Source: Vulcanimicrobium alpinum
GTDB lineage: Bacteria > Vulcanimicrobiota > Vulcanimicrobiia > Vulcanimicrobiales > Vulcanimicrobiaceae
DNA: 64,000 nt
NCBI RefSeq assembly: GCF_027923555.1
Contig: NZ_AP025523.1
Location: forward strand, 310,001 to 374,000
Reading direction: 5' to 3'
Positions 1 through 64,000 of this stretch are shown one piece after another (the stretch's first letter is position 1; every line of letters starts with the position of its first letter). The translations under genes and the position numbers were made by a program. The notes under the pieces are model-generated. The model made no database searches and was not told where the DNA came from. It saw nothing but the letters and a program-made list of their open reading frames with translations.

Positions 1-1
1 A

Positions 2-685
2 GCGCTGCTCATCGCGAGCGGCATTCGTGCTGACGGATACCGCGAGATCCTTGGTCTTTCGATCGGCGATTCGGAGAGCTTTGCGACGTGGAACGAGTTC
101 TTTTGCGGCCTCAAAGCACGCGGCTTGCACGGCGTCGACGTTGCCGTCTCCGACAATCATTCGGGCTTGCGTGAGGCGATCGCCAAGCAATTCGTCAGCG
201 CGACGTGGCAGCGCTGCCAGTTCCACGTGATGAAGAACTTGCTCGATCACACGCCCAAGAAAGAACGGGAAAACGTAACCGCTGCAGCTCGGCTGATCTT
301 CCTCGCAACTGATCGCAAAGAGGCCGAGCGTCGATATGCGGAATTCATGGCCCGCTTCGCAGAAACGGCGCCCAAGTCGTGCGTGTGCTTGGAAGGAGCG
401 TTCGAAGACATGCTTGCGATCTTGCCGCTGCCGGAGAAATATCGTCGGCGACTGCGCACGAGCAACATGCAAGAGCGGCTCAATGAAGAGATTCGTCGCC
501 GGGAGAAAGTCATTCGCATTTTCCCAAACGACGCCGCAGCGATTCGCATGGTCGGCGCGTTACTCTCCGAGCAAAACGACGAATGGTTAAGCCGAGCCTA
601 CTTCGACATGACCGAATACTTCGAATGGAAAGCAACGACGGTGGCCAAGCCGGCCGCCGTAAAACGAGACAGACGAGCAGCCTAA
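2..685 (+). CDS. IS256-family (mutator type) transposase, 5'-truncated by window edge
   Basis: The frame is open from base 2 to a TAA at 683-685 and gives about 227 residues, which are the catalytic C-terminal part of a transposase. The segment around VSDNHSGLREAI carries the second catalytic Asp, and the NMQERLNEEIRRRE segment carries the Glu end of the DDE triad that IS256 enzymes use for copy-out transposition. The first Asp lies before the window. The reading frame is intact in what can be seen. The terminal non-coding end of the element follows at about 705-728, and the next sequence is the middle of an ISL3 transposase. This copy therefore probably inserted into that older element. Whether the full gene is intact cannot be judged here. 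Confidence 0.9.
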   Translation, partial: ALLIASGIRADGYREILGLSIGDSESFATWNEFFCGLKARGLHGVDVAVSDNHSGLREAIAKQFVSATWQRCQFHVMKNLLDHTPKKERENVTAAARLIFLATDRKEAERRYAEFMARFAETAPKSCVCLEGAFEDMLAILPLPEKYRRRLRTSNMQERLNEEIRRREKVIRIFPNDAAAIRMVGALLSEQNDEWLSRAYFDMTEYFEWKATTVAKPAAVKRDRRAA

Positions 686-704
686 CTTACGCGATCGACG
701 AACC

Positions 705-728
705 GGAATTACAGCAGATTTGGGACTT
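705..728. repeat. Probable right end of the IS256-type element
   Basis: An A/T-richer stretch with the core ATTTGGGACTTGAC lies 20 nt after the transposase stop. IS256-type elements commonly end in a sequence of this kind. ISL3-type coding sequence resumes immediately after it, which places the junction near 728-731. The left end is outside the window, so the inverted repeat and target duplication cannot be compared. Confidence 0.5.
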
Positions 729-730
729 GA

Positions 731-1663
731 CTGTTTACGTCGCGCTTCGAGCGTTTGGCGATCGCCCTCCTACTCGAGATGTCCGTCGCGGCGGTCGCGC
801 GTCGCTTGGGCATCAGCTGGGACCAAGTCGATTCCATTATGCTCCGGGCGGTCGAGCGCGGTAAGCAGCGGCGACTGCCACGTCTTGTGCGGCATCTCGG
901 CATCGACGAGAAGGCCGTCAAAAAGCGGCATCGGTACTTCACGATCGTGTCCGACTTGGACCGCGGCGAGGTCCTGTGGGTCGGTCGCGGTCGCAAGCGC
1001 GAATCGATTGACGCTTTCTACGACGGCCTTTCGCACGAACAACTTCATGCCATTGAGGGCATCGCGATGGATATGTGGCAGCCGTACTTCGAGTCGACCG
1101 TAGCACACGTGCCCGATGCGGCACGGAAGATCGTCTTCGATAAGTACCACATCACGGCATATCTCACCAAAGCCGTCGATCTCACTCGTCGAGCGATGAT
1201 GCGTGACAAGACGCTCGACCGAACGGCATTGAAAGGGACTAAGTATTCCTGGTTGCGCTCGTTTGCGAATCTCGACCGCGACGAACGACGTGATCTGAGC
1301 GCCTTGCGGAGCCAGTACAAACGCCTTGGCCGCGCGTGGTCGATGAAGGAGCACTTTACGGAGTTCTGGCGATATCGGCGTGAGTCCGCAGCGCGTCGTT
1401 TCTTTGCCGATTGGTACCGGTGGGCGACGCACTCTCAATTGCCCGAAATGATCAGCGTCGCGCGCACGCTCAAACGTCACTTTGCGAACATCATCACGTA
1501 CATTCGCAAGCCGATCACCAATGCGGCAGCCGAGAGCCTCAACAGTAAGATCCAAATGATCAAATTCCGCGCGCGCGGCTATCGCAATGAGGGCCGATTT
1601 GCAGCGGCGATTCTATTCCACTGTGGTGGGCTCGACCTCTTGCCCGCCCACCCGAAGTCCTGA
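731..1663 (+). pseudogene. ISL3-family transposase, N-terminus missing
   Basis: The frame from about 731 (first Met-type start at 755) encodes about 310 residues of an ISL3 DDE transposase. It begins in the conserved TSRFERLAIAL segment just before the helix-turn-helix and ends with the typical AESLNSKIQMIKFRARGYRN block and a TGA at 1661-1663. Full-length ISL3 enzymes are around 400 residues or more and start with a zinc-finger domain, and that part is absent here. The IS256-type end abuts the truncation point, so insertion of that element is the likely cause. The remnant is presumably inactive. A downstream zinc-finger-less start at 755 could make a shortened protein, but there is no evidence that it is functional. 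Confidence 0.85.
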
Positions 1664-1693
1664 AGCGCCCATCAATTATAGGGACTCGGCCAA

Positions 1694-2763
1694 GTGCAGC
1701 GCGGCATGTGGAGTTATGTTGCGGATGAGGATCGGATTCCGAAAGATCATCCATTACGCGCGATGCGAGCGTTGATCGACCCCGTTCTGCGCGATCTCTC
1801 GCCGCGTTTCAGCCAGCTATATGCGAGCAACGGTCGTGCCTCGATCCCGCCGGAATATCTGCTCAGAGCGCCGCTCTTGCAACTGCTTTACAGCGTTCGC
1901 AGCGAACGCATGCTGATCGAGCAGTTGCACTACAACATGCTTTTTCGATGGTTCGTAGGGCTCAATACGGACGATCCCGTTTGGCACGCGACCACGTTCA
2001 CCAAGAACCGTGAACGGCTAATGCAAGGTGATATCGCACGTGCGTTTTTCGACCGAGTGTTTGCCATCGCTCAGGCGCGCGAACTCGTATCGGATGAGCA
2101 TTTCACCGTGGATGGAACGCTGATTGAAGCCTGGGCCGGCCAAAAGAGTTTTCGACCCAAGGACGACTCAGGCGATGGTCGTCCGGGACCGGGAAGCAAT
2201 CCAACGGTCGATTTTCGCGACGAGCGCCGCAGCAATGAAACGCACGCGTCCCGGACCGATCCCGACGCGCGTTTGGTCAAGAAGGCACGAGGCCAAGCAT
2301 CGCACCTGGGTTATCACGACCACGTACTGATGGAGAATAGAAACGGGTTGGTCGCACAGGCGACGCTCACGATAGCCAGCGGTCGCGCCGAGCGAGAGGC
2401 AGCGCTCGCATTGGTAGATCGGTTGCGGAATCGCGGACGTATTACGCTGGGCGCAGACAAAGGGTACGACGTCGCGGACTTCATCGCGCAGTGTCGTGAA
2501 CGCGAAGTTACACCTCATGTGGCATGTACAAGCGACCCTCGACGGAGTAGCGCGATCGACGGGCGGACGACGCGGCACCCCGGGTATGTTTGGAGTCAAC
2601 GAAAGCGCAAGCGTGTTGAAGAGATCTTCGGTTGGCTCAAAACGGTCGGAGCGCTCCCTAGACGCGACATCGGGGCCGAGATCGCGTAGACTGGATATTC
2701 ACCTTCGCCGCCGCGGCATTCAACTTGACGAGGATACGGAATCTGATTGGGGCTGCGGCGTGA
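1694..2763 (+). pseudogene. IS5-type transposase, C-terminal frameshift
   Basis: An InsH-like N-terminal region (MWSYVADEDRIPKDHPLRAM) is followed by a DDE transposase core with the catalytic segment FTVDGTLIEAWAG and the GADKGYD motif. The first frame ends prematurely at 2689 after the VEEIFGWLKT segment. A different frame at 2662-2763 supplies the expected ending (RHRGRDRVDWIFTFAAAAFNL and onward to TGA 2761-2763). One base appears to be lost near 2645-2661. Some IS elements use programmed shifts, but this position at the extreme C-terminus and the lack of an obvious slippery run favour a broken copy or a sequencing indel. No terminal inverted repeats could be matched with confidence. Confidence 0.85.
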
Positions 2764-2839
2764 TGCGAGGTTGCAACACCCCAAAAATGCCCCGAACGAG
2801 AGACTTCCGCGATGGAAACCCTTGTCAGAACCGCTACGA

Positions 2840-2878
2840 GTGCTGAAATGGCTCGGCATCGGCCGGCCATTTCAGCAC
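2840..2878. repeat. Perfect 13-bp inverted repeat after the IS5-type remnant
   Basis: GTGCTGAAATGGC at 2840-2852 and its exact reverse complement at 2866-2878 flank a 13-nt spacer. No T-run follows on either strand, so it is not a convincing terminator. It may mark the end of the IS element or be a protein-binding or cruciform site. Confidence 0.6.
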
Positions 2879-2892
2879 CCTGCTAAGTCATG

Positions 2893-2965
2893 CTGAGCCC
2901 GTCGAAGCGTCCCCTGCATCGCCCCTCTCGAGGGCTCGATCGCGGCCGCCCTTCGACAGGCTCAG
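2893..2965. repeat. Inverted pair of CTGAGCCTGTCGAAG-type intergenic repeat
   Basis: CTGAGCCCGTCGAAG at 2893-2907 faces CTTCGACAGGCTCAG at 2951-2965, so the two copies are inverted across 43 nt. A third relative (CTGAGCTTGTCGAAG) lies at 20605-20619 just after the IS110 gene. This short palindromic-type unit behaves like a REP sequence. Here it lies 10 nt downstream of a minus-strand gene end and could fold at the 3' end of that transcript. Confidence 0.6.
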
Positions 2966-2975
2966 GGTGACGGGG

Positions 2976-4073
2976 TTAGTGACGTAATGCCAGCACGCCG
3001 AGGATCGCTTCGAAGGCGACGAGGACGATCACGATGATCTCGAGCGTTTGGCTGCGTTCGGTCTGCGCTTCGTCCTGGAGGACGCGGTAGACCTCGCTGA
3101 CGCTGCGGAGTTTGGCGTCGATTTGGCGCTGCCAGTCGGCCAAGCCGAGGCGTCCTGCCACGGCGCGGTAGAGGCGCGCGTAGTACGCGTCGCCGATGAT
3201 CTTCAGCGCGTTCGTCGTGCGGTCGGTCAGTTCGAGCACGTCGACCAGCAGAAAGCGCACCGCCTCGGCGCGATCGCGGTCGCGGCGGCGCGAGAAGCGC
3301 CGTGAGCGCCGTCCCGGTTCGAGCCGGTAGATCGCGTCGAGTTCCTCGTCGAGCCGCGCGTCGTACGTGCGGAACTCGACGAGCTGTGAGTTCGCGAACT
3401 CGAGGATGTCCTCGACGGCTTCGGCACCTTCGGCGCGGTCGTAGACGAAGGCCGCATCCCATTGAATCACCGCGAGATCGTCGGGATAGTACGAGAACGC
3501 GAGACGCAGCGCTTCGGTCTGCTCGCTCGAGACGAGCTCGCGGTCCTCGAAGAGCATCAACTGCGCGAGCGCGGGGCCGAGCGGCCCGGTCAGGTGCTGC
3601 GCCGTCACCGGCACGTCGAACTGCTCGACCTCGAGGATGAAGTAGTCTTCGATCAGCGCGGGGTGGGGATCATCGAGCGCGCCGCTGATCTCCGCGAGGA
3701 CGTCGTCGAGCGCGGACCGCGCGAGCACTTCCAGCCGCGAATCCCGCCGTTCGCGGCGGGTCAGCGCGGCAAACTCCTCCCACGTTCCGGCGAACGGGAT
3801 CGTGATGCGGATCGAGACGACGCCGAAATCGAAGATCTTCGCGCGCATCGTCGCGCCTGGACGTTCGAGATCCGGCAGGCGCACGATCAGCGGCGCGACG
3901 GGATACTGGATAAACTCCGAGCTCGCCTCGCGGCGAAGCTGCAGCGGCGCGCGGGCGACGCCCTCGCCGCGCACCGTGCGCAAGCGTTCGAGATCGATCG
4001 TGTCCGCGACGTCGTACACGAAGAGCGCGCGGAACGCGGCGTGCGCGAGCGCCGGAAGGGAGGCGCTATTCAC
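2976..4073 (-). CDS. Rmd1/YagE (DUF155)-like membrane-anchored protein
   Basis: This 365-residue protein starts with GTG at 4073. The middle contains an FDFGVVSIRITIPF segment like the conserved FDYGVV block of Rmd1/YagE proteins. The last 25 residues form one hydrophobic helix after an SQTLEIIVIVLVAFEAIL stretch, which is the usual C-terminal anchor of that family. There is no signal peptide, so the bulk should face the cytoplasm. An Arg-rich linker near residue 255 precedes a helical, coiled-coil-like segment. The biochemical role of bacterial members is unknown. The gene is divergent from clpB with about 220 nt between them and has no close partner. The family assignment rests on motif similarity by eye. 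Confidence 0.5.
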   Translation of the reverse strand: MNSASLPALAHAAFRALFVYDVADTIDLERLRTVRGEGVARAPLQLRREASSEFIQYPVAPLIVRLPDLERPGATMRAKIFDFGVVSIRITIPFAGTWEEFAALTRRERRDSRLEVLARSALDDVLAEISGALDDPHPALIEDYFILEVEQFDVPVTAQHLTGPLGPALAQLMLFEDRELVSSEQTEALRLAFSYYPDDLAVIQWDAAFVYDRAEGAEAVEDILEFANSQLVEFRTYDARLDEELDAIYRLEPGRRSRRFSRRRDRDRAEAVRFLLVDVLELTDRTTNALKIIGDAYYARLYRAVAGRLGLADWQRQIDAKLRSVSEVYRVLQDEAQTERSQTLEIIVIVLVAFEAILGVLALRH

Positions 4074-4290
4074 GCGCGCGCGTCACGTGCAGGACGTCCA
4101 TCGCCCGGGTCAACCGTGAACGGCGCATGCAGGTTCCGAGAGCGGACGATAGTGCGCTTTGTTGTGCGTACGGCAAGCATGAAAGAGGACGCTGGAGCGC
4201 CCAGGGGCCGGACGGGACGTTCGGCGCTTATTCTGCCCTGGAAAATCCGGCACGCTGGGCGGTGGAGGGGGCGGCGATGCAACCGTGGTG

Positions 4291-4317
4291 TTAGCACTCG
4301 CGGTCTTAGAGTGCGAA
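4291..4317 (+). promoter_or_regulatory. CIRCE operator (HrcA site) upstream of clpB
   Basis: TTAGCACTC (4291-4299), nine bases, then GAGTGCGAA (4309-4317) matches the CIRCE consensus TTAGCACTC-N9-GAGTGCTAA with a single mismatch. HrcA repressor binds this element in many bacteria and releases it on heat shock. It ends one base before the clpB ATG, which leaves no room for a normal ribosome-binding site between operator and start. Confidence 0.93.
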
Positions 4318-4318
4318 A

Positions 4319-6955
<2,637 letters not shown>

Positions 6956-6984
6956 GCAGGGCAGTCCTCCGGCGACATGCAAGT

Positions 6985-7010
6985 GGGAGGGCCCGCCCGG
7001 GCCCTCCCTT
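6985..7010 (+). terminator. Rho-independent terminator after clpB
   Basis: A perfect 10-bp stem (GGGAGGGCCC at 6985-6994 with GGGCCCTCCC at 6999-7008) closes on a 4-nt loop and runs into TTCTTGT. It lies 30 nt after the clpB stop and immediately before the next gene. Confidence 0.75.
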
Positions 7011-7020
7011 CTTGTGTGAC

Positions 7021-10011
7021 GTGAACCTGCTCACGACCGCGCTTGCAGCCGTTTCCCGGCCGGCGACGTTGCTGATCCTCGTCGCCGCGGTTTGCGCGCC
7101 CGCATCGGGCCAGAGCGCGAACTCCGCCGGGATGCACGCCCTGCTCGCCCAGCATCGCTTCGCCGAGGCGGCGCAGGCGGCGACGGCGGCGCTCGCGTCG
7201 CACCCCGGCGATCCGCAAGCGCTCGCGGTGCGCGCGGCGGCGCGATATGGCCTCGATCCCGCTGCACCGGCGATCGCGTCCGACGTCGCGGCGGCGCTCG
7301 CCGCCGATCCGCGCAGCGCGCTCGCGCTGGCGGTCCGCGCCGGGCTCGAGGTGCAGCGGCGAGACGACAAGGCTGCGCTCGCGACCGCGAACGCCGCGCT
7401 GGCAGTCGCCCCCCGCATCGCGCTCGCGCTGCGAATCCGGGCCCTCGCGAAGTACGATCTCGACGACAACCGCGGCGCGGTCGAGGACGCGAGCGCAGCG
7501 GTCGCCGCCGATCCGCGGGACACGATCGCGTTGCGGCTGCGGGGGATCGCCGAGTGGTACATCGACGACGACCGCGCGACGATCGCGGATGAAACCGCGG
7601 TGCTGGAGCGCGATCCGCGGGACACGCTTGCGCTGGGATACCGGGCCGCGGCGAAGTATGACCTCGGCGACAACACAGGCGCGCTCGCCGACGCCGACGC
7701 CGCGCTCGCGATCGATCCCGGCGCCTACCAGGCGCTGCAGACGCGCGGCGCCGCGCGGTACGCGACTCGCGACTTCCGCGGTGCCGTCGACGATCTGACC
7801 AAGGCGCTCGCGATCGTACCCCGGAGCGCACGCAACCTGGCGCTGCGCGGCGCCGCGCACTACTATCTCGACGAAGACGACGCGGCGATCGCCGACGAGA
7901 CCTCGGCGCTCGAACGCGACCCCGGAAACGCCTTCGCGCTGCGCATCCGCGGCGGAGCGCACTACGACAAGAACCAGTATCGCGACGCGATCGTCGACGA
8001 AGACGCGTCGCTGGCGAAGGTGCCGAAGAGCCGTTTCGCCCTGGTCATCCGCGGTGCGGCGAAATACTATCTCGACGACAACGCCGGCGCCGTGGCCGAC
8101 GAGACCGAGGCGCTCGCCGTCGACCCCGCGGCCGCGAACGCGCGGATGTACCGCGGCGCTGCGTACAGCGATCTGGGCCGCTACGCTGCCGCGATCGACG
8201 ATGAGAACGCGGTGCTCGCCGCGCAGCCGAAGAACGCCTACGCGCTTCGCGTACGGGCCGCAGCGAAATACGGGCTCACCGACAACCGTGGAGCCGTCGA
8301 CGATGACGATGCAGCGCTGGCGATCGAGCCCGGCAATGCGTACGCGCTGCGCATCCGCGGCGCGGCGAAGTTTTATCTGCTCGACTATGCCGGTGCGATC
8401 GTCGACGAGAGCGCGGTGCTGGCCGGAGCCCCGAAGGACGCGTTCGCTTTGCGGATGCGGGGCGCGGCCAACTATTACGCCGGGAACTATCACGCCTCCG
8501 TCGACGACGAGACGGCGGCGCTGGCCGTCGCTGCCGACAGCGTCTTCGCGCTGCGGATCAGGGGCGCGGCGAAGTACTATCTCGACGACAACGCCGGCGC
8601 GATCGCGGACGAGACGCGCGTGCTCGCGCTCGATCCGAAGAACGCCTACGCCCTGCGCATCCGCGGCGCCGCCAAGCACGATGCGGGCGACAACGCCGGG
8701 TCGATCGCCGACGAGTCCGCAGCCCTCGCGATCGAACCCGACGACGTCTTCGCACTCGAGATTCGCGGCGCGGCCAAGTACTACAGCGACGACTCCGCCG
8801 GAGCGATCGCCGACGAAACCGCCGCGCTGAAGAGCAACCCGACGCGAGCGTACGCGCTGCGCATCCGCGGCGGAGCGAAGTACGACCGCGACGACTACGC
8901 CGGAGCGGTCGCCGACGAGACCGCTGCGCTCGCGATCGACGCGACGTCGGCCCTGGCGTTCGAGATCCGCGGCGCCGCCTACGATCAGCTCGGCACCTAC
9001 GACCGGGCCGTCGCCGACGAGACCGCGGCGATCGCACGCGATCCGAAGTCCGACTACGCCTACGCCGAACGCGGCGCCGCGTACTTTTACCAGAGCCGTT
9101 ACGGCGAGGCGATCGCCGACGAGATGAAAGCCGTGGGGCTGAACCCGAAGAATGCCTTCGCGTACGAGATGCGCGGCGCCGCCCGCTACTACCTCGATCG
9201 CTACGCCGAGGCGATCGCGGACGAGACGGCGGCGATCGGCCTGCGCCCCGCGAGCGCGTTCGCGTTTCGCTATCGCGCCGCGGCGCGCTTTTACGCGCCC
9301 GACGCGAAAGGGAACCGCGATTTCGCAGGGACGATCGACGACGCGAGCCGCGCGATCGCGCTCGATCCCCGGAGCGCGAGCGCCTACGAACGGCGCGGCG
9401 TCGCGCGCTACCGTCTGGGCGATTTGCCCGGTGCGGTGGACGACGAGAGCGCGGCCCTCGCGCTCTCGCCCAACGATGCATTCGCCTACCGGAATCGCGG
9501 GCTCGCGCTGCTCGCGCTCAAGCAGTACGACAAGGCCGTCGCCGACGAGCGCGCGTCGCTGACGATCGAGCCGAACAGCGCGATCGCGTACGAGGCGATC
9601 GGCGACTCGTTCGCCGCGCTGGGGCGCGCCGGCGACGCGATCGACGCGTATCGCAACGCGCAGCGCCTGGATCGCTCCAACGCGTCGCTGCAGCGCAAGA
9701 TCGACGCACTCGCGGCGCCGGCGAAGACCGCCGCGCTCCTCGTTCCGGCGCGCTTCTTCACCGGCGCGGCCCGGCGTCCGACGCTCGCCCCGCTCACCGT
9801 CGCCGATCTTCCGTCGATCGTCTACACCCGCCTCGACGACGATTCGAAACCGCCGCCCGGGCCGGGCGGGGGACCGCCGGCTCCGCGCCCCACGCCGGCG
9901 CCGAACGCCGACGTGCATCGTCCCGCGACCGATCCGGGAGGCGTCGGAGCAAAACCGGTTCTGCCGCCCCGCCGCGCCCGCGACAAAGCCGACCAGCGGT
10001 TCCCGCCGTGA
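7021..10011 (+). CDS. Secreted giant tetratricopeptide-repeat protein
   Basis: This is a protein of about 996 residues with a signal peptide (hydrophobic LLILVAAVCAPASG near residues 15-30). About 25 tandem TPR units of 34 residues fill roughly residues 40-890, with a recurrent core such as ALRIRGAAKYYLDDNAGAIA. The last 80 residues are Pro/Gly-rich and look disordered. The repeats are unusually uniform and Asp-rich, giving an acidic solenoid likely to sit outside the inner membrane as a protein-binding scaffold. GTG 7021 is preferred because it puts the signal peptide near the N-terminus, and TTG 7012 is an alternative. The stop overlaps the GTG of the following membrane-protein gene by four bases, so the two are probably translated together. 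No enzymatic motif is visible. Confidence 0.85.
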   Translation: MNLLTTALAAVSRPATLLILVAAVCAPASGQSANSAGMHALLAQHRFAEAAQAATAALASHPGDPQALAVRAAARYGLDPAAPAIASDVAAALAADPRSALALAVRAGLEVQRRDDKAALATANAALAVAPRIALALRIRALAKYDLDDNRGAVEDASAAVAADPRDTIALRLRGIAEWYIDDDRATIADETAVLERDPRDTLALGYRAAAKYDLGDNTGALADADAALAIDPGAYQALQTRGAARYATRDFRGAVDDLTKALAIVPRSARNLALRGAAHYYLDEDDAAIADETSALERDPGNAFALRIRGGAHYDKNQYRDAIVDEDASLAKVPKSRFALVIRGAAKYYLDDNAGAVADETEALAVDPAAANARMYRGAAYSDLGRYAAAIDDENAVLAAQPKNAYALRVRAAAKYGLTDNRGAVDDDDAALAIEPGNAYALRIRGAAKFYLLDYAGAIVDESAVLAGAPKDAFALRMRGAANYYAGNYHASVDDETAALAVAADSVFALRIRGAAKYYLDDNAGAIADETRVLALDPKNAYALRIRGAAKHDAGDNAGSIADESAALAIEPDDVFALEIRGAAKYYSDDSAGAIADETAALKSNPTRAYALRIRGGAKYDRDDYAGAVADETAALAIDATSALAFEIRGAAYDQLGTYDRAVADETAAIARDPKSDYAYAERGAAYFYQSRYGEAIADEMKAVGLNPKNAFAYEMRGAARYYLDRYAEAIADETAAIGLRPASAFAFRYRAAARFYAPDAKGNRDFAGTIDDASRAIALDPRSASAYERRGVARYRLGDLPGAVDDESAALALSPNDAFAYRNRGLALLALKQYDKAVADERASLTIEPNSAIAYEAIGDSFAALGRAGDAIDAYRNAQRLDRSNASLQRKIDALAAPAKTAALLVPARFFTGAARRPTLAPLTVADLPSIVYTRLDDDSKPPPGPGGGPPAPRPTPAPNADVHRPATDPGGVGAKPVLPPRRARDKADQRFPP

Positions 10012-11912
10012 CGCAGAGCCGTCGTACCGTCGTCGGAGTGGGGATGACGCTCCTGGTCGGCATCCTGCTCTCGATCGCCGCGTACTCGTTCGCCGTCGAC
10101 GCGACGGGCGGGTGCCGCATCGACCGCAGCAAGCACGTCCGCTGGGACGTCGTTCCGTTCGCGCAGCGCGTGCAGATTGCGCTGGGGATCGGCAACAGCG
10201 CGACGCCGCCGTATGCAGTCGCGGTGAACGATCCCGAGGTTCCGGCCGGGACGATCGGCGTCGAGCTGGTGCGGATGCGCAGCGGACCGATGGCTGGAAA
10301 ACTCGACTCGCTGGCGGTTGCCGCCGTGCTGTTCGCCGCTTTCGGGCTGTTCATCTTGTGGTGGGGGCGCGACATGCCGTCGCTGTGGCTCGGGCTGTTC
10401 TGCGCCGCATACGCGCCTGGACTCTCCGCATTTTACGGTCCGCTTCCCGAGGGCGCGATGCTCGCCGCGTGGACGCTCGCGAACGTCCTCGCGTACGTCG
10501 CCGCCTTCGCGCTCTACGCGATGGCGGAATCGTTCGCGCTCGCGTCGGTTGCGCAGGACGGACGCGTGCGGCAGGCGATCCTCGTCGCGCGCGGTGTGGT
10601 GATCGCCGGGCTCGGCATCGGTCTGCTGGGGACGCTTGACGAAACCTTCGCGCCGATCGTCGACCGCGTCGACGCGCCGGCGCTCGTCCATTGGCTGCAC
10701 GCTGCCGGCAACGACTTCAGCGAGATCGCGGTGAAACTCATCGCGCCCGTCGTCCTGCTCGCCGTCGCGTGGCGGCTCGCGCGCGACCCGGACGAGCGGC
10801 AAAAGAACGCCATCATCTTCGCGACGGTCGTCACCGCGCTCTCCGGCGTCGCCTTGTCGCTGATGACGGAACTGGGGCGCGGCGCTTCACCGGGATTCGA
10901 GACCTCGTGGTTCACGCTGCTGGCGATCCCAATCGGATTCATCATCACGATCCCGACCTACAAGGTCGTCGACGTGCAGGTCGTGGTCAAGCGCATCCTG
11001 ATCGTCGCGACGATGACCGCCATCGTCGGCGCGGCGATCGCCGGCAGCGAACTGCTGGTCGAGCGTTGGGCGGATCCCATGCTCCAACGCTGGGCCGCGC
11101 ACGGAACGGCGGCCGCCGAGCCGGCGCCCCGACCGCATTCCGGCTGGGAAGTCGCGCTCCAATTCGGCGTCGCGTTCGTCATCGTGCTGACGTTCGGGAG
11201 CGTCCATCATTGGCTCGAAGAGACGTTCAAGCGGATCATCTTCGCCAAGCGCGACCGCGGCATCGCCGATCTGCACGCCTTTGCCAGCCGCCGCGCCGGC
11301 GTCATCACGCTGCGCGCTAGCGTGATCGCGCAGGCGCTCGCGCTCGTTCACGATGCGCTGTGCGCGCGCGCGGTCGCATTCTACGAACTGCGCGACGCGG
11401 CGTTCGAGCGCGCAGACGCGCGCGGCCCGGCCGCCGCGGCACGGATCGGGATCGACGATCCGGTCGCGGTGGCGCTGCGCAGCGACCAGGAGCGTGTCGA
11501 CCTGCGGCGTCTCCACGGCGAGCCGAGCGCGCTGGGCCGCGAAGGTTTTGCCTTCCGGCTCGCCGTGCGCGGGCACGTAAACGCGATCCTGTTCGTCGGC
11601 GGCCGTGACAGCGCGACGGACGGCGCCTACGAGATCGACGAACTCGAAGCGGTGAGCGACGTCGCGCGCGGCGTCGCCGACGCGCTCTTCAGCCTGCGCG
11701 CCGCGGAGACCGCGGCGTTCCTCGGCGAGGTCGCCGACGGCAGCATCTCCGGCGCGCGTGCGGCCGTGCGCGCCGCACAATTGCGCGATGAGGGCGTCGA
11801 TCCCGCGCTCTTCACGCCGCGCCTCCCCGCCGAGCCGCCGGCAGCCGCCGACGAAACGCCGGCTGTCGCGGGGCGGGTGCGCGCCGTGGGGCGCGGAACA
11901 CCGCACGCGTGA
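10008..11912 (+). CDS. Polytopic membrane protein with cytoplasmic GAF-like domain
   Basis: This 634-residue protein has one TM helix at 8-29, an extracytoplasmic loop of about 70 residues, then about nine more TM helices between 102 and 415. A soluble region (about 425-585) follows whose alternating strands and helices resemble a GAF domain. The layout is that of a sensor kinase input module such as PrsK, but no HisKA or HATPase domain follows. It is therefore a receptor-like protein without an obvious output. The tail (590-634) is Pro/Ala-rich. It starts with GTG overlapping the TPR gene stop (GTGA), and its own stop overlaps the rpiA start the same way. The TPR protein may bind its outer loop. 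Confidence 0.6.
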   Translation: MTQSRRTVVGVGMTLLVGILLSIAAYSFAVDATGGCRIDRSKHVRWDVVPFAQRVQIALGIGNSATPPYAVAVNDPEVPAGTIGVELVRMRSGPMAGKLDSLAVAAVLFAAFGLFILWWGRDMPSLWLGLFCAAYAPGLSAFYGPLPEGAMLAAWTLANVLAYVAAFALYAMAESFALASVAQDGRVRQAILVARGVVIAGLGIGLLGTLDETFAPIVDRVDAPALVHWLHAAGNDFSEIAVKLIAPVVLLAVAWRLARDPDERQKNAIIFATVVTALSGVALSLMTELGRGASPGFETSWFTLLAIPIGFIITIPTYKVVDVQVVVKRILIVATMTAIVGAAIAGSELLVERWADPMLQRWAAHGTAAAEPAPRPHSGWEVALQFGVAFVIVLTFGSVHHWLEETFKRIIFAKRDRGIADLHAFASRRAGVITLRASVIAQALALVHDALCARAVAFYELRDAAFERADARGPAAAARIGIDDPVAVALRSDQERVDLRRLHGEPSALGREGFAFRLAVRGHVNAILFVGGRDSATDGAYEIDELEAVSDVARGVADALFSLRAAETAAFLGEVADGSISGARAAVRAAQLRDEGVDPALFTPRLPAEPPAAADETPAVAGRVRAVGRGTPHA

Positions 11913-12601
11913 GCGCCGCCGACGATTCGAAACGGGCCGTGGGGTTTGCCGCGGTCGACCGCTATGTGCGGTCGGGGATGTGCGTGGGTCTGGGGACGGG
12001 GACGACCGCGCACTGGGCGATCGAGCGCGCCGGCGAGCGCGTCGCTGCCGGCGACGCGCTGACCGCCGTCGCGACGTCGCACGCCACCGAAGCGCTGTGC
12101 CGCGAACGCGGGATCCCGCTGGTCCCGTTCGCCGGCCGCGAGATCGACGTCGCGATCGACGGCGCCGATGAAGTCGCCGGCGACTGGTCGCTCACGAAAG
12201 GCGGCGGCGGCGCGCTCTTCCGCGAGAAAGCCGTCGCGCTTGCGGCGCGCACGTTCGTCGTCATCGTGACGCCGGAGAAACTCGTCAAACGCCTCGGCGC
12301 GTTCCGCACGCCGGTCGAAGTCGTGCCGTTCGCCGTCGAGTACGTCGAGCGTGCGATCGCGTCGGCGTTCGGCGCGCAGGTGGTGCGGCGCGGCGGCGAT
12401 CCGCCATTCCTCACCGACAACGGCAACGCGATCCTCGATTGCGCGTTCGGGGCGATCGGCGACCCCGCCGCGCTCGACGGCGAGCTCCGCGGCATCCACG
12501 GCGTCGTCGCGACCGGCCTTTTCTCGAACGATCTCACCGACGCCGTGCTGGTCGCCGAACCGGACGGCGTGCGCGAACTCACGCGTCGTTCGCCTCGATA
12601 G
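11909..12601 (+). CDS. rpiA: Ribose-5-phosphate isomerase A
   Basis: This 230-residue enzyme interconverts ribose 5-phosphate and ribulose 5-phosphate in the non-oxidative pentose phosphate pathway. The phosphate-binding GLGTGTTAHWA loop (27-37), the DGADEV motif (84-89) and KGGGGALFREK (97-107, with the presumed catalytic Lys97 and Glu106) are all present. The length matches RpiA. Start GTG 11909 overlaps the preceding stop by four bases, which places a housekeeping sugar enzyme in an operon with a TPR protein and a membrane sensor. No separate promoter is evident. Confidence 0.96.
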   Translation: MSAADDSKRAVGFAAVDRYVRSGMCVGLGTGTTAHWAIERAGERVAAGDALTAVATSHATEALCRERGIPLVPFAGREIDVAIDGADEVAGDWSLTKGGGGALFREKAVALAARTFVVIVTPEKLVKRLGAFRTPVEVVPFAVEYVERAIASAFGAQVVRRGGDPPFLTDNGNAILDCAFGAIGDPAALDGELRGIHGVVATGLFSNDLTDAVLVAEPDGVRELTRRSPR

Positions 12602-12670
12602 CGAGACAAGGACGAGAGGGGGTCCTGCCGGAAAGCGTGCCGCATCCCACTTTCATCTCGGGAGGCACTC

Positions 12671-12901
12671 ATGCGTAACTTTCTTTCATCTCTCGCGGCC
12701 GCGGCGTTCATCGTCTCGCTCGGCACAAGCTCGGCGCTGGCGGATGCCGGCGGCAACATGAAGGGTCACGGCAACGGCGCGATGATGGGGTCGATGGCGA
12801 AGACGACCTGTCCGAAGGGCTCCGTCTACGTTCACGGCTACATGAAAAAAGACAAGACGATGGTCAAGGGCTACTGCCGCAAGAAGGGGATGAGCAAGTA
12901 G
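12671..12901 (+). CDS. Small secreted Lys/Met-rich protein with two conserved Cys
   Basis: This 76-residue protein has a clear Sec signal peptide (hydrophobic residues 4-24, cleavage after SALADA). The mature part of about 50 residues is basic and rich in Met, Gly and Lys, with two Cys framing TCPKGSVYVHGYMKKDK and GYCRKKG. The cysteines could form one disulfide outside the cytoplasm. A strong Shine-Dalgarno GGGAGG lies seven bases before the ATG, and a terminator follows, so it is probably a monocistronic, well-expressed gene. No function is recognised. Confidence 0.75.
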   Translation: MRNFLSSLAAAAFIVSLGTSSALADAGGNMKGHGNGAMMGSMAKTTCPKGSVYVHGYMKKDKTMVKGYCRKKGMSK

Positions 12902-12912
12902 CACCCGCGTGA

Positions 12913-12949
12913 ACGAGCCCTCGCCGAACGGCGGGGGCTCGTTTCCTTG
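12913..12949 (+). terminator. Hairpin terminator between convergent genes
   Basis: ACGAGCCCTCGCC (12913-12925) pairs with GGCGGGGGCTCGT (12930-12942, one G-T pair) around a GAAC loop, followed by TTCCTTGTT. It ends the small secreted-protein transcript and may also serve the opposing minus-strand gene that stops at 12950. Confidence 0.8.
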
Positions 12950-13321
12950 TTAGACCGGTCCGATGCCCTTCGCGTCCATCGTGCGCAGCCGCTCTGCCAT
13001 CGTACGCATCACTTCGATCGCAAAAAAGGGTGTGTTCTGCACGAGATACGTGAAGCGCCGCGTATTGATCGGCGCGACCTTCGAGGCTTCCTTCGCCGTT
13101 GCGGTCGCGCTGCGTTCGCGTCCGTCGACGATCGCCATTTCTCCGAAGATCCCGCCGGGGGCGACGGTCGCGACGACCGTTCCATCCGGGAGGATGATGT
13201 CGACCGAACCTTCGACGACGACGTACATCGCGTCGCCCTGGTCGCCCGCACTGAACACGACCTCGCCAGCTTTCAACGCACGGAGCGACGGGTCGTTATG
13301 GAACATGTCAAGATTCGCCAT
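12950..13321 (-). CDS. Stand-alone cyclic-nucleotide-binding-domain protein
   Basis: This 123-residue protein is a single Crp-type sensor domain. It shows the beta-roll pattern VVFSAGDQGDAMYVVVEGSVDI and the phosphate-binding cassette FGEMAIVDGRERSATA, in which Glu and Arg contact the cyclic nucleotide in the family. No DNA-binding domain follows. It probably binds cAMP or cGMP and acts through a partner. It overlaps the end of the upstream patatin gene by 14 nt and is the last gene of a minus-strand run. A link to the patatin lipase is suggested by position only. Confidence 0.85.
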   Translation of the reverse strand: MANLDMFHNDPSLRALKAGEVVFSAGDQGDAMYVVVEGSVDIILPDGTVVATVAPGGIFGEMAIVDGRERSATATAKEASKVAPINTRRFTYLVQNTPFFAIEVMRTMAERLRTMDAKGIGPV

Positions 13322-14384
13322 CTCGATCTCCGGACGTGAGTGCCGCTGGTGCTGAAGATGCGCCGAGGCGCCGAGCGGTTTCGACCGCCGCGAGCCCGTC
13401 GGCTGCTCCCAGTTCGAAGACGCGATCGATATCGGCCTGCCTGCCGAACGCGAGCGAGGCGAGCCGGAGGGGGACGGTCGGGCCGATCACCCGCAGATCG
13501 ACGAAGCGTTTTCCCTCCGGGGCGCTCCCGTGATGGACCTGTTCGTTGACGGCGCGCGCGAACTTCAATTCGAGTTCGAGGATGTGTTCGGCGACGATGT
13601 CGTGGACCGTTGCGGCCAGATGCCCGAGCGTCGGGACCCTGCGGTCGCGATACTGCAGACCGCTGTGCTGTAGCAGGATGACGGTGACGTGATCGGCTCC
13701 GGCGTCGATTGCCTGGCGGATCGGGGCGTTGTTCGAAAGTCCGCCGTCGGCGAACTGCGCCGGCGTCCCATCTTCCAGCGTCACGCTCACCGGCGCGAAG
13801 GCGCCGGGCAGAGCGGACGAGGCGCAGAGCGCGTCGAGGACGTTCGCATCGGTCAGCCGGTGCGCGTCGGCTTGCGCGGCGAAGTACGCGCGCTCCCGTT
13901 CGGCCGCGTCGTCCCCGCGAAATAGCGCGAACGATGCATTGCCGCCGCGGGTCAGATCGGTCACTCCGACGATCATGGTCCGCTTGATCGCCGCGACCGA
14001 CGCGTACGGCCGAAGGAGTTCGCGCATCGGCGTCTGGTCGTAGAAGCCGAGCATCGAGCGCAGTTCCTTGAGCCGTCCCAGCGCGGAGAGCGTGCGCAGC
14101 AGACCGCGCACCGGATGACGGCGCACCGCGAGCAGCGACGCCAGCGGCTCGGCCGTTCGCAGCACGTGGGCGCCGGCGATCGAGCGCCAGAGCGTTTTGA
14201 GCAGGTCGGGGCGGTCGAGCGCGACGGGAAGTCCGTTGAGCGCGCCGACCGACGAACCGCAGACGATGTCGAACGACTCGGCGGCGAGCAGTGATTCCAG
14301 CACGCCGGCCGCGTACACGCCGCGCGCAGCGCCGCCGGTCAGGACGAGCGCGCGCCGCAGCGCACGTTCGGATTCAGATCGCAT
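13308..14384 (-). CDS. Patatin-like phospholipase
   Basis: This 358-residue Ser/Asp-dyad acyl hydrolase has the oxyanion-hole loop TGGAARGVYAAG (16-27), the nucleophile elbow GSSVG with Ser45, and the dyad Asp213 in FADGG. There is no signal peptide, so it likely acts on membrane lipids from the cytoplasmic side. The start overlaps the end of the substrate-binding-protein gene by 11 nt, and the gene's own end overlaps the cNMP-domain gene. The four genes from 17441 to 12950 therefore look like one transcript. Substrate specificity cannot be read from the sequence. Confidence 0.9.
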   Translation of the reverse strand: MRSESERALRRALVLTGGAARGVYAAGVLESLLAAESFDIVCGSSVGALNGLPVALDRPDLLKTLWRSIAGAHVLRTAEPLASLLAVRRHPVRGLLRTLSALGRLKELRSMLGFYDQTPMRELLRPYASVAAIKRTMIVGVTDLTRGGNASFALFRGDDAAERERAYFAAQADAHRLTDANVLDALCASSALPGAFAPVSVTLEDGTPAQFADGGLSNNAPIRQAIDAGADHVTVILLQHSGLQYRDRRVPTLGHLAATVHDIVAEHILELELKFARAVNEQVHHGSAPEGKRFVDLRVIGPTVPLRLASLAFGRQADIDRVFELGAADGLAAVETARRLGASSAPAALTSGDRDGES

Positions 14385-16047
14385 AGTTCCACGTGTTCCA
14401 GAAGGTGGTGACGGCCGAGGCTGGCGCGTATCCTTGCAGATCGTCGTTCGCGATGTCGAAACGCCGGGAGAACCACATCGTGAACTCCGGAAGTTCGGCG
14501 GTCACGATGTGCTGGATTCGTGTGTAGGCCTTCGCGCGTGCCGCGCGGTCGAAGGTTCCGAGCGCGATCGCTTCCTGCGCGTCGACCTCGCGATTGCAGT
14601 AGCGAAAGGTGTTGTAGCCGTGGGGCGGCCACTCGCTGCACAGGTAGAGCGCGGAGTCGTCGGGATCGGCGCCGGCGACCCACGAGGAGAATTCGACGTC
14701 GTACTTGCCGGTCTGCACGATCCCGCCCTCACCGAACGATGAGAACATCAGCGCCGAAGCGTACGTCTTCACCTCGGCGTCGATTCCGACGTCGCGCCAT
14801 GCCGATTGCGCCAGCACGGCAAGGCGTGCGGCGGTGGCGCTGCCGGTCGTCGAGGCGATCTCGACGCGCAGACGCCGGCCGTTCTTCGACCGGATTCCAT
14901 CGGAGCCGAGTTTCCAACCGGCGCGATCGAGGATGGCGCGGGCCTGAGCCGGATCGTACGGGATCGAGCGCAGTCCTCGCGCGTGCGCCCAGGAGAATGA
15001 CGGCTGATCGCCCTCGCCGAGCAGGTTGACCCCGAAGGTGATTTTGTCGATGAGCGTTTTGCGGTCGGTGGCGTAGGCGATCGCGCGGCGCACGGCCGGG
15101 TCCGACATGACGGGACGCTTGGTGTTGAACCCGAGCCGCGAGTACTGCGCGAACGGTGTCAAGATCACGTGCGTCCCTTCGATGTGCGACGCGATCGGAT
15201 AGTTTGTCGACGACGCATTGTACCACAGATCGATTTCGTGCGTGCGCAGGCTGGTCGCGAGCGTGTTCTCATCGGGGATCGCGCGGTACTGAATCTCGCT
15301 CAACTTCGGGCGGCCGCGCCAGTAGTGAGGATTGGCAGTCATGCGCAACATTTGTCCGCGATGCCACTCCGCGACGATGAAGGGACCGGTGCCGATCGGC
15401 TTGCTGTTGTACGCAACGCGGTTGAGATCGGGATATCGCGCGAGGAGATGTTTCGGGTAGACGGGGATCGGGACGGCGCCCATCGTGAGGAACGTGTTGA
15501 CGAAAGGGGCGAACGCGCGCTTCAGATGGACGACGGCAGTGTAGCGATCGGGCGTGTCGATCGACGCAATCACGTCGTAGCCCTGGCGCGAGCCGACGTT
15601 GTTGTTCGGGTTCATCACCGCGTGCCAGGAAAACGCGACGTCGCCGGCAGTGAACGGCGCACCGTCCTGCCATTGCACGCCGCGGCGCAGACGGTACGTG
15701 ATCGTGCGTCCGTCCTTCGCGATCCCGCCGTTGGCGAGGGTCGGCTCGACGGCCGCAAGTTCGGGGACGAGCACGTTGCGATCGCTCAGGTTGAACAGAT
15801 AGCCCGCCCAGAACATCGACAGGTCGACGCTGACCTGGTACGCGCTGACCAGCGGACTGAGCGAATCGGGATCGTTCAAGCTCGCGAAGCGCAGGACGCC
15901 CGGCTTCGTCCACGGATGGCGCGCGTGGAGGCCGCTCGCCGGCGCCGTACTCGCGCCGGGCGGCGGCGCCAGCGCGCGATCGACCGGCTGTCCGCAGCCC
16001 GAGAGCACAAGGATCGACGCAAGGAACGCAACCCAGCAGCGCTTCAC
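14374..16047 (-). CDS. ABC-transporter solute-binding lipoprotein, family 5 (peptide/nickel type)
   Basis: This 557-residue protein starts at GTG 16047. A signal peptide of about 20 residues ends in a lipobox LVLSGC, so it is anchored as a lipoprotein. The body has the family-5 features: VLRFASLNDPDSLSPL near the N-terminus, the ITYRLRRGVQWQDGAPFTAGDVAFSW segment, and the closing region around EFTMWFSRRFDI. Family members deliver oligopeptides, nickel-chelates or sugars to ABC permeases. No permease or ATPase gene is nearby, so it either serves a distant transporter or works as a sensor partner of the adjacent CHASE3 phosphatase. The open frame extends further upstream to 16410, but that part is antisense-like sequence inside the upstream gene. 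Confidence 0.9.
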   Translation of the reverse strand: MKRCWVAFLASILVLSGCGQPVDRALAPPPGASTAPASGLHARHPWTKPGVLRFASLNDPDSLSPLVSAYQVSVDLSMFWAGYLFNLSDRNVLVPELAAVEPTLANGGIAKDGRTITYRLRRGVQWQDGAPFTAGDVAFSWHAVMNPNNNVGSRQGYDVIASIDTPDRYTAVVHLKRAFAPFVNTFLTMGAVPIPVYPKHLLARYPDLNRVAYNSKPIGTGPFIVAEWHRGQMLRMTANPHYWRGRPKLSEIQYRAIPDENTLATSLRTHEIDLWYNASSTNYPIASHIEGTHVILTPFAQYSRLGFNTKRPVMSDPAVRRAIAYATDRKTLIDKITFGVNLLGEGDQPSFSWAHARGLRSIPYDPAQARAILDRAGWKLGSDGIRSKNGRRLRVEIASTTGSATAARLAVLAQSAWRDVGIDAEVKTYASALMFSSFGEGGIVQTGKYDVEFSSWVAGADPDDSALYLCSEWPPHGYNTFRYCNREVDAQEAIALGTFDRAARAKAYTRIQHIVTAELPEFTMWFSRRFDIANDDLQGYAPASAVTTFWNTWNYAI

Positions 16048-16088
16048 GCAGGGCAGGTTCGCGCTTGCTCGACCGGCTACTGCCGTGC

Positions 16089-17441
16089 CTATTCCGCTTC
16101 GGGCGAGACCGCGAGCAGCGCCAGGTCGTCGATGATCCGGCCGCGCGTGAACCGCGCGACGTGCGCCAGGATCGTGTCGGCGAAGCGTTGCGGGTCCGAC
16201 GAATCCGCCTCCGCGAGCCAGCGTGCCAGCGTCTCGGCGCCGACAAACTGCCGCTCGGGCGAGCGCGCCTCGGTCAGGCCGTCGGTGGCGAGGATCAGCA
16301 TTTCGCCCGGCGCGAGACGCGTACGCGCGGCCGCGAACGGCAGGCCCAAGCCGACGATTCCCCCGGTCGGCGCGAGCATCACCACCTCCGCGGAGCGCCG
16401 GATCCAGCACGCTTCGTGTCCCGCGTTGGTGTAGGTCAGCGACGCGTCCCGCCGGTCGTGGATCCCCACGAAAAGCGAGACGAACGACTCCGGCGCCAAG
16501 TTCGCTTCGCGATACAGCACGTCGAAGCGGCGCACGATCTCGTCGGGCGCGAGCGACTCGCTCGCGAGCGCGCGCATCGCGTAGCGCACGAACGTCGTGT
16601 CGACTGCGGCCGTAAGCCCTTTGCCGCTGACGTCGGCGACGAGGATGAGGGTACGGTGGTCGTCGAGCCGGTACACGTCGTAGACGTCGCCGCCGACGCG
16701 CGCTCCGCGCGTCGCGGACCGGTACGCCGTCGCGACGCGTAGGTGCGGCGGCGTCACCAGACGCGCCGACGCGGCGTTCTGCAACGCCTCGACGACGCCG
16801 CGATCGCGGTCGAGCTCATGACGCATCTGCGCGATGATGGTGATGAAGAACAGCACTTCCAGCGCGATGACCGCCGTCGCGCCGATCGCGGCCGCCGTTG
16901 CGGTGCGGATCGTGCCGTCGCGGCGCGCGATCGCGGCCGCGTAGCGCTTGTCGAGGCTGTCGCGAATCGGAACGATGTCGGCGCGAAAGCGGTCGGTGAG
17001 TACTTTTCCTTCGACGGAGCGCCCGCGGTCGAGCGGCTTTCCGGCTGCGACAGGCTCGGCGATCTCGCGCAGCCAGGTCGCGTTGACCCGGCGCATGTCG
17101 TCCAGCGCCTGGTCCTCCGCACCGTGGCGCCCGTCGTCGCCCAGACACGATTGGAGCATCGCGAATTGTTCGCGCATCGCGCTGCGCGCCGCGGTGTACG
17201 GATCGAGAAACTCGGGCGCGCGCGTCGACGCGTAACCGCGGATCCCCGTCTCCTCGTCGACCTGGGCCTGCAGCGCCGCCGCGACCGCAAGCTGACCTTG
17301 GCGGATACGCGCCACGTCTTTGTTGATCGTCGTAAGGTTCCGGACGATCCCGAGTTCACCGACCAACGCGATCGAGAGAGCGATCGCGATCAGACCGAAC
17401 AGCAGAATCACACCCCGGAACGAGAACAGCGTTCGGAGCAT
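16089..17441 (-). CDS. CHASE3-type membrane sensor with PP2C/SpoIIE phosphatase output
   Basis: This 450-residue protein has TM helix 1 at 8-30, a CHASE3-like extracytoplasmic domain (VDEETGIRGYASTRAPEFLDPY, about 32-185) and TM helix 2 at about 186-208. An RsbU/SpoIIE-type PP2C domain follows from about 225, with metal-binding Asp in GGDVYDVY, ADVSGKG and LATDGLTEA. Such proteins dephosphorylate anti-sigma-factor antagonists in partner-switching stress pathways. The ATG at 17441 lies only 13 nt after a TATAAC box and the leader is nearly absent. A GGTACCGAAGTCCT palindrome (17480-17493) lies upstream. It heads the operon with the binding protein, patatin and cNMP genes. Confidence 0.88.
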   Translation of the reverse strand: MLRTLFSFRGVILLFGLIAIALSIALVGELGIVRNLTTINKDVARIRQGQLAVAAALQAQVDEETGIRGYASTRAPEFLDPYTAARSAMREQFAMLQSCLGDDGRHGAEDQALDDMRRVNATWLREIAEPVAAGKPLDRGRSVEGKVLTDRFRADIVPIRDSLDKRYAAAIARRDGTIRTATAAAIGATAVIALEVLFFITIIAQMRHELDRDRGVVEALQNAASARLVTPPHLRVATAYRSATRGARVGGDVYDVYRLDDHRTLILVADVSGKGLTAAVDTTFVRYAMRALASESLAPDEIVRRFDVLYREANLAPESFVSLFVGIHDRRDASLTYTNAGHEACWIRRSAEVVMLAPTGGIVGLGLPFAAARTRLAPGEMLILATDGLTEARSPERQFVGAETLARWLAEADSSDPQRFADTILAHVARFTRGRIIDDLALLAVSPEAE

Positions 17442-17453
17442 GGGGCCTCTGTC

Positions 17454-17493
17454 GTTATACGGAGCGCACGAGGCCTCCCGGTACCGAAGTCCT
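17454..17493 (-). promoter_or_regulatory. Promoter with GGAC-TTCG-GTCC-type palindrome for the CHASE3-PP2C operon
   Basis: Read on the minus strand, AGGACTTCGGTACC (17493-17480) is followed about 21 nt later by TATAAC (17459-17454), and the ATG is at 17441. The same element with similar spacing precedes the hybrid kinase at 38143. No good -35 box is present, so the palindrome probably binds an activator. The core resembles the DosR-type box GGGACTTNNGNCCCT known from mycobacteria. The comparison is by eye. Confidence 0.5.
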
Positions 17494-17521
17494 GGCCGGA
17501 GTCGCGCCGCTCACGATGTGA

Positions 17522-19351
<1,830 letters not shown>

Positions 19352-19428
19352 AAGCGCCTAGTGTATCACATCCCGCCTCCGGACGCTCGTCAGGCCGAGC
19401 CGGCCCCGCGTCACGCTCATATGATGGG

Positions 19429-19462
19429 GTAGGGGGATGACTCGAACGAATCATCCCCCTAC
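19429..19462. repeat. Perfect 12-bp stem hairpin between typA and the IS110 element
   Basis: GTAGGGGGATGA (19429-19440) and TCATCCCCCTAC (19451-19462) flank a 10-nt loop. There is no T-run on either side, so it is not a typical terminator. It lies 78-111 nt upstream of the typA start and near the probable left boundary of the IS110 element. It could be an operator, an RNA leader stem of typA or an insertion target. Confidence 0.6.
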
Positions 19463-19487
19463 GCGGTGTCGAGCGCCGTCGTCACGC

Positions 19488-19635
19488 CTGGGCCCAAGAG
19501 CCCGTAGCTCAGATTGGCGCTCGCACCAACCTCCAAGCGATCAGCCGAACGGAATCGTGGGCCGTCTGCGACGAGCCCGTATGCATGAGCCTGGTAAGAT
19601 GATCGCTACGCCGGAACCTAGAGGGAAATCCTGCG
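19488..19635 (+). ncRNA. Candidate bridge RNA region of the IS110 element
   Basis: About 150 nt before the recombinase gene are non-coding and can form several stem-loops: GGGC/GCCC around 19490-19503, TTGG/CCAA around 19515-19529, and a stacked GGGC-CGTC/GACG-GCCC hairpin at 19559-19578. IS110 elements are known to express a guide-like bridge RNA from the non-coding end next to the recombinase, and this is the only such region large enough here. The transcript limits and the target and donor loops are not determined. Confidence 0.4.
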
Positions 19636-20589
19636 ATGAGCATGTTGGGCGTCGATATCTCTAAGGACACGTTCCACTGCTGCTTGCAACGCGGCGAGAA
19701 GCGCAGTGAGGCGAGTTTTGAGAACACGCGAACCGGCTTCAGAGAGCTTCGCAGTTGGTTGCGCACGCATCGCGCCCGCGAGGTTCATGTGTGCATGGAG
19801 TCAACCGGGCCGTATTGGCGCAACTTAGCGGCGAACTTGCACAAAGCGAAAATCCGGGTGAGCGTGGTGAACCCGACGCGTACGGCATATTTTGCGAAGA
19901 GCCGTTTGCTGCGGACCAAGACCGATGCGGTCGACGCTCGAATGCTGGCCCAATTCTGCGCCTCCGAGCGCCCCGCGCTCTGGGAGCCTGATAGCGACGA
20001 AATCCTGTCCCTGCGCGGTTTGCTGGCGTATCGCGACCAGCTCATCGCGCAGCGTATTGCCCTTACGCAGATCGTGCAATCCGTCGCCGTCGGAGCAACG
20101 CTGCTCAAAATGAACGAAACGCATCTGGTCGGTATCGCGGAGATGGTCAAGCAGATCGAGTCGCAGATCCAAGGTGTTCTTTGCTCGGATGTCACGCTAA
20201 GCCGGAACGCGCAGCTTCTTCAGACCATACCAGGCGTCGCGTCCTTGACAGCGGCAAACGTGCTTGCGGAGTTGCCGGTGCATCGGCTCCATAGTGCCAA
20301 AGCCGCAGCGGCGTATGCCGGCCTTACGCCGGCAGAGCGGCAGTCCGGGACCTCGGTGAAGGGCAAGCCGCGCATTTGCAAGACAGGCAACGCGAAGCTC
20401 CGGCGGGCACTCTACATGGCTGCCCTGACGGCAAAGCGCAAAGTCCCGGCCTTCAAGGAGCTCGCCGATCGCCTCGAAGCGCGCGGTAAGAGCGGCAAGC
20501 AAATCATCGTGGCGGTGATGCACAAGCTCGTGCGCCTGGCTTACTCGCTACTCAAGAATCAGCGGCCCTATCAACCCGTATCGGCTTGA
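19636..20589 (+). CDS. IS110-family DEDD recombinase/transposase
   Basis: This 317-residue protein has a RuvC-like N-terminal domain with GVDISKDTF (first Asp), CMESTGPYW (Glu) and KTDAVDARMLA (the paired Asp residues). The C-terminal Tnp20-type domain shows IPGVASLTAANVLAEL, YAGLTPAERQSG and the conserved Ser/Gly region before KTGNAKLRRALYMAAL. The frame is complete, unlike the IS copies at the left edge. IS110 enzymes carry out RNA-guided, reversible insertion without terminal inverted repeats. The gene lies between typA and a DUF5916-type gene, and a REP-like motif (20605-20619) follows immediately. Confidence 0.95.
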   Translation: MSMLGVDISKDTFHCCLQRGEKRSEASFENTRTGFRELRSWLRTHRAREVHVCMESTGPYWRNLAANLHKAKIRVSVVNPTRTAYFAKSRLLRTKTDAVDARMLAQFCASERPALWEPDSDEILSLRGLLAYRDQLIAQRIALTQIVQSVAVGATLLKMNETHLVGIAEMVKQIESQIQGVLCSDVTLSRNAQLLQTIPGVASLTAANVLAELPVHRLHSAKAAAAYAGLTPAERQSGTSVKGKPRICKTGNAKLRRALYMAALTAKRKVPAFKELADRLEARGKSGKQIIVAVMHKLVRLAYSLLKNQRPYQPVSA

Positions 20590-20604
20590 CGGCGGACACG
20601 GAAT

Positions 20605-20619
20605 CTGAGCTTGTCGAAG
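20605..20619 (+). repeat. CTGAGCTTGTCGAAG repeat copy beside the IS110 element
   Basis: This differs by one base from the consensus unit that is present as an inverted pair at 2893-2965. It lies 16 nt after the recombinase stop. IS110 relatives often sit in REP-type sequences, so it may mark the insertion site. Confidence 0.5.
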
Positions 20620-20715
20620 CGCAGCCGGCTCTTGAGACTTTCTTGAGCCCGGCGGCGGGCGGCTTTGAGCGTGCTTTGAGCGACGAACCGGGGTCGGCGG
20701 TGCTACGGTCGCCGC

Positions 20716-22905
20716 GTGTTCGCCTCGCTTCGCGCCCTACTGATCGTTGTTGCCCTGGCGCTCGCTCCGCTTGCCTTGCTGATTCCGGCCGCGGCCGCCA
20801 CCACGCTTCCGGCCGGCCCGCTCGCCCTGCGCCGGGCCGCATCGCCGCTCCCGCTCGAGCCGTCGCTCGCCGACACCCGCTGGGCCGACGCGCTCACCGA
20901 CGGCCGGTTCACCAACCTCGCCACCCGCGCCGCGGCCGCCGGGACGACGCGGGTCGCGTTCTTCTACGATGACCGCGCGATCTACGTCGGGGTGCAGGCG
21001 GAGCAGACCGCGCCGGTTGTCGCCTCCCAGCCGGCCGACGAGATCGGCTTCGGCACCGACGACTTCGTCGGCTTCGAGATCGACACGGCCGGAAACGGCG
21101 AGCGCGTCTACCTCTTCGCCGTCACGCCGCGCGGGACGCGCTACGCGTTTGCCCGCGAGTCGACACGCTACAAGCCCGAGTGGGGCGCCGCCGCGGCCTC
21201 GACCGCGACCGGCTGGAACGCCGTGATGCGGATTCCGTACGGCGCGCTCAAACTCGCCGGCGACGGATTCCAGCACTGGAAGATCAATCTCGTGCGCAAC
21301 GTCGCGGCGACCGCGGAGCACGATACGCTCGTCTACACGCCGCTGATGGCCGACGCGACGGTTCCGACGTTTCCGAACTACGCGTTCGACTGGCGGTTCT
21401 GGCCGCCGGTCGACGGCGTCGCGCTGCGCGGCGCGGTGCCGCGCCCGAAGCCGCGCGCCGAAGTGTACGGTCTCGAGTCGGCGGGGACCGATCGCGACGC
21501 CGTCGTCACGCCCGCCGGCACGACGGTCCGCCGCGCGCCGCGCGCGGGGGGGGGCGACGTCGTCGTTCCGCTCGATCCGACCACGAGTTTTCGTCGGCGC
21601 CTTCTCGCCCGATTTCTCCAACGTCGAGATCGACCAGCTGACGATCGCGCCGCAGCAGTTCCAGCGCGCGCTCACCGAGTACTGGCCGTTCTTCGCGCAG
21701 GGCGCGGCGTACGTCAACGCCGCGCTCGAAGTCTACCAGCCGAATCTCCCGCCCGAGGTGCTGTTCTACTCACCGAACATCGCCGCGTTCGACCGCGGCT
21801 TCAAGGTCGTCGGGAGCAAGGGAACGACGTCGTTCGGCGCGCTCGAGGTGCGCGGCAGCGATCCGCAGACCGGCGCCGCGTTCGACGATCTCGCGTTCGG
21901 CATCCACCAGCGGCGTCCGAGCAACACGTTCGCGTGGTGGGCGGACGGCGCGTTCGCCGGACGTGAAAACGGCGTCGACCGCAGTTATGAAGTCGGCGCG
22001 TTCGGCCGTTCGCTGGCGAGCGGACTCGTCTACAGCGCGATGCACGCGCAGGAGACGGGACCGACGGTGACGCGCCCGAGCGAAGCGCAGAAGAACGCGG
22101 CGTTCATCGACCTGCAGAAACCCGGGATGGAAGCGAACCTCGGCTCCCTCGACACCGGGCCGCAGTTTGCGCCGGTCGCGGGCTTCACCAACCTCGCCGA
22201 CGTTCGCGGACCGTATTTCTCGCTGGATCTGAACCGCTCGCCGAAACGCGGAGCGATCAAGTTCGCGGATCTCTATCTGAACTTCGACCGTTGGCGCGAC
22301 CGCCGCAACAACGTGCACGACGCCGACGCCGACGCGTACCTGACGCTGAAGATGCGCTCGCCGCTCGCGTTCTACCTCAACGATCAATTGGGCTCGCTGC
22401 GTACCTACGAGGGCGACGGCTTCAGCGGCGGCCCGCACGGCTACCGCGACGCCCAGGTGCTCCCGTTCAAGACCTGGAGCATCGGCGCGGGCTACGGCGA
22501 GGGGCCGCCGAGCTCGTTCCGCACCGATTGGCAGCAGGGTCCGTTCGGGGCGTTCTTCCGCAGCAGCGCTCGGCGACGGTGACGCGCTCGCTCGGCCGCG
22601 CAAGCCTCTCGATCGACTACGCGGCGACGCACGAACGGCCGCCCGCGGGCGCCGCGGACGGCCAGCAGCTGCGGCGCTACGCGCTCGCGCTGCCGCTCGG
22701 CCGCGACGGAAACGCGACGCTCGCGTACCGCGACGTGAGCGGCCGCGGCGGCTTCGCGAACCCGGGGCGGAACCTTGCCGGATCGCTGCGCAAGCGCTTC
22801 GCCAACGGCAACGAACTGTTCCTGAACTACGGCCCGCCGGCCGCCGACAAGACCCTCGACCGCTGGATCCTCAAATATCTCGTGCGGCTCGGAGGCGCGC
22901 TCTGA
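20716..22905 (+). pseudogene. DUF5916-type surface protein with CBM9-like N-terminus, two frameshifts
   Basis: A GTG start at 20716 gives a signal peptide (residues 5-28), then a CBM9-like domain with DDRAIYVGVQAEQ and FVGFEIDTAGNGERVYLF. The frame shifts at the T-run 21588-21591, where one T fewer would restore VGAFSPDFSNVEID, a typical DUF5916 passage. It continues to 22582 and shifts back near 22570 to finish at TGA 22903-22905 with an amphipathic, Asn/Tyr/Arg-rich barrel-like end. The restored protein would be about 730 residues, probably an outer-membrane barrel linked to glycan or metabolite handling. The following gene, a winged-helix/TPR regulator 18 nt downstream, is also frameshifted. 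Either both are decaying or the assembly carries indels. Confidence 0.75.
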
Positions 22906-22923
22906 GACGTTTGTCGAACCACG

Positions 22924-24304
22924 GTGGTTACGACGGGCGTGCGCCTCTCGTTCCCGCCGTTCTCCTTCGACCGCGACGAGCGTGTGCTGCGGCGTGACGG
23001 TACCAACGTGCCGCTGCCGCCCAAGGCCGCGCAAGCCCTCGCGCTGCTGCTCGCGGAGCCCGGCGCGCTGGTCGCCAAACAGATGCTGCGCGACGCGCTG
23101 TGGCCCGAAGGCTTCGTCGAAGACGGCAACCTCACGCAGACGATCTACGTCATTCGCCGCGCGCTCGATCCCGGCGGCGACGGTCGCGCCTTCATCGAGA
23201 CGATCCCGCGGCGCGGTTATCGTTTCGTGCCGCCGGTGACGACGGAATCCGCGCCGGAGCGCGCGCGCGTCGCGCGGTTCGCGTTTGCGCTGCGGACGCT
23301 CGCCGGCGCGGCGGCGATCGCCTTCACATTCGGCGGCGTCTCGATCGGCGGCGACGCGGCGCGCGCGTACGCGCTCGGCCGATTCACCTGGAACAAACGT
23401 ACCGAAACGGCGACGCGCGCGAGCATCGCGCATTTCCGCGCGGTCATCGCGCTCGCGCCGAACGATCCGCGCGGCTACGCCGGCCTCGCCGACGCGTACG
23501 GCGAGGCGGGCGATTGGGGATTTCCCGCGATCGCCCCTGCCGCTGCGGCTTACGGCGCGGCCGAACGCTACGCGCGCGCCGGCGCTGGCGCGCGATCCGC
23601 GCTCGGGCGAAGCGATCGCGACGCTCGGACGCGTCGCGCTGCTGCGCGACGGCGACGTCGACCGCGCGGAAGCGCAGCTTCGCACCGCGATCGCGTACGC
23701 GCCCGATCACGCGCCCGCGTACGAGATGCTCGGCATCGTGCGCCTCTATCGAGGCGACGCCGCGGGCGCGCAGGCGGCACTGCGCCGCGCGACCGAACTC
23801 GACCCGCTCAGCCCGATGAATCTGGTGTGCTACGGAAAATCGCTGTACTACGGGCGCCGGTACGGCGAAGCGCGCGCCGCGCTGCGGCAGCTCAACGACC
23901 TCGACGCCGCCAACCTCGGTGCCGGCGAAGTGCTCGCGCTGACCGATCTCGAGCTCGGACTCGCCGACGAAGCGCGCGCGGCGATGCGCTCCATGGCGTC
24001 GTCGCATCACGAAGGCGAAAAGCGCGAGTACATCGCGATGATGAGCGCGCTGGTCGACACTCGCACCGGTCGCGCGCCGCGCGTCCTCCCCGATTTGCGG
24101 CCGCGCGCGAACGCGCACGTAGATACGTCGACCGCATCGGCGCTGTGCCTGGCGCTCGGGCGGCGCGACGCGGCGATCGCGTGGCTGGAAATCGGGATGC
24201 GCGACCGCGCGCGCAGCGAGCGCGGGCTCATCGCGCTCGACCCGCGGTTGGCGAGCCTGCGCGGCGACCAGCGCTTTAAGGCGCTCGTCGCCGGCATCTC
24301 CTAG
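22924..24304 (+). pseudogene. ToxR/CadC-type winged-helix regulator with TPR domain, one frameshift
   Basis: Start GTG 22924. Residues 1-105 form an OmpR-type winged helix (VPLPPKAAQALALLL, LWPEGFVEDGNLTQTIYVIRRAL, IETIPRRGYRF). A short hydrophobic stretch (about 120-145) follows, then TPR-like repeats. The frame changes near 23570-23582 in a GCGCGCGCC run. The correct continuation (LARDPRSGEAIATLGRVALL and onward) is in the next frame and ends at 24304. One-base correction gives a protein of about 460 residues like the CadC-type regulators that precede TPR domains in acidobacterial and related genomes. It probably controls the DUF5916 gene just upstream. The defect may be an indel error in a GC repeat. 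Confidence 0.8.
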
Positions 24305-24501
24305 CCGGCGGGGGTTCCCGTCAAGAAGGCGACGGTCAACGCGAAGGATCGCCGCCACGCGGCGACAACCTCGGCCGCACCCACCTTGCAGCATGCGGTC
24401 CAGCGCCCGGTCCGCGATTCGCCCCGCAGGTGGGACATGGTTTGGGCGATGTCGACGTTGCGTTCGCGGGCGAGCAGGGTGAGAAGGTCGGGGTCGTTCA
24501 T
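24301..24501 (-). CDS. Possible 66-residue protein, function unknown
   Basis: The ATG at 24501 opens MNDPDLLTLLARERNVDIAQ and the frame runs to a stop that overlaps the opposite-strand regulator stop. It has two adjacent Cys (TACCKVGAA) and a weakly hydrophobic end. A weak AGG lies upstream, and the gene would be divergent from the CGNR gene across an A/T-richer promoter region, which is the main reason to consider it real. No family is recognised. The frame continues far upstream as an artefact inside the CGNR gene, so this could be chance. Confidence 0.35.
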   Translation of the reverse strand: MNDPDLLTLLARERNVDIAQTMSHLRGESRTGRWTACCKVGAAEVVAAWRRSFALTVAFLTGTPAG

Positions 24502-24534
24502 CGCGCGCCTAGCTTTCGCGTAGTGGTCAAAGCG

Positions 24535-24561
24535 TTGTTGATATGCTACATTGTAGACCCG
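24535..24561 (+). promoter_or_regulatory. A/T-rich divergent promoter region with CTACATTGTAG palindrome
   Basis: In otherwise GC-rich sequence, GTTGATATGCTACATTGTAG carries an 11-nt palindrome (24546-24556) and -10-like TATGCT/TACATT boxes. It lies 24 nt before the CGNR GTG start, so it is a plausible promoter-operator. The minus strand holds TACAAT facing the 66-residue frame. Confidence 0.45.
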
Positions 24562-24579
24562 GAGCATGAAGTACGTCAA

Positions 24580-25137
24580 GTGCATTTGACCGATTACCCC
24601 GACCCGTCGCTGCAGCTCGCGATCGACTTGGTCAACACCGACCACGCGTCGCGCGCGCGCGAAATGATGCCCGACCTCGCGGCGGCGCGCGCGTTCCTTG
24701 GGGCGCACGGGATCGACGACGCGTTCGGCGAGGCCGACCTGCCGCGGCTGCGCCAACTGCGCGCCGCGCTGCGCGGGGTGTTCGAAGCCGGTGAGACCCG
24801 GGCCGCGGCGGAGCGGGTGAACGCGATCCTGGCCAGTTACCGCGCGGCCCCGAAGATCACGTTCTGCGACGGCGACGGGGACGCGCCGGCGCGGCTCGAG
24901 CCGGACGTCTGCGGCGACGCCGTCGACTACGTCGGCGCGGCGGCGGGTCTCGCGCTCGCGCGAGTTCTGTGCGACGCCGGGGCGGAACGCCTGGGGGTCT
25001 GCTCGTCGGAGACGTGCCGCGACGCGTTCGTCGACGTCAGCAAGAACTGCCGCAAGCGGTTCTGCGGCAGCGACTGCGCGCGGATCACCAGCGTCCGCAA
25101 TTTTCGCAAACGCGCCCGCACGAAGGCGTCCGCGTGA
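24580..25137 (+). CDS. CGNR zinc-finger (ABATE-type) regulator
   Basis: GTG 24580 starts a protein of 185 residues whose N-terminal region (LQLAIDLVNTD) matches the LCLDFVNT pattern of ABATE domains. The C-terminal zinc finger has four Cys spread over LGVCSSETCRDAFVDVSKN and KRFCGSDCARI, but the name-giving CGNR is changed to a CARITSVR version. The family is thought to bind DNA as stress-linked regulators. The apparent frame opens earlier at 24430, but that part crosses the promoter region. The stop overlaps the next gene start (GTGA), linking it to a flavoprotein. Confidence 0.8.
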   Translation: MHLTDYPDPSLQLAIDLVNTDHASRAREMMPDLAAARAFLGAHGIDDAFGEADLPRLRQLRAALRGVFEAGETRAAAERVNAILASYRAAPKITFCDGDGDAPARLEPDVCGDAVDYVGAAAGLALARVLCDAGAERLGVCSSETCRDAFVDVSKNCRKRFCGSDCARITSVRNFRKRARTKASA

Positions 25138-26285
25138 AGGTCGCCGTCGTCGGCGCGGGGCCGGCCGGCGCCGCGGCCGCGGTGACGTTCGCGCGCGCCG
25201 GCGCCGAGGTGACGCTGTTCGAGCGCGCGCGCTGGCCGCGGCCGAAGACCTGCGGCGACGGGGTGACTCCCGACGGGATCGGCGCGCTCGCCGCCCTCGG
25301 CGTCGCGATCCCCGATGATGCTCCCCGCTGTCCCGACGCGACGGTCGTTTCGCCGGGCGGCGCGCGCGCCGTCGGCCGCTGGAACGGCGCCGCGACCGTG
25401 ATTCCGCGGATCGCGCTCGATGCGGCGATCGTCGACGCGGCGCTCGCCGCCGGCGCGGTGCTGCACGACGGCTGCACGGTCGCCGCACTCGATCCCGACG
25501 GCACCGTCGCGACCGCGAAGAGCAGCGCGCGCTTCGATGCGGTCGTGCTTGCCGAGGGCGCGACCGGAGGCCTCGCGACGGCGCTGGGGTTCGGAGCGCT
25601 CGAAGAGCGTCAGGTCGCAGTGCGCGGGTACGCCGGCGCGGTGACGGACCTGCAGCCGACGTACAACGTCGTCTACGATCGCGCGCTCGCGCCCGGTTAC
25701 GGCTGGGTCTTCCCCACCGCGAAGCGCCGCGCGAACGTCGGGATCTGCGTTCCGGAACGGGCCGCGCGTGTCGCCGGAGGTCCGCGCGCGCTGCTCGACG
25801 CGTGGCTGGCGTCGGATCCGACCGTGCGCGCTCTGCTCGGAGAGCGCCCGCAGCTCGACGACGTCCGCGGCGGCGTGATCCCGACCGGGCGCGCGCGCCG
25901 CGGCGCCGGACGCATCCTTGCGGCGGGAGACGCAGCGGGCGTCGCCGATCCGCTCTCGGCCGAGGGGATCTCCCAAGCGATCGCGACCGGCGTCGCGGCG
26001 GCGCGCGCGCTGATCGACGCCGGCGGCGACGCCTTGCGCGCGCAGGCCGGCTACGCGCCGTCGCTGCGCGATCACGATCGCAACGCGCGTGAAGCTCGCC
26101 GCCTGCGCGCGCTCTTCCGCTGGACGCTCGATCCGATGATCGCGCTCGCCGCGACGCGGCCCGCGCTCGCCGATCATCTCGTCTCCGCCGGCTTCACGTT
26201 GAAAACCGACGGCCATTGGTTTCACGGCGTGCGCGGCGCGCTGCTTCGCCCGGCGCGCCGCGAGCGCGCGCTGCGGTCGCCTTAG
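25134..26285 (+). CDS. Geranylgeranyl-reductase-family FAD-dependent oxidoreductase
   Basis: This 383-residue flavoprotein starts at GTG 25134, overlapping the previous stop. It has the dinucleotide-binding GAGPAG at 7-12, an FERARWPRPKTCGDGVTP segment with the Cys-Gly-Asp-Gly typical of geranylgeranyl reductases, YGWVFPTAKRRANVGI in the middle, and the FAD-contacting GDAAGVADPLSAEGI block. Family members saturate isoprenoid chains of lipids, quinones or chlorophyll. The neighbouring uppS gene on the opposite strand (end at 26296) also concerns polyprenyl lipids, which fits such a role. The exact substrate is unknown. Confidence 0.88.
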   Translation: MKVAVVGAGPAGAAAAVTFARAGAEVTLFERARWPRPKTCGDGVTPDGIGALAALGVAIPDDAPRCPDATVVSPGGARAVGRWNGAATVIPRIALDAAIVDAALAAGAVLHDGCTVAALDPDGTVATAKSSARFDAVVLAEGATGGLATALGFGALEERQVAVRGYAGAVTDLQPTYNVVYDRALAPGYGWVFPTAKRRANVGICVPERAARVAGGPRALLDAWLASDPTVRALLGERPQLDDVRGGVIPTGRARRGAGRILAAGDAAGVADPLSAEGISQAIATGVAAARALIDAGGDALRAQAGYAPSLRDHDRNAREARRLRALFRWTLDPMIALAATRPALADHLVSAGFTLKTDGHWFHGVRGALLRPARRERALRSP

Positions 26286-26295
26286 CGCGTCGCGC

Positions 26296-27015
26296 TCAGC
26301 GGCCGAACCGCCGCTCGCGGTTCGCGTACGCGTCGATCGCGCGGTGCAGGGACGTCGCGTCGAATTCCGGCCACGGATCGGGCGTCGCCCACAGCTCCGC
26401 GTACGCCGACTGATACAGCAGAAAGTTCGAGAGCCGCAGTTCGCCGCCGGTGCGCACGACCAGATCGGGATCGGGCAGGCCCGCCGTCCACAGCCGCGCG
26501 GCGATCGCATCTTCGTCGATCTGCTCGGGAGCGATGCGTCCGGCGGCGACGTCGCGCGCGAGGCTGCGGCACGCATCGCGCAGTTCGGTGCGCGCGCCGT
26601 AGTCGACGGCGATCGTGAGCAGCAGCGCCGACCCGTGCGCCGTCACGTCTTCGAGGGTGCGGAACGCCTCGACGACCGCGCGCGGAAGCCGATCGCGCCG
26701 TCCGATCACGCGCACCTGCACGCCGCGCGCGGCGAGCGCCCCCGCCTTCTCGCGCGCGAAGCGTTCGGCCAAACCGAAGAGCCCCGCAACTTCGCCGCCT
26801 TCGCGGCTCCAATTCTCTTCGCTGAACGCGTAGACGGTGAGCATCGCGATTCCGGCGCGCAGCGCGCCGTCGACCGCGCGTTCGAGCGCGCCGATGCCGC
26901 GGCGGTGGCCTTCGAGCGCGGGCAGGTTGCGCGCGCGCGCCCAGCGCCGGTTGCCGTCCATGATGATCGCGACGTGTCGCGGTGCGCCGGTGAGCGCGGG
27001 TGCGCGTTCGATCAT
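26296..27015 (-). CDS. uppS: Undecaprenyl (polyprenyl) diphosphate synthase
   Basis: This 239-residue cis-prenyltransferase builds the C55 lipid carrier for cell-wall synthesis. The HVAIIMDGNRRWARARN motif with catalytic Asp20, the HRRG segment, the YAFSEENWSR motif and the C-terminal PDLVVRTGGELRLSNFLLYQSAYAE region are all present. ATG 27015 overlaps the stop of the upstream regulator gene (ATGA) and sets the catalytic Asp at the usual position. The frame extends upstream to 27291 only inside that gene. Co-transcription with a small winged-helix regulator and a membrane protein is unusual for uppS. Confidence 0.96.
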   Translation of the reverse strand: MIERAPALTGAPRHVAIIMDGNRRWARARNLPALEGHRRGIGALERAVDGALRAGIAMLTVYAFSEENWSREGGEVAGLFGLAERFAREKAGALAARGVQVRVIGRRDRLPRAVVEAFRTLEDVTAHGSALLLTIAVDYGARTELRDACRSLARDVAAGRIAPEQIDEDAIAARLWTAGLPDPDLVVRTGGELRLSNFLLYQSAYAELWATPDPWPEFDATSLHRAIDAYANRERRFGR

Positions 27016-27380
27016 GTCTGCGGTGCCAGCCGTGCCGACGCCGATTCCGCTTCGCGCTGCACGCCCCGCACGACCGCTTCGAGTTCGTCGACGTAGGCGA
27101 GGAAACGCGTGCGCCCTTCTTCGGTGATGCGCACGAACGTTGCCGGGCGTCCGCGGCCGCGCACGCGTTCGCTCTCGACGATCCCGACCTCGGCAAGCGC
27201 GTGCAGATGACGGTTCAAGTTGCCGTCGGTCAACCCGCACGCATCCTGCAGTTCGGTAAAGCGCATCCCGTCGGGGTTCGCGATCAGACACGCGCAGACG
27301 GCGAGGCGTCCGCGCTCGTGAAAGATGCGTTCGAGGCCGGCGAACGCGAACGGCGCGTCGTGCATCTCAGCAGCCCGCAC
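27012..27380 (-). CDS. Winged-helix transcriptional regulator
   Basis: This 122-residue MarR/PadR-like protein shows the winged-helix pattern: ACLIANPDGMRFTELQDACGLTDGNLNRHLHALAEVGIVE, then a wing with RGRGRPATFVRITEEGR, then a C-terminal helix likely used for dimerisation. It overlaps the end of the membrane-protein gene upstream by 14 nt and the uppS start downstream by 4 nt. Pairs of such regulators with small multi-TM proteins are common in high-GC bacteria, and the regulator probably controls its own operon. Confidence 0.85.
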   Translation of the reverse strand: MRAAEMHDAPFAFAGLERIFHERGRLAVCACLIANPDGMRFTELQDACGLTDGNLNRHLHALAEVGIVESERVRGRGRPATFVRITEEGRTRFLAYVDELEAVVRGVQREAESASARLAPQT

Positions 27381-27987
27381 GCGCGTCGCGATCGCGTTCG
27401 ATCAGCGCGCCGATCGCGAGCTGTCCGCAGCCGAACGTCAGCGGCATCACCCACCACGCGAGCGCGTTCGTGCCGGCGGCGAAAAGCAGGGTCGCACCGG
27501 TCGCCGCGAACGCGAGCGCGACGGCGGTGGTCCCGCGCGGCAGCATCGAACGCGAGGAGAGCAGGCCCAGCGCATAACACAGCGCCCACGTCCCCGGCAG
27601 CATCCCGAGCTCGTTGTGCGCGAGCAGCGCCGCGGTGAACGCGCCGCCGGCGACGACGGCGGGCGCGATCGCGATCGCGGCGGTGCGAAGTTCGGTGCGC
27701 GTGCGCGAGGACCAGTTGTTCGCCAGCCAGACCGCGAGCGCGCCGTAGTTGACCGCCAGCGCGAAGGTGAGGCACGCGATCCAGATCGCGACGTAGCGCG
27801 CGCCCTCGGCCGCCGAGGCCGGGTGCGGGACGAAAGCGAGTTGGACGAGCCCGGTCGCGACCGCCGCGACGCCGCTGGCGATCGCGGCCGGACCCGAGAG
27901 GCCGCGGAACCGCTGGACGGCCGCGAGGCGGGTGCGGACTTCGTCGAGGTCGGCGATGGCGCGGGTGACGTCCACAGGGGCTCCCAT
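27367..27987 (-). CDS. Multi-TM membrane protein of unknown function
   Basis: This 206-residue protein has five to six predicted TM helices after a short helical N-terminus (VDVTRAIADLDEVRTRLAAV). It has no catalytic motif. It is the first gene of the operon that continues with the winged-helix regulator and uppS, and it is tightly divergent from the helicase gene. Membrane protein plus regulator pairs of this kind recur but have no known function. Confidence 0.75.
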   Translation of the reverse strand: MGAPVDVTRAIADLDEVRTRLAAVQRFRGLSGPAAIASGVAAVATGLVQLAFVPHPASAAEGARYVAIWIACLTFALAVNYGALAVWLANNWSSRTRTELRTAAIAIAPAVVAGGAFTAALLAHNELGMLPGTWALCYALGLLSSRSMLPRGTTAVALAFAATGATLLFAAGTNALAWWVMPLTFGCGQLAIGALIERDRDARAGC

Positions 27988-28016
27988 GCGTGGCGAGTGG
28001 TCTTGAAAGATACTCT

Positions 28017-29739
28017 GTGGCGCAAAGAAAACCCTTCGCCGGCCCCGGGCGGAGGTCGCTCGCAGGGGCGCGAACGGACGAGCCCCTTGTGGCGGGTCCT
28101 CGGCTTCACGGATGGAGACTCCCGCTGCGCGCGTGGCAGCGCGCAGCGTTTGCGGGCTGGGATGCCGGGCGACCGAGCGATGCGCTGATCGTCGCGACCC
28201 CTGGCGCCGGCAAGACGCGGTTCGCGACGCGGGTCGCCCACGCGCTGCTGCGCGACGGCGCCGCCGGCCGCGTGATGGTCGTGGTGCCGCGCGAGCATCT
28301 CAAGGCCCAGGTGGCGCGGGCGATGGTCGGCGCCGGGGTCGTCCTCGACCACAAATTCCAGAACGCGCAGCAGCGCCTCGCACGCGACGTTCACGGCGCG
28401 GTGGTGACCTACCAGCAAGTCTGCGCGGCGCCGCGACTGTACCGCGACTTGTGCCGCGAGACTGCGCGTGAACACGACGGCGCCGGCGCGGCGATTCTGC
28501 TCGACGAGGTGCACCACGCCGGCGACGACGCGACGTGGGGGAAGGCGCTGCGCGACGCGTTCGACCCGGCGACGCACCGTGTCGCGCTCTCCGGGACGCC
28601 GTTCCGCTCCGACGGCACCGCGATCCCGTTCGTCCGCTACGATCGTGGGCTCTCGGTCGCCGACTTCGCGTACGATTACGCCGCCGCGCTGCGCGACGGC
28701 GTCTGCCGCGCGCTCGTCTTCGCCTTGCACGGCGGAGAGGCCGAGTGGATCGCGCGCGACGGGACCGCGATGTCGGCGACGTTCGAGACCGCGCTGCGCG
28801 AGCGTCTGCACCACTCCGAACGCCTGCGCACGATGCTCACGCAGGACGAATGGATCGGCGACGTCCTCACCAGCGCGCACATGCGCCTGCTCTCGGTGCG
28901 CGCCGAAGGGCACCGCGACGCGGCCGGACTCGTCGCGGCGATGAGCCAGGATCACGCGCGCGCGATCGCCGCGCTGATGGAGCGGCGCTTGGGCGTGCGC
29001 CCCACGATCGTCGTCTCGGATCTCGCCGATGCGTCGGAGCGGATCGCGGCGTTCGCGCGCTCTGCCGATCCGTGGATCGTCGCGGTGCACATGGTCTCCG
29101 AAGGCGTCGACATCCCGCGCCTGCGCGTCGGCGTCTACGCATCCAACGTCGTGACCGAACTGTACTTCCGCCAGTTCTGCGGACGGTTCGTGCGCACGGT
29201 CGACGGCGTGAACGATCCCGAGGCGTACGTCTTCGTCCCCGACGATCCGCGACTGCGCGAGCTGGCGCGCGGGGATCACGATCGACGTGCGCCACGGGCT
29301 GCGCGGACGCGACGCGCGCGACGACGAAACGCTCGCGCTCGACGCGGCGCGCCGCGAAGACGGTGCGAGCGACGCCGGACTGTACGAAGCGATCGCCGCG
29401 CGGGCGACCGACGAGCGCGTCGTCGATTTCGGCCCGCTGTTCAACCCCGCCGCGTTCGCGGCGGAGACGTTCGACGGCGCTGCGCCGCAGACCGAACGTC
29501 GCGACGACGCGCCCTCCGCGCTCACCAGCGCCGAGCGCAAGGAGTCGATGCGCCGGTCACTGCACGGGCTCGTCACGCGGGTGAGCCAGCGCTTCAACGT
29601 CGAGCACCGCAAGGTGCACGCGACGCTCAACCAGCGCGTCGGCGGCAGCGTCGCGACCGCGACCGAACGCGAACTCGATCTGCGCCGGCGCGTCGCCGAG
29701 AAGTGGCTCGCGCGCGACCGCTACGACGGCTTGCGCTGA
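28017..29739 (+). pseudogene. DEAD/DEAH-type superfamily 2 helicase, frameshifted
   Basis: Walker A ATPGAGKT, DEVH in the LLDEVHHAG box, SGTPFRSDG (motif III) and the QFCGRFVRT motif VI are all seen, so the two RecA domains are complete. At the G-run 29271-29274 one G too many breaks the frame. The other frame continues with ITIDVRHGLRGRDARDDE and ends at 29739. The corrected protein has about 570 residues. GTG 28017 is used, but 27990 or 28092 are also possible because the divergent gene starts at 27987. With the uncorrected frame the coding would run on to 30176 through unrelated sequence. Its role is unknown, and a DNA-repair or restriction-like helicase is possible. Confidence 0.8.
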
Positions 29740-29807
29740 AGCGAACGACCAGGGGGTCGCCGACATTCCTCCCGGGTGCGGGGCGACCGACGTCGAAGCG
29801 GCCGGAC

Positions 29808-30176
29808 GTGAACGGCGACGATACGAAGCACAGCGACCCTCTCGACAACCCGGACCTGGTCTCCCACCTCTCCGAGTCGCTGCGCGGCCTGCTGCGCAAG
29901 ACCGACGACGGCGACGAGGCGGCGCGCAGCGCGGCGCTGCCCGCGGCGGCCGCGATCGTCGATGCATTCGCCGCCGTCGGCCTGCTCGAGTTCGCGTACC
30001 TTTCGCCGACGGAGGACGATGACGAAGACGGCCCGATCGCGTGGCTCGAAGCGAGCGAAGCGATCTACGACAAGGAGCGCGACGCGGTCGTGATCGCGGG
30101 AAGCGAAGTGCTCGAAGTCTACGACGGGCCGATCACGCTCGAGGATCCGCCGGAGCACGAGACCGACGAGAGCTGA
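29808..30176 (+). CDS. Small acidic protein of unknown function
   Basis: GTG 29808 opens a 122-residue, strongly acidic protein (Asp/Glu-rich around LSPTEDDDEDGPIAWLEA and at the end) with no TM helix, no signal peptide and no recognised motif. It follows the helicase by 68 nt in the same direction and may be part of that locus. It happens to lie in the same frame as the unshifted helicase reading, so an automated call could fuse the two. The codon pattern looks real, but the gene is not certain. Confidence 0.55.
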   Translation: MNGDDTKHSDPLDNPDLVSHLSESLRGLLRKTDDGDEAARSAALPAAAAIVDAFAAVGLLEFAYLSPTEDDDEDGPIAWLEASEAIYDKERDAVVIAGSEVLEVYDGPITLEDPPEHETDES

Positions 30177-30182
30177 GGCGGC

Positions 30183-32159
30183 TCAGAGCACCGGGGTCTT
30201 GTAGAACAGCGGCGAGACGTGCGCGTCGGGGTCGGCGCGCGCCGCTTCGTCGGCGAGCGCACGGGCGCGCGCCTCGAGCGCGTCGCGCTGCGCGACGATG
30301 CGCTTCGCGATCGCCTGCAGTTCCGCCGCTCCGGCGCGGAGCGCATCATATCCGTCGATCCGCTCGCGCGCGTGACGACGCACGAGGTCGTCGATCGTTT
30401 TGGGATCGCCGCAGGTGCGGCGCTGCGCGAGGAATTGGCGCTCGAGACGCTGGCGCCACGCGACGAGCGCATCGCGCATCGCGTTGATGCGGCCCCATAA
30501 GCGCGGCGCGGGCAGGGTCTCCCACGTCACGTCGGCGGCGGTGACGATCCCGCGCACGTCGAGCAGCAGCCGCATCTCCGCATCGAGCGCGGGATCTTGC
30601 AGTCCGGCGATCCGATGGCGGCGCAAAAACGCGTCGAGTGCCGCCAATTCGGTCGCCGCGCGGAGCTGGGCGCGTTCGGCTTCGAACCGCGCGCGCTGCG
30701 CGAGCAGACGGCCGTGGAGGCGCGCGAGCGCAGCGCGCCGTTCGGTGAACTCCGCGTTGAGCGCGGCGCGCCGCCACGCATCACGTGCCGCCGCCGCCGC
30801 CTGACGCGCGGCGGAACTGCGGCGTTCTCGCACGGTGACGAGGCGCCGCGCATCGGGCCGAAACGCAAGCCCGGCCCACAGATAGAGCGCGGCGACCCCC
30901 GGGGCGAGCGCGAACCACGCATGCAGGAAGACGAACATCGCCGCGATCGACAGCACGGCCGCAGCCGCGCCGCCGGCGTACGCCCATCGACGCGTCCGCG
31001 ACCACAGGTGCAGCGGCACCGCCGGATAGCGCGCGGCGGCGAATGCGGGATCGCGCAGCGGCGGCGGGACGACCGCGGCGATCGTCGTCCATGCGCGCTC
31101 GACGTCGGCGTTGGAGATCGTCTTCCAGAAGCTCTCGTCGGCGCGGCGAAGCCGGCGCCGCACGACCGGCGGCGTGAAGTAGTGCAGGCCCCGCCGCTCC
31201 AGCGTGCACCACGGACAGCGCGTCGCGTCGACGTGGCGATGGAGCGGGTTGGCGTCGCAGCGCACCGTCGCGCGTTCGAGCGCGGCGAGCGCCGCACGCC
31301 ACGCCGCCGCGCTGGGACGATCGCAGGGCGCGCCCAGAAACGCGCGCGCGAAATGCGCTTCGATCTCCGGCGTGACCGCGCTCAGGGCGAGGCTGCCGGG
31401 CGGCGGGCGCAGACCGCGCCGCCGCGCATCGCCGCCGTAGAAGAACCGGCGCGCCGCGACGTTGGCGCCGATCGCGCCGTTCTCTCCCGTTCCCGGCGGC
31501 AGCACGCCCGCGAACGGATGCTTCCCGACGAAGAGCAGTTGGAAGATCATCACCGCCAAGCCGAACAGGTCGTGCTCGGCGGTGCGCTCGACGCGCGAGA
31601 GATCGCAGCCCTGCAGTTCCGGCGGCTGATACTCGGGGACGCCGACGTTGCAGCGGAATACCGTCTCGCCGGCGCGGATTTGAAAACTGTCGCAATCGAT
31701 CAGCTGCGCCGTCGAGTCGCGATGGACGACGACGTTGTTCGAGTTCACGTCACCGATCACGATCCCGCGGTCGTGCATCACCTCGAACGCGCGCGCGAGG
31801 TTCGTCGCCGTGTGGATCAGGAACGTCCAGTGCGTGTTCGGGAAGAGGATGCGGCGACGTGCCGGCCCGAGCAGATCGTGCAGCGGATGCCGCGCGGCGA
31901 TCTTGCGCATCGTGAAGCCGACGGGGCGCGCGCCGTCGAAGAGCAGCGCGCTCGGCCAGGCGGCGACGGTGCGCAGCGCCGGATCGCCGGCGCGCACCAT
32001 CGCGTCCAGTTTGGCGACTTGTTCGGGCGGGACCGGGCGCGCGTAGACCTTGGCGACGAGGTCGGGCTGCTCGCGCGTGACGTAGACCGCGCCCTCACCG
32101 CCCTCGCCGAGTTTCTTGCCGATCGTCAGCGTCGCGCCGGAACCGTCTCGATACCCCAT
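30183..32159 (-). CDS. YegI-like Ser/Thr protein kinase with zinc ribbon and TM segment
   Basis: This 658-residue protein has an N-terminal kinase fold: Gly-loop LGEGGEGAVY (17-26), Lys37 (VAKVY), a catalytic loop IGDVNSNN with Asp137 and Asn142, and DCD (155-157) in place of DFG. A Cys/His cluster CDANPLHRHVDATRCPWC follows near residue 310, then a hydrophobic region (about 385-430) and a coiled-coil-rich C-terminus. The order kinase, PP2C, vWA on adjacent genes matches the E. coli yegI-yegK-yegL cluster and the TerY-P triad described by comparative genomics, in which phosphorylation and a vWA protein form a stress-response switch. The gap to the PP2C gene is one base. The targets are unknown. 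Confidence 0.88.
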   Translation of the reverse strand: MGYRDGSGATLTIGKKLGEGGEGAVYVTREQPDLVAKVYARPVPPEQVAKLDAMVRAGDPALRTVAAWPSALLFDGARPVGFTMRKIAARHPLHDLLGPARRRILFPNTHWTFLIHTATNLARAFEVMHDRGIVIGDVNSNNVVVHRDSTAQLIDCDSFQIRAGETVFRCNVGVPEYQPPELQGCDLSRVERTAEHDLFGLAVMIFQLLFVGKHPFAGVLPPGTGENGAIGANVAARRFFYGGDARRRGLRPPPGSLALSAVTPEIEAHFARAFLGAPCDRPSAAAWRAALAALERATVRCDANPLHRHVDATRCPWCTLERRGLHYFTPPVVRRRLRRADESFWKTISNADVERAWTTIAAVVPPPLRDPAFAAARYPAVPLHLWSRTRRWAYAGGAAAAVLSIAAMFVFLHAWFALAPGVAALYLWAGLAFRPDARRLVTVRERRSSAARQAAAAARDAWRRAALNAEFTERRAALARLHGRLLAQRARFEAERAQLRAATELAALDAFLRRHRIAGLQDPALDAEMRLLLDVRGIVTAADVTWETLPAPRLWGRINAMRDALVAWRQRLERQFLAQRRTCGDPKTIDDLVRRHARERIDGYDALRAGAAELQAIAKRIVAQRDALEARARALADEAARADPDAHVSPLFYKTPVL

Positions 32160-32160
32160 C

Positions 32161-32928
32161 TCATGTCCCGATCCGGCATCCGATCGCGAGGCACTTGTCG
32201 TCGTCGGTGCGAGCGTTGATCGCGTCCGAGCCGAGATAGGCGATCAGCGCGTCGCGCAGCGCCCCGTCGTCGGCCGAGGCGTCGCGGACCGTCTCGACGA
32301 GCGGTTCGAAAAAGCGCGGGAAGGCGCTGCGGCTCGCGAACTCGAGCGCCAGCGACTGCAGGCCGTCGGTCAGCGCAACGACGTCGCGCGCCGGCGCGAA
32401 GCGCCGCAGGCTCACGTGCTCGCCGGCATCGTCGTCGGTGACGAAGTAGGTGTGATTGGCGTACTCGCCGTTCTCCGGCCAGACCGCGATCTCGAACGGC
32501 GCGCCGGGTCGCTCGCGCAGCGCGATCGCGCCGTCGCCGATCTGCGCGCAGATCGTGCCGTCGGCGCCGGCGATCGCGAGCAGCGCCGTCGCCGCATACT
32601 CGCGCGGTTCGCAGCCCGCCTCGCGCGCCAGCGCGCGCACGTGTTCGCGCGCGAGCGCGAACCACGCCGCGACGTCGTCGTCGCCGATCGCATCGAGCCC
32701 GTGCGTGCCGTGCACCGCGTCGACGGCCTGCGCGAGCAGGACGTCGCACACCGCCTGCGCGCCCGCGTCGGAATGCGCGGCGCTTCCGGCGCCGTCGGAG
32801 ACGACGCAGACCAGTACGTCACCGCCCGGAACGGCGACGACGCGGCACGCGGAGCGATCCTGACACGGCGTCTCCGCGTCGAGGTGCGACGTGCCGGCGG
32901 CGAAGCCGTCGACGAATCGCCAGCTCAC
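32161..32928 (-). CDS. PP2C-type protein phosphatase of the kinase/PP2C/vWA triad
   Basis: This 255-residue phosphatase is predicted to reverse the neighbouring kinase. Metal-ligand motifs are visible: VVSDGAGSAAHSDAGA near residue 40, QIGDGAIAL in the middle, VALTDGLQSLAL and a terminal DDDKCLAIGC. The start is set at GTG 32928, which overlaps the vWA stop by four bases as many genes in this window do. GTG 32946 is an alternative. The frame extends to 33222 without meaning. Yeg-type PP2C phosphatases are otherwise poorly characterised. Confidence 0.88.
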   Translation of the reverse strand: MSWRFVDGFAAGTSHLDAETPCQDRSACRVVAVPGGDVLVCVVSDGAGSAAHSDAGAQAVCDVLLAQAVDAVHGTHGLDAIGDDDVAAWFALAREHVRALAREAGCEPREYAATALLAIAGADGTICAQIGDGAIALRERPGAPFEIAVWPENGEYANHTYFVTDDDAGEHVSLRRFAPARDVVALTDGLQSLALEFASRSAFPRFFEPLVETVRDASADDGALRDALIAYLGSDAINARTDDDKCLAIGCRIGT

Positions 32929-33635
32929 GTCTGGGTCGTCGTCCACCCCAGCGGTTCGAGCTTCACCTTGTCGCCGACCGACGAGCGCGAGACGGTGCGC
33001 ATCGACTTCGAGAGCCACACGAACAGGTCGCGGAATCGCATGCCGTCGAGTTTCACCGGCGGCCGCTTCGGCGGCGCGATCTGCGCGAGCTTCGTCATGT
33101 TGGCGTTGTTGACGCCGACGGCATAGAACGAGAAGGCACCCCGCTCTTCGCCGGCGCGTACCTCTTGCGCCGCGGCGAGATAATCGTCGGTCGGCTCGCC
33201 GTCGGTGATGAGGAAGATCCACGGCCGGTAGTACGCGATGCCGTTGGTGCGGTACGACTCTTTGCGCGCGGCGAGCCGTCCGAGCGCGTCGCGGATCGCG
33301 GCGCCCATCGGCGTCAGCCCGCCGGCGGCGAGCGCCGGGGGTTCGAACGAACCGGCGTCGGCGAAATCGGCGAGCAGCTGCGCGCCGTCGCCGAAGGTGA
33401 CGACCGCGATCTCGACCCGTTTCGAAGCCAGCGGATCGGCGGCGAGCTCATCCTTGAACGAGCGCAGTCCGAGCGTGAGCTGGGCGATCGGCTCGCCCTG
33501 CATCGAGCCCGACGTGTCGAGCAGCAGGATGCACGCGCAGCGCGGCTCCGGATTTTCGGCGAACTCGACGCTGGAAAACCCGGTCGTCGTGACCGGCGCG
33601 TCGTCAACGTACGGGGTCTGGGTGGTCTGTTGCAT
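32925..33635 (-). CDS. vWA-domain protein of the YegL/TerY type
   Basis: This 236-residue protein is a von Willebrand A domain with a complete MIDAS: DTSGS at 40-44, Thr in GGLTPMG and Asp in ITDGEPTD. The fold spans most of the protein, followed by a short helical C-terminus. TerY-like vWA proteins scaffold the triad and interact with phosphorylated partners. It is the first of three minus-strand genes, with the phosphatase and kinase downstream. No signal peptide is present, so it acts in the cytoplasm. Confidence 0.9.
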   Translation of the reverse strand: MQQTTQTPYVDDAPVTTTGFSSVEFAENPEPRCACILLLDTSGSMQGEPIAQLTLGLRSFKDELAADPLASKRVEIAVVTFGDGAQLLADFADAGSFEPPALAAGGLTPMGAAIRDALGRLAARKESYRTNGIAYYRPWIFLITDGEPTDDYLAAAQEVRAGEERGAFSFYAVGVNNANMTKLAQIAPPKRPPVKLDGMRFRDLFVWLSKSMRTVSRSSVGDKVKLEPLGWTTTQT

Positions 33636-33731
33636 GCGAAACCTCGGTCAGGGTACCCACACCATCGCGCCGCGAGTCGAGGTTGTGCGGTGATCGGGCG
33701 CACCGGACGAGGTCCCGGTGCGCCCCCGCGG

Positions 33732-33890
33732 TCAGACTCGGGCGCCGCGCCCGGTGACGATGTTGAACACGAGCAGAACGAGTGCCACGACCAACAGCAA
33801 GTGGATCAAGCTGCCTCCGATGTGGATCGCGAACCCGAGCAACCAGAGAACGAAGAGCACCACGATGATCGTCCAGAGCAAACCAGCCAT
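33732..33890 (-). CDS. Small membrane protein, lmo0937 family (DUF5670)
   Basis: This 52-residue protein encoded at 33890-33732 begins MAGLLWTIIVVLFVLWLLGF. It has two hydrophobic helices separated by a Gly/His-containing turn (AIHIGGSLIH), the layout of the lmo0937/DUF5670 family. A GGGAGA Shine-Dalgarno lies 7 nt before the ATG. It sits 97 nt upstream of the vWA gene on the same strand. The function is unknown. Related small proteins are often stress-induced. Confidence 0.8.
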   Translation of the reverse strand: MAGLLWTIIVVLFVLWLLGFAIHIGGSLIHLLLVVALVLLVFNIVTGRGARV

Positions 33891-34002
33891 ACCTGCGTCT
33901 CCCACCTTTCGCGCATCGCCTTCCGTTTGCCGGAAAGCCCGCGGACGCTACGTGCCCGGAAGGTGCTCCGGGAAAACGTCGGGCGGGGGAGAGAGCGGGC
34001 GC

Positions 34003-34341
34003 TTAGAGTTCGGCGGCGGCGGTTTGCAGCGTGGCGAACGCGGCCGCGACGTCGTCGCTGAGCGCGAGCGCCGCCGACCACTCACCCCCGGCGACGGCAC
34101 GCTCCACACGCAGCGCGGCCTCGGAGAGCCGCTCGGCGCCGACGTTGGCGCACATCCCTTTGAGCTGGTGGGCGCGCGATGCGGCGGACTCGGTGTTGCG
34201 CGCGTCGAGGGCGGCGGCGAGCGCGTCGATCGCCGAGGCGGCGTCTTCGACGACGATGCGCACGAGCTCGCCGTTCATCTCGGGATCGCCGCCGGTGATG
34301 TCGTCCAGACGCGCGTAGTTGAGATCCGGCAGGTGCATCAT
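34003..34341 (-). CDS. HPt phosphotransfer protein
   Basis: This 112-residue protein is a single four-helix HPt domain with the phospho-accepting His58 in SRAHQLKGMCANVG. The start ATG 34341 overlaps the stop of the HD-GYP gene (ATGA), and a second ATG follows directly. It is the last gene of the hybrid kinase operon, so it probably shuttles phosphate between the kinase receiver domains and the HD-GYP regulator or another target. The gene lies inside a longer spurious frame that runs to 35505. Confidence 0.9.
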   Translation of the reverse strand: MMHLPDLNYARLDDITGGDPEMNGELVRIVVEDAASAIDALAAALDARNTESAASRAHQLKGMCANVGAERLSEAALRVERAVAGGEWSAALALSDDVAAAFATLQTAAAEL

Positions 34342-35399
34342 CTGCGCGCCAGTGCGACTTCGACCGGATCGTCGGCGAACTGCTCTTTGATCGTGAGGAT
34401 GCGCGGCCGTATTTCGAAGAACAGCGCGACCAGCTTCGGATCGAACGAGAGGCCCGCGAGGCGCTGGATCTCCGCGAACGCGCGCTCGACCGTCCACGCG
34501 TACTTGTAGGGGCGGTCCGACGTGAGCGCGTCGAACACGTCGCTGACCGCGCACACGCGCGCGCTCAGCGGGATCGACTCGCCTCGAATCCCGTTCGGAT
34601 AGCCCGACCCGTCCCATTTTTCGTGGTGGCCGAGCGCGATGTCGGCCGCCATCTGCAGCACCTTCGAGTTGCTGCCTTTGAGGATGTCGTAGCCGGCCTC
34701 CGCGTGGTGACGCATGATGTCCATCTCGGCCGCGGTGAGGCGGCCGGGCTTGAGCAAGATGCTGTCGGGGATCGCGACCTTGCCGATGTCGTGCATCGGC
34801 GTCGCCAGCAGCAGTTGGCGCTGCTCCTCGGCGTTCATCCCTAGCGCCTGCCCCATCGCGGCGGCGTAGTGGCCGAGGCGGACGATGTGCTGGCCCGTCG
34901 TCTCGTCGCGGAACTCCGCGGCGCGCATGAGCCGGTGGATGGTCTCCTCCTCGCGCGCGGTGATGTCGGCAACCGCGCGTGCGATGTCTTCCTTGAGCGA
35001 GTGCGCGTGCGCCTGGAGTTTCCGGCGGCTCTCGCGCAGCGCGAGCAGGTTGCGCGCGCGCGCCTGCAGTTCCACCGGATCGGTCGGCTTCTTCAAGAAG
35101 TCGGTCGCGCCGAGTTCGAGCGCGCGATTTTTCACGCTGCGGTCGAAATCGCCGGTGATCATGATGATCGGCGTTTCGCTCTCGGGACGCATGATCCGAT
35201 ACTGCTGGATGAACTCGATCCCGTTCGGCGTCGGCATGCGGTAGTCGATCACGAGCAGATCGGGCTCGGTGACTTCGCACCACGCCAGCGCGTCGGCGGA
35301 TGAGGTGAAGGAGCGCGTCTGGATCCCCGCGATGCGCGCCAGCACGTGTTCGTAGATCAGCAGGTTGGCGCGGACGTCGTCGACGAGGGCAGCGATCAC
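34338..35399 (-). CDS. Response regulator with HD-GYP c-di-GMP phosphodiesterase output
   Basis: This 353-residue, RpfG-like protein has a receiver domain (1-120) with acidic pocket Asp7/Asp8, phospho-acceptor Asp52 and Lys103. An HD-GYP domain follows with His171, HD at 203-204 in ATPMHDIGKVAIP, and HHEKWDGSGYPNG (258-270). The full GYP signature is present, so it should hydrolyse c-di-GMP when phosphorylated. The start overlaps the kinase stop (ATGA at 35399). With the kinase and HPt it forms a complete multi-step phosphorelay that lowers c-di-GMP. Confidence 0.95.
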   Translation of the reverse strand: MIAALVDDVRANLLIYEHVLARIAGIQTRSFTSSADALAWCEVTEPDLLVIDYRMPTPNGIEFIQQYRIMRPESETPIIMITGDFDRSVKNRALELGATDFLKKPTDPVELQARARNLLALRESRRKLQAHAHSLKEDIARAVADITAREEETIHRLMRAAEFRDETTGQHIVRLGHYAAAMGQALGMNAEEQRQLLLATPMHDIGKVAIPDSILLKPGRLTAAEMDIMRHHAEAGYDILKGSNSKVLQMAADIALGHHEKWDGSGYPNGIRGESIPLSARVCAVSDVFDALTSDRPYKYAWTVERAFAEIQRLAGLSFDPKLVALFFEIRPRILTIKEQFADDPVEVALARR

Positions 35400-38143
35400 G
35401 ATGCGGTTGCCTCAACCGGATCGACATGCGGCAGCCACTGCTCGAGCAGGTCCTTGAGTGCTTCCGACTGCAGGGGTTTGGCGAGATACGCGTCCATCCC
35501 GGCATCGAAACAGGCGCGGCGATCGCGTTCGAGCGCGTTCGCGGTGAGCGCGACGATCGTGATATGCCGTCCCGTCTCGACTTCGTGTTCGCGGATGCGG
35601 CGCGTCGCGGTGTAGCCGTCCATCACCGGCATCTGGCAGTCCATCAGCACCAGGTCGTAGCTGTTCGATTTGACGGCCTCGACCGCTTCGCTCCCGTCGT
35701 TGACGACGTCGACGGCGTAACCAAGCCGCTGGACCTGCAGCGTCGCGACGCGCTGGTTCGTCGGCGTGTCTTCGGCGAGCAGGATGCGCGCGCGTCCCGA
35801 CGGCCGGGGCAACGCGGCCGGCGTCGGCGGCGGAAGGGCGCCGGCGGGGAGCGCGGCGATGCGGCGTTCGCTCATCACCGACGAGATGAGGTCGTGGAGG
35901 TCGGAGGGTGCGATCGGCTTGACGAGATACGCGGCGCAGCCGGCGGCGGATGCCTGTTCGCGACGCGTCGCGGCGTCGTACGCCGTCATCATGATCGTTG
36001 CGGGCTCGCCGCTGCGCGGCTCGTCGCGGATCATCTGCACCAGTCCCAGCCCGTCGATCCGCGGCAGGACGCAGTCGATCAGCACGATGTCGAACGGCCG
36101 CGCTTCGCCGGTCGCGTCGATGAGCGCGGTAAGCGCCGCCGGCGCGCTCGAGACGTGACGCACGGAGAAGCCCCACGACGACGCATACCGCTGCAGCACG
36201 TCGCGGATCTCCGGATCGTCGTCGACGATGAGCAGACGGCCGCGCTGTTTGGGCGCAAGAGGGATGCCCTCTCCGGCGAGCGCGTTGCGGAAGCGCGCGG
36301 TAAAGGTGAACGTCGAGCCTTTCCCTTCGGTGCTTTGGAGGCTGATGCGTCCGCCCATGAGCTCGACGAGGCGGCGCGAGATCGATAGGCCGAGCCCGGT
36401 GCCGCCGAATCGTCGCGTGGTCGAGCCGTCGGCCTGCACGAACGGCTGGAAAAGCCGTCCCTGCGCCTCTTCGGAAATTCCGAGACCGGTGTCGGCGACG
36501 GAGAAGCGCAGGACGAGCGCGTCGTCGCTGGCGCTCTCGACCGAGGCGCGGATCGTGATCGATCCGCGCTCGGTGAACTTCACCGCGTTGGCGACGAGGT
36601 TCAGGAGAATCTGGCGCAGGCGGGCGGGATCGCCGCTGATCCGTGCGGGGATGCGCGGCGAAATCTTCAGCGAGATCGCCAGACCCTTCTGCTTCGCCGA
36701 CATGTTCAGCAGCGCGACGACCGACTCGATCACGTGCGCGACCTCGAAGTCGACCGCTTCCAGATCGACTCGGCCCGCTTCGAGCTTCGAGAAGTCGAGG
36801 ATGTCGTTGATGATGACCATCAGCGAGTCGGCCGACTCCTTGACGGTCGTCGCGAACTCGCGCTGATCCTCGGTGAGATCGGTGTGCAGCAGGAGATCGA
36901 TCATCCCCGCGACGCCGTTCATCGGGGTGCGGATCTCGTGGCTCATCGTCGCGACGAACTCGGTCTTGAGGCGCGAGGCCTGCAGCGCTTCGTCGAGGAG
37001 CCGCGAGAGTTCGAGCTGCGTGCGGCGGCGTTCCGTGATGTCGCGAACCGTCGAGATGATGACGTGCTGACCGTCGATCGTCGCGCTCTGCGACGCGACT
37101 TCGACCGGGAACGTGGTGCCGTCGCTGCGCCGGTGCATGCTCTCGAAGAGCAGGGCTGCGCGATCGTTGTCGGGCGGCGGCGTGGTGAAGTACATCGCCG
37201 GCGAGTCGGGTGCGCACAGGTCTTGGATGATCAGCGAGCGCATCGCTTCGCGCGTGTAGCCGTAGGCTTGCGCGGCGGCCTCGTTCGCTTCGATGATGCG
37301 CAGGGTCGCGCGATCGGTGAAGAAGATGAGGTCGGTGGTAACGTCGGAGAGCATGCGGTAGCGCGCCAGCGCCGTTTGTCGCTGCGCGAACTCGAACGTC
37401 ATCCCGACGAACTCGTTCTCGACCGCCGTGACCTCGTCGTTGCCGCCGACGCGCTCGACGAGCGTCTCGCCGCCGCGCACGCGCCGGATCTGATCGGCGA
37501 GCAGGGCGAGGCGGTTGATGACGCCGGTGGTGAAGACTCGGTTGAGCAGGACCGTGACGGCGCCGACCACTGCCGAGCCGAGAATGAGCAGGAGCGCCCA
37601 GCGGAACCACATTCTGTAGGCCGCGTCGCTGCGCGCCGCATTGTCCGCCACTTCGCGCCCTTCGAAATTTGCGATTGCCTTCCGCAGGGAGCTCAGGCGC
37701 GCGGCCGAGGCGGGCGCCGCGAGCAGTGCCGCGGCGCGCCACTGCTGCCCGGCGCTCATCGCCGCGATCTCGTCGCCGCTCGCGGCGAGCTGAGCGAGCG
37801 CCGACGCGCGGATGCCGCCGAGCGCGGCGCGCTGGGCCGGCTCGTCGGCGACGGAGTTCTTCAGGTCGGCGAGGAGGGCCGGGACGCTCGACGCGGCGTT
37901 GCGGTAGGGTGCGGTGAGGCTGGTCTCCCCGGTCGCGACGTAGCCGCGGGCGCCCGTTTCGGCTGCTTCCACGGCCCCGAGGACCCGTTGGCTCTGCATG
38001 ACCACGGCGGCCGAGGCCCGTTCCTGAGCGGCCGCGCGCGTCGATTGAGCCTCGATCCAAGCGAAGCTGAGCAGCAGAACGAACACCCACGCAAGCGGGA
38101 CGACGGTCAAAACCGTCATCCGCTGGCGAAGCCGCAGCTTCAC
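35396..38143 (-). CDS. Hybrid sensor histidine kinase (CHASE3-HAMP-PAS-HisKA-HATPase-REC-REC)
   Basis: This 915-residue protein has TM1 (about 10-31), a CHASE3 domain with GARGYVATGETSLTAPY, TM2 (about 180-203), a HAMP-like linker and a PAS domain (about 262-375). The kinase domain carries SHEIRTP with His402 and the ATPase boxes NAVKF and DTGLGI...GGTGLGLSI. Two receivers follow with Asp690 and Asp835. It overlaps the HD-GYP gene by four bases. A TAAAAT -10 box at 38262-38257 with an upstream GGGACCGAAGTCCT palindrome (38285-38298) forms the likely promoter. A phosphorelay to the separate HPt protein is expected. The ligand is unknown. Confidence 0.95.
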   Translation of the reverse strand: MKLRLRQRMTVLTVVPLAWVFVLLLSFAWIEAQSTRAAAQERASAAVVMQSQRVLGAVEAAETGARGYVATGETSLTAPYRNAASSVPALLADLKNSVADEPAQRAALGGIRASALAQLAASGDEIAAMSAGQQWRAAALLAAPASAARLSSLRKAIANFEGREVADNAARSDAAYRMWFRWALLLILGSAVVGAVTVLLNRVFTTGVINRLALLADQIRRVRGGETLVERVGGNDEVTAVENEFVGMTFEFAQRQTALARYRMLSDVTTDLIFFTDRATLRIIEANEAAAQAYGYTREAMRSLIIQDLCAPDSPAMYFTTPPPDNDRAALLFESMHRRSDGTTFPVEVASQSATIDGQHVIISTVRDITERRRTQLELSRLLDEALQASRLKTEFVATMSHEIRTPMNGVAGMIDLLLHTDLTEDQREFATTVKESADSLMVIINDILDFSKLEAGRVDLEAVDFEVAHVIESVVALLNMSAKQKGLAISLKISPRIPARISGDPARLRQILLNLVANAVKFTERGSITIRASVESASDDALVLRFSVADTGLGISEEAQGRLFQPFVQADGSTTRRFGGTGLGLSISRRLVELMGGRISLQSTEGKGSTFTFTARFRNALAGEGIPLAPKQRGRLLIVDDDPEIRDVLQRYASSWGFSVRHVSSAPAALTALIDATGEARPFDIVLIDCVLPRIDGLGLVQMIRDEPRSGEPATIMMTAYDAATRREQASAAGCAAYLVKPIAPSDLHDLISSVMSERRIAALPAGALPPPTPAALPRPSGRARILLAEDTPTNQRVATLQVQRLGYAVDVVNDGSEAVEAVKSNSYDLVLMDCQMPVMDGYTATRRIREHEVETGRHITIVALTANALERDRRACFDAGMDAYLAKPLQSEALKDLLEQWLPHVDPVEATAS

Positions 38144-38256
38144 CCGATCTCCTCTCTACGTATCCTCGAGCACTCCGTCGCGGCGAGGCGAGTCCTCAAC
38201 CGACCCTACCACGACGCCCCCTTGCCGAGGCGTTGACAGACGGTTAAGAAAGGGCC

Positions 38257-38298
38257 ATTTTACCCAATTACTACATCGGCCGTTGGGACCGAAGTCCT
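38257..38298 (-). promoter_or_regulatory. Promoter with GGAC-TTCG-GTCC palindrome for the hybrid kinase operon
   Basis: On the minus strand AGGACTTCGGTCCC (38298-38285) is followed after about 22 nt by TAAAAT (38262-38257). A 12-base core CAGGACTTCGGT is identical to the element before the CHASE3-PP2C gene at 17441, and the -10 spacing differs by about two bases. It probably binds a response regulator. Confidence 0.5.
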
Positions 38299-38318
38299 GA
38301 CCGAGCCGTGGGTCGGGG

Positions 38319-39368
38319 TCAGAAGACGAGATTCCGATCGGTCTTGAGATAGTCGGTCATCCAGGCGAACGAGTACGACCCGGGGTACCGGGCGGCACCG
38401 GCGTGATACGCGCGCGCAGCGTCCTCGAGACGGTTCGCGTGGACGAGCGTCATGACGTGCGTCGCCGCGACCTCGTGATGATGCTGTTCGCTAATGACCG
38501 ATCGGCTCCACGCGAAGGCCTCGTCGATCCACGCGGCATCGATCTTCTTCGAATCCAGCGGAAAGGTGAGCGATGCGTTCGGCGGCTGCTCCTCGCAGCG
38601 GAACGCGACAGCCGCGCCCACTTCGCACACGGGCGTGAAGTAGTCGCGGAGCCGGTACATGCTCAGCGTGATCCAGCCCTCGTAGAAGTGCAGGTAGTCC
38701 TGATGAAAGACGTGCCCGATACCGGGCAGCACGTGTCCGAAGAATTGACCGAGCACGTTGGCGACGAGATATTCGTGCTTCATGACGTCGACCATGAGAA
38801 ACTCGATCGGCTCACCGTCGTAGCGGTACCAGACGAGATCCGCCTGGTGCACCTCGACGCGATCCGCGACGTCCGCGATCGTCGCGCGATAGAGGTCTTC
38901 GTACGATTCGCCTTCGGTGCAGCGGCCTTCGAACGGCGTACCCTTCACGCTCGCCGTCATGACAGCATCCCATTGGAACAGATCGAACGCGCGGATCCGT
39001 CGGTTCCGCACGGCGCGCCGCGGGTTCGCCGCAAGACCGAGTGCCGACGGAATGGTGAGCGAGCCGAGGAACGTTCCGAGTTCGATCCATGCGCCCGCGC
39101 CGAGATACAGATGCGAGGCGAACCACTCGCAGTACGCCTGCTCCTCCGGCGCCGTCATCCCGACGTTCCACGTCCTCGATGACGGCGGCGACGCATTTTC
39201 ATCGATCCCCGCGAGCTGTTCCTCGACACCGGTCACGCCCCGCCGCGTCAGCTCCGGATAACGTACGAGCATCTCGTACAGCGCGTGTTCGTGCTCCGCG
39301 CGAAACGTCTCATCGTTGCGAAACCGGCGATACGCGCCGAGCAACGTTGCGGGTGATTCTGTGGACAC
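38319..39368 (-). CDS. Probable class I SAM-dependent methyltransferase-like protein
   Basis: GTG 39368, preceded by AGGAG at 6 nt, gives 349 residues. A WIELGTFLGSLTIPSALGLA segment resembles a glycine-containing SAM-binding motif I, and IRAFDLFQWDAVM places an acidic residue at the end of strand 2. LMVDVMK could be motif II. The C-terminal part (CEEQPPN, WSRSVISEQHHHEVAATHVM) has no known match. The assignment is tentative. The gene is isolated between the kinase operon promoter and the selenocysteine tRNA on the other strand. The frame opens further up at TTG 39410, which lacks a ribosome-binding site. Confidence 0.5.
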   Translation of the reverse strand: MSTESPATLLGAYRRFRNDETFRAEHEHALYEMLVRYPELTRRGVTGVEEQLAGIDENASPPSSRTWNVGMTAPEEQAYCEWFASHLYLGAGAWIELGTFLGSLTIPSALGLAANPRRAVRNRRIRAFDLFQWDAVMTASVKGTPFEGRCTEGESYEDLYRATIADVADRVEVHQADLVWYRYDGEPIEFLMVDVMKHEYLVANVLGQFFGHVLPGIGHVFHQDYLHFYEGWITLSMYRLRDYFTPVCEVGAAVAFRCEEQPPNASLTFPLDSKKIDAAWIDEAFAWSRSVISEQHHHEVAATHVMTLVHANRLEDAARAYHAGAARYPGSYSFAWMTDYLKTDRNLVF

Positions 39369-39471
39369 GAGCGCTCCTGGGGATACGGCGAGGGTGCGCA
39401 ATGGTAGCAAATCGGGTCGGGCGGCTCAAGGTGGCCGGTCGCCGGCGAAAAAGCCATAGATTTCAACGCGT

Positions 39472-39565
39472 GGGAGCGTACGGGTCTGGTGGCCCGCCCG
39501 GTCTTCAAAACCGGTGAGGCCGTCGCAAGGCGGCTGGTCGGTTCGATTCCGACACGTTCCCGCCA
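39472..39565 (+). tRNA. selC: Selenocysteine tRNA (anticodon UCA)
   Basis: The 94-nt sequence folds as tRNA-Sec: 8-bp acceptor stem (GGGAGCGT with ACGTTCCC, one G-U pair), 6-bp D stem with a 4-nt loop, anticodon loop CTTCAAA with TCA at 39505-39507, a long variable arm with a GCAA tetraloop, a 5-bp T stem with loop TTCGATT, discriminator G and an encoded CCA. The 8+5 acceptor/T arrangement is the bacterial Sec type. It inserts selenocysteine at recoded UGA codons, so the organism should carry selA, selB and selD elsewhere. No selenoprotein gene was found in this window. Confidence 0.96.
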
Positions 39566-39581
39566 TCTGTGCCGGCTGCGG

Positions 39582-40487
39582 TTACTGCGCTAGGAACCAG
39601 CGGATGATGCCGGCGACCTTCAGGTATCCCGGCCCCTGACCCGCACCGCCGCCGCGAAGGAAGTTCGCGGCCAGCTCGAACGTCGCCGAAGCGGAGCGCG
39701 CACCACCCTGCACCGGTGCGCGCTTGCGCGCCTCGGCGTCTGCCTCGTCGGCCATCGCGCGCAATTGTGCGATCGTGCTTTGCGCGTCGGAACCGCTTCG
39801 CTGCAGTGCGCGAACGCGTTCTGCGGCGTCGTTCAACACGGCAGCGGCCTGCCGATAGAGCGCGATCTGGGCGTAGGTGCGCGCCGTTTTTTCGAGCTCG
39901 TCGAGGAGACCGTCGAGTTTGCGCTCGGCGTGCGCGACGTCGTCGGGCGTGCGAAGTGTGCGTCCCGCCTGCGCTTCGACGCGACGGAACGTGTCGCGCT
40001 CGTGCACCATGAGCGCGGCGAAGGAGGGAAACGCCTTCGGATCGTCGGTGCCGAAGATCCACGCTTCGTACTCGCCGTCGCCGTCGACGACACGCGGGTT
40101 CAGCAGATAGATATCCGGCTGCGTACTCTCGCTCAACGCGACGGCGTCGTCGAGAAACGCGAAGTCCGGCGACCACCGCCACCCATCGATCACGTCGCAG
40201 TGATGCGTCGCGAGCCGCTCGATTTCGTCGACCGGCACGATGCGATCGACGAATGTCCCGGTTTGCCGCCAGCCGTTGCTCGTTGCGAGGAAGGCGCGGT
40301 ACGAGGGCGGGAGCGCAAGTCCGAGCCGGGATTCCGCCCTCGCGATCTGCTCGGGCGTTGCCGGTGCGAATCCCATCCATCCCGACTGCGCGACGCCGGC
40401 GGGCAGATCGTAGTACCGCGAATCAGGGCTCGCGAGCAGTTCGCGGCTCCACTCCTCGAGAAACGCGCGCCATTCGGGCCCGGTCAC
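39582..40487 (-). CDS. SMI1/KNR4 (SUKH)-family protein
   Basis: This 301-residue protein has a SUKH-type N-terminal domain (about 38-190): ATPEQIARAESRLGLALPPSYRAFLATSNGW is the characteristic opening, and YLLNPRVVDGDGEYEAW with an aromatic Trp follows. The C-terminal third is helical. Many SUKH proteins are immunity proteins against polymorphic toxins, and others are housekeeping. No toxin gene is recognisable nearby, but the position next to a tRNA gene is typical of acquired cargo. Start ATG 40487; a stop 17 nt after the tRNA ends the gene. Confidence 0.8.
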   Translation of the reverse strand: MTGPEWRAFLEEWSRELLASPDSRYYDLPAGVAQSGWMGFAPATPEQIARAESRLGLALPPSYRAFLATSNGWRQTGTFVDRIVPVDEIERLATHHCDVIDGWRWSPDFAFLDDAVALSESTQPDIYLLNPRVVDGDGEYEAWIFGTDDPKAFPSFAALMVHERDTFRRVEAQAGRTLRTPDDVAHAERKLDGLLDELEKTARTYAQIALYRQAAAVLNDAAERVRALQRSGSDAQSTIAQLRAMADEADAEARKRAPVQGGARSASATFELAANFLRGGGAGQGPGYLKVAGIIRWFLAQ

Positions 40488-40511
40488 GGCAAGCAGAAGG
40501 TTCGCTTCGGG

Positions 40512-41384
40512 TTATGCCTGTTCGCGCACGGGGAAGCGCTGCGTCTCGAGCTTCAGGCGCTGCAGCATCGCCGGCGTCGGAAGCTTGATGTCGCGCGCGA
40601 GCTTCAGCCACGCGAGGACTTTAATCGTCCACCACGTCGCGTCGAATTCGAACCAGCGCAGGCCGTGGCGTGCCGAGAATGGGAACGCGTGGTGGTTGTT
40701 GTGCCAGCCCTCGCCCCAGGCGAGGATCGCGACCCACCAGTTGTTGGTCGACTTGTCGCCGGTGCGGAACGACTGGTAGCCGCTGTGGTGCGCGGCGCTG
40801 TTGACCAGCCACGTGATATGATACGTGAGCACGATGCGGACGAAAACGCCCCACACCAGCCACGAGACGCCGCCGAGTGCAAGCAGCGCGACCCCGAGCA
40901 CGATCGTCCACAGCAGGTACGTCTTCTCGAGGAACTGATAGAAGCGATCGCCGGCGAGGTCGGGCGCGAGCCGGGCCTGTTCAGCCGGCGAGAGCCGCGC
41001 TTCGTTGGGGCGGTAGAGCCACTCAAAATGGCTCCACAACAGCCCGCGATTGATGTCGTGCGGATCGCCTTCTTTGTCCGTGTGCGCGTGATGCGCGCGA
41101 TGCGTCGAGATCCATTCGATTGGGCCGCCTTGAAGCGCCAGCGTGCCGAGGATCGCCGCCAGATATTCGACCGGCTTGACGACCTTCAGGCTGCGATGCG
41201 TGAGGAGCCGGTGGTAGCCGAGCGTGATCCCCCAAGCGCCGGTCACGTAGTAGAGCGCGACCATGACGACGAGCGCGCTCCAGTGGAAGGTGCCTGGGAT
41301 GAACGCGCAGAGCGCGCCAAGGTGGACGACGGCGAGGCCGGTAAACGTCACCCAGCCGGGAATATGGGGCTTCGCGGATTGCAT
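40512..41384 (-). CDS. Acyl-CoA/acyl-lipid delta-9-type desaturase
   Basis: This 290-residue integral membrane di-iron enzyme introduces a double bond into fatty-acyl chains. The three His boxes are intact: HRLLTH (58-63), HRAHH (95-99) and HNNHH (228-232), with hydrophobic helices between. ATG 41384 is preferred (MQSAKPHIPGW). The frame opens earlier at 41426 without a ribosome-binding site. It stands alone on the minus strand between the SUKH and OsmC genes. Expression in response to cold is typical of the family, but no control signal is seen here. Confidence 0.95.
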   Translation of the reverse strand: MQSAKPHIPGWVTFTGLAVVHLGALCAFIPGTFHWSALVVMVALYYVTGAWGITLGYHRLLTHRSLKVVKPVEYLAAILGTLALQGGPIEWISTHRAHHAHTDKEGDPHDINRGLLWSHFEWLYRPNEARLSPAEQARLAPDLAGDRFYQFLEKTYLLWTIVLGVALLALGGVSWLVWGVFVRIVLTYHITWLVNSAAHHSGYQSFRTGDKSTNNWWVAILAWGEGWHNNHHAFPFSARHGLRWFEFDATWWTIKVLAWLKLARDIKLPTPAMLQRLKLETQRFPVREQA

Positions 41385-41444
41385 TGCTTCCGAAAGGTGC
41401 GCCCTCCGTCGCCTGAATCCTGGCAAGGAGAGCGCACCGGTCGC

Positions 41445-41891
41445 TTACGGAACGAGCGCGGCGTCGAGCGTGATCGACTTCACTGCGCCCAGCGCCTTGG
41501 AGATCGGGCAGCCGGCCTTCGCACCGTTCGCGAGTTCGGCAAATTGTGCCGCGTCCAAGCCCTCGGCGCTCACCTTCGTCGTCAAGTGGATGCGGTCGAT
41601 CTCGAAGCCGTCCGGCAATCTGTGAAGGTTGACGTTCGCGATGGTGTCGATCGACTTCGGCGGATGGCCTGCGCGGGTGAGTGCGAGGCTTAGCGCCATC
41701 GAGAAGCAGGCGGCGTGCGAGGCGGCGAGCAGTTCTTCGGGATTCGTGCCGGGGTCGCCGGAGAAGCGCGTTCCGAACGAGTACTCGGCGTTGACCTTCC
41801 CGCTCCCGGCGGCGATCGTGCCGCGACCCTTGGCGATGTCGCCCGTCCAGTGGACGGACGCGGTGCGTGCGATATCGTCAGGCGTGTTCAT
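41445..41891 (-). CDS. OsmC/Ohr-family peroxiredoxin
   Basis: This 148-residue thiol peroxidase reduces organic hydroperoxides in the cytoplasm. The two catalytic Cys are present: Cys62 in ASHAACFSMAL and Cys128 in AKAGCPISKAL, with the supporting NPEELLAASH block. The length and fold match OsmC. ATG 41891 is the start; the frame extends further upstream through the divergent amidohydrolase region only as an artefact. It is divergent from the amidohydrolase gene with about 54 nt between them. Confidence 0.94.
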   Translation of the reverse strand: MNTPDDIARTASVHWTGDIAKGRGTIAAGSGKVNAEYSFGTRFSGDPGTNPEELLAASHAACFSMALSLALTRAGHPPKSIDTIANVNLHRLPDGFEIDRIHLTTKVSAEGLDAAQFAELANGAKAGCPISKALGAVKSITLDAALVP

Positions 41892-41945
41892 GCCTCTCAG
41901 AAAAATCCACAACCGCGCGACGGTTGCGGGGGGTTGTTCGGCTCG

Positions 41946-42770
41946 ATGATCGACGTGCACACGCACCTCCACCCGCCCCGCCTGTTCGCGGCGATCAGGC
42001 GCTGGTTCGCGGAGCGCAGCCCGTGGGAGATCCAGCATCATCCGACCGAGCCGCGCGCGGTCGCGCAGGCGATGCGCGACGCCGGCGTCGAGACGTTCGT
42101 CTTCTGCTCGTACGCGCACAAGCCGGGGATCTCGCGCGAACTGAACGCGTGGCTTGCGCAGACCGCGCGCGATCTCGGCGCGGGGGCGTTCGCGCTCGCG
42201 ACCGTCCACCTCGACGATCCTGATCCGGCGGGCGACATGCGCGAGGCGCTGCGCGACGGATGCATCGGGCTCAAGGTGCACGAGAACGTCCAGCGCCTGC
42301 ACCTCGACGATCCGCGCTTCGCGCCGGTGCTCGATGCGGTCGCCGCGGCCGAGGGGTTCGTCCTCGTGCACGTCGGCGCGATCCCGTGGTCCGACGACAC
42401 GCACGATGGCCCGGCCCGCATCGCGCGCGTGCTCGCGGCGCACCCGCGCCTGCGGATCGTGGTCGCGCATTTCGGCGTCCCCGATTCGCTGCGCTATATC
42501 GAGATGGCTGCGCAGGAGCCGCGGCTCTTTCTCGACACGACGATGGTATTCGCGCGCGAGTCGCCGATGCACGTGTTCTTTCCGCACGACACGATCGAAC
42601 GCGCCGCCGGCCAGATCGTCTACGGCACCGACTGGCCCAACATCCCGCACGCGTACGACAGCGAACTGCGCGCGCTGGAGGCGATGGAACTCTCGCCGGG
42701 CGCCCTCGACGCGATCACGCGCGAGAACGCGCGGCGCTTGGCGCCGGCGCTCGCGCGCTCGGCGCCTTGA
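41946..42770 (+). CDS. Amidohydrolase 2-family metal-dependent hydrolase
   Basis: This 274-residue TIM-barrel hydrolase has an N-terminal metal-binding HTH motif (MIDVHTHLHPPR, His5 and His7), KVHENVQ with a His near the middle, VAHFGVPDS and the YGTDWPNIPH segment carrying the terminal Asp. Relatives hydrolyse or decarboxylate small aromatic or carboxylic compounds. ATG 41946 follows a TCG-rich stretch; the frame opens earlier at 41715 within the OsmC gene. Its 3' end overlaps the convergent DUF3810 gene by 56 nt. The substrate is unknown. Confidence 0.9.
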   Translation: MIDVHTHLHPPRLFAAIRRWFAERSPWEIQHHPTEPRAVAQAMRDAGVETFVFCSYAHKPGISRELNAWLAQTARDLGAGAFALATVHLDDPDPAGDMREALRDGCIGLKVHENVQRLHLDDPRFAPVLDAVAAAEGFVLVHVGAIPWSDDTHDGPARIARVLAAHPRLRIVVAHFGVPDSLRYIEMAAQEPRLFLDTTMVFARESPMHVFFPHDTIERAAGQIVYGTDWPNIPHAYDSELRALEAMELSPGALDAITRENARRLAPALARSAP

Positions 42771-43803
42771 CGCGCGGCAAACCGTCCGCGTCGAGCTGCG
42801 TCCCCACCAGCAGCCGCAGGAAATACCCATACGACGCGACGCCGCCGCGGACGCCGTTGCTGCGCAGGTAGCGGTCGTAGAGGTGCCACTGGATCGCGAA
42901 CACTTGCGGCAGATAGTGGCGCAGAAACCGCGCGCGGCCGGCATCGAAGTCGGCGACCACGCGCGGATCGAGCCGATGTTTGCGGCGTTCGCTCTCGGGG
43001 AGTTCGCCGTACGTCCAATACGCACCGGAATACCGGATCAGTGGATCGCTCGAACGCAGGCACGCCAGCGTGCCGACGTAGTTCGCGTCTCCCTCGTCGG
43101 TGAAGCCGCCGACATGCGCCCACTCGTGTGCGAGCGCGCGCGGCACCTCGAACGGCAGAAATGAAGCGTTGAGCAGCGTCTCGAACGCGAACGGCGAGTA
43201 CTGCCCGCCGATCCCTGCCGCCTCGTAATAGGGTTCGAGGATCGTGGGCTTCGGCCGCGTCACGCGCACCTCCCACCGGTCGCCGAGCCGCGCGATCAGC
43301 GGCGCGTAGGCTGCGCGCAGCTTTGCAAGGTCGAGCGTCTCCGCGTGCGCGGCCACGACGTCGCGATTGAGGATGGCGACGATGCGCGCGCTGAACTCCG
43401 CGACGCGCGCGTCGGTGACGGCCTGCGGCGCGAGCTCGATGCGCTGCGCGATCGTCGCCCGGCGATAGTTCCAGCCCCACAGCACCTCGAAGAGCACGAC
43501 GCCGACGGCGACCCAGGCGATCGTGTGCGCGGTCAGCGCGCCGGCAGTTCGCAGGCGCCGTCCGCGCGGCGCACCGCGCAGCGCGCGCACCCACCACGCC
43601 GCGAGCGCAGCGAGCACCGCGAGCGCCTCGAGGTCGCCGAGCGGAAACGGCACCGCGTCGGTCAGCGGGACGAACGCGGCGTTCATCGCCGCGAACAGCC
43701 CGTTCGCATATCCGTGCTCGATCCAGCCGGCCGGGAGCGGCGCCGCCGCGGCGACGATCGCAAGCGCGACCGCGATCCCGTCGAGCAGCAGCGCGCGGAT
43801 CAC
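42715..43803 (-). CDS. DUF3810-type membrane zinc metalloprotease
   Basis: This 362-residue protein has TM helices at about 8-25, 58-75 and 92-110, then a soluble domain with a zinc-protease HEWAH (226-230) and Glu237 in FTDEGDANY that together resemble the HEXXH plus distant Glu pattern. This is the layout of DUF3810 proteins, which are thought to be membrane-bound peptidases. GTG 43803 overlaps the GNAT stop by four bases. The Arg/Pro-rich C-terminal tail is on the cytoplasmic side or disordered. The frame extends to 44325 without coding sense. Confidence 0.85.
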   Translation of the reverse strand: MIRALLLDGIAVALAIVAAAAPLPAGWIEHGYANGLFAAMNAAFVPLTDAVPFPLGDLEALAVLAALAAWWVRALRGAPRGRRLRTAGALTAHTIAWVAVGVVLFEVLWGWNYRRATIAQRIELAPQAVTDARVAEFSARIVAILNRDVVAAHAETLDLAKLRAAYAPLIARLGDRWEVRVTRPKPTILEPYYEAAGIGGQYSPFAFETLLNASFLPFEVPRALAHEWAHVGGFTDEGDANYVGTLACLRSSDPLIRYSGAYWTYGELPESERRKHRLDPRVVADFDAGRARFLRHYLPQVFAIQWHLYDRYLRSNGVRGGVASYGYFLRLLVGTQLDADGLPRVKAPSARAPAPSAARSRA

Positions 43804-44549
43804 GGAAAGAGGTACGTCGTGAACGTCCCGGCACGGGTAAACCCCAGCCGTTCGTAGAGCGCGATCGCCGGCGCGTTGAAGTCGTTGACGTACAGCGAGA
43901 GGGTCGTCTCCGTGGCGAACAGCCGGCGCGCCGCCGCCGCGAGGGCGAGCGTCGCATACCCGTGTCCCCGTTGTTCGGGCGGCGTCCACACGCCTTGCAC
44001 CTGCGCAGTCGCCGCGCTGCGCGGGCCGACGTTGCATTGAAAACGCAGGTCTCCGTCGACGACCCACACCCACCACGCCCCGGCCGCGATCGCGCGCCGC
44101 ACGCTCGCGACGAAGCTGCCGCGGTTCGCGCGCGGATCGTAGCCGAGCTCGTCGAGGATCATCCGCGCGCTGTGTTCCGCCACCAGGTCGGCTTCGTCGT
44201 CGCGCGCGCGGCGCACGTCGACGTCGCGCCCGGAATCGTGCAGCGCTCGCGGTTCGAGCACGTAGAGCGGCTGGACTGTGCGCACGAGCGTCGGGGCAGC
44301 GTGCCACGAGCGCACGCGATCCCACAGCGCGTCGACGACGTCCTTGGGCCCCACGAAACTACGCAGCCCGGGATGCTTGCGGGTCTCGACGGCGATCGCG
44401 TCGATCGCCGCGGCATCGTCGGCCGCGACGATGAGCTGCGCGCCGTAATAGACCAGACCCGTGAGTTCTCCGCGCGCGTTGCGATTGGCGACGATCTCAT
44501 CGGGCATGCCGGGGCCGCGGCCGCCCTCGAGCAGCCATTGAAGGAACAC
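43800..44549 (-). CDS. GNAT-family acetyltransferase
   Basis: This protein of about 249 residues has the GNAT motif A region VWTPPEQRGHGYATLALAAAARRL and the motif B SLYVNDFNAPAIALYERLGF at the C-terminus. The N-terminal half looks like the less conserved domain of the two-part FRM2/YitH-type acetyltransferases. The GTG at 44549 is the first standard start, but upstream in the same frame (to about 44624) the sequence LLLEPVTRATRRDAVAFAAR would complete the N-terminal fold, so translation may start at a non-standard CTG. It overlaps the anti-sigma gene region and may be the third gene of the SigK operon. The substrate is unknown. Confidence 0.8.
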   Translation of the reverse strand: MFLQWLLEGGRGPGMPDEIVANRNARGELTGLVYYGAQLIVAADDAAAIDAIAVETRKHPGLRSFVGPKDVVDALWDRVRSWHAAPTLVRTVQPLYVLEPRALHDSGRDVDVRRARDDEADLVAEHSARMILDELGYDPRANRGSFVASVRRAIAAGAWWVWVVDGDLRFQCNVGPRSAATAQVQGVWTPPEQRGHGYATLALAAAARRLFATETTLSLYVNDFNAPAIALYERLGFTRAGTFTTYLFP

Positions 44550-44634
44550 GTTTTCGTACGGCCGGCGCGCCGCGAACGCGACGGCGTCGCGGCGGGTCGC
44601 CCGGGTGACGGGTTCGAGCAGAAGCGGTGTGCGT

Positions 44635-45420
44635 TCAGGAGAGGGGGCGGACGAAGGTCGGCGACGTGGTCGGCGCCTTGCTTCCGCCGTCCGGTTCGAC
44701 GGTCACCGCCACCGCTCCGATCTTCAGTGCGTCGACGGGGAGCTGGACGACGGCGACACCGTCGGCGTTCGGCGTGAAGGTGACGCTCGGCTGCACCGCC
44801 TTCGCGCCCTTCAGGACCGTCCACGCCTGGTAGACTCTCCCTTTGGGGAGCGCGGGCAGTTTCGAGAGCGCGAAGTAGACGTGATCGCCGCGGACGACGA
44901 CGGCCCCCTGCGCGACCTCGTAGCGGCGCGCGTCGGACGAGACCAGGTCGGTCAGCGTCTGCCGGTCGTTGCGGGAGACCCGTTCGGTCTGGGCGAGCTG
45001 GTTTGCGAGCGTCTCGGCGCGACGCTTCGTCTGGGCCAGATCGCCGCGCAGGGCCACATCCTGCGCGACCGTGACGAACGAGAACACGAGCGCGGCCGCA
45101 GCTGCGAGCCCCGTCCCCCACAGCCAGCCGGGGTTGGGGCCGATGCGGCGCCGCGCGACCGGATTGCCGCCCGCCGCGTCGGCGCGCACTTTCGCAACCA
45201 AGCGCTCCTTCATCCGCGCCGAGGCTGCCGAATCGACGGGTTCCTCGGCGGCGAAGGCGATCGTGTCGGCGGCCGCACGCAGATCGTGATACTCGCGGCG
45301 CGCGTCGTCGTCGCCGGCGACGAACGCCGCGACCAGCGCGCTCTCCTCACGCGGGAGAACGCCGAGCGCGTAGAGCGCGACCACTTCCATCATCTCGTCG
45401 CGCGGCATCGGCACGCTCAT
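44635..45420 (-). CDS. RskA-like anti-sigma-K factor
   Basis: This 261-residue protein has an N-terminal helical anti-sigma domain (DEMMEVVALYALGVLPREESALVAAFVAGDD), one TM helix (about 98-118) and an extracytoplasmic RskA domain with the closing pattern GRVYQAWTVLKGAKAVQPSVTFTPN. This is the architecture of anti-SigK, which holds an ECF sigma factor at the membrane and is released by regulated proteolysis. It starts at ATG 45420, overlapping the sigma gene stop by four bases. No Cys-His zinc motif is visible, as expected for RskA. Confidence 0.94.
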   Translation of the reverse strand: MSVPMPRDEMMEVVALYALGVLPREESALVAAFVAGDDDARREYHDLRAAADTIAFAAEEPVDSAASARMKERLVAKVRADAAGGNPVARRRIGPNPGWLWGTGLAAAAALVFSFVTVAQDVALRGDLAQTKRRAETLANQLAQTERVSRNDRQTLTDLVSSDARRYEVAQGAVVVRGDHVYFALSKLPALPKGRVYQAWTVLKGAKAVQPSVTFTPNADGVAVVQLPVDALKIGAVAVTVEPDGGSKAPTTSPTFVRPLS

Positions 45421-45950
45421 TGCGACACCCGCTCGCCGAGCGATTCGCGCATCTTGCGCAACCCGGCGCGGATCCGCGTCTTCACGGTCCCCAGCGGCGT
45501 CGCGGTGCGCTGCGCGAGTTCCTGATGGGTGACGCCGCCGAAGAAACCGAGTTCGATCAAATCGCGCTGATCGCTGGGAAGCTGAGCCAGCGCATCGCGA
45601 ACGCGCTGCGCGTCGATGCGCGTGAAGACGTCGTCGTCGAGCGCGCCGTCGAGCGGAAGATCAGCGGGGATCTCGGTTTCGGGGCGGACGGCGCGCGAAC
45701 GCAGGACGTCCAGCGCCCGATTGCGGGCGACGCGCGAAACCCATGCCGTGAACGAACCGCCGCGGAACGCGTCCGGAGCGGTCCAAATCTTCAGAAAAAC
45801 GCTCTGCGTCAAGTCTTCAGCCATGCTTGGATCGCCCAGCATGCGCAGACCGATTCCGAAGACCAGCCGGTGGTACGCATCGTAGAGCGATTCGAACGCG
45901 ACGGGGTCTCGCGCTCGGATTCGATCCATCAACCGCACCCCTGGGTCCAT
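45417..45950 (-). CDS. ECF sigma factor, SigK type
   Basis: This protein of about 177 residues has region 2 (DPVAFESLYDAYHRLVFGIGLRMLGDPSMAEDLTQ and FLKIWTAP) and a region 4 helix-turn-helix (LPSDQRDLIELGFFGGVTHQELAQRT, GTVKTRIRAGLRKM). ATG 45950 is chosen because region 2 homology starts just after it. ATG 45989 and ATG 45929, the last with an AGGGG Shine-Dalgarno, are possible. The operon with its anti-sigma factor at the usual four-base overlap fits a membrane-stress sigma system. The target promoter is not evident. Confidence 0.9.
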   Translation of the reverse strand: MDPGVRLMDRIRARDPVAFESLYDAYHRLVFGIGLRMLGDPSMAEDLTQSVFLKIWTAPDAFRGGSFTAWVSRVARNRALDVLRSRAVRPETEIPADLPLDGALDDDVFTRIDAQRVRDALAQLPSDQRDLIELGFFGGVTHQELAQRTATPLGTVKTRIRAGLRKMRESLGERVSQ

Positions 45951-46053
45951 TGGTTCGGGCTTCGCGCCGTTGAAGCGGTCACCTCGCATGGGGTAACGTG
46001 GAGAGGTCCGCGCCGGATGCTCCCCGGCGCATGCGATTCGGTCAAGGAACAGT

Positions 46054-46377
46054 ATGAAGCAGCGTCGTCGTCCGCGCGATTCCACGTTTCTTGTCTCGGC
46101 GGCCCTCGCCGGAGCGGGCGGCGTGCTTGCGATCGCGTTCACCGTCGCGATGCCGTTCTGGACGGCCGCGCACCACCGGCCGTGGTCGAGCGCGTTCGCC
46201 GAGATCGCCGCGTGGGGCTGCGTCGCGCTCGCGGGTTGTTACGCGTCGATCCGGACCTATCTCGACAGCGGCGATCCGCCGGAGCGTCCGCCGCGGGGCG
46301 GCTTGCCGGCGCTGCGCCTCCTCGAGGGCGGCGCGCCGCACGTCGAAGCGCCGCGTTCCGAGCGCGACGCGGCGTAG
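46054..46377 (+). CDS. Small two-TM membrane protein
   Basis: This 107-residue protein has two hydrophobic helices (about 12-35 and 46-67) and a Pro/Arg-rich C-terminal cytoplasmic tail. It begins ATG 46054, divergent from the sigma factor, and ends directly against the sirtuin GTG with no gap, so the two are co-translated. No family is recognised. Confidence 0.55.
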   Translation: MKQRRRPRDSTFLVSAALAGAGGVLAIAFTVAMPFWTAAHHRPWSSAFAEIAAWGCVALAGCYASIRTYLDSGDPPERPPRGGLPALRLLEGGAPHVEAPRSERDAA

Positions 46378-47106
46378 GTGGAGACGGCGGAATTGCGCGC
46401 GCGCCTCGCCGCCGCGCGCTCGCTCACCGTGCTCACCGGATCGGGGATCTCGGCGGAGAGCGGTTTGCCGACGTTTCGCGGCGTCGGCGGCTTGTGGCGC
46501 ATGCACCGCGTCGAGGACCTTGCGTCGCCGCGCGGGTTCGCGCGCGATCCGCACCTGGTGTGGACGTGGTACGCGGAGCGGCGGCGCGCGCACGCCGGCG
46601 TCGAACCGTCGTCGGCGCACGTCGCCCTCGCCGCGATCGAAGAGCGCGTCGACGACTTCACGCTGGCGACGCAGAACGTCGATTCGCTTCACTTGCGCGC
46701 CGGCTCGCGCAACGTACTCGAACTGCACGGCAAGATGCGCGAGTCGCGCTGCACGATCTGCGATCTGCGCCGTCCGCTCGACGACGTGCTCGTCGAGTTC
46801 ACCCGCGACGGCGTCGAGGCGCTCCGCCACGACTGCGGCGGGATGTGGCGGCCGGATATCGTGTGGTTCGGTGAACCGCTCCCGCGCGCCGCGCTCGAGG
46901 CGGCGTTCGATGCCGCGCGCCGCGCCGACCTGATGCTCGTCGTCGGAACCTCGGGAATGGTGCAGCCGGCGGCGTCGCTCGCGACGAAGCAGTGCACCGA
47001 TGCGTTCGTCGTCGAGATCAACCCGGAGGAGACGGCGCTGACCGCGCACGTCGACGCTTCGATGCGCGCCCGCGCCTCCGACGTGCTCCCGGATCTGGCT
47101 GGTTGA
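46378..47106 (+). CDS. cobB: Sirtuin (NAD-dependent protein deacylase), Zn site altered
   Basis: This 242-residue protein has the NAD-binding GSGISAESG (21-29), Gln-Asn 99-100, catalytic His117 (LELHG) and the DIVWFGE region. Tyr65 and Arg68 in WYAERRR match the Tyr-x-x-Arg signature of class III sirtuins that remove succinyl/malonyl groups. The zinc site is incomplete: Cys125 and Cys128 are there, but the second pair is reduced to Cys153 with Arg150 at the fourth position. His151 might substitute. GTG 46378 directly follows the previous stop. It is followed by an antiporter gene starting inside its stop. Confidence 0.92.
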   Translation: METAELRARLAAARSLTVLTGSGISAESGLPTFRGVGGLWRMHRVEDLASPRGFARDPHLVWTWYAERRRAHAGVEPSSAHVALAAIEERVDDFTLATQNVDSLHLRAGSRNVLELHGKMRESRCTICDLRRPLDDVLVEFTRDGVEALRHDCGGMWRPDIVWFGEPLPRAALEAAFDAARRADLMLVVGTSGMVQPAASLATKQCTDAFVVEINPEETALTAHVDASMRARASDVLPDLAG

Positions 47107-48251
47107 ACGCGGTCGCGAGCGGCGTCGGTGCGTTCGTCGCGCTGCTCGGTGCCGCGGTCGTCGTCTCGATCCTCGCCGAACGGCTGCGCGTTCCGGTGGC
47201 GGTCGCGCTGGTCGCCGTCGGGACGTTCGTGCACGTCGACCTCCCGTTCGCGTTCGGTGACGTGCTGCTGTTCGTCTTTCTGCCGCCGCTCGTCTTCGAA
47301 GCGGCGTGGAATCTCGATCTGGGCGCGCTGCGCCGCACCGGCGTGCGGATTGCGATGCTCGCCGTTCCGGGGACGCTTGCGACCGCGGCGCTCGTCGCCG
47401 GCGCGCTCATCGCGCTGGGCGTCTTCACGCCGGGTTCCGCCCTCGTGTTCGGTGCGATCGTCTCCGCGACCGATCCGGTCGCGGTCGTCGCGGCGTTCCG
47501 CCGCGTCGACGTTCCGCTCGACGTGCGCACGTTGGTCGAGGGTGAGTCGCTGGCGAACGACGGCGTCGCGCTGGTCCTCTTCGCGCTAGCGCTCGCGTTC
47601 GCGTCGGGCGCGTCGCCGCCGGTCGGCGTCGAGATCGCGGCCGGAATCGCCGCGATCGCGATCGGAATCGCCGTCGGCGTCGTGTTCGGCCTGGCGTGCG
47701 CGTTTGCACTGCGCGCGACCGACGCGCTCGAGTACGAGGTGACGGTCACGATCGTGCTCGCGTACCTCGCCTATGTCGCTGCGGCGGCGTGGCACGGCTC
47801 GGGTCTGTTCGCCACAGCGGCGGGCGCCGTCGCGCTGCGCGCGGCGTTGGCGCGGATGCCGGCCGCGCTCACCAACGCCGCCGACGTCGACCGCGCCTGG
47901 ATCGCGCTCGCGTTCATCGCGAACGCCGTCGTGTTCTTGGCGACCGGGATCCTGATTCAGCCGCAGCGGATCGTGCACGAGCCGGTGCTCGTGATCGCGG
48001 CGGTCGGCGCGGTGTGGCTCGCGCGCGCCCTGCTCGCGCTCGTCGCGGGCCGCAGCCGCCGCGATCGGGTCACGCTGTTCCTGGCGGGGATGCGCGGCGC
48101 GCTCCCGCTCGCGCTCGCGCTGGGGCTGCCCGCGACGCTGCCGGGACGTCCGCAGATCATCGACGCGACGTTTGCGGTCGTGCTGATCACGATCGTCGCG
48201 CAGGGCGCGCCGCTGCAGCCGGTGCTCGCGCGCCTCTACCGTCGCGCGTAG
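47103..48251 (+). CDS. CPA1-family Na+(K+)/H+ antiporter (NhaP-like)
   Basis: This 382-residue protein has about twelve TM helices. TTG 47103 overlaps the sirtuin stop (TTGA). Conserved CPA1 blocks include LLFVFLPPLVFEAAW, SATDPVAVVAAFRR with the ion-binding Asp, and LVEGESLANDGVAL. The protein exchanges sodium or potassium for protons to control cytoplasmic pH and salt. It has no large C-terminal regulatory domain. A co-transcribed sirtuin is unusual for an antiporter. Confidence 0.93.
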   Translation: MNAVASGVGAFVALLGAAVVVSILAERLRVPVAVALVAVGTFVHVDLPFAFGDVLLFVFLPPLVFEAAWNLDLGALRRTGVRIAMLAVPGTLATAALVAGALIALGVFTPGSALVFGAIVSATDPVAVVAAFRRVDVPLDVRTLVEGESLANDGVALVLFALALAFASGASPPVGVEIAAGIAAIAIGIAVGVVFGLACAFALRATDALEYEVTVTIVLAYLAYVAAAAWHGSGLFATAAGAVALRAALARMPAALTNAADVDRAWIALAFIANAVVFLATGILIQPQRIVHEPVLVIAAVGAVWLARALLALVAGRSRRDRVTLFLAGMRGALPLALALGLPATLPGRPQIIDATFAVVLITIVAQGAPLQPVLARLYRRA

Positions 48252-48343
48252 CCGCGCCGCCGCGACGGCGTTTCGCGCGCCGGAACCGGCCGTTCGCGCC
48301 GGCGTTCTTGCGCGGGCGCGGACGCTTCGGCTATGCAGTGCGC

Positions 48344-48445
48344 ATGGCGCAGTTTCCGATCTGGGCGCGCATCCTGGCGTTTGCGATCGTCGCCGTCGCG
48401 TACGTCGTCAGCGTCAACCTGTTCGCCGCGTCGCTCGCGCGATAG
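48344..48445 (+). CDS. Possible 33-residue single-TM protein
   Basis: ATG 48344 opens MAQFPIWARILAFAIVAVAY and the frame ends at TAG 48443-48445. It is a single hydrophobic helix with Arg near both ends, typical of small membrane proteins. There is no strong ribosome-binding site. The stretch 48252-48576 between the antiporter and the amber-interrupted gene otherwise holds only GC-rich sequence and a short TAGCGCTA palindrome, with no other feature seen. Confidence 0.35.
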   Translation: MAQFPIWARILAFAIVAVAYVVSVNLFAASLAR

Positions 48446-48576
48446 CGCTAGAGATCGAGCGGCATCGGTCGGGCCGGGCTGGAGCGCGCACGCGGCCGCC
48501 CCGCGCCGTTCCGCTCCAGCGCCGCCACGCCTCATCTTCCCGGGTGTTCGGCCGTCGACCGGCGTAACTCGCACCG

Positions 48577-48978
48577 ATGGACGATCTCGAGGCGGTGCGC
48601 GCCCGCATCCCCGGCTACGCCGATTACGGTAACGGCGACGCGCGTCACGAAGTCGACAAGCAGATCCGGGCCTACCTCGGCTAGGCGCTCTCGTTCGCCC
48701 GCGAACGCCTGCGGCCGGCCGATGCGCTGGGCGAGCGCATCGACGGCCTGATCCTGCGCTGCGAGTTCTCCGATCAGCGCGTCATCCGCGCGGCCGACCA
48801 CGCGCGCTTCGACGCGCATCTCGTCGAACGCGTCCACGCGCTCGATCGCGCGCTGGCGGAGATCGCGGACCGCGTCCGTCAGGTCGGCGACGCCGTCGAG
48901 CTCGGGACGGTGCTCGACGACGCGGCGCGCGTGCTCGACGAGCGCTTCGGCGCGATCGCCGACGCGCCGTCGACGTAA
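48577..48978 (+). pseudogene. Conserved-looking 133-residue protein gene interrupted by in-frame TAG
   Basis: ATG 48577 starts MDDLEAVRARIPGYADYG and the frame continues to TAA 48976-48978, but codon 36 (48682-48684) is TAG. Sequence on both sides is of the same character: helical, rich in Asp/Arg/Leu, e.g. LRPADALGERIDGLILRCEF. The 98 codons after the TAG remain open, which would be unlikely for non-coding DNA only if codon usage is considered with them. A sense codon one base away such as CAG or TGG is the simplest ancestor. No function is recognised. Other genes here (clpB) use TAG as a stop, so recoding is not the default. Confidence 0.55.
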
Positions 48979-48982
48979 CGCG

Positions 48983-50800
<1,818 letters not shown>

Positions 50801-50842
50801 CCGCGCAGGGTTCGTGCGGCCGGATGCGCTCCCTGCGCGGGC

Positions 50843-51681
50843 TCAGAGGAGCGCCGCGCGCTCGCGGCAGCGGCGCAGGAACTCGGTCTGAAACTGCGGG
50901 TCGGCGAGCGCCGGCGGGAGCGAGCGAATCTTCCGCCGCTGATGAACGCGCCGGTCGTTTCCTCCCACTTTGAGGAGAGTGCGCCGTCGTAGAGCTTACG
51001 CGCGCCTTTGTCGGGCGAGGGCAGGAAAGCGAAAAAGAGCCGCATCCACAGCGGCGTCCCCGCGCCTTTCGTCAGCCGCGTGCGATTCGGGCCGGGGTCG
51101 ACGGCGCGCACGATGATGCGGTCGGCGGCGAGCTCGCGCGCGAGCGCGGTGGTGATGACGTTCAGCGCCGCTTTCGATTTCACGTAGGGGCCGAAGAGTT
51201 TGGTGAACGTCTGCGGGCGTACGAGATCGTTCCAGTCGAGCGACGTCGCCTGCAGCGAGAGGCCGGCCGAGGTGTTGACGACCGTCGCGCCGCCGGCATT
51301 GACCAGCGCAGGCCGCAGGCCATCGACGAGTTGCAGCGGCGCGAGCGCATTCACTTCGAAATCGAGCTCGTTGCCGTGCCCGGAGAACTCCAGCCGCTCG
51401 GGCAGCAGCCCCGCATTGTTGAACAGATATTGCACCGCAGGGAACGCGGCGACGATTTGGCCGCTGCAGCGGCGAATGTCGGCGTGGCTGGAGAGGTCGA
51501 CGGCGAACGTCCCGGCGACCGAACCTGAGCGCGTCGCCTCGAGGGTCCGCGCGAACGCGCGGGCTTTGTCGTCGTTGCGGTCGAGCAGCACCAGCGAGAT
51601 GCCGTGCGCGGCGAGCTGCCCGCAGAGCTGCGAGCCCAAGCCCCCGGACGCTCCGGTGACGACGGCGATTGGCGGCGGCAT
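50843..51681 (-). pseudogene. Short-chain dehydrogenase/reductase, 3' frameshift
   Basis: ATG 51681 starts an SDR with the NAD(P)-binding TGASGGLGS motif, LFNNAGLL, a catalytic Ser in VNTSAGL and YVKSK with Tyr and Lys of the active site. The normal ending IRSLPPALADPQFQTEFLRR is in another frame because one base is missing in the T/A run near 50930-50932. The corrected gene ends at 50843-50845, with about 279 residues. The uncorrected frame continues to 50791 and overlaps the symporter start. It may oxidise a compound handled by the same operon. Confidence 0.85.
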
Positions 51682-51693
51682 GACGGACTCCGA

Positions 51694-52434
51694 TCAGTCG
51701 GCGGTGCGAATGGGAAGGGGAACGAAGGTGGTGGTGCGCGCGCTGCCGAGGCCGCGGCCGGGCGCGTGTTCGAACGGTTCGCCGATCTCGTCGCCGCACG
51801 GATCTTCGAGCCGCGGGTGGATCGCGAGGCGCGCACCGCGGCGCCACGCGCCCGCCGGGACGAACGTCCACGCGCGTTCGCCGACGGCCAGCTGCGGGCT
51901 CCCGCGGGCGCGAGCGCCGTCGGGCAGCGCGACGGCGAGATACTCGCTCGCGAGCGCGTCGATCGGCCCGTTGAAGCGCACGACCAGCGGGTCGCGCGTC
52001 CCGGCGTACACCGTCGCGATCCGCCATTGCGCCGGATCGAGCGGCGTGCAGCCGCCGCGGCTCACCAGCCACGATTTCACCACCTCATCGCCGAGCAGCA
52101 GCCGGGTGCGCGCACCCGACTGCAGGACGAAACCGTAGGCGCGATGATGGGCCAGACCGATCTTTTGACGCGACGGATCGAGCAGCAGCGTCACGGTGCG
52201 GCGATCCGCCGACCACAGCGGCGGATCGACGAACGGATGCGGCACGAACGACCCGTCGGCGCGGCGCAGCCGCACGCGTTTCGCAACCGCCTCACCGGAC
52301 GGCTACGGAAAGACGATCGAGATGCGCAGCAGCGTTTCGGAGACCATGCCGCCCGACGGAAACACGCGCACGCCGGGCGCCGCCGCCGAACCCTGCGGCA
52401 CGGCGGCGGCGAGCGTCCCCGCGAGCGCGAGCAC
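51694..52434 (-). pseudogene. Secreted protein gene interrupted by in-frame TAG, function unknown
   Basis: GTG 52434 opens a signal peptide (VLALAGTLAAAVPQGSAAA) and a beta-rich domain. TAG at 52305-52303 interrupts the frame after ISIVFP, and the same frame continues with PSGEAVAKRVRLRRADG and onward to 51694 with conserved-looking motifs such as LLLDPSRQKIG and HPRLEDPCGDEI. It starts 4 nt after the stop of the beta-propeller gene and precedes the SDR, so it belongs to that operon. Without the TAG it would encode about 246 residues. A substituted sense codon is the simplest explanation. Confidence 0.6.
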
Positions 52435-52438
52435 CGCG

Positions 52439-53677
52439 TTACGGCGCTTTCGGCGCAACGACCAGGTCCCGATATCCTTCTTCTTTCTTGAGCATATTCT
52501 GCATCGGCAGGATGTACTTTTGCTGGTAGTCGGCGTTGTATTTATACGCGGGGAAGTCGTACTCGGAGACATCGGCGTCCGAGAGCCGGAACGATGCGCG
52601 CTTGTCGTAGGAGACGAGTTCGGGCGCACCGGTGTCAAGATTCCGGCGCAGCGCGACGAAAAACGTGGCGTCCTGGTTGTCGATGCGCAACGCGCCGTCG
52701 AAGTCTTCGACGATCGCGCCGAGGTTGGCGCCGGGCGGCGCCGTCATCGACGGCGGCGCGGTGATCCCGGCGCCGGCGTTCTCTTTTTCGATCCCGCTCA
52801 ACGGGATCGCGACCGACGGCCGATAGCGTTCGGTGATCAGCACGAACGGGTAGCTCTTGCCGCTTTGCATGTCGGGCTGATCGTAGACGATCATGCTCTG
52901 CGGGATCCCGGCGACCCCGAGCTCGGCGAGCGTCTTCGCTTTGACGTGCGCGCCGTCGACGAGGCTCGCGACCGGGATCGACACGAGCGGCGAGCACAGG
53001 TATCCGGCCAGCAGCGTGTCGACGCCGCCGACGTTCGCGAACGTCATCGCGCGGATCGGTGCGCGCGTCTCCCACTGGTTGTGCACCGTATGGTACATCT
53101 CCACCGACGCGATCGTCTGGCTCGCGAACGGATAGCTCAGGATGCGCAGCGTCGAGGAGAAGCTCTGGTTCGCGAGCCCGGCGACGTAAAGCCGTCCCTT
53201 GTGCCACTTCATGTCGGTCACGGTGTAGGCGCGCTCGGGGACCTTGTCCCAGAACGTCACCCCGCCGCCGGTTTTTTCGAGCGCGACCGACGTCGAATGC
53301 GTGCGGGCGAGGTCGAGCTTCGTCACCGTACCCGCCGGCGTGACGCGCACGATCGCCGGTTCGTTGCGCCTGCCGGCGTCGAGCGCGATGTACGCTTCGT
53401 TCGTCCCCGGACGCATCGCGAGGTCGTCGACGCGGAAGCGTTCGGTGCCGACGGCCTTCGCAAGCGGCACCTGGAGGTCGAGCAGGTTGAAGGGCCGCGA
53501 AGCCGCGGAGGTCGCGGGACCCAGCGTGTACGCATAGATGCGGCCCGTTCGCCAATCGGCGGCAAAGAGCGTGTTCGCGGGGCCGAAGGCGATCTTCGAG
53601 ATCGACGTTTGCGTCTGGGCGGACGCAGCCGCCGACGACATGATGAACGCCGCGGCGAGTGCCGCAAGAATTTTCAT
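52439..53677 (-). CDS. Secreted beta-propeller-like protein
   Basis: This 412-residue protein has a signal peptide (MKILAALAAAFIMSSAAASA) and a repeating beta-sheet body with blade-like patterns (KIAFGPANTLFAADWRTGRIYAY, YTVTDMKWHKGRLYVAGLA). No catalytic residues stand out. It resembles sugar- or quinone-binding secreted propellers, but the family is not identified. ATG 53677 is used; the frame extends to 54124 inside the divergent hxlR region only. It is the first gene of the operon with an amber-interrupted secreted protein, an SDR and the SSF symporter, under the hxlR-linked operator. Confidence 0.75.
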   Translation of the reverse strand: MKILAALAAAFIMSSAAASAQTQTSISKIAFGPANTLFAADWRTGRIYAYTLGPATSAASRPFNLLDLQVPLAKAVGTERFRVDDLAMRPGTNEAYIALDAGRRNEPAIVRVTPAGTVTKLDLARTHSTSVALEKTGGGVTFWDKVPERAYTVTDMKWHKGRLYVAGLANQSFSSTLRILSYPFASQTIASVEMYHTVHNQWETRAPIRAMTFANVGGVDTLLAGYLCSPLVSIPVASLVDGAHVKAKTLAELGVAGIPQSMIVYDQPDMQSGKSYPFVLITERYRPSVAIPLSGIEKENAGAGITAPPSMTAPPGANLGAIVEDFDGALRIDNQDATFFVALRRNLDTGAPELVSYDKRASFRLSDADVSEYDFPAYKYNADYQQKYILPMQNMLKKEEGYRDLVVAPKAP

Positions 53678-53712
53678 GTCCACGATGCTAGCGGGGCGAA
53701 CGATCGCTGAAC

Positions 53713-53732
53713 AGTAGTATCTCGCGGGAAAG
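53713..53732 (+). promoter_or_regulatory. Left copy of inverted repeat flanking hxlR; likely operator
   Basis: AGTAGTATCTCGCGGGAAAG (53713-53732) is repeated inverted at 54168-54187 on the other side of hxlR. It overlaps a TAGTAT -10-like box in the divergent hxlR/beta-propeller promoter region. HxlR repressors bind such sites. Match to the right copy is 17 of 20. Confidence 0.55.
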
Positions 53733-53770
53733 CGGGAGGCGCAAACCCTTTCTTCTAAGCAGGCGGGCTG

Positions 53771-54154
53771 ATGAACGACGGGTCGGGGAGCTGGACGGAA
53801 CGCGATGAAGTGGCGATTCGCCGGATGATCGGCGAAGGGCGCACGCCGGTGCAGCGCGTCGCCAACGTGCTCGCCAGCAAACACAAACTCGCGGTGTTCT
53901 GGGAGCTTTCGACCGGTCCGAAACGGTTCAAGGAACTCGAACGCGCGCTCGCGCCCGTCACCGCGAAAGTGCTCACGCGCAACTTGCGCGATCTCGAAGA
54001 GATGGCATTCGTCGTGCGCGAGTCGTTCGACGTGTCGCCGCCCAAGGTCGAATACCGTCTCTCCCCGATGGGAGACGGATTGCGCGCGCACATCCACGCC
54101 TTGTGCGAGTGGTCGATGGCCCACGCCGACGCGTTGATGCCTGCGGCGGGATGA
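53771..54154 (+). CDS. HxlR-family transcriptional regulator
   Basis: This 127-residue winged-helix protein has the HxlR pattern: KHKLAVFWELSTGPKRFKELERAL, then VTAKVLTRNLRDLEEMAFVVRESFDVSPPKVEYRLSPMG with the wing, and a terminal dimerisation helix. HxlR proteins are dimeric repressors or activators of neighbouring genes, often redox- or aldehyde-linked. The gene is divergent from the beta-propeller/SDR/symporter operon, and an inverted repeat lies at both ends. It starts at ATG 53771 and is followed by a T9 terminator. Confidence 0.93.
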   Translation: MNDGSGSWTERDEVAIRRMIGEGRTPVQRVANVLASKHKLAVFWELSTGPKRFKELERALAPVTAKVLTRNLRDLEEMAFVVRESFDVSPPKVEYRLSPMGDGLRAHIHALCEWSMAHADALMPAAG

Positions 54155-54167
54155 GCGCTCCGACCAC

Positions 54168-54187
54168 TTTCTCCTGAGATACTACTA
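54168..54187 (-). promoter_or_regulatory. Right copy of inverted repeat after hxlR
   Basis: Read on the minus strand this is AGTAGTATCTCAGGAGAAAG, matching the left copy at 53713-53732 in 17 of 20 positions. It begins 13 nt after the hxlR stop. As a second operator it would allow looping across the gene. Alternatively it marks a small mobile insertion of the gene. Confidence 0.45.
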
Positions 54188-54238
54188 GCCGCGCCGGTGC
54201 GCGCCGCGTACGATTGGCGGCGTGCTCTCCAGGCCGGC

Positions 54239-54269
54239 GGCAGCTACGCTGCCGGCGCGTTTTTTTTTG
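54239..54269 (+). terminator. Rho-independent terminator after hxlR
   Basis: CGGCAGC (54239-54245), a 3-nt loop and GCTGCCG (54249-54255) are followed by GCGCG and nine T residues (54261-54269). Confidence 0.8.
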
Positions 54270-54319
54270 CGCGAGAGCGGGCCCGCGCCCGGAGCGCGAT
54301 TCGCTGGTGACGGTCGTGC

Positions 54320-55621
54320 CTACCGCAAAGGCGATGGTGACGGCGATGGAGCCGGCGTCGGCGCCGGTCCCGGCGTGGCCGGAAAGCCGAGCGCGCTGCG
54401 CGCGGCGTCGGCGCTGTAGCGCGCGGATTGTTCGCGCGCCGCGTCGATCGCGGTGCGCTCGCCGCCCTGGTGTCGGATCTGCGCCGCGACGAGCGTGTCG
54501 AGTTTCGCTTCGAGGTACAGCGTCGAGCCGCCGGTGTCGGGATAGTGCGCGTTCGATGCGAAGACGACGGCGACGTCCGAGGCCGGATCGATCCACACGC
54601 TCGTCCCCGACGAGCCCGTGTGCCCGAATCCGCCGCGCGCGAAGATCTCGCCGCGGTTGCGCGAGTACACCGAGTCGAGGTCCCAGCCGATCCCGCGCAC
54701 CTGACCGTCGCCGGCGTAATGCGGCTCGATCATCGCGCGCACCGTCGCCGGCGTCAGCGCGAACCCCGGCGTTTCGAGGCCGCGCGCCGCGCGCAAGAAC
54801 GCGCGCGCGAGGAGCGCGACGTCGCCGGCCGTCGCCAGCATCCCGGCGTGGCCGTTGAGGCCGGGGACAGTGCCGTATGCATCGCGCAGCCGCTGTTCCG
54901 ACTCGTTGCGGATCTGCGGCGCGAGCCGCGCGCGATGCGCGGCGTCGATCGTCGTGTCGAAGAACGCGTCGCGCATCCCCAGCGGACGGAAGAGCTCGTC
55001 CTGCACGAACCGCTCGTACGGCGTCTTCGCGGCGTGCGCGACGACGTCGGCGAGCGTGATGAACGCGAGATCGCTGTACTCGAACTTCGTCCCCGGAGCG
55101 AAGCTCAGGCCGGCGGCGTAGGTGTGCGCCAGAATCGCCGGAACGTCCGCCTGGTAATCGGCCTTGACGTAGTCGATTTGCATCCCGCCGGTATGGGTGA
55201 GCAGCTGCAGCAGCGTGACGTCGTGTTTTCCGTTCGCGGCGAAGGCGGGGATCCACGTGCCGACGCGATCGCCCAGCCGCAGGACGCCGCGCTGGGCGAG
55301 CAGCATGATCGCGCTCGCCGTCGCCATCGGCTTGGTCGTCGACGCGAACTCGTAGATGGTCGAGGGATCGTTCGCAACCCGTGCCGGCTCGAGCGTTCGG
55401 ATCCCGTACGCGCGGCGATACAGCACGCCGTGCGACGAGGTGACGACGAGGACGCCGCCGGGAAGATCGCCGCGGCCGATCGCGTCGTTCACGAGCCGGT
55501 CGAGCGCGGCGGCGGCGTCGGGCGGAAGGCGTGCGGCGACGGCGAGCGGAGCGTCGGCGCGCGCGGCGGAAGCGCCGGTGACGAACGCGCAGGCGAGAAC
55601 GGCGGCGAGGAGACGGTGCAC
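54320..55621 (-). CDS. Secreted serine beta-lactamase-fold hydrolase
   Basis: GTG 55621 starts a 433-residue protein with a signal peptide (LLAAVLACAFVTGASAARA). The penicillin-binding active-site motifs are present: Ser94-Thr-Thr-Lys97, Tyr182-Ser-Asp (Asn replaced by Asp) and His334-Thr-Gly. Class C-like hydrolases of this kind include esterases, D-aminopeptidases and beta-lactamases. The Pro-rich C-terminus is a disordered tail. It is closely divergent from a GH20 hexosaminidase gene. The frame extends upstream to 55822 as an artefact. Confidence 0.92.
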   Translation of the reverse strand: MHRLLAAVLACAFVTGASAARADAPLAVAARLPPDAAAALDRLVNDAIGRGDLPGGVLVVTSSHGVLYRRAYGIRTLEPARVANDPSTIYEFASTTKPMATASAIMLLAQRGVLRLGDRVGTWIPAFAANGKHDVTLLQLLTHTGGMQIDYVKADYQADVPAILAHTYAAGLSFAPGTKFEYSDLAFITLADVVAHAAKTPYERFVQDELFRPLGMRDAFFDTTIDAAHRARLAPQIRNESEQRLRDAYGTVPGLNGHAGMLATAGDVALLARAFLRAARGLETPGFALTPATVRAMIEPHYAGDGQVRGIGWDLDSVYSRNRGEIFARGGFGHTGSSGTSVWIDPASDVAVVFASNAHYPDTGGSTLYLEAKLDTLVAAQIRHQGGERTAIDAAREQSARYSADAARSALGFPATPGPAPTPAPSPSPSPLR

Positions 55622-55641
55622 GCGCCGGTGTAGCGCGGCAC

Positions 55642-57582
55642 GTGCCAACCTTCCTGGTCGCGCTGGCCCTCGCGGCGCTCGTGCCGCAGCCGAACTCCGT
55701 CGACGCGACCGCATGCGCGGCACCCTACGTGCTCGACCGCCCCCTGCGGTTCGCGGCCGGCACCGATCGCGGCGGCTTCGAACTGCTGCGCGAACGCTGG
55801 AGCGCGCTCGGGATCCCGGCACCGGTCCTCGCGCCGCCGCCCGCGATCGCCGACGTGCGGCGCCTGCGGACGTCCGCCGGCGGCGACGGTTACGATCTCA
55901 CGGTGACGCGTCGTGACGTCGCGATCGGGATCCGGAGCGGCAGCGCGTCGGAGTTCGATGCGCTCGCGACGCTCGCGCAGTTGCCGCAGCGCACGAACGG
56001 GCAGTGGACGCTGCCGTGCGTGCGCATCGCCGACGCGCCCGCGTTGCGCTGGCGCGTCCTCTCCGACGACGTCTCGCGCGGTCCGTTCCCGACGATGGCC
56101 TATGCGAAGCAGCGCATTCGTACGCTCGCGTCCTTGAAGATGAACGGCTGGTCGCCGTACATGGAGCACGTCGTCGTCGATCCGCGCGCGCCCTACGTGG
56201 CGTGGCCCAACGGGTACACGCTGGCGCAGCTGGGCGAGCTCGCCGGCTACGCGCGACGGTATCACGTCACGCTGATCCCCGAGCAGCAGACGTTCGCGCA
56301 CATGCACGAAACGCTCAAATGGGAGACGTACGCGCCGCTGGCGGAACTGCCGCACGGGTATCTCCTCGCCGAAAGCGATCCGCGCACGTACACCTATCTC
56401 GCGCCGCTTGTGCGCGGCGTCGCCGGCGCCGCGATGCCGGTGCCGTTCGTGCATCTCGGCGCCGACGAACCGCTCGATCTCGGGCGCGGGCGCACGCCGC
56501 GCACGCCGCAGGTCTTCGCCGACCACGTGAACCGGGTCGCTGCGATGCTGCCGGCGGGCGTGCGTCCGATGATCTGGGACGACGCGATCCAGAAAGACCC
56601 CTCGATCCTCGGTCTGATTCCGCGCTCGACGGTGGTGGTCACGTTTCACTACGGCGCGGAGCGCTCGTTTCGCGGCTACGTCGATCCGATCGCGAACGCC
56701 GGCTTCGACCAGATGATCGCACCCGGCGCCGCGAACTGGAACGAGATCTATCCCGATCTCGAAACCGCGTACGCCAACGTCGCGCGCTTCGGCGCCGACG
56801 CGAAGGGCGCGCGCGGGATGCTGGGAATGTTCATGACGGTGTGGCACGACGACGGCGAGTCGCTATACGAGGCGACGTGGCCCGCCGTCGCATACGCCGC
56901 GGCGACGGCGTGGCAGACGCGGCCGGTCGATGATGCTGCGTGGCATCGTACGTTTGCGCGCGCGTTTTTCGGCTCCGACGACCCGGCGTACGCCGCCGAT
57001 CTCGACGGTCTGCAAGCGATCCGCTTGCTGCTGCGCGCCGACGAGGGCGACGCGCCCGATTATCTCTTTTGGCGCGACCCGTTCGACCCGCGGGTGCAGG
57101 CCCGCGCCGCACGGCTCGATCTCGCCGCGATCCGCACGCGCGCCGAGGCGGTACTCGCGCACGTGTGGACCGCGCGCCCACCCCTTCATGCCGACGCGGT
57201 CGCGCCGATGACGGTCGGCGCGCTGCGGTACGATCATCTCGCGCGCCGTCTGCAGATCGGGAAGGAGGCCCGCGACTACTACGACGACGCGCGCGCGCAC
57301 GCCACCAAACGCAACGTAGGCTCCGTCTATCGCAGCCTCAACGTCGCGAAGTATCTGTGCTGGGAGATGCGCGACGCGCTCGCGGCGATCGAACCGCTGT
57401 ACGTGCGCGCCTGGCGAGCCGAGAGCACCGACGGCGGCTTGCCGCGGATCCTCGTGCACTACCATGCCGCGGCGGCGGACGCGCAGCGCTGTGCCGACCG
57501 GCTCGACACTGCCGCCCGCGAAGATTATGACGGAGCCGGGACGCTACCGCCCTGGGAGACCGTCATCCCAAGCGCAAAGTGA
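55642..57582 (+). CDS. Glycoside hydrolase family 20 beta-N-acetylhexosaminidase
   Basis: This 646-residue protein has a signal peptide at the N-terminus and a TIM-barrel GH20 domain with LKMNGWSPYMEH, IPEQQTFAHMHETL and the catalytic pair Asp275-Glu276 in FVHLGADEP. The substrate-assisted mechanism of the family needs these. It removes terminal GlcNAc or GalNAc from chitin, glycans or peptidoglycan fragments outside the cytoplasm. The long C-terminal helical region (about 430-646) is typical of the larger GH20 members. Start GTG 55642 lies 20 nt from the divergent hydrolase start. Together they suggest cell-wall turnover or scavenging. Confidence 0.88.
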   Translation: MPTFLVALALAALVPQPNSVDATACAAPYVLDRPLRFAAGTDRGGFELLRERWSALGIPAPVLAPPPAIADVRRLRTSAGGDGYDLTVTRRDVAIGIRSGSASEFDALATLAQLPQRTNGQWTLPCVRIADAPALRWRVLSDDVSRGPFPTMAYAKQRIRTLASLKMNGWSPYMEHVVVDPRAPYVAWPNGYTLAQLGELAGYARRYHVTLIPEQQTFAHMHETLKWETYAPLAELPHGYLLAESDPRTYTYLAPLVRGVAGAAMPVPFVHLGADEPLDLGRGRTPRTPQVFADHVNRVAAMLPAGVRPMIWDDAIQKDPSILGLIPRSTVVVTFHYGAERSFRGYVDPIANAGFDQMIAPGAANWNEIYPDLETAYANVARFGADAKGARGMLGMFMTVWHDDGESLYEATWPAVAYAAATAWQTRPVDDAAWHRTFARAFFGSDDPAYAADLDGLQAIRLLLRADEGDAPDYLFWRDPFDPRVQARAARLDLAAIRTRAEAVLAHVWTARPPLHADAVAPMTVGALRYDHLARRLQIGKEARDYYDDARAHATKRNVGSVYRSLNVAKYLCWEMRDALAAIEPLYVRAWRAESTDGGLPRILVHYHAAAADAQRCADRLDTAAREDYDGAGTLPPWETVIPSAK

Positions 57583-57636
57583 GGGCGCGCGCTCGCTCGC
57601 ATATCGTCTGCGCGATTGCCGGGTAGCGGAGAACCT

Positions 57637-58332
57637 ATGGCAAGCGGTAACCGGTTTCTCGATGCACTTCCAACGGCGGACGCGGCGGCCTTGACCGCGA
57701 CCGCGACGACGATCGAACTCGCGCTGGGGGTCAACGTCGCCCAGCGGGACGAGGCCCTGACGACCGTCTATTTTCCGCTGACGGGCGCGATCTCGGAGAT
57801 CGAGGAGCAGGACGACGGCGGCGCGGCCGAGGTGACGGTGACTGGGCCCGAAGGATTTAGCCCGCTCGAGGCGGCGCTCGGCGCCCCGCGCGAGCAGCGA
57901 CGGCGTCTGGTACAGGTGCCCACCCACGCGCTCGCCGTCTCGGCCGGGCATCTCGCCGAAACGGTACGCGAGTCGCCCGCGATGCAGGCCCTCGTCAACC
58001 GCTACACGATCGCGATGCTGCGCTCCGCAGGGATCTCGGTCGCATGCAACGCGCGGCATGCCGCACCGGCGCGCCTGGCGCGGTGGCTGTTGCGCATGCA
58101 CGACCGGGTCGGCAGCGACCGTTTTCGCCTCACGCACGAAGCGACGGCGCTCATGCTCGCCGTGCGTCGCCCCACCGTGACGCTCGCGGTCAACGAACTG
58201 GTCGCGGCCGGGGCGATCGAATCCGAACGCGGAGGCGTGCGGATCCTCGATCGCGCGAAGCTCGAGACGATCACCTGTTCCTGCTATGCGGAGGCGCGCA
58301 ACGTGACGGAGGGTGTCTATCCGAGTCCCTGA
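57637..58332 (+). CDS. Crp/Fnr-family transcriptional regulator
   Basis: This 231-residue protein has a cupin-like sensor domain (about 1-135) and a long dimerisation helix. The winged-helix region is LTHEATALMLAVRRPTVTLAVNELVAAGAIE followed by a Gly-rich wing. It lacks the typical cAMP-binding Glu/Arg cassette, so the ligand may be different. A GGAG Shine-Dalgarno seven bases upstream supports ATG 57637 over TTG 57616. It precedes the transporter-PDZ gene by 15 nt and may regulate it. Confidence 0.88.
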   Translation: MASGNRFLDALPTADAAALTATATTIELALGVNVAQRDEALTTVYFPLTGAISEIEEQDDGGAAEVTVTGPEGFSPLEAALGAPREQRRRLVQVPTHALAVSAGHLAETVRESPAMQALVNRYTIAMLRSAGISVACNARHAAPARLARWLLRMHDRVGSDRFRLTHEATALMLAVRRPTVTLAVNELVAAGAIESERGGVRILDRAKLETITCSCYAEARNVTEGVYPSP

Positions 58333-58347
58333 CGCGGACGCCGCCCC

Positions 58348-60315
58348 GTGACCGGCGTCCTGATCGTCCTTGTCTTCGTCGCGCTCGCGGGGTTGATGAT
58401 CGCGCGCAAACTGCCGGCCCTGCTGGCGGTACCGCTGATGGCGCTGGCGACGGCGGCGCTCGCCGGCGTGCACGATCTTACCGGGATCGTGACGCAAGGC
58501 GCGGTGAAACTCGCGCCGGTGTACGCGACGCTGTTTTTCGGCGCGCTGCTGAGCCGCGTCGTGCTCTCGACCGGGATCGCCGAGACGCTGGTGACGTACG
58601 CCGCGGAGTTCGGCGGCGATCGTCCGCTGGTGCTCTCGCTGCTGCTGTGCGCGGTGGTCGCGGTGCTCTTCACCACCGTCACGGGCTTGGGCGCGATCAT
58701 CATGATCGGCACGATCGTGCTGCCGGTGATGATGACCGTCGGTCTGCCGCGCGCCACGTCGGCGACGCTCTTTCTGCTCGCGTTCGGCCTCGGGTACGTC
58801 CTCAACATCGCGCAGTGGAAGTTCTACGGCACGGTGTTCGGCGTCGACCGCGCGGCGTTTCAGAACTACGCGTTCGTGCTGTTCGCCGTGCAGGCGGCGG
58901 TGCTGATCGCTTACGCGCTGGTGCGGGCGCGCGCGACGCGCGGCTACGCGACGAAGGTGGAGGCCGGCGAACCGCCGCGCAAGCGCGTCGGCCCGCTCGC
59001 GCTGATCGCACCGGTCCTGCCGCTGGTGCTGCTGCGCGGCTTCAACGTCGACGCGATCGTCGGCTTCGCGATTGCGGCGCTCTACGGCGTGCTGGTGACG
59101 CGTCCGCGCAGCGCGGTGCAGACGCTGCTGGCGGCGTGGATCCGCGGGATCGAAGACGTCGCGCCGGCGACCATCCTGATGATTGGGATCGGGATGCTGC
59201 TGGTCGCCGCGAACACGACCGAGGTGCAGGCGGCGGTGAAGCCGCTGGTCTCGGCGGTCGCGCCGCGTTCGCCGCTCGCGTACGTGCTGCTGTTCGGCCT
59301 GCTCTCGCCGCTCGCGCTTTACCGCGGACCGCTCAACCCGTACGGCGTCGGGATCGGCGTCTATACGGTGCTCGCGACGCTCGGCGTCGTCCCCGCCGTC
59401 GCGCTGGTCGCGGCGGTGATGGCCGTGGTGCAAGTGCAGAACGTCTGCGATCCGACCAACACGCAGAACGTGTGGGTTGCGAACTTCACCGGCGTTCCGG
59501 TCGAACGGATCACGCGGCTCACGCTGCCGTGGCAGGTCGGCGTCGCGACCATCGGCGTCCTCGCGGTCGTCGTCGCCGGCGGCGCGCTGTTCGGCACGGC
59601 GCCGTTCGCGGCCGCGCGACCGGCCGGCGCGGCGAGCGATCCGGCGGGACTCTATGCGCCGCCCTCGGCCGCGCGCGCGATCGCGGTGATCGACGACGGA
59701 AGCGCCGACGGCGCGAGCGCGGCGCGCGAGATGCGCGAGGAGATCGCGCGCGGCTGGAGCGGTTATCGCATCGTCGACGCCAACGGCGATCCCTCGGCGA
59801 GCGATTGCCGTGCGAAGCCGTACTCCGCGGCGCTGCGCGTGCGCGTCACGCCGCTCGGCCGCGACGAGCGCGATCTCGGCGCCGAACTGACCGATTGCGC
59901 CGGCTGGAGCGTCGATCAATGGCACGCGCAGGGCGACGTGCGCACCGCCGCGCGCGACGTGCTGTTCCGCCTGCGCGTGTGGTCGCGCGAGCATTCCGCG
60001 CTCGCCGCGAACGTCTTCGATCGCGGGCTTGCGTACGATCCGCAATCGGCGACGCCGACGTACTTCTACGTCATGTTCAAGCCGAGCGACGGCTACATGC
60101 GCGCGCTGGTGCGCCCGGGCGGACCGGCGTGGACGGCCGGCCTGCGGACCGGCGATGTGATCGACAAACTCGACGGCCGCTTCTGGTGGGAGTACGGAAC
60201 GTACCAGACGCAGCTGCGCGCCTACGACGGAAAGCCCCACGCGTTCGACGTGCAGCGCGGCCGCGTCGGCGGCCCCGCCCAGCACATCGAACTCGGGTCA
60301 CCCTTCAGCGGCTGA
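58348..60315 (+). CDS. CitMHS/GntP-like transporter fused to a PDZ domain
   Basis: GTG 58348 starts a 655-residue protein. The first 430 residues form 11-12 TM helices with internal repeats (LNIAQWKFYGTVFGVDR, RGPLNPYGVGIGVYTVLATLG, VQVQNVCDPTNTQNVWVANFTG), the layout of ion-coupled citrate/gluconate-type carriers. The last 220 residues are soluble and contain a PDZ-like motif (PGGPAWTAGLRTGDVIDKLDGR). A carrier with a C-terminal PDZ is rare. The PDZ side lies in the periplasm or cytoplasm depending on the TM count and could dock a protease or other partner. The Crp-like gene is just upstream. Confidence 0.85.
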   Translation: MTGVLIVLVFVALAGLMIARKLPALLAVPLMALATAALAGVHDLTGIVTQGAVKLAPVYATLFFGALLSRVVLSTGIAETLVTYAAEFGGDRPLVLSLLLCAVVAVLFTTVTGLGAIIMIGTIVLPVMMTVGLPRATSATLFLLAFGLGYVLNIAQWKFYGTVFGVDRAAFQNYAFVLFAVQAAVLIAYALVRARATRGYATKVEAGEPPRKRVGPLALIAPVLPLVLLRGFNVDAIVGFAIAALYGVLVTRPRSAVQTLLAAWIRGIEDVAPATILMIGIGMLLVAANTTEVQAAVKPLVSAVAPRSPLAYVLLFGLLSPLALYRGPLNPYGVGIGVYTVLATLGVVPAVALVAAVMAVVQVQNVCDPTNTQNVWVANFTGVPVERITRLTLPWQVGVATIGVLAVVVAGGALFGTAPFAAARPAGAASDPAGLYAPPSAARAIAVIDDGSADGASAAREMREEIARGWSGYRIVDANGDPSASDCRAKPYSAALRVRVTPLGRDERDLGAELTDCAGWSVDQWHAQGDVRTAARDVLFRLRVWSREHSALAANVFDRGLAYDPQSATPTYFYVMFKPSDGYMRALVRPGGPAWTAGLRTGDVIDKLDGRFWWEYGTYQTQLRAYDGKPHAFDVQRGRVGGPAQHIELGSPFSG

Positions 60316-60335
60316 AAAACTCCCTCCGACCCCAC

Positions 60336-60389
60336 TTGACGGCGTACTAGTACATCTAGTACTTTATATTGGGCTAGTTCAACTAGTAC
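60336..60389 (+). promoter_or_regulatory. Promoter with tandem CTAGT-type operators for the gntR-ABC operon
   Basis: TTGACG (60336-60341) and TACTTT (60360-60365) are spaced 18 nt; TATATT follows at 60365-60370. Two near-identical 16-mers, CTAGTACATCTAGTAC (60347-60362) and CTAGTTCAACTAGTAC (60374-60389), lie in and after the spacer with 27 nt between starts. The GntR protein encoded next is the natural repressor. Confidence 0.75.
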
Positions 60390-60413
60390 AAGTCCGCCGC
60401 TAAGGAGCCCGCC

Positions 60414-60560
60414 ATGACCACCGCCGCCGCCCCCGCTCCCGCCGCCGTGTCCGGCGCCCGCGCCCACGTCCGCACCGTCCGTCCCGAACCGGCCCGCCCG
60501 TGCGTCGGCCGCACCCGGCCCGACTTCGCCAGCTTCCGCGGCTGGGGCGTCTCGATCTAA
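60414..60560 (+). CDS. 48-residue Ala/Pro/Arg-rich first gene of the gntR operon
   Basis: ATG 60414 is preceded by AAGGAG with 7 nt spacing, the clearest Shine-Dalgarno in the operon. The protein (MTTAAAPAPAAVSGARAHVR onward) is basic with a single Cys and no TM helix. It ends TAA one base before the TTG of gntR, so translation is coupled. The function is unknown; it may be a leader or a small partner of the transporter. Confidence 0.65.
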   Translation: MTTAAAPAPAAVSGARAHVRTVRPEPARPCVGRTRPDFASFRGWGVSI

Positions 60561-60561
60561 C

Positions 60562-60966
60562 TTGCCGCCCGCGTTCTTCTCGGTCAACCCGCACGGTGGC
60601 GGTCCGCTGTATCAGCAGCTCGCCGATCAGATCAAGCGCGCCGTTGCGATGGGGGCGCTCGCCCCCGGCGAGCGCCTGCCCACCGTGAAGGGTCTCGCGC
60701 ACGAACTGAAGCTCAATCCGAACACCGTCGCGCGGGTGTACCGGGACTTGGAACGCGACGGCGTGATCGCCACGACGCCCGGACGCGGATCGTTCGTTCG
60801 CGAGAACGGTGCGGTCGGCGAAGCGCGCCGGATGGCGACCAACGTCACCGAGATCGCCCTCGACAACGCGGTGCGCGAAGCACGTTCGCTCGGCGTCACG
60901 CGCGAAGAACTCGACGCGATCGCCCGAGCGGCCGTCGCGCGCTGGTATCCGGAGGAAGAACGATGA
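60562..60966 (+). CDS. GntR regulator, YtrA subfamily
   Basis: This 134-residue protein starts at TTG 60562. It has the GntR winged helix (PLYQQLADQIKRAVAMGALAPGERLPTVKGLAHELKLNPNTVARVYRDLERDGVI) and a short helical C-terminus without a large ligand domain, which is the YtrA type. YtrA regulators repress adjacent ABC-transporter operons. It overlaps the ATPase gene (ATGA). The tandem CTAGT operators upstream are the likely target. Confidence 0.94.
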   Translation: MPPAFFSVNPHGGGPLYQQLADQIKRAVAMGALAPGERLPTVKGLAHELKLNPNTVARVYRDLERDGVIATTPGRGSFVRENGAVGEARRMATNVTEIALDNAVREARSLGVTREELDAIARAAVARWYPEEER

Positions 60967-61835
60967 TCGCGATCCGCGGGCTGACCAAGCGCTATCGCGA
61001 CGTCCTCGCCGTCGACGAAGTCTCGCTCGAAGTTCCGAGCGGCTCGGTCTGCGGACTGCTCGGACGCAACGGCGCCGGGAAGACGACGACGTTCAAGTGC
61101 CTGCTCGGCTTCGCACAGCCCGAGCGCGGCGAGGTTCGCTTCAACGGCGTGCCGCGCACGCCGGCGACGTTCGCGTCGCTGGGGTACGTCCCCGAACGTC
61201 CGGCGCACTACGGCTGGCTCACGGTCGCGCAGCATCTCGAGTTCGCGCGGCGCACCCAGCCGTCGTACGACGCGGCGTTCGCGAGCGAACTGCTCGCGAC
61301 GTTCCGGCTCGATCCACGCAAGAAGTCGTCGCGGCTCTCGAAAGGCCAGCAGACGGCGCTGTCGCTGATCCTTGCGCTCGCGCACCGGCCGCAAATCCTC
61401 ATCCTCGACGAGCCCGCCAGCGGTCTCGATCCGCTGATGCAGCGCGTCGTCCTCGACCTGCTGATCGACGCCGGGACGAGCGGCGCGACGATCCTGCTCT
61501 CGTCGCACCAGATCGGGCAGATCGATCGCGCCGCCGACCGCGTCGCGATCATGCGCGACGGGAAGATCGTCCTCGCCGGCGTCCTCGACGACCTGCGCGA
61601 AGCCGCGCGGATCGTCGAGGCGACCTTCATCGGAAGCGTCCCGGACTTGGGCGGACTCGAGCGGACGATGCGCGTCGAACAGATCGGCACCAGCATCCGC
61701 GTCCATGCGAACAGCGACGCGGCCGCCGTCACGGCACGGCTCGGCGCGCTCGGCGCCGCGGGCGTGCGCGTCGTTGACCGTTCGCTCGAAGACGTCTTTC
61801 TCGATGCCGTCGGCGACGGCGAAGGAGCAGTCTGA
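60963..61835 (+). CDS. ABC transporter ATP-binding protein
   Basis: This 290-residue ATPase has Walker A GRNGAGKTT, signature RLSKGQQTAL and Walker B LILDEPASGLDPL with the expected His in LSSHQIGQI. The C-terminal 80 residues are an extra domain after the ATPase. It overlaps both neighbours by a few bases. With the following permease it likely forms an exporter of the YtrB-type, possibly of an antimicrobial or cell-envelope stress signal. Confidence 0.95.
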   Translation: MIAIRGLTKRYRDVLAVDEVSLEVPSGSVCGLLGRNGAGKTTTFKCLLGFAQPERGEVRFNGVPRTPATFASLGYVPERPAHYGWLTVAQHLEFARRTQPSYDAAFASELLATFRLDPRKKSSRLSKGQQTALSLILALAHRPQILILDEPASGLDPLMQRVVLDLLIDAGTSGATILLSSHQIGQIDRAADRVAIMRDGKIVLAGVLDDLREAARIVEATFIGSVPDLGGLERTMRVEQIGTSIRVHANSDAAAVTARLGALGAAGVRVVDRSLEDVFLDAVGDGEGAV

Positions 61836-62602
61836 TGTCGTACGTCGAGGTCCTGCGCGCGCGCCGCGCGCTGACGTGGATCTTCGCGATCGAAGCGGCG
61901 CTCGTGCTCATCGCGGTCGTCTCGCTCGCGTACGCGCTGCGCGGCGGACCGGTCCACGATCACGGGTCGATGGTGCTCTCGGCCCTCCTCGCGCCGGGAG
62001 CGTTCCTCGCGCTGATCGCCGCGACCGCGCTCGCGCCGGGCCTCAGTGCCGAAGGCGGCACGATCGCGCTGCTGTGGACGCGGCCTGCGACGCGCGACCG
62101 CATCGCGTGGGCGTACGTTGCGGTCGACGCGCTGGCGATCCTCATCGCGTACGTGGGCGGGATTCTGCTCGCCGCCGTCCCGATCGGGATCGTCTTCGCA
62201 CTCTTTCACGCGCGGGGGCAGATGCACGTCGACACCGGCGTCGCCGTGACGGAACTGGTGCTGAGCCTCGGCGCCGCGTTCATGTGGTACGCGCTGATAA
62301 GCCTCGCCGCGTCGCGCCTTCCGGGGCGCGGACCGCTGCTCGCCGGAGCGAGCTGGGGTGTATTCGTCATCGCCGCCGGGCTGACGCAGGCGCCGTTCCC
62401 ACCGTGGCTTCACGCGGCGATCATGGCGCTCAACCTGCTCAACCCGCTCGTCTATTTAGGCGGAATTCGTGTCAGCGACGGCGTGACGAGCAACACCAGC
62501 GTCATCGCGATGACGCCGGAAGCGCGGGCGATCTGTGCCTGGGCGATTGCCGTCGTCGCGATATTCCTTGCCGCACGGTTGTGGTCGACTCGGGAGGCGT
62601 GA
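61835..62602 (+). CDS. ABC-2-type permease
   Basis: This 255-residue protein has six TM helices after a short N-terminal segment (VEVLRARRALTWIFAIEAAL). The start ATG 61835 overlaps the ATPase stop by one base. It forms the membrane part of the exporter with the ATPase before it. There is no sequence sign of the substrate. Confidence 0.9.
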   Translation: MSYVEVLRARRALTWIFAIEAALVLIAVVSLAYALRGGPVHDHGSMVLSALLAPGAFLALIAATALAPGLSAEGGTIALLWTRPATRDRIAWAYVAVDALAILIAYVGGILLAAVPIGIVFALFHARGQMHVDTGVAVTELVLSLGAAFMWYALISLAASRLPGRGPLLAGASWGVFVIAAGLTQAPFPPWLHAAIMALNLLNPLVYLGGIRVSDGVTSNTSVIAMTPEARAICAWAIAVVAIFLAARLWSTREA

Positions 62603-62603
62603 C

Positions 62604-62774
62604 GTGACGATCCTTGCTACGCATTTCGCGATCGTGCTGGGCGCGTGGCGCCTGCGCGTGCGCATCGACATCGACGAACCGCGCGACGAACGCCCGGTCC
62701 GTCATGCGGAGACGGGCGGCGCAAACGGCGCCGCGACGCCCGAACCGGTCGAATCGCGCGGCGCCTGGAACTGA
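62604..62774 (+). CDS. Small protein at the end of the gntR-ABC operon
   Basis: GTG 62604, with GGGAGG 6 nt upstream, gives 56 residues. The N-terminal 15 residues are hydrophobic (ILATHFAIVLGAW) and the rest is charged (RLRVRIDIDEPRDERPVRHA). It follows the permease stop by one base, so it is likely co-translated. No family is recognised. Confidence 0.55.
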   Translation: MTILATHFAIVLGAWRLRVRIDIDEPRDERPVRHAETGGANGAATPEPVESRGAWN

Positions 62775-62800
62775 CCGTCGCGGCGGCGAAGCCATCGGCC

Positions 62801-64000
62801 ATGATCGCTCCGCACGCCGATGCCCTGGTCGAACACGTCCGCGCCAACCGCGCGCGCTATCTCGACGAACTGCGCGCGTGGATCGCGATCCCGTCGATCT
62901 CCGCGCAGCCGGCGCATGCCGGCGACGTGCGACGGTCTGCCGAGCATGCGGTCGCGCGCATGCGCGCCGCCGGGCTCACCGATGCGGAAGTCCTCGAAAC
63001 GGGCGGCCATCCGGTTGCGTACGGCGCGTGGCTCGGCGCGCCGGGCGCGCCGACGATCCTGATCTACGGCCACCACGACGTCCAGCCCGACGATCCGATC
63101 GCGCTCTGGACCTCGCCGCCGTTCGACGCGCAGGTCCGCGACGGCAAGCTCTACGGCCGCGGCGCCGTCGACGACAAGGGGCAATGTCTGATGCACCTCG
63201 CCGCGATCGAAGCGCACCTGCGCGTCAACGGCAAGCTGCCGCTGAACGTCAAGGTGGTGATCGAAGGCGAAGAAGAAGTCAGCTCGGCGCACTTCGAGAG
63301 TTTTCTCGCCCGCGAGAAAGAGCGGCTGGCCTGCGACTGCGTCGTCGTCTCCGACACCGCGGTCTTCGCCGAAGACGTCCCGTCCCTGACGACGTCGCTG
63401 CGCGGTCTCGTCGGCTGGGAGATCACCGTGCACGGCCCGGCGACCGATCTGCACTCGGGCTACTACGGCGGGATCGTGAAGAACCCGCTGGAGGCGCTCG
63501 CGCAGATGCTCGCGGCGCTCAAGGACGCGCACGGGCGCGTCGTCGTCCCCGGCTTTTACGACGGCGTGCGCGAGCTCTCGCCGGCCGAGCGCGCGGAGAT
63601 CGCGGCGCTGCCGTTCGATCCCGCCAAAGAAGCGGCGGCGCTCGGCGTCCCCGAGCTCAGCGGCGAATCGGTGCGTTTGCCGCTCGAGCGGATGTGGATG
63701 CGCCCGACGCTCGAGATCAACGGGATGTACGGCGGATATCAGGGCGACGGTTCGAAGACGATCATCCCGTCGTACGCGAAGGCGAAGCTGACCTCGCGGC
63801 TCGTCCCGCATCAGGATCCGCATGCGGTCCGTCACGCGGTGACGACGTTCCTCAAGCGCGTCGCACCGAAGGGCGTGACGGTCGAGATCGAGGAGCACGG
63901 CGACGTGCGTGCGGTCGAAACATCGCGCGATCACCCGGCCGTCGCCGCCGCCGCGCGCGCGATGGAACTCGGCTTCGGCAAACCGCCGGTCTTCATCGGG
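62801..64000 (+). CDS. M20 family dipeptidase/acylase, truncated by window end
   Basis: ATG 62801 opens a zinc peptidase that runs off the window after exactly 400 codons. The metal-binding pattern is clear: YGHHDVQP, GRGAVDDKGQ with the bridging Asp, EGEEEVSS with the catalytic Glu pair, and SDTAVF. The dimerisation lid includes LHSGYYGG, and NGMYGGYQGDGSKTIIP follows. Family members hydrolyse dipeptides or N-acyl amino acids in the cytoplasm. It starts 26 nt after the small operon gene and may be co-transcribed. The C-terminus is outside the window. Confidence 0.93.
   Translation, partial: MIAPHADALVEHVRANRARYLDELRAWIAIPSISAQPAHAGDVRRSAEHAVARMRAAGLTDAEVLETGGHPVAYGAWLGAPGAPTILIYGHHDVQPDDPIALWTSPPFDAQVRDGKLYGRGAVDDKGQCLMHLAAIEAHLRVNGKLPLNVKVVIEGEEEVSSAHFESFLAREKERLACDCVVVSDTAVFAEDVPSLTTSLRGLVGWEITVHGPATDLHSGYYGGIVKNPLEALAQMLAALKDAHGRVVVPGFYDGVRELSPAERAEIAALPFDPAKEAAALGVPELSGESVRLPLERMWMRPTLEINGMYGGYQGDGSKTIIPSYAKAKLTSRLVPHQDPHAVRHAVTTFLKRVAPKGVTVEIEEHGDVRAVETSRDHPAVAAAARAMELGFGKPPVFIG

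Follow-up and report, generated by a model that had tools for sequence, protein, structure and literature searches.

The selenocysteine tRNA gene selC described here is, with very little room for doubt, part of a working Sec decoding system of the standard bacterial type in Vulcanimicrobium alpinum WC8-2 (phylum Vulcanimicrobiota / Eremiobacterota). The gene lies in the window, a stretch of 64,000 nucleotides with a G+C content of 68.7% (NZ_AP025523.1, positions 310,001 to 374,000), which was analysed together with the rest of the genome. An earlier reading made from the sequence alone had held that the organism should use Sec. This expectation is supported by the presence of selA, selB and selD, by the conserved pairing of selC in relatives, and by a formate dehydrogenase gene outside the window, fdhA, with an in-frame UGA and a SECIS-like hairpin. 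Following the known pathway, SerRS would charge tRNA-Sec with serine, SelA would turn the seryl-tRNA into Sec-tRNA using selenophosphate made by SelD, and SelB would bring the Sec-tRNA to UGA codons that have a SECIS hairpin downstream. The predicted target is fdhA, encoded with FdhB-like iron-sulfur and NrfD-like membrane proteins and carrying UGA at the active-site position.

The selC gene is complete, and its coordinates, strand and anticodon agree exactly with the sequence-only reading, which had described a full 8+5-type gene with a UCA anticodon (ARAGORN, RF01852 and fold; Table 1). The cmscan match to RF01852 spans positions 39472-39561 and the entire model (1-91 of 91) with an E value of 4.1e-14, the gathering score being 47 bits. 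The minimum free energy fold (-50.1 kcal/mol, z = -3.09) was equalled by 1 of 200 shuffled sequences and combines an acceptor stem of 8 bp and a T stem of 5 bp with the D stem and variable arm listed in Table 1. Since the second-best RF01852 score in the genome was 46.3 bits, slightly under the cut-off, a single selC was found.

Table 1. Features of the Sec decoding system of V. alpinum and of the selC surroundings. Positions are those of the window unless marked as genome positions.
Feature	Position	Strand	Evidence or remark
selC, tRNA-Sec(UCA), entire gene including encoded CCA	39472..39565	+	ARAGORN; Rfam RF01852, 77.1 bits
Acceptor stem, 5' half, 8 bp (partner 39554-39561)	39472..39479	+	fold
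D arm, stem 6 bp	39481..39496	+	fold; two-sided changes in 3/6 pairs
Anticodon arm	39498..39514	+	fold; two-sided changes in 3/5 pairs
Anticodon TCA (UCA, reads UGA)	39505..39507	+	ARAGORN, gene position 34
Long variable arm, stem 7 bp	39518..39535	+	fold; two-sided changes in 4/7 pairs
T arm, stem 5 bp	39537..39553	+	fold; two-sided changes in 1/5 pairs
G adjoining acceptor stem, and encoded CCA	39562..39565	+	sequence
Fatty-acid desaturase gene, downstream of selC	40512..41426	-	PF00487; no role in Sec use claimed
selA, called frame	genome 293540-294835		TIGR00474, 488.2 bits in genome search, 478.8 in called frame, cut-off 267.9
selB, adjoins selA	genome 294841-296691		TIGR00475, 318.3 bits, cut-off 242.25
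selD, Cys form	genome 3111960-3112886		TIGR00476, 377.5 bits, cut-off 125
fdhA, outside the window	genome 137897-141235		in-frame TGA at 138473-138475

A UCA anticodon could also belong to a suppressor or serine-isoacceptor-like tRNA acting as a general reader of UGA. We find this scarcely credible, given the 8+5 fold, the D stem of 6 bp and the full RF01852 match. Moreover, UGA was the commonest stop in the stretches read, ending 66 of 102 well-scored called genes, and general suppression would presumably be costly. For the same reason, a hairpin must mark the exception wherever UGA is to be decoded as Sec.

In the RF01852 search, selC reached at least 63.5 bits in 33 of 41 genomes, own genome included; the automatic tally of 35 genomes over the cut-off takes in two whose best match, at about 47 bits, is probably another tRNA. 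Loci were extracted for 30 of the 33 genomes, and ARAGORN called SeC in each of them. The alignment comprised 25 of these loci, five of other length being left out, and contained 21 distinct rows. Paired cells made up 94.9% of the structure compared to 85.5% in shuffles (0/500 reached the observed value), and this percentage is probably low because of a one-column shift at the 5' end in six rows. Two-sided changes occurred in 12 of 31 pairs (reached by 1/500 shuffles) and covariation was 0.344 versus 0.189 (0/500). The number of further pair types, 29 against 25.8 in shuffles (27/500), was the weaker one of the five measures, and slid controls were 41-54% paired. Judging from this alignment, selC pairing is maintained in relatives through compensatory changes.

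The sequence-only reading had named an absence of selA, selB and selD as the sign of a relic tRNA. All three genes are present as open frames and score over the curated cut-offs. The selA-selB pair is located upstream of selC at a distance of 53-56 kb, with its end 13 kb short of the window, which qualifies the description of the selC surroundings as an otherwise unremarkable region. As the TIGR00474 match begins at 293483, ahead of the called frame, the true selA start is further upstream. SelB carries both the GTPase domain (PF00009) and the SelB winged-helix domain (PF09107). The best solved relative of SelD is 3u0o, a selenide, water dikinase; a long open frame had raised the idea of an additional N-terminal domain fused to SelD, but this was not supported, the 732-aa frame showing AIRS domains only. 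Among 60 genomes (own included), scores over the cut-off were obtained for selA in 51, selB in 47 and selD in 53. The six SelA proteins closest to that of V. alpinum (68-77% identity) come from Candidatus Eremiobacterota / WPS-2 genomes.

Of 32 genomes with both selA and selC, 19 have them on one contig, at a distance of 6-66 kb. The desaturase gene adjoins selC in 5 of 29 relatives' loci as well (64-86% identical); these loci span just 1.5 kb per side, and the remaining 24 say little on the linkage. On the basis of the distances and the shared desaturase neighbour, the surroundings of selC form a putative sel region of loose linkage that has persisted throughout the class. Directly downstream of selC lies a gene for an SMI1/KNR4 (SUKH-1) family protein (window 39582-40487, minus strand), and the desaturase gene is adjoined by a 526-aa frame with a terminal OsmC domain (41445-43025, minus strand; TIGR03562, 163.7 bits). 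Two similar transposase frames of the Mutator family (PF00872) are located just ahead of the window (genome 306340-309321; L100:11340-12539 and 13104-14321), the first assigned by domain test and the second by its similar N-terminus. Two further ARAGORN calls in the window, tRNA-Ser(cga) at 46289-46375 (plus strand) and tRNA-Ala(tgc) at 55763-55849 (minus strand), are probably false, with no Rfam tRNA at either up to E 10.

No selenoprotein had been evident in the window from its sequence, and this holds as far as can be told from a scan for in-frame TGA codons with coding signal before and after them. None of its best 14 candidates was a convincing selenoprotein; they were adjoining genes sharing one frame, or frames opposite called genes.

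Outside the window, a PF00384 search of the genome yielded three molybdopterin enzymes, of which one, fdhA, has an internal TGA. Read through this codon, fdhA scores 1476.1 bits with NF041513 (cut-off 1400) and 1053 with TIGR01553 (cut-off 814.2), and its frame stays open for about 920 codons past the UGA. Downstream, the cluster encodes an FDH-beta-like iron-sulfur protein (170.4 bits, under the family cut-off of 334.7) and a membrane protein resembling NrfD (PF03916, 86.5 bits, cut-off 25.8). The predicted risk that UGA-containing genes are annotated as truncated was reproduced on fdhA with the simple gene caller of this analysis, which takes TGA as a stop and splits the gene into frames of 192 aa (137897-138475) and 915 aa (138488-141235).

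In alignments with solved structures, the fdhA TGA falls on a residue, given as X and taken here to be Sec, of the formate dehydrogenase chain 1h0h_A (PDB), and on one given as C in 9qm0_A, which is named 'selenocysteine-containing'. In 18 of 18 loci, 139, 140 or 144 residues separate it from the preceding iron-sulfur motif, which amounts to the same position. The loci of the 17 relatives were selected for a flagged TGA, so the independent evidence lies in the position of the TGA and in the hairpin, not in the TGA itself. A TGA-bearing PF00384 match was present in 19 of 21 genomes, a count in which the L171 match is off the active-site position and G006:C127 and G040:C537 lie outside the loci read. 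In another family of the class, three loci (L109 in G044, L110 in G041 and L111 in G042) encode a second type of FDH-like molybdopterin enzyme, whose motif CNRTUHAPSV includes an in-frame TGA; a hairpin-like stretch, GCCGGUCUGGC, comes after it.

A search for SECIS-like hairpins after in-frame UGA codons, as suggested from the window sequence, found one in fdhA, 11 nt past the TGA. It has seven pairs and a GGUCU loop, which presumably resembles the SECIS loop of E. coli fdhF. All seven pairs are kept in 18 of 18 fdhA loci, a count that leaves out L171, L172 (no row) and L173 (terminal TGA only); the loop is GGUCU in 12 and AGUUU in 6. Across 15 distinct sequences, 100% of cells were paired compared to 86.4% in shuffles (0/500), while slid controls were 30-51% paired. 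Covariation was 0.468 versus 0.215 (0/500) and rests largely on the two fdhA groups with GGUCU and AGUUU loops. Two-sided changes (three pairs, reached by 60/500 shuffles) and further pair types (6, reached by 68/500) were not striking.

These data also bear on the idea that the fdhA TGA is a sequencing error or plain nonsense mutation and that the sel genes serve another purpose. Such a case does seem to exist among the relatives: in G006:C211 (L103/L171), another molybdopterin oxidoreductase, the TGA stands four codons ahead of a retained active-site Cys, and we did not count it as a Sec codon, since it looks more like an assembly error or nonsense change. For fdhA, the chance of this is minute. 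Its TGA keeps a constant position past the iron-sulfur motif in all loci compared, matches the active-site residue in alignments with solved enzymes and has a covarying hairpin downstream. Nor was an alternative user of selenophosphate found: mnmH/selU (2-selenouridine, TIGR03167) had no match in the own genome and was over the cut-off in 0 of 21 genomes, with one weak match in G038. The internal UGA of fdhA is thus almost certainly read as Sec, and we infer from the gene that the FdhA protein is made and contains selenium.

V. alpinum has Cys at the active position of SelD, and Sec occupies it in 24 of 31 compared SelD rows. In the SelD tree, V. alpinum (G000), G010 and the second copy of the congener G002 form a Cys clade (support 100/99) that adjoins four Sec-bearing congeners (their group 84/54). 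This arrangement suggests a Sec-to-Cys change of SelD within the genus, the direction following from the midpoint root. Congener G002 has two SelD, one with Sec (divergent, branch 0.81) and one with Cys, as well as an fdhA with UGA (G002:C28:308490-309416, L069; G002:C35:142366-143292, L261; G002:C21, L160). In its assembly of 83% completeness, selA was absent, selB did not reach the cut-off and no RF01852 match exceeded 47.7 bits. Since relatives have selA, selB and selC linked, the assembly probably lacks the region in question. Three genomes of the same family that are 95-96% complete (G021, G027 and G031) likewise showed no selA or selB over the cut-off, with SelD-like matches below the cut-off only, and have probably lost the Sec trait; G021, the sole one of the three in the selC search, had a best score of 43.4 bits.

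Among the matches listed, at least 5 of 8 congeners had a TGA-bearing peroxiredoxin, as did 4 of 4 genomes from another family within the order. In the AhpC/TSA peroxiredoxins of congeners and G037 (L263-L268), the UGA stands at the expected peroxidatic Cys (AFTGVU, AFTGTU, AFSGTU, AFTPVU); the part of L263 that was scanned matched no NCBIfam family over the cut-off. The own genome has 15 AhpC-TSA (PF00578) matches, with no internal stop among the 11 listed, and in the ten stretches holding these 11, the own protein nearest to the TGA-peroxiredoxin is 32-39% identical. TGA-bearing CMD-domain proteins were found in G006, G007, G037 and G038, among 13 genomes. The portions read of three of them are similar to (seleno)protein families related to AhpD and YciW, with all family matches under the cut-offs save one generic AhpD-domain match. 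In the own genome, no internal stop was present in 4 CMD (PF02627) matches and no internal TGA in 7 thioredoxin (PF00085) matches or 1 DSBA (PF01323) match, and Rdx/SelW (PF10262) gave 0 matches. That fdhA is the one selenoprotein gene is a hypothesis, since GPx, MsrA, HesB, rhodanese, genome-wide OsmC and other families lie outside these searches.

The Cys form of SelD, together with the lack of the TGA-peroxiredoxin and TGA-CMD proteins of some congeners (for peroxiredoxin, among the 11 listed of 15 matches), is what might be seen if the Sec trait had decayed and selC were a leftover. We judge such a relic very improbable: selA, selB and selD are open and over their cut-offs, fdhA remains open far beyond its UGA, and relatives preserve the pairing of selC. 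In Yersinia, strains are on record that have a broken selB yet keep selA, selC and selD, so a recent point loss is excludable by experiment alone. With the decoding system taken as working, the Cys-form SelD points to narrower Sec use, not loss, and the use of Sec in V. alpinum may be more limited than in its congeners. A more specific proposal, to which we give an even chance, is that V. alpinum is late in losing selenoproteins, having exchanged Sec for Cys in SelD and lacking the TGA-peroxiredoxin and TGA-CMD proteins while keeping the full Sec machinery for formate dehydrogenase alone. If true, the genus would span a natural series that starts with several selenoproteins and ends with a single one in V. 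alpinum, a cultivable member of a phylum that has hardly been studied. For research on shrinking selenoproteomes, the genus provides a small natural series in its mixture of Cys-type and Sec-type SelD and in the patchy occurrence of the TGA-peroxiredoxin.

The species description (PMC9758169) reports one circular chromosome of 3,508,363 bp with 68.4% G+C (AP025523) and introduces V. alpinum as the first representative of its phylum in culture; its main text contains no word starting with 'selen' or 'formate'. In the open-access literature searched, no relevant paper was found on Sec or selenoproteins in Eremiobacterota, WPS-2 or Vulcanimicrobiota, the one that mentions both selenocysteine and WPS-2 being about tea, and selenium or formate dehydrogenase combined with Eremiobacterota returned only titles and abstracts on other subjects. 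The Sec system of V. alpinum thus seems to have gone unremarked so far. Establishing Sec decoding, by its genes, for the first cultivated species of the phylum is a useful annotation and no surprise; wherever UGA is always annotated as a stop, fdhA will be split or missed. As the organism decodes Sec by its genes, formate oxidation is likely among its capacities.

In every feature tested, the Sec system is of a known kind. Like the bacterial system of Romero et al. 2005 (PMC1273633), it comprises selA, selB, selC and selD, with selA and selB adjacent and a hairpin directly past the UGA in the coding region. No difference in kind from that account was found, V. alpinum being without an mnmH match. 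The SelD protein is full-length like known selenophosphate synthetases and, unlike most of those compared, has Cys in place of Sec at the active position. The fdhA product corresponds to the Sec formate dehydrogenase alpha subunit (NF041513 / FdnG type; PDB 1h0h, 9qm0, 1kqf) in its active-site UGA, its molybdopterin domains and its FdhB-like and NrfD-like neighbours; fdhA itself shows nothing of note against these enzymes, and the difference lies in the FdhB-like protein, which scores below the FDH-beta cut-off.
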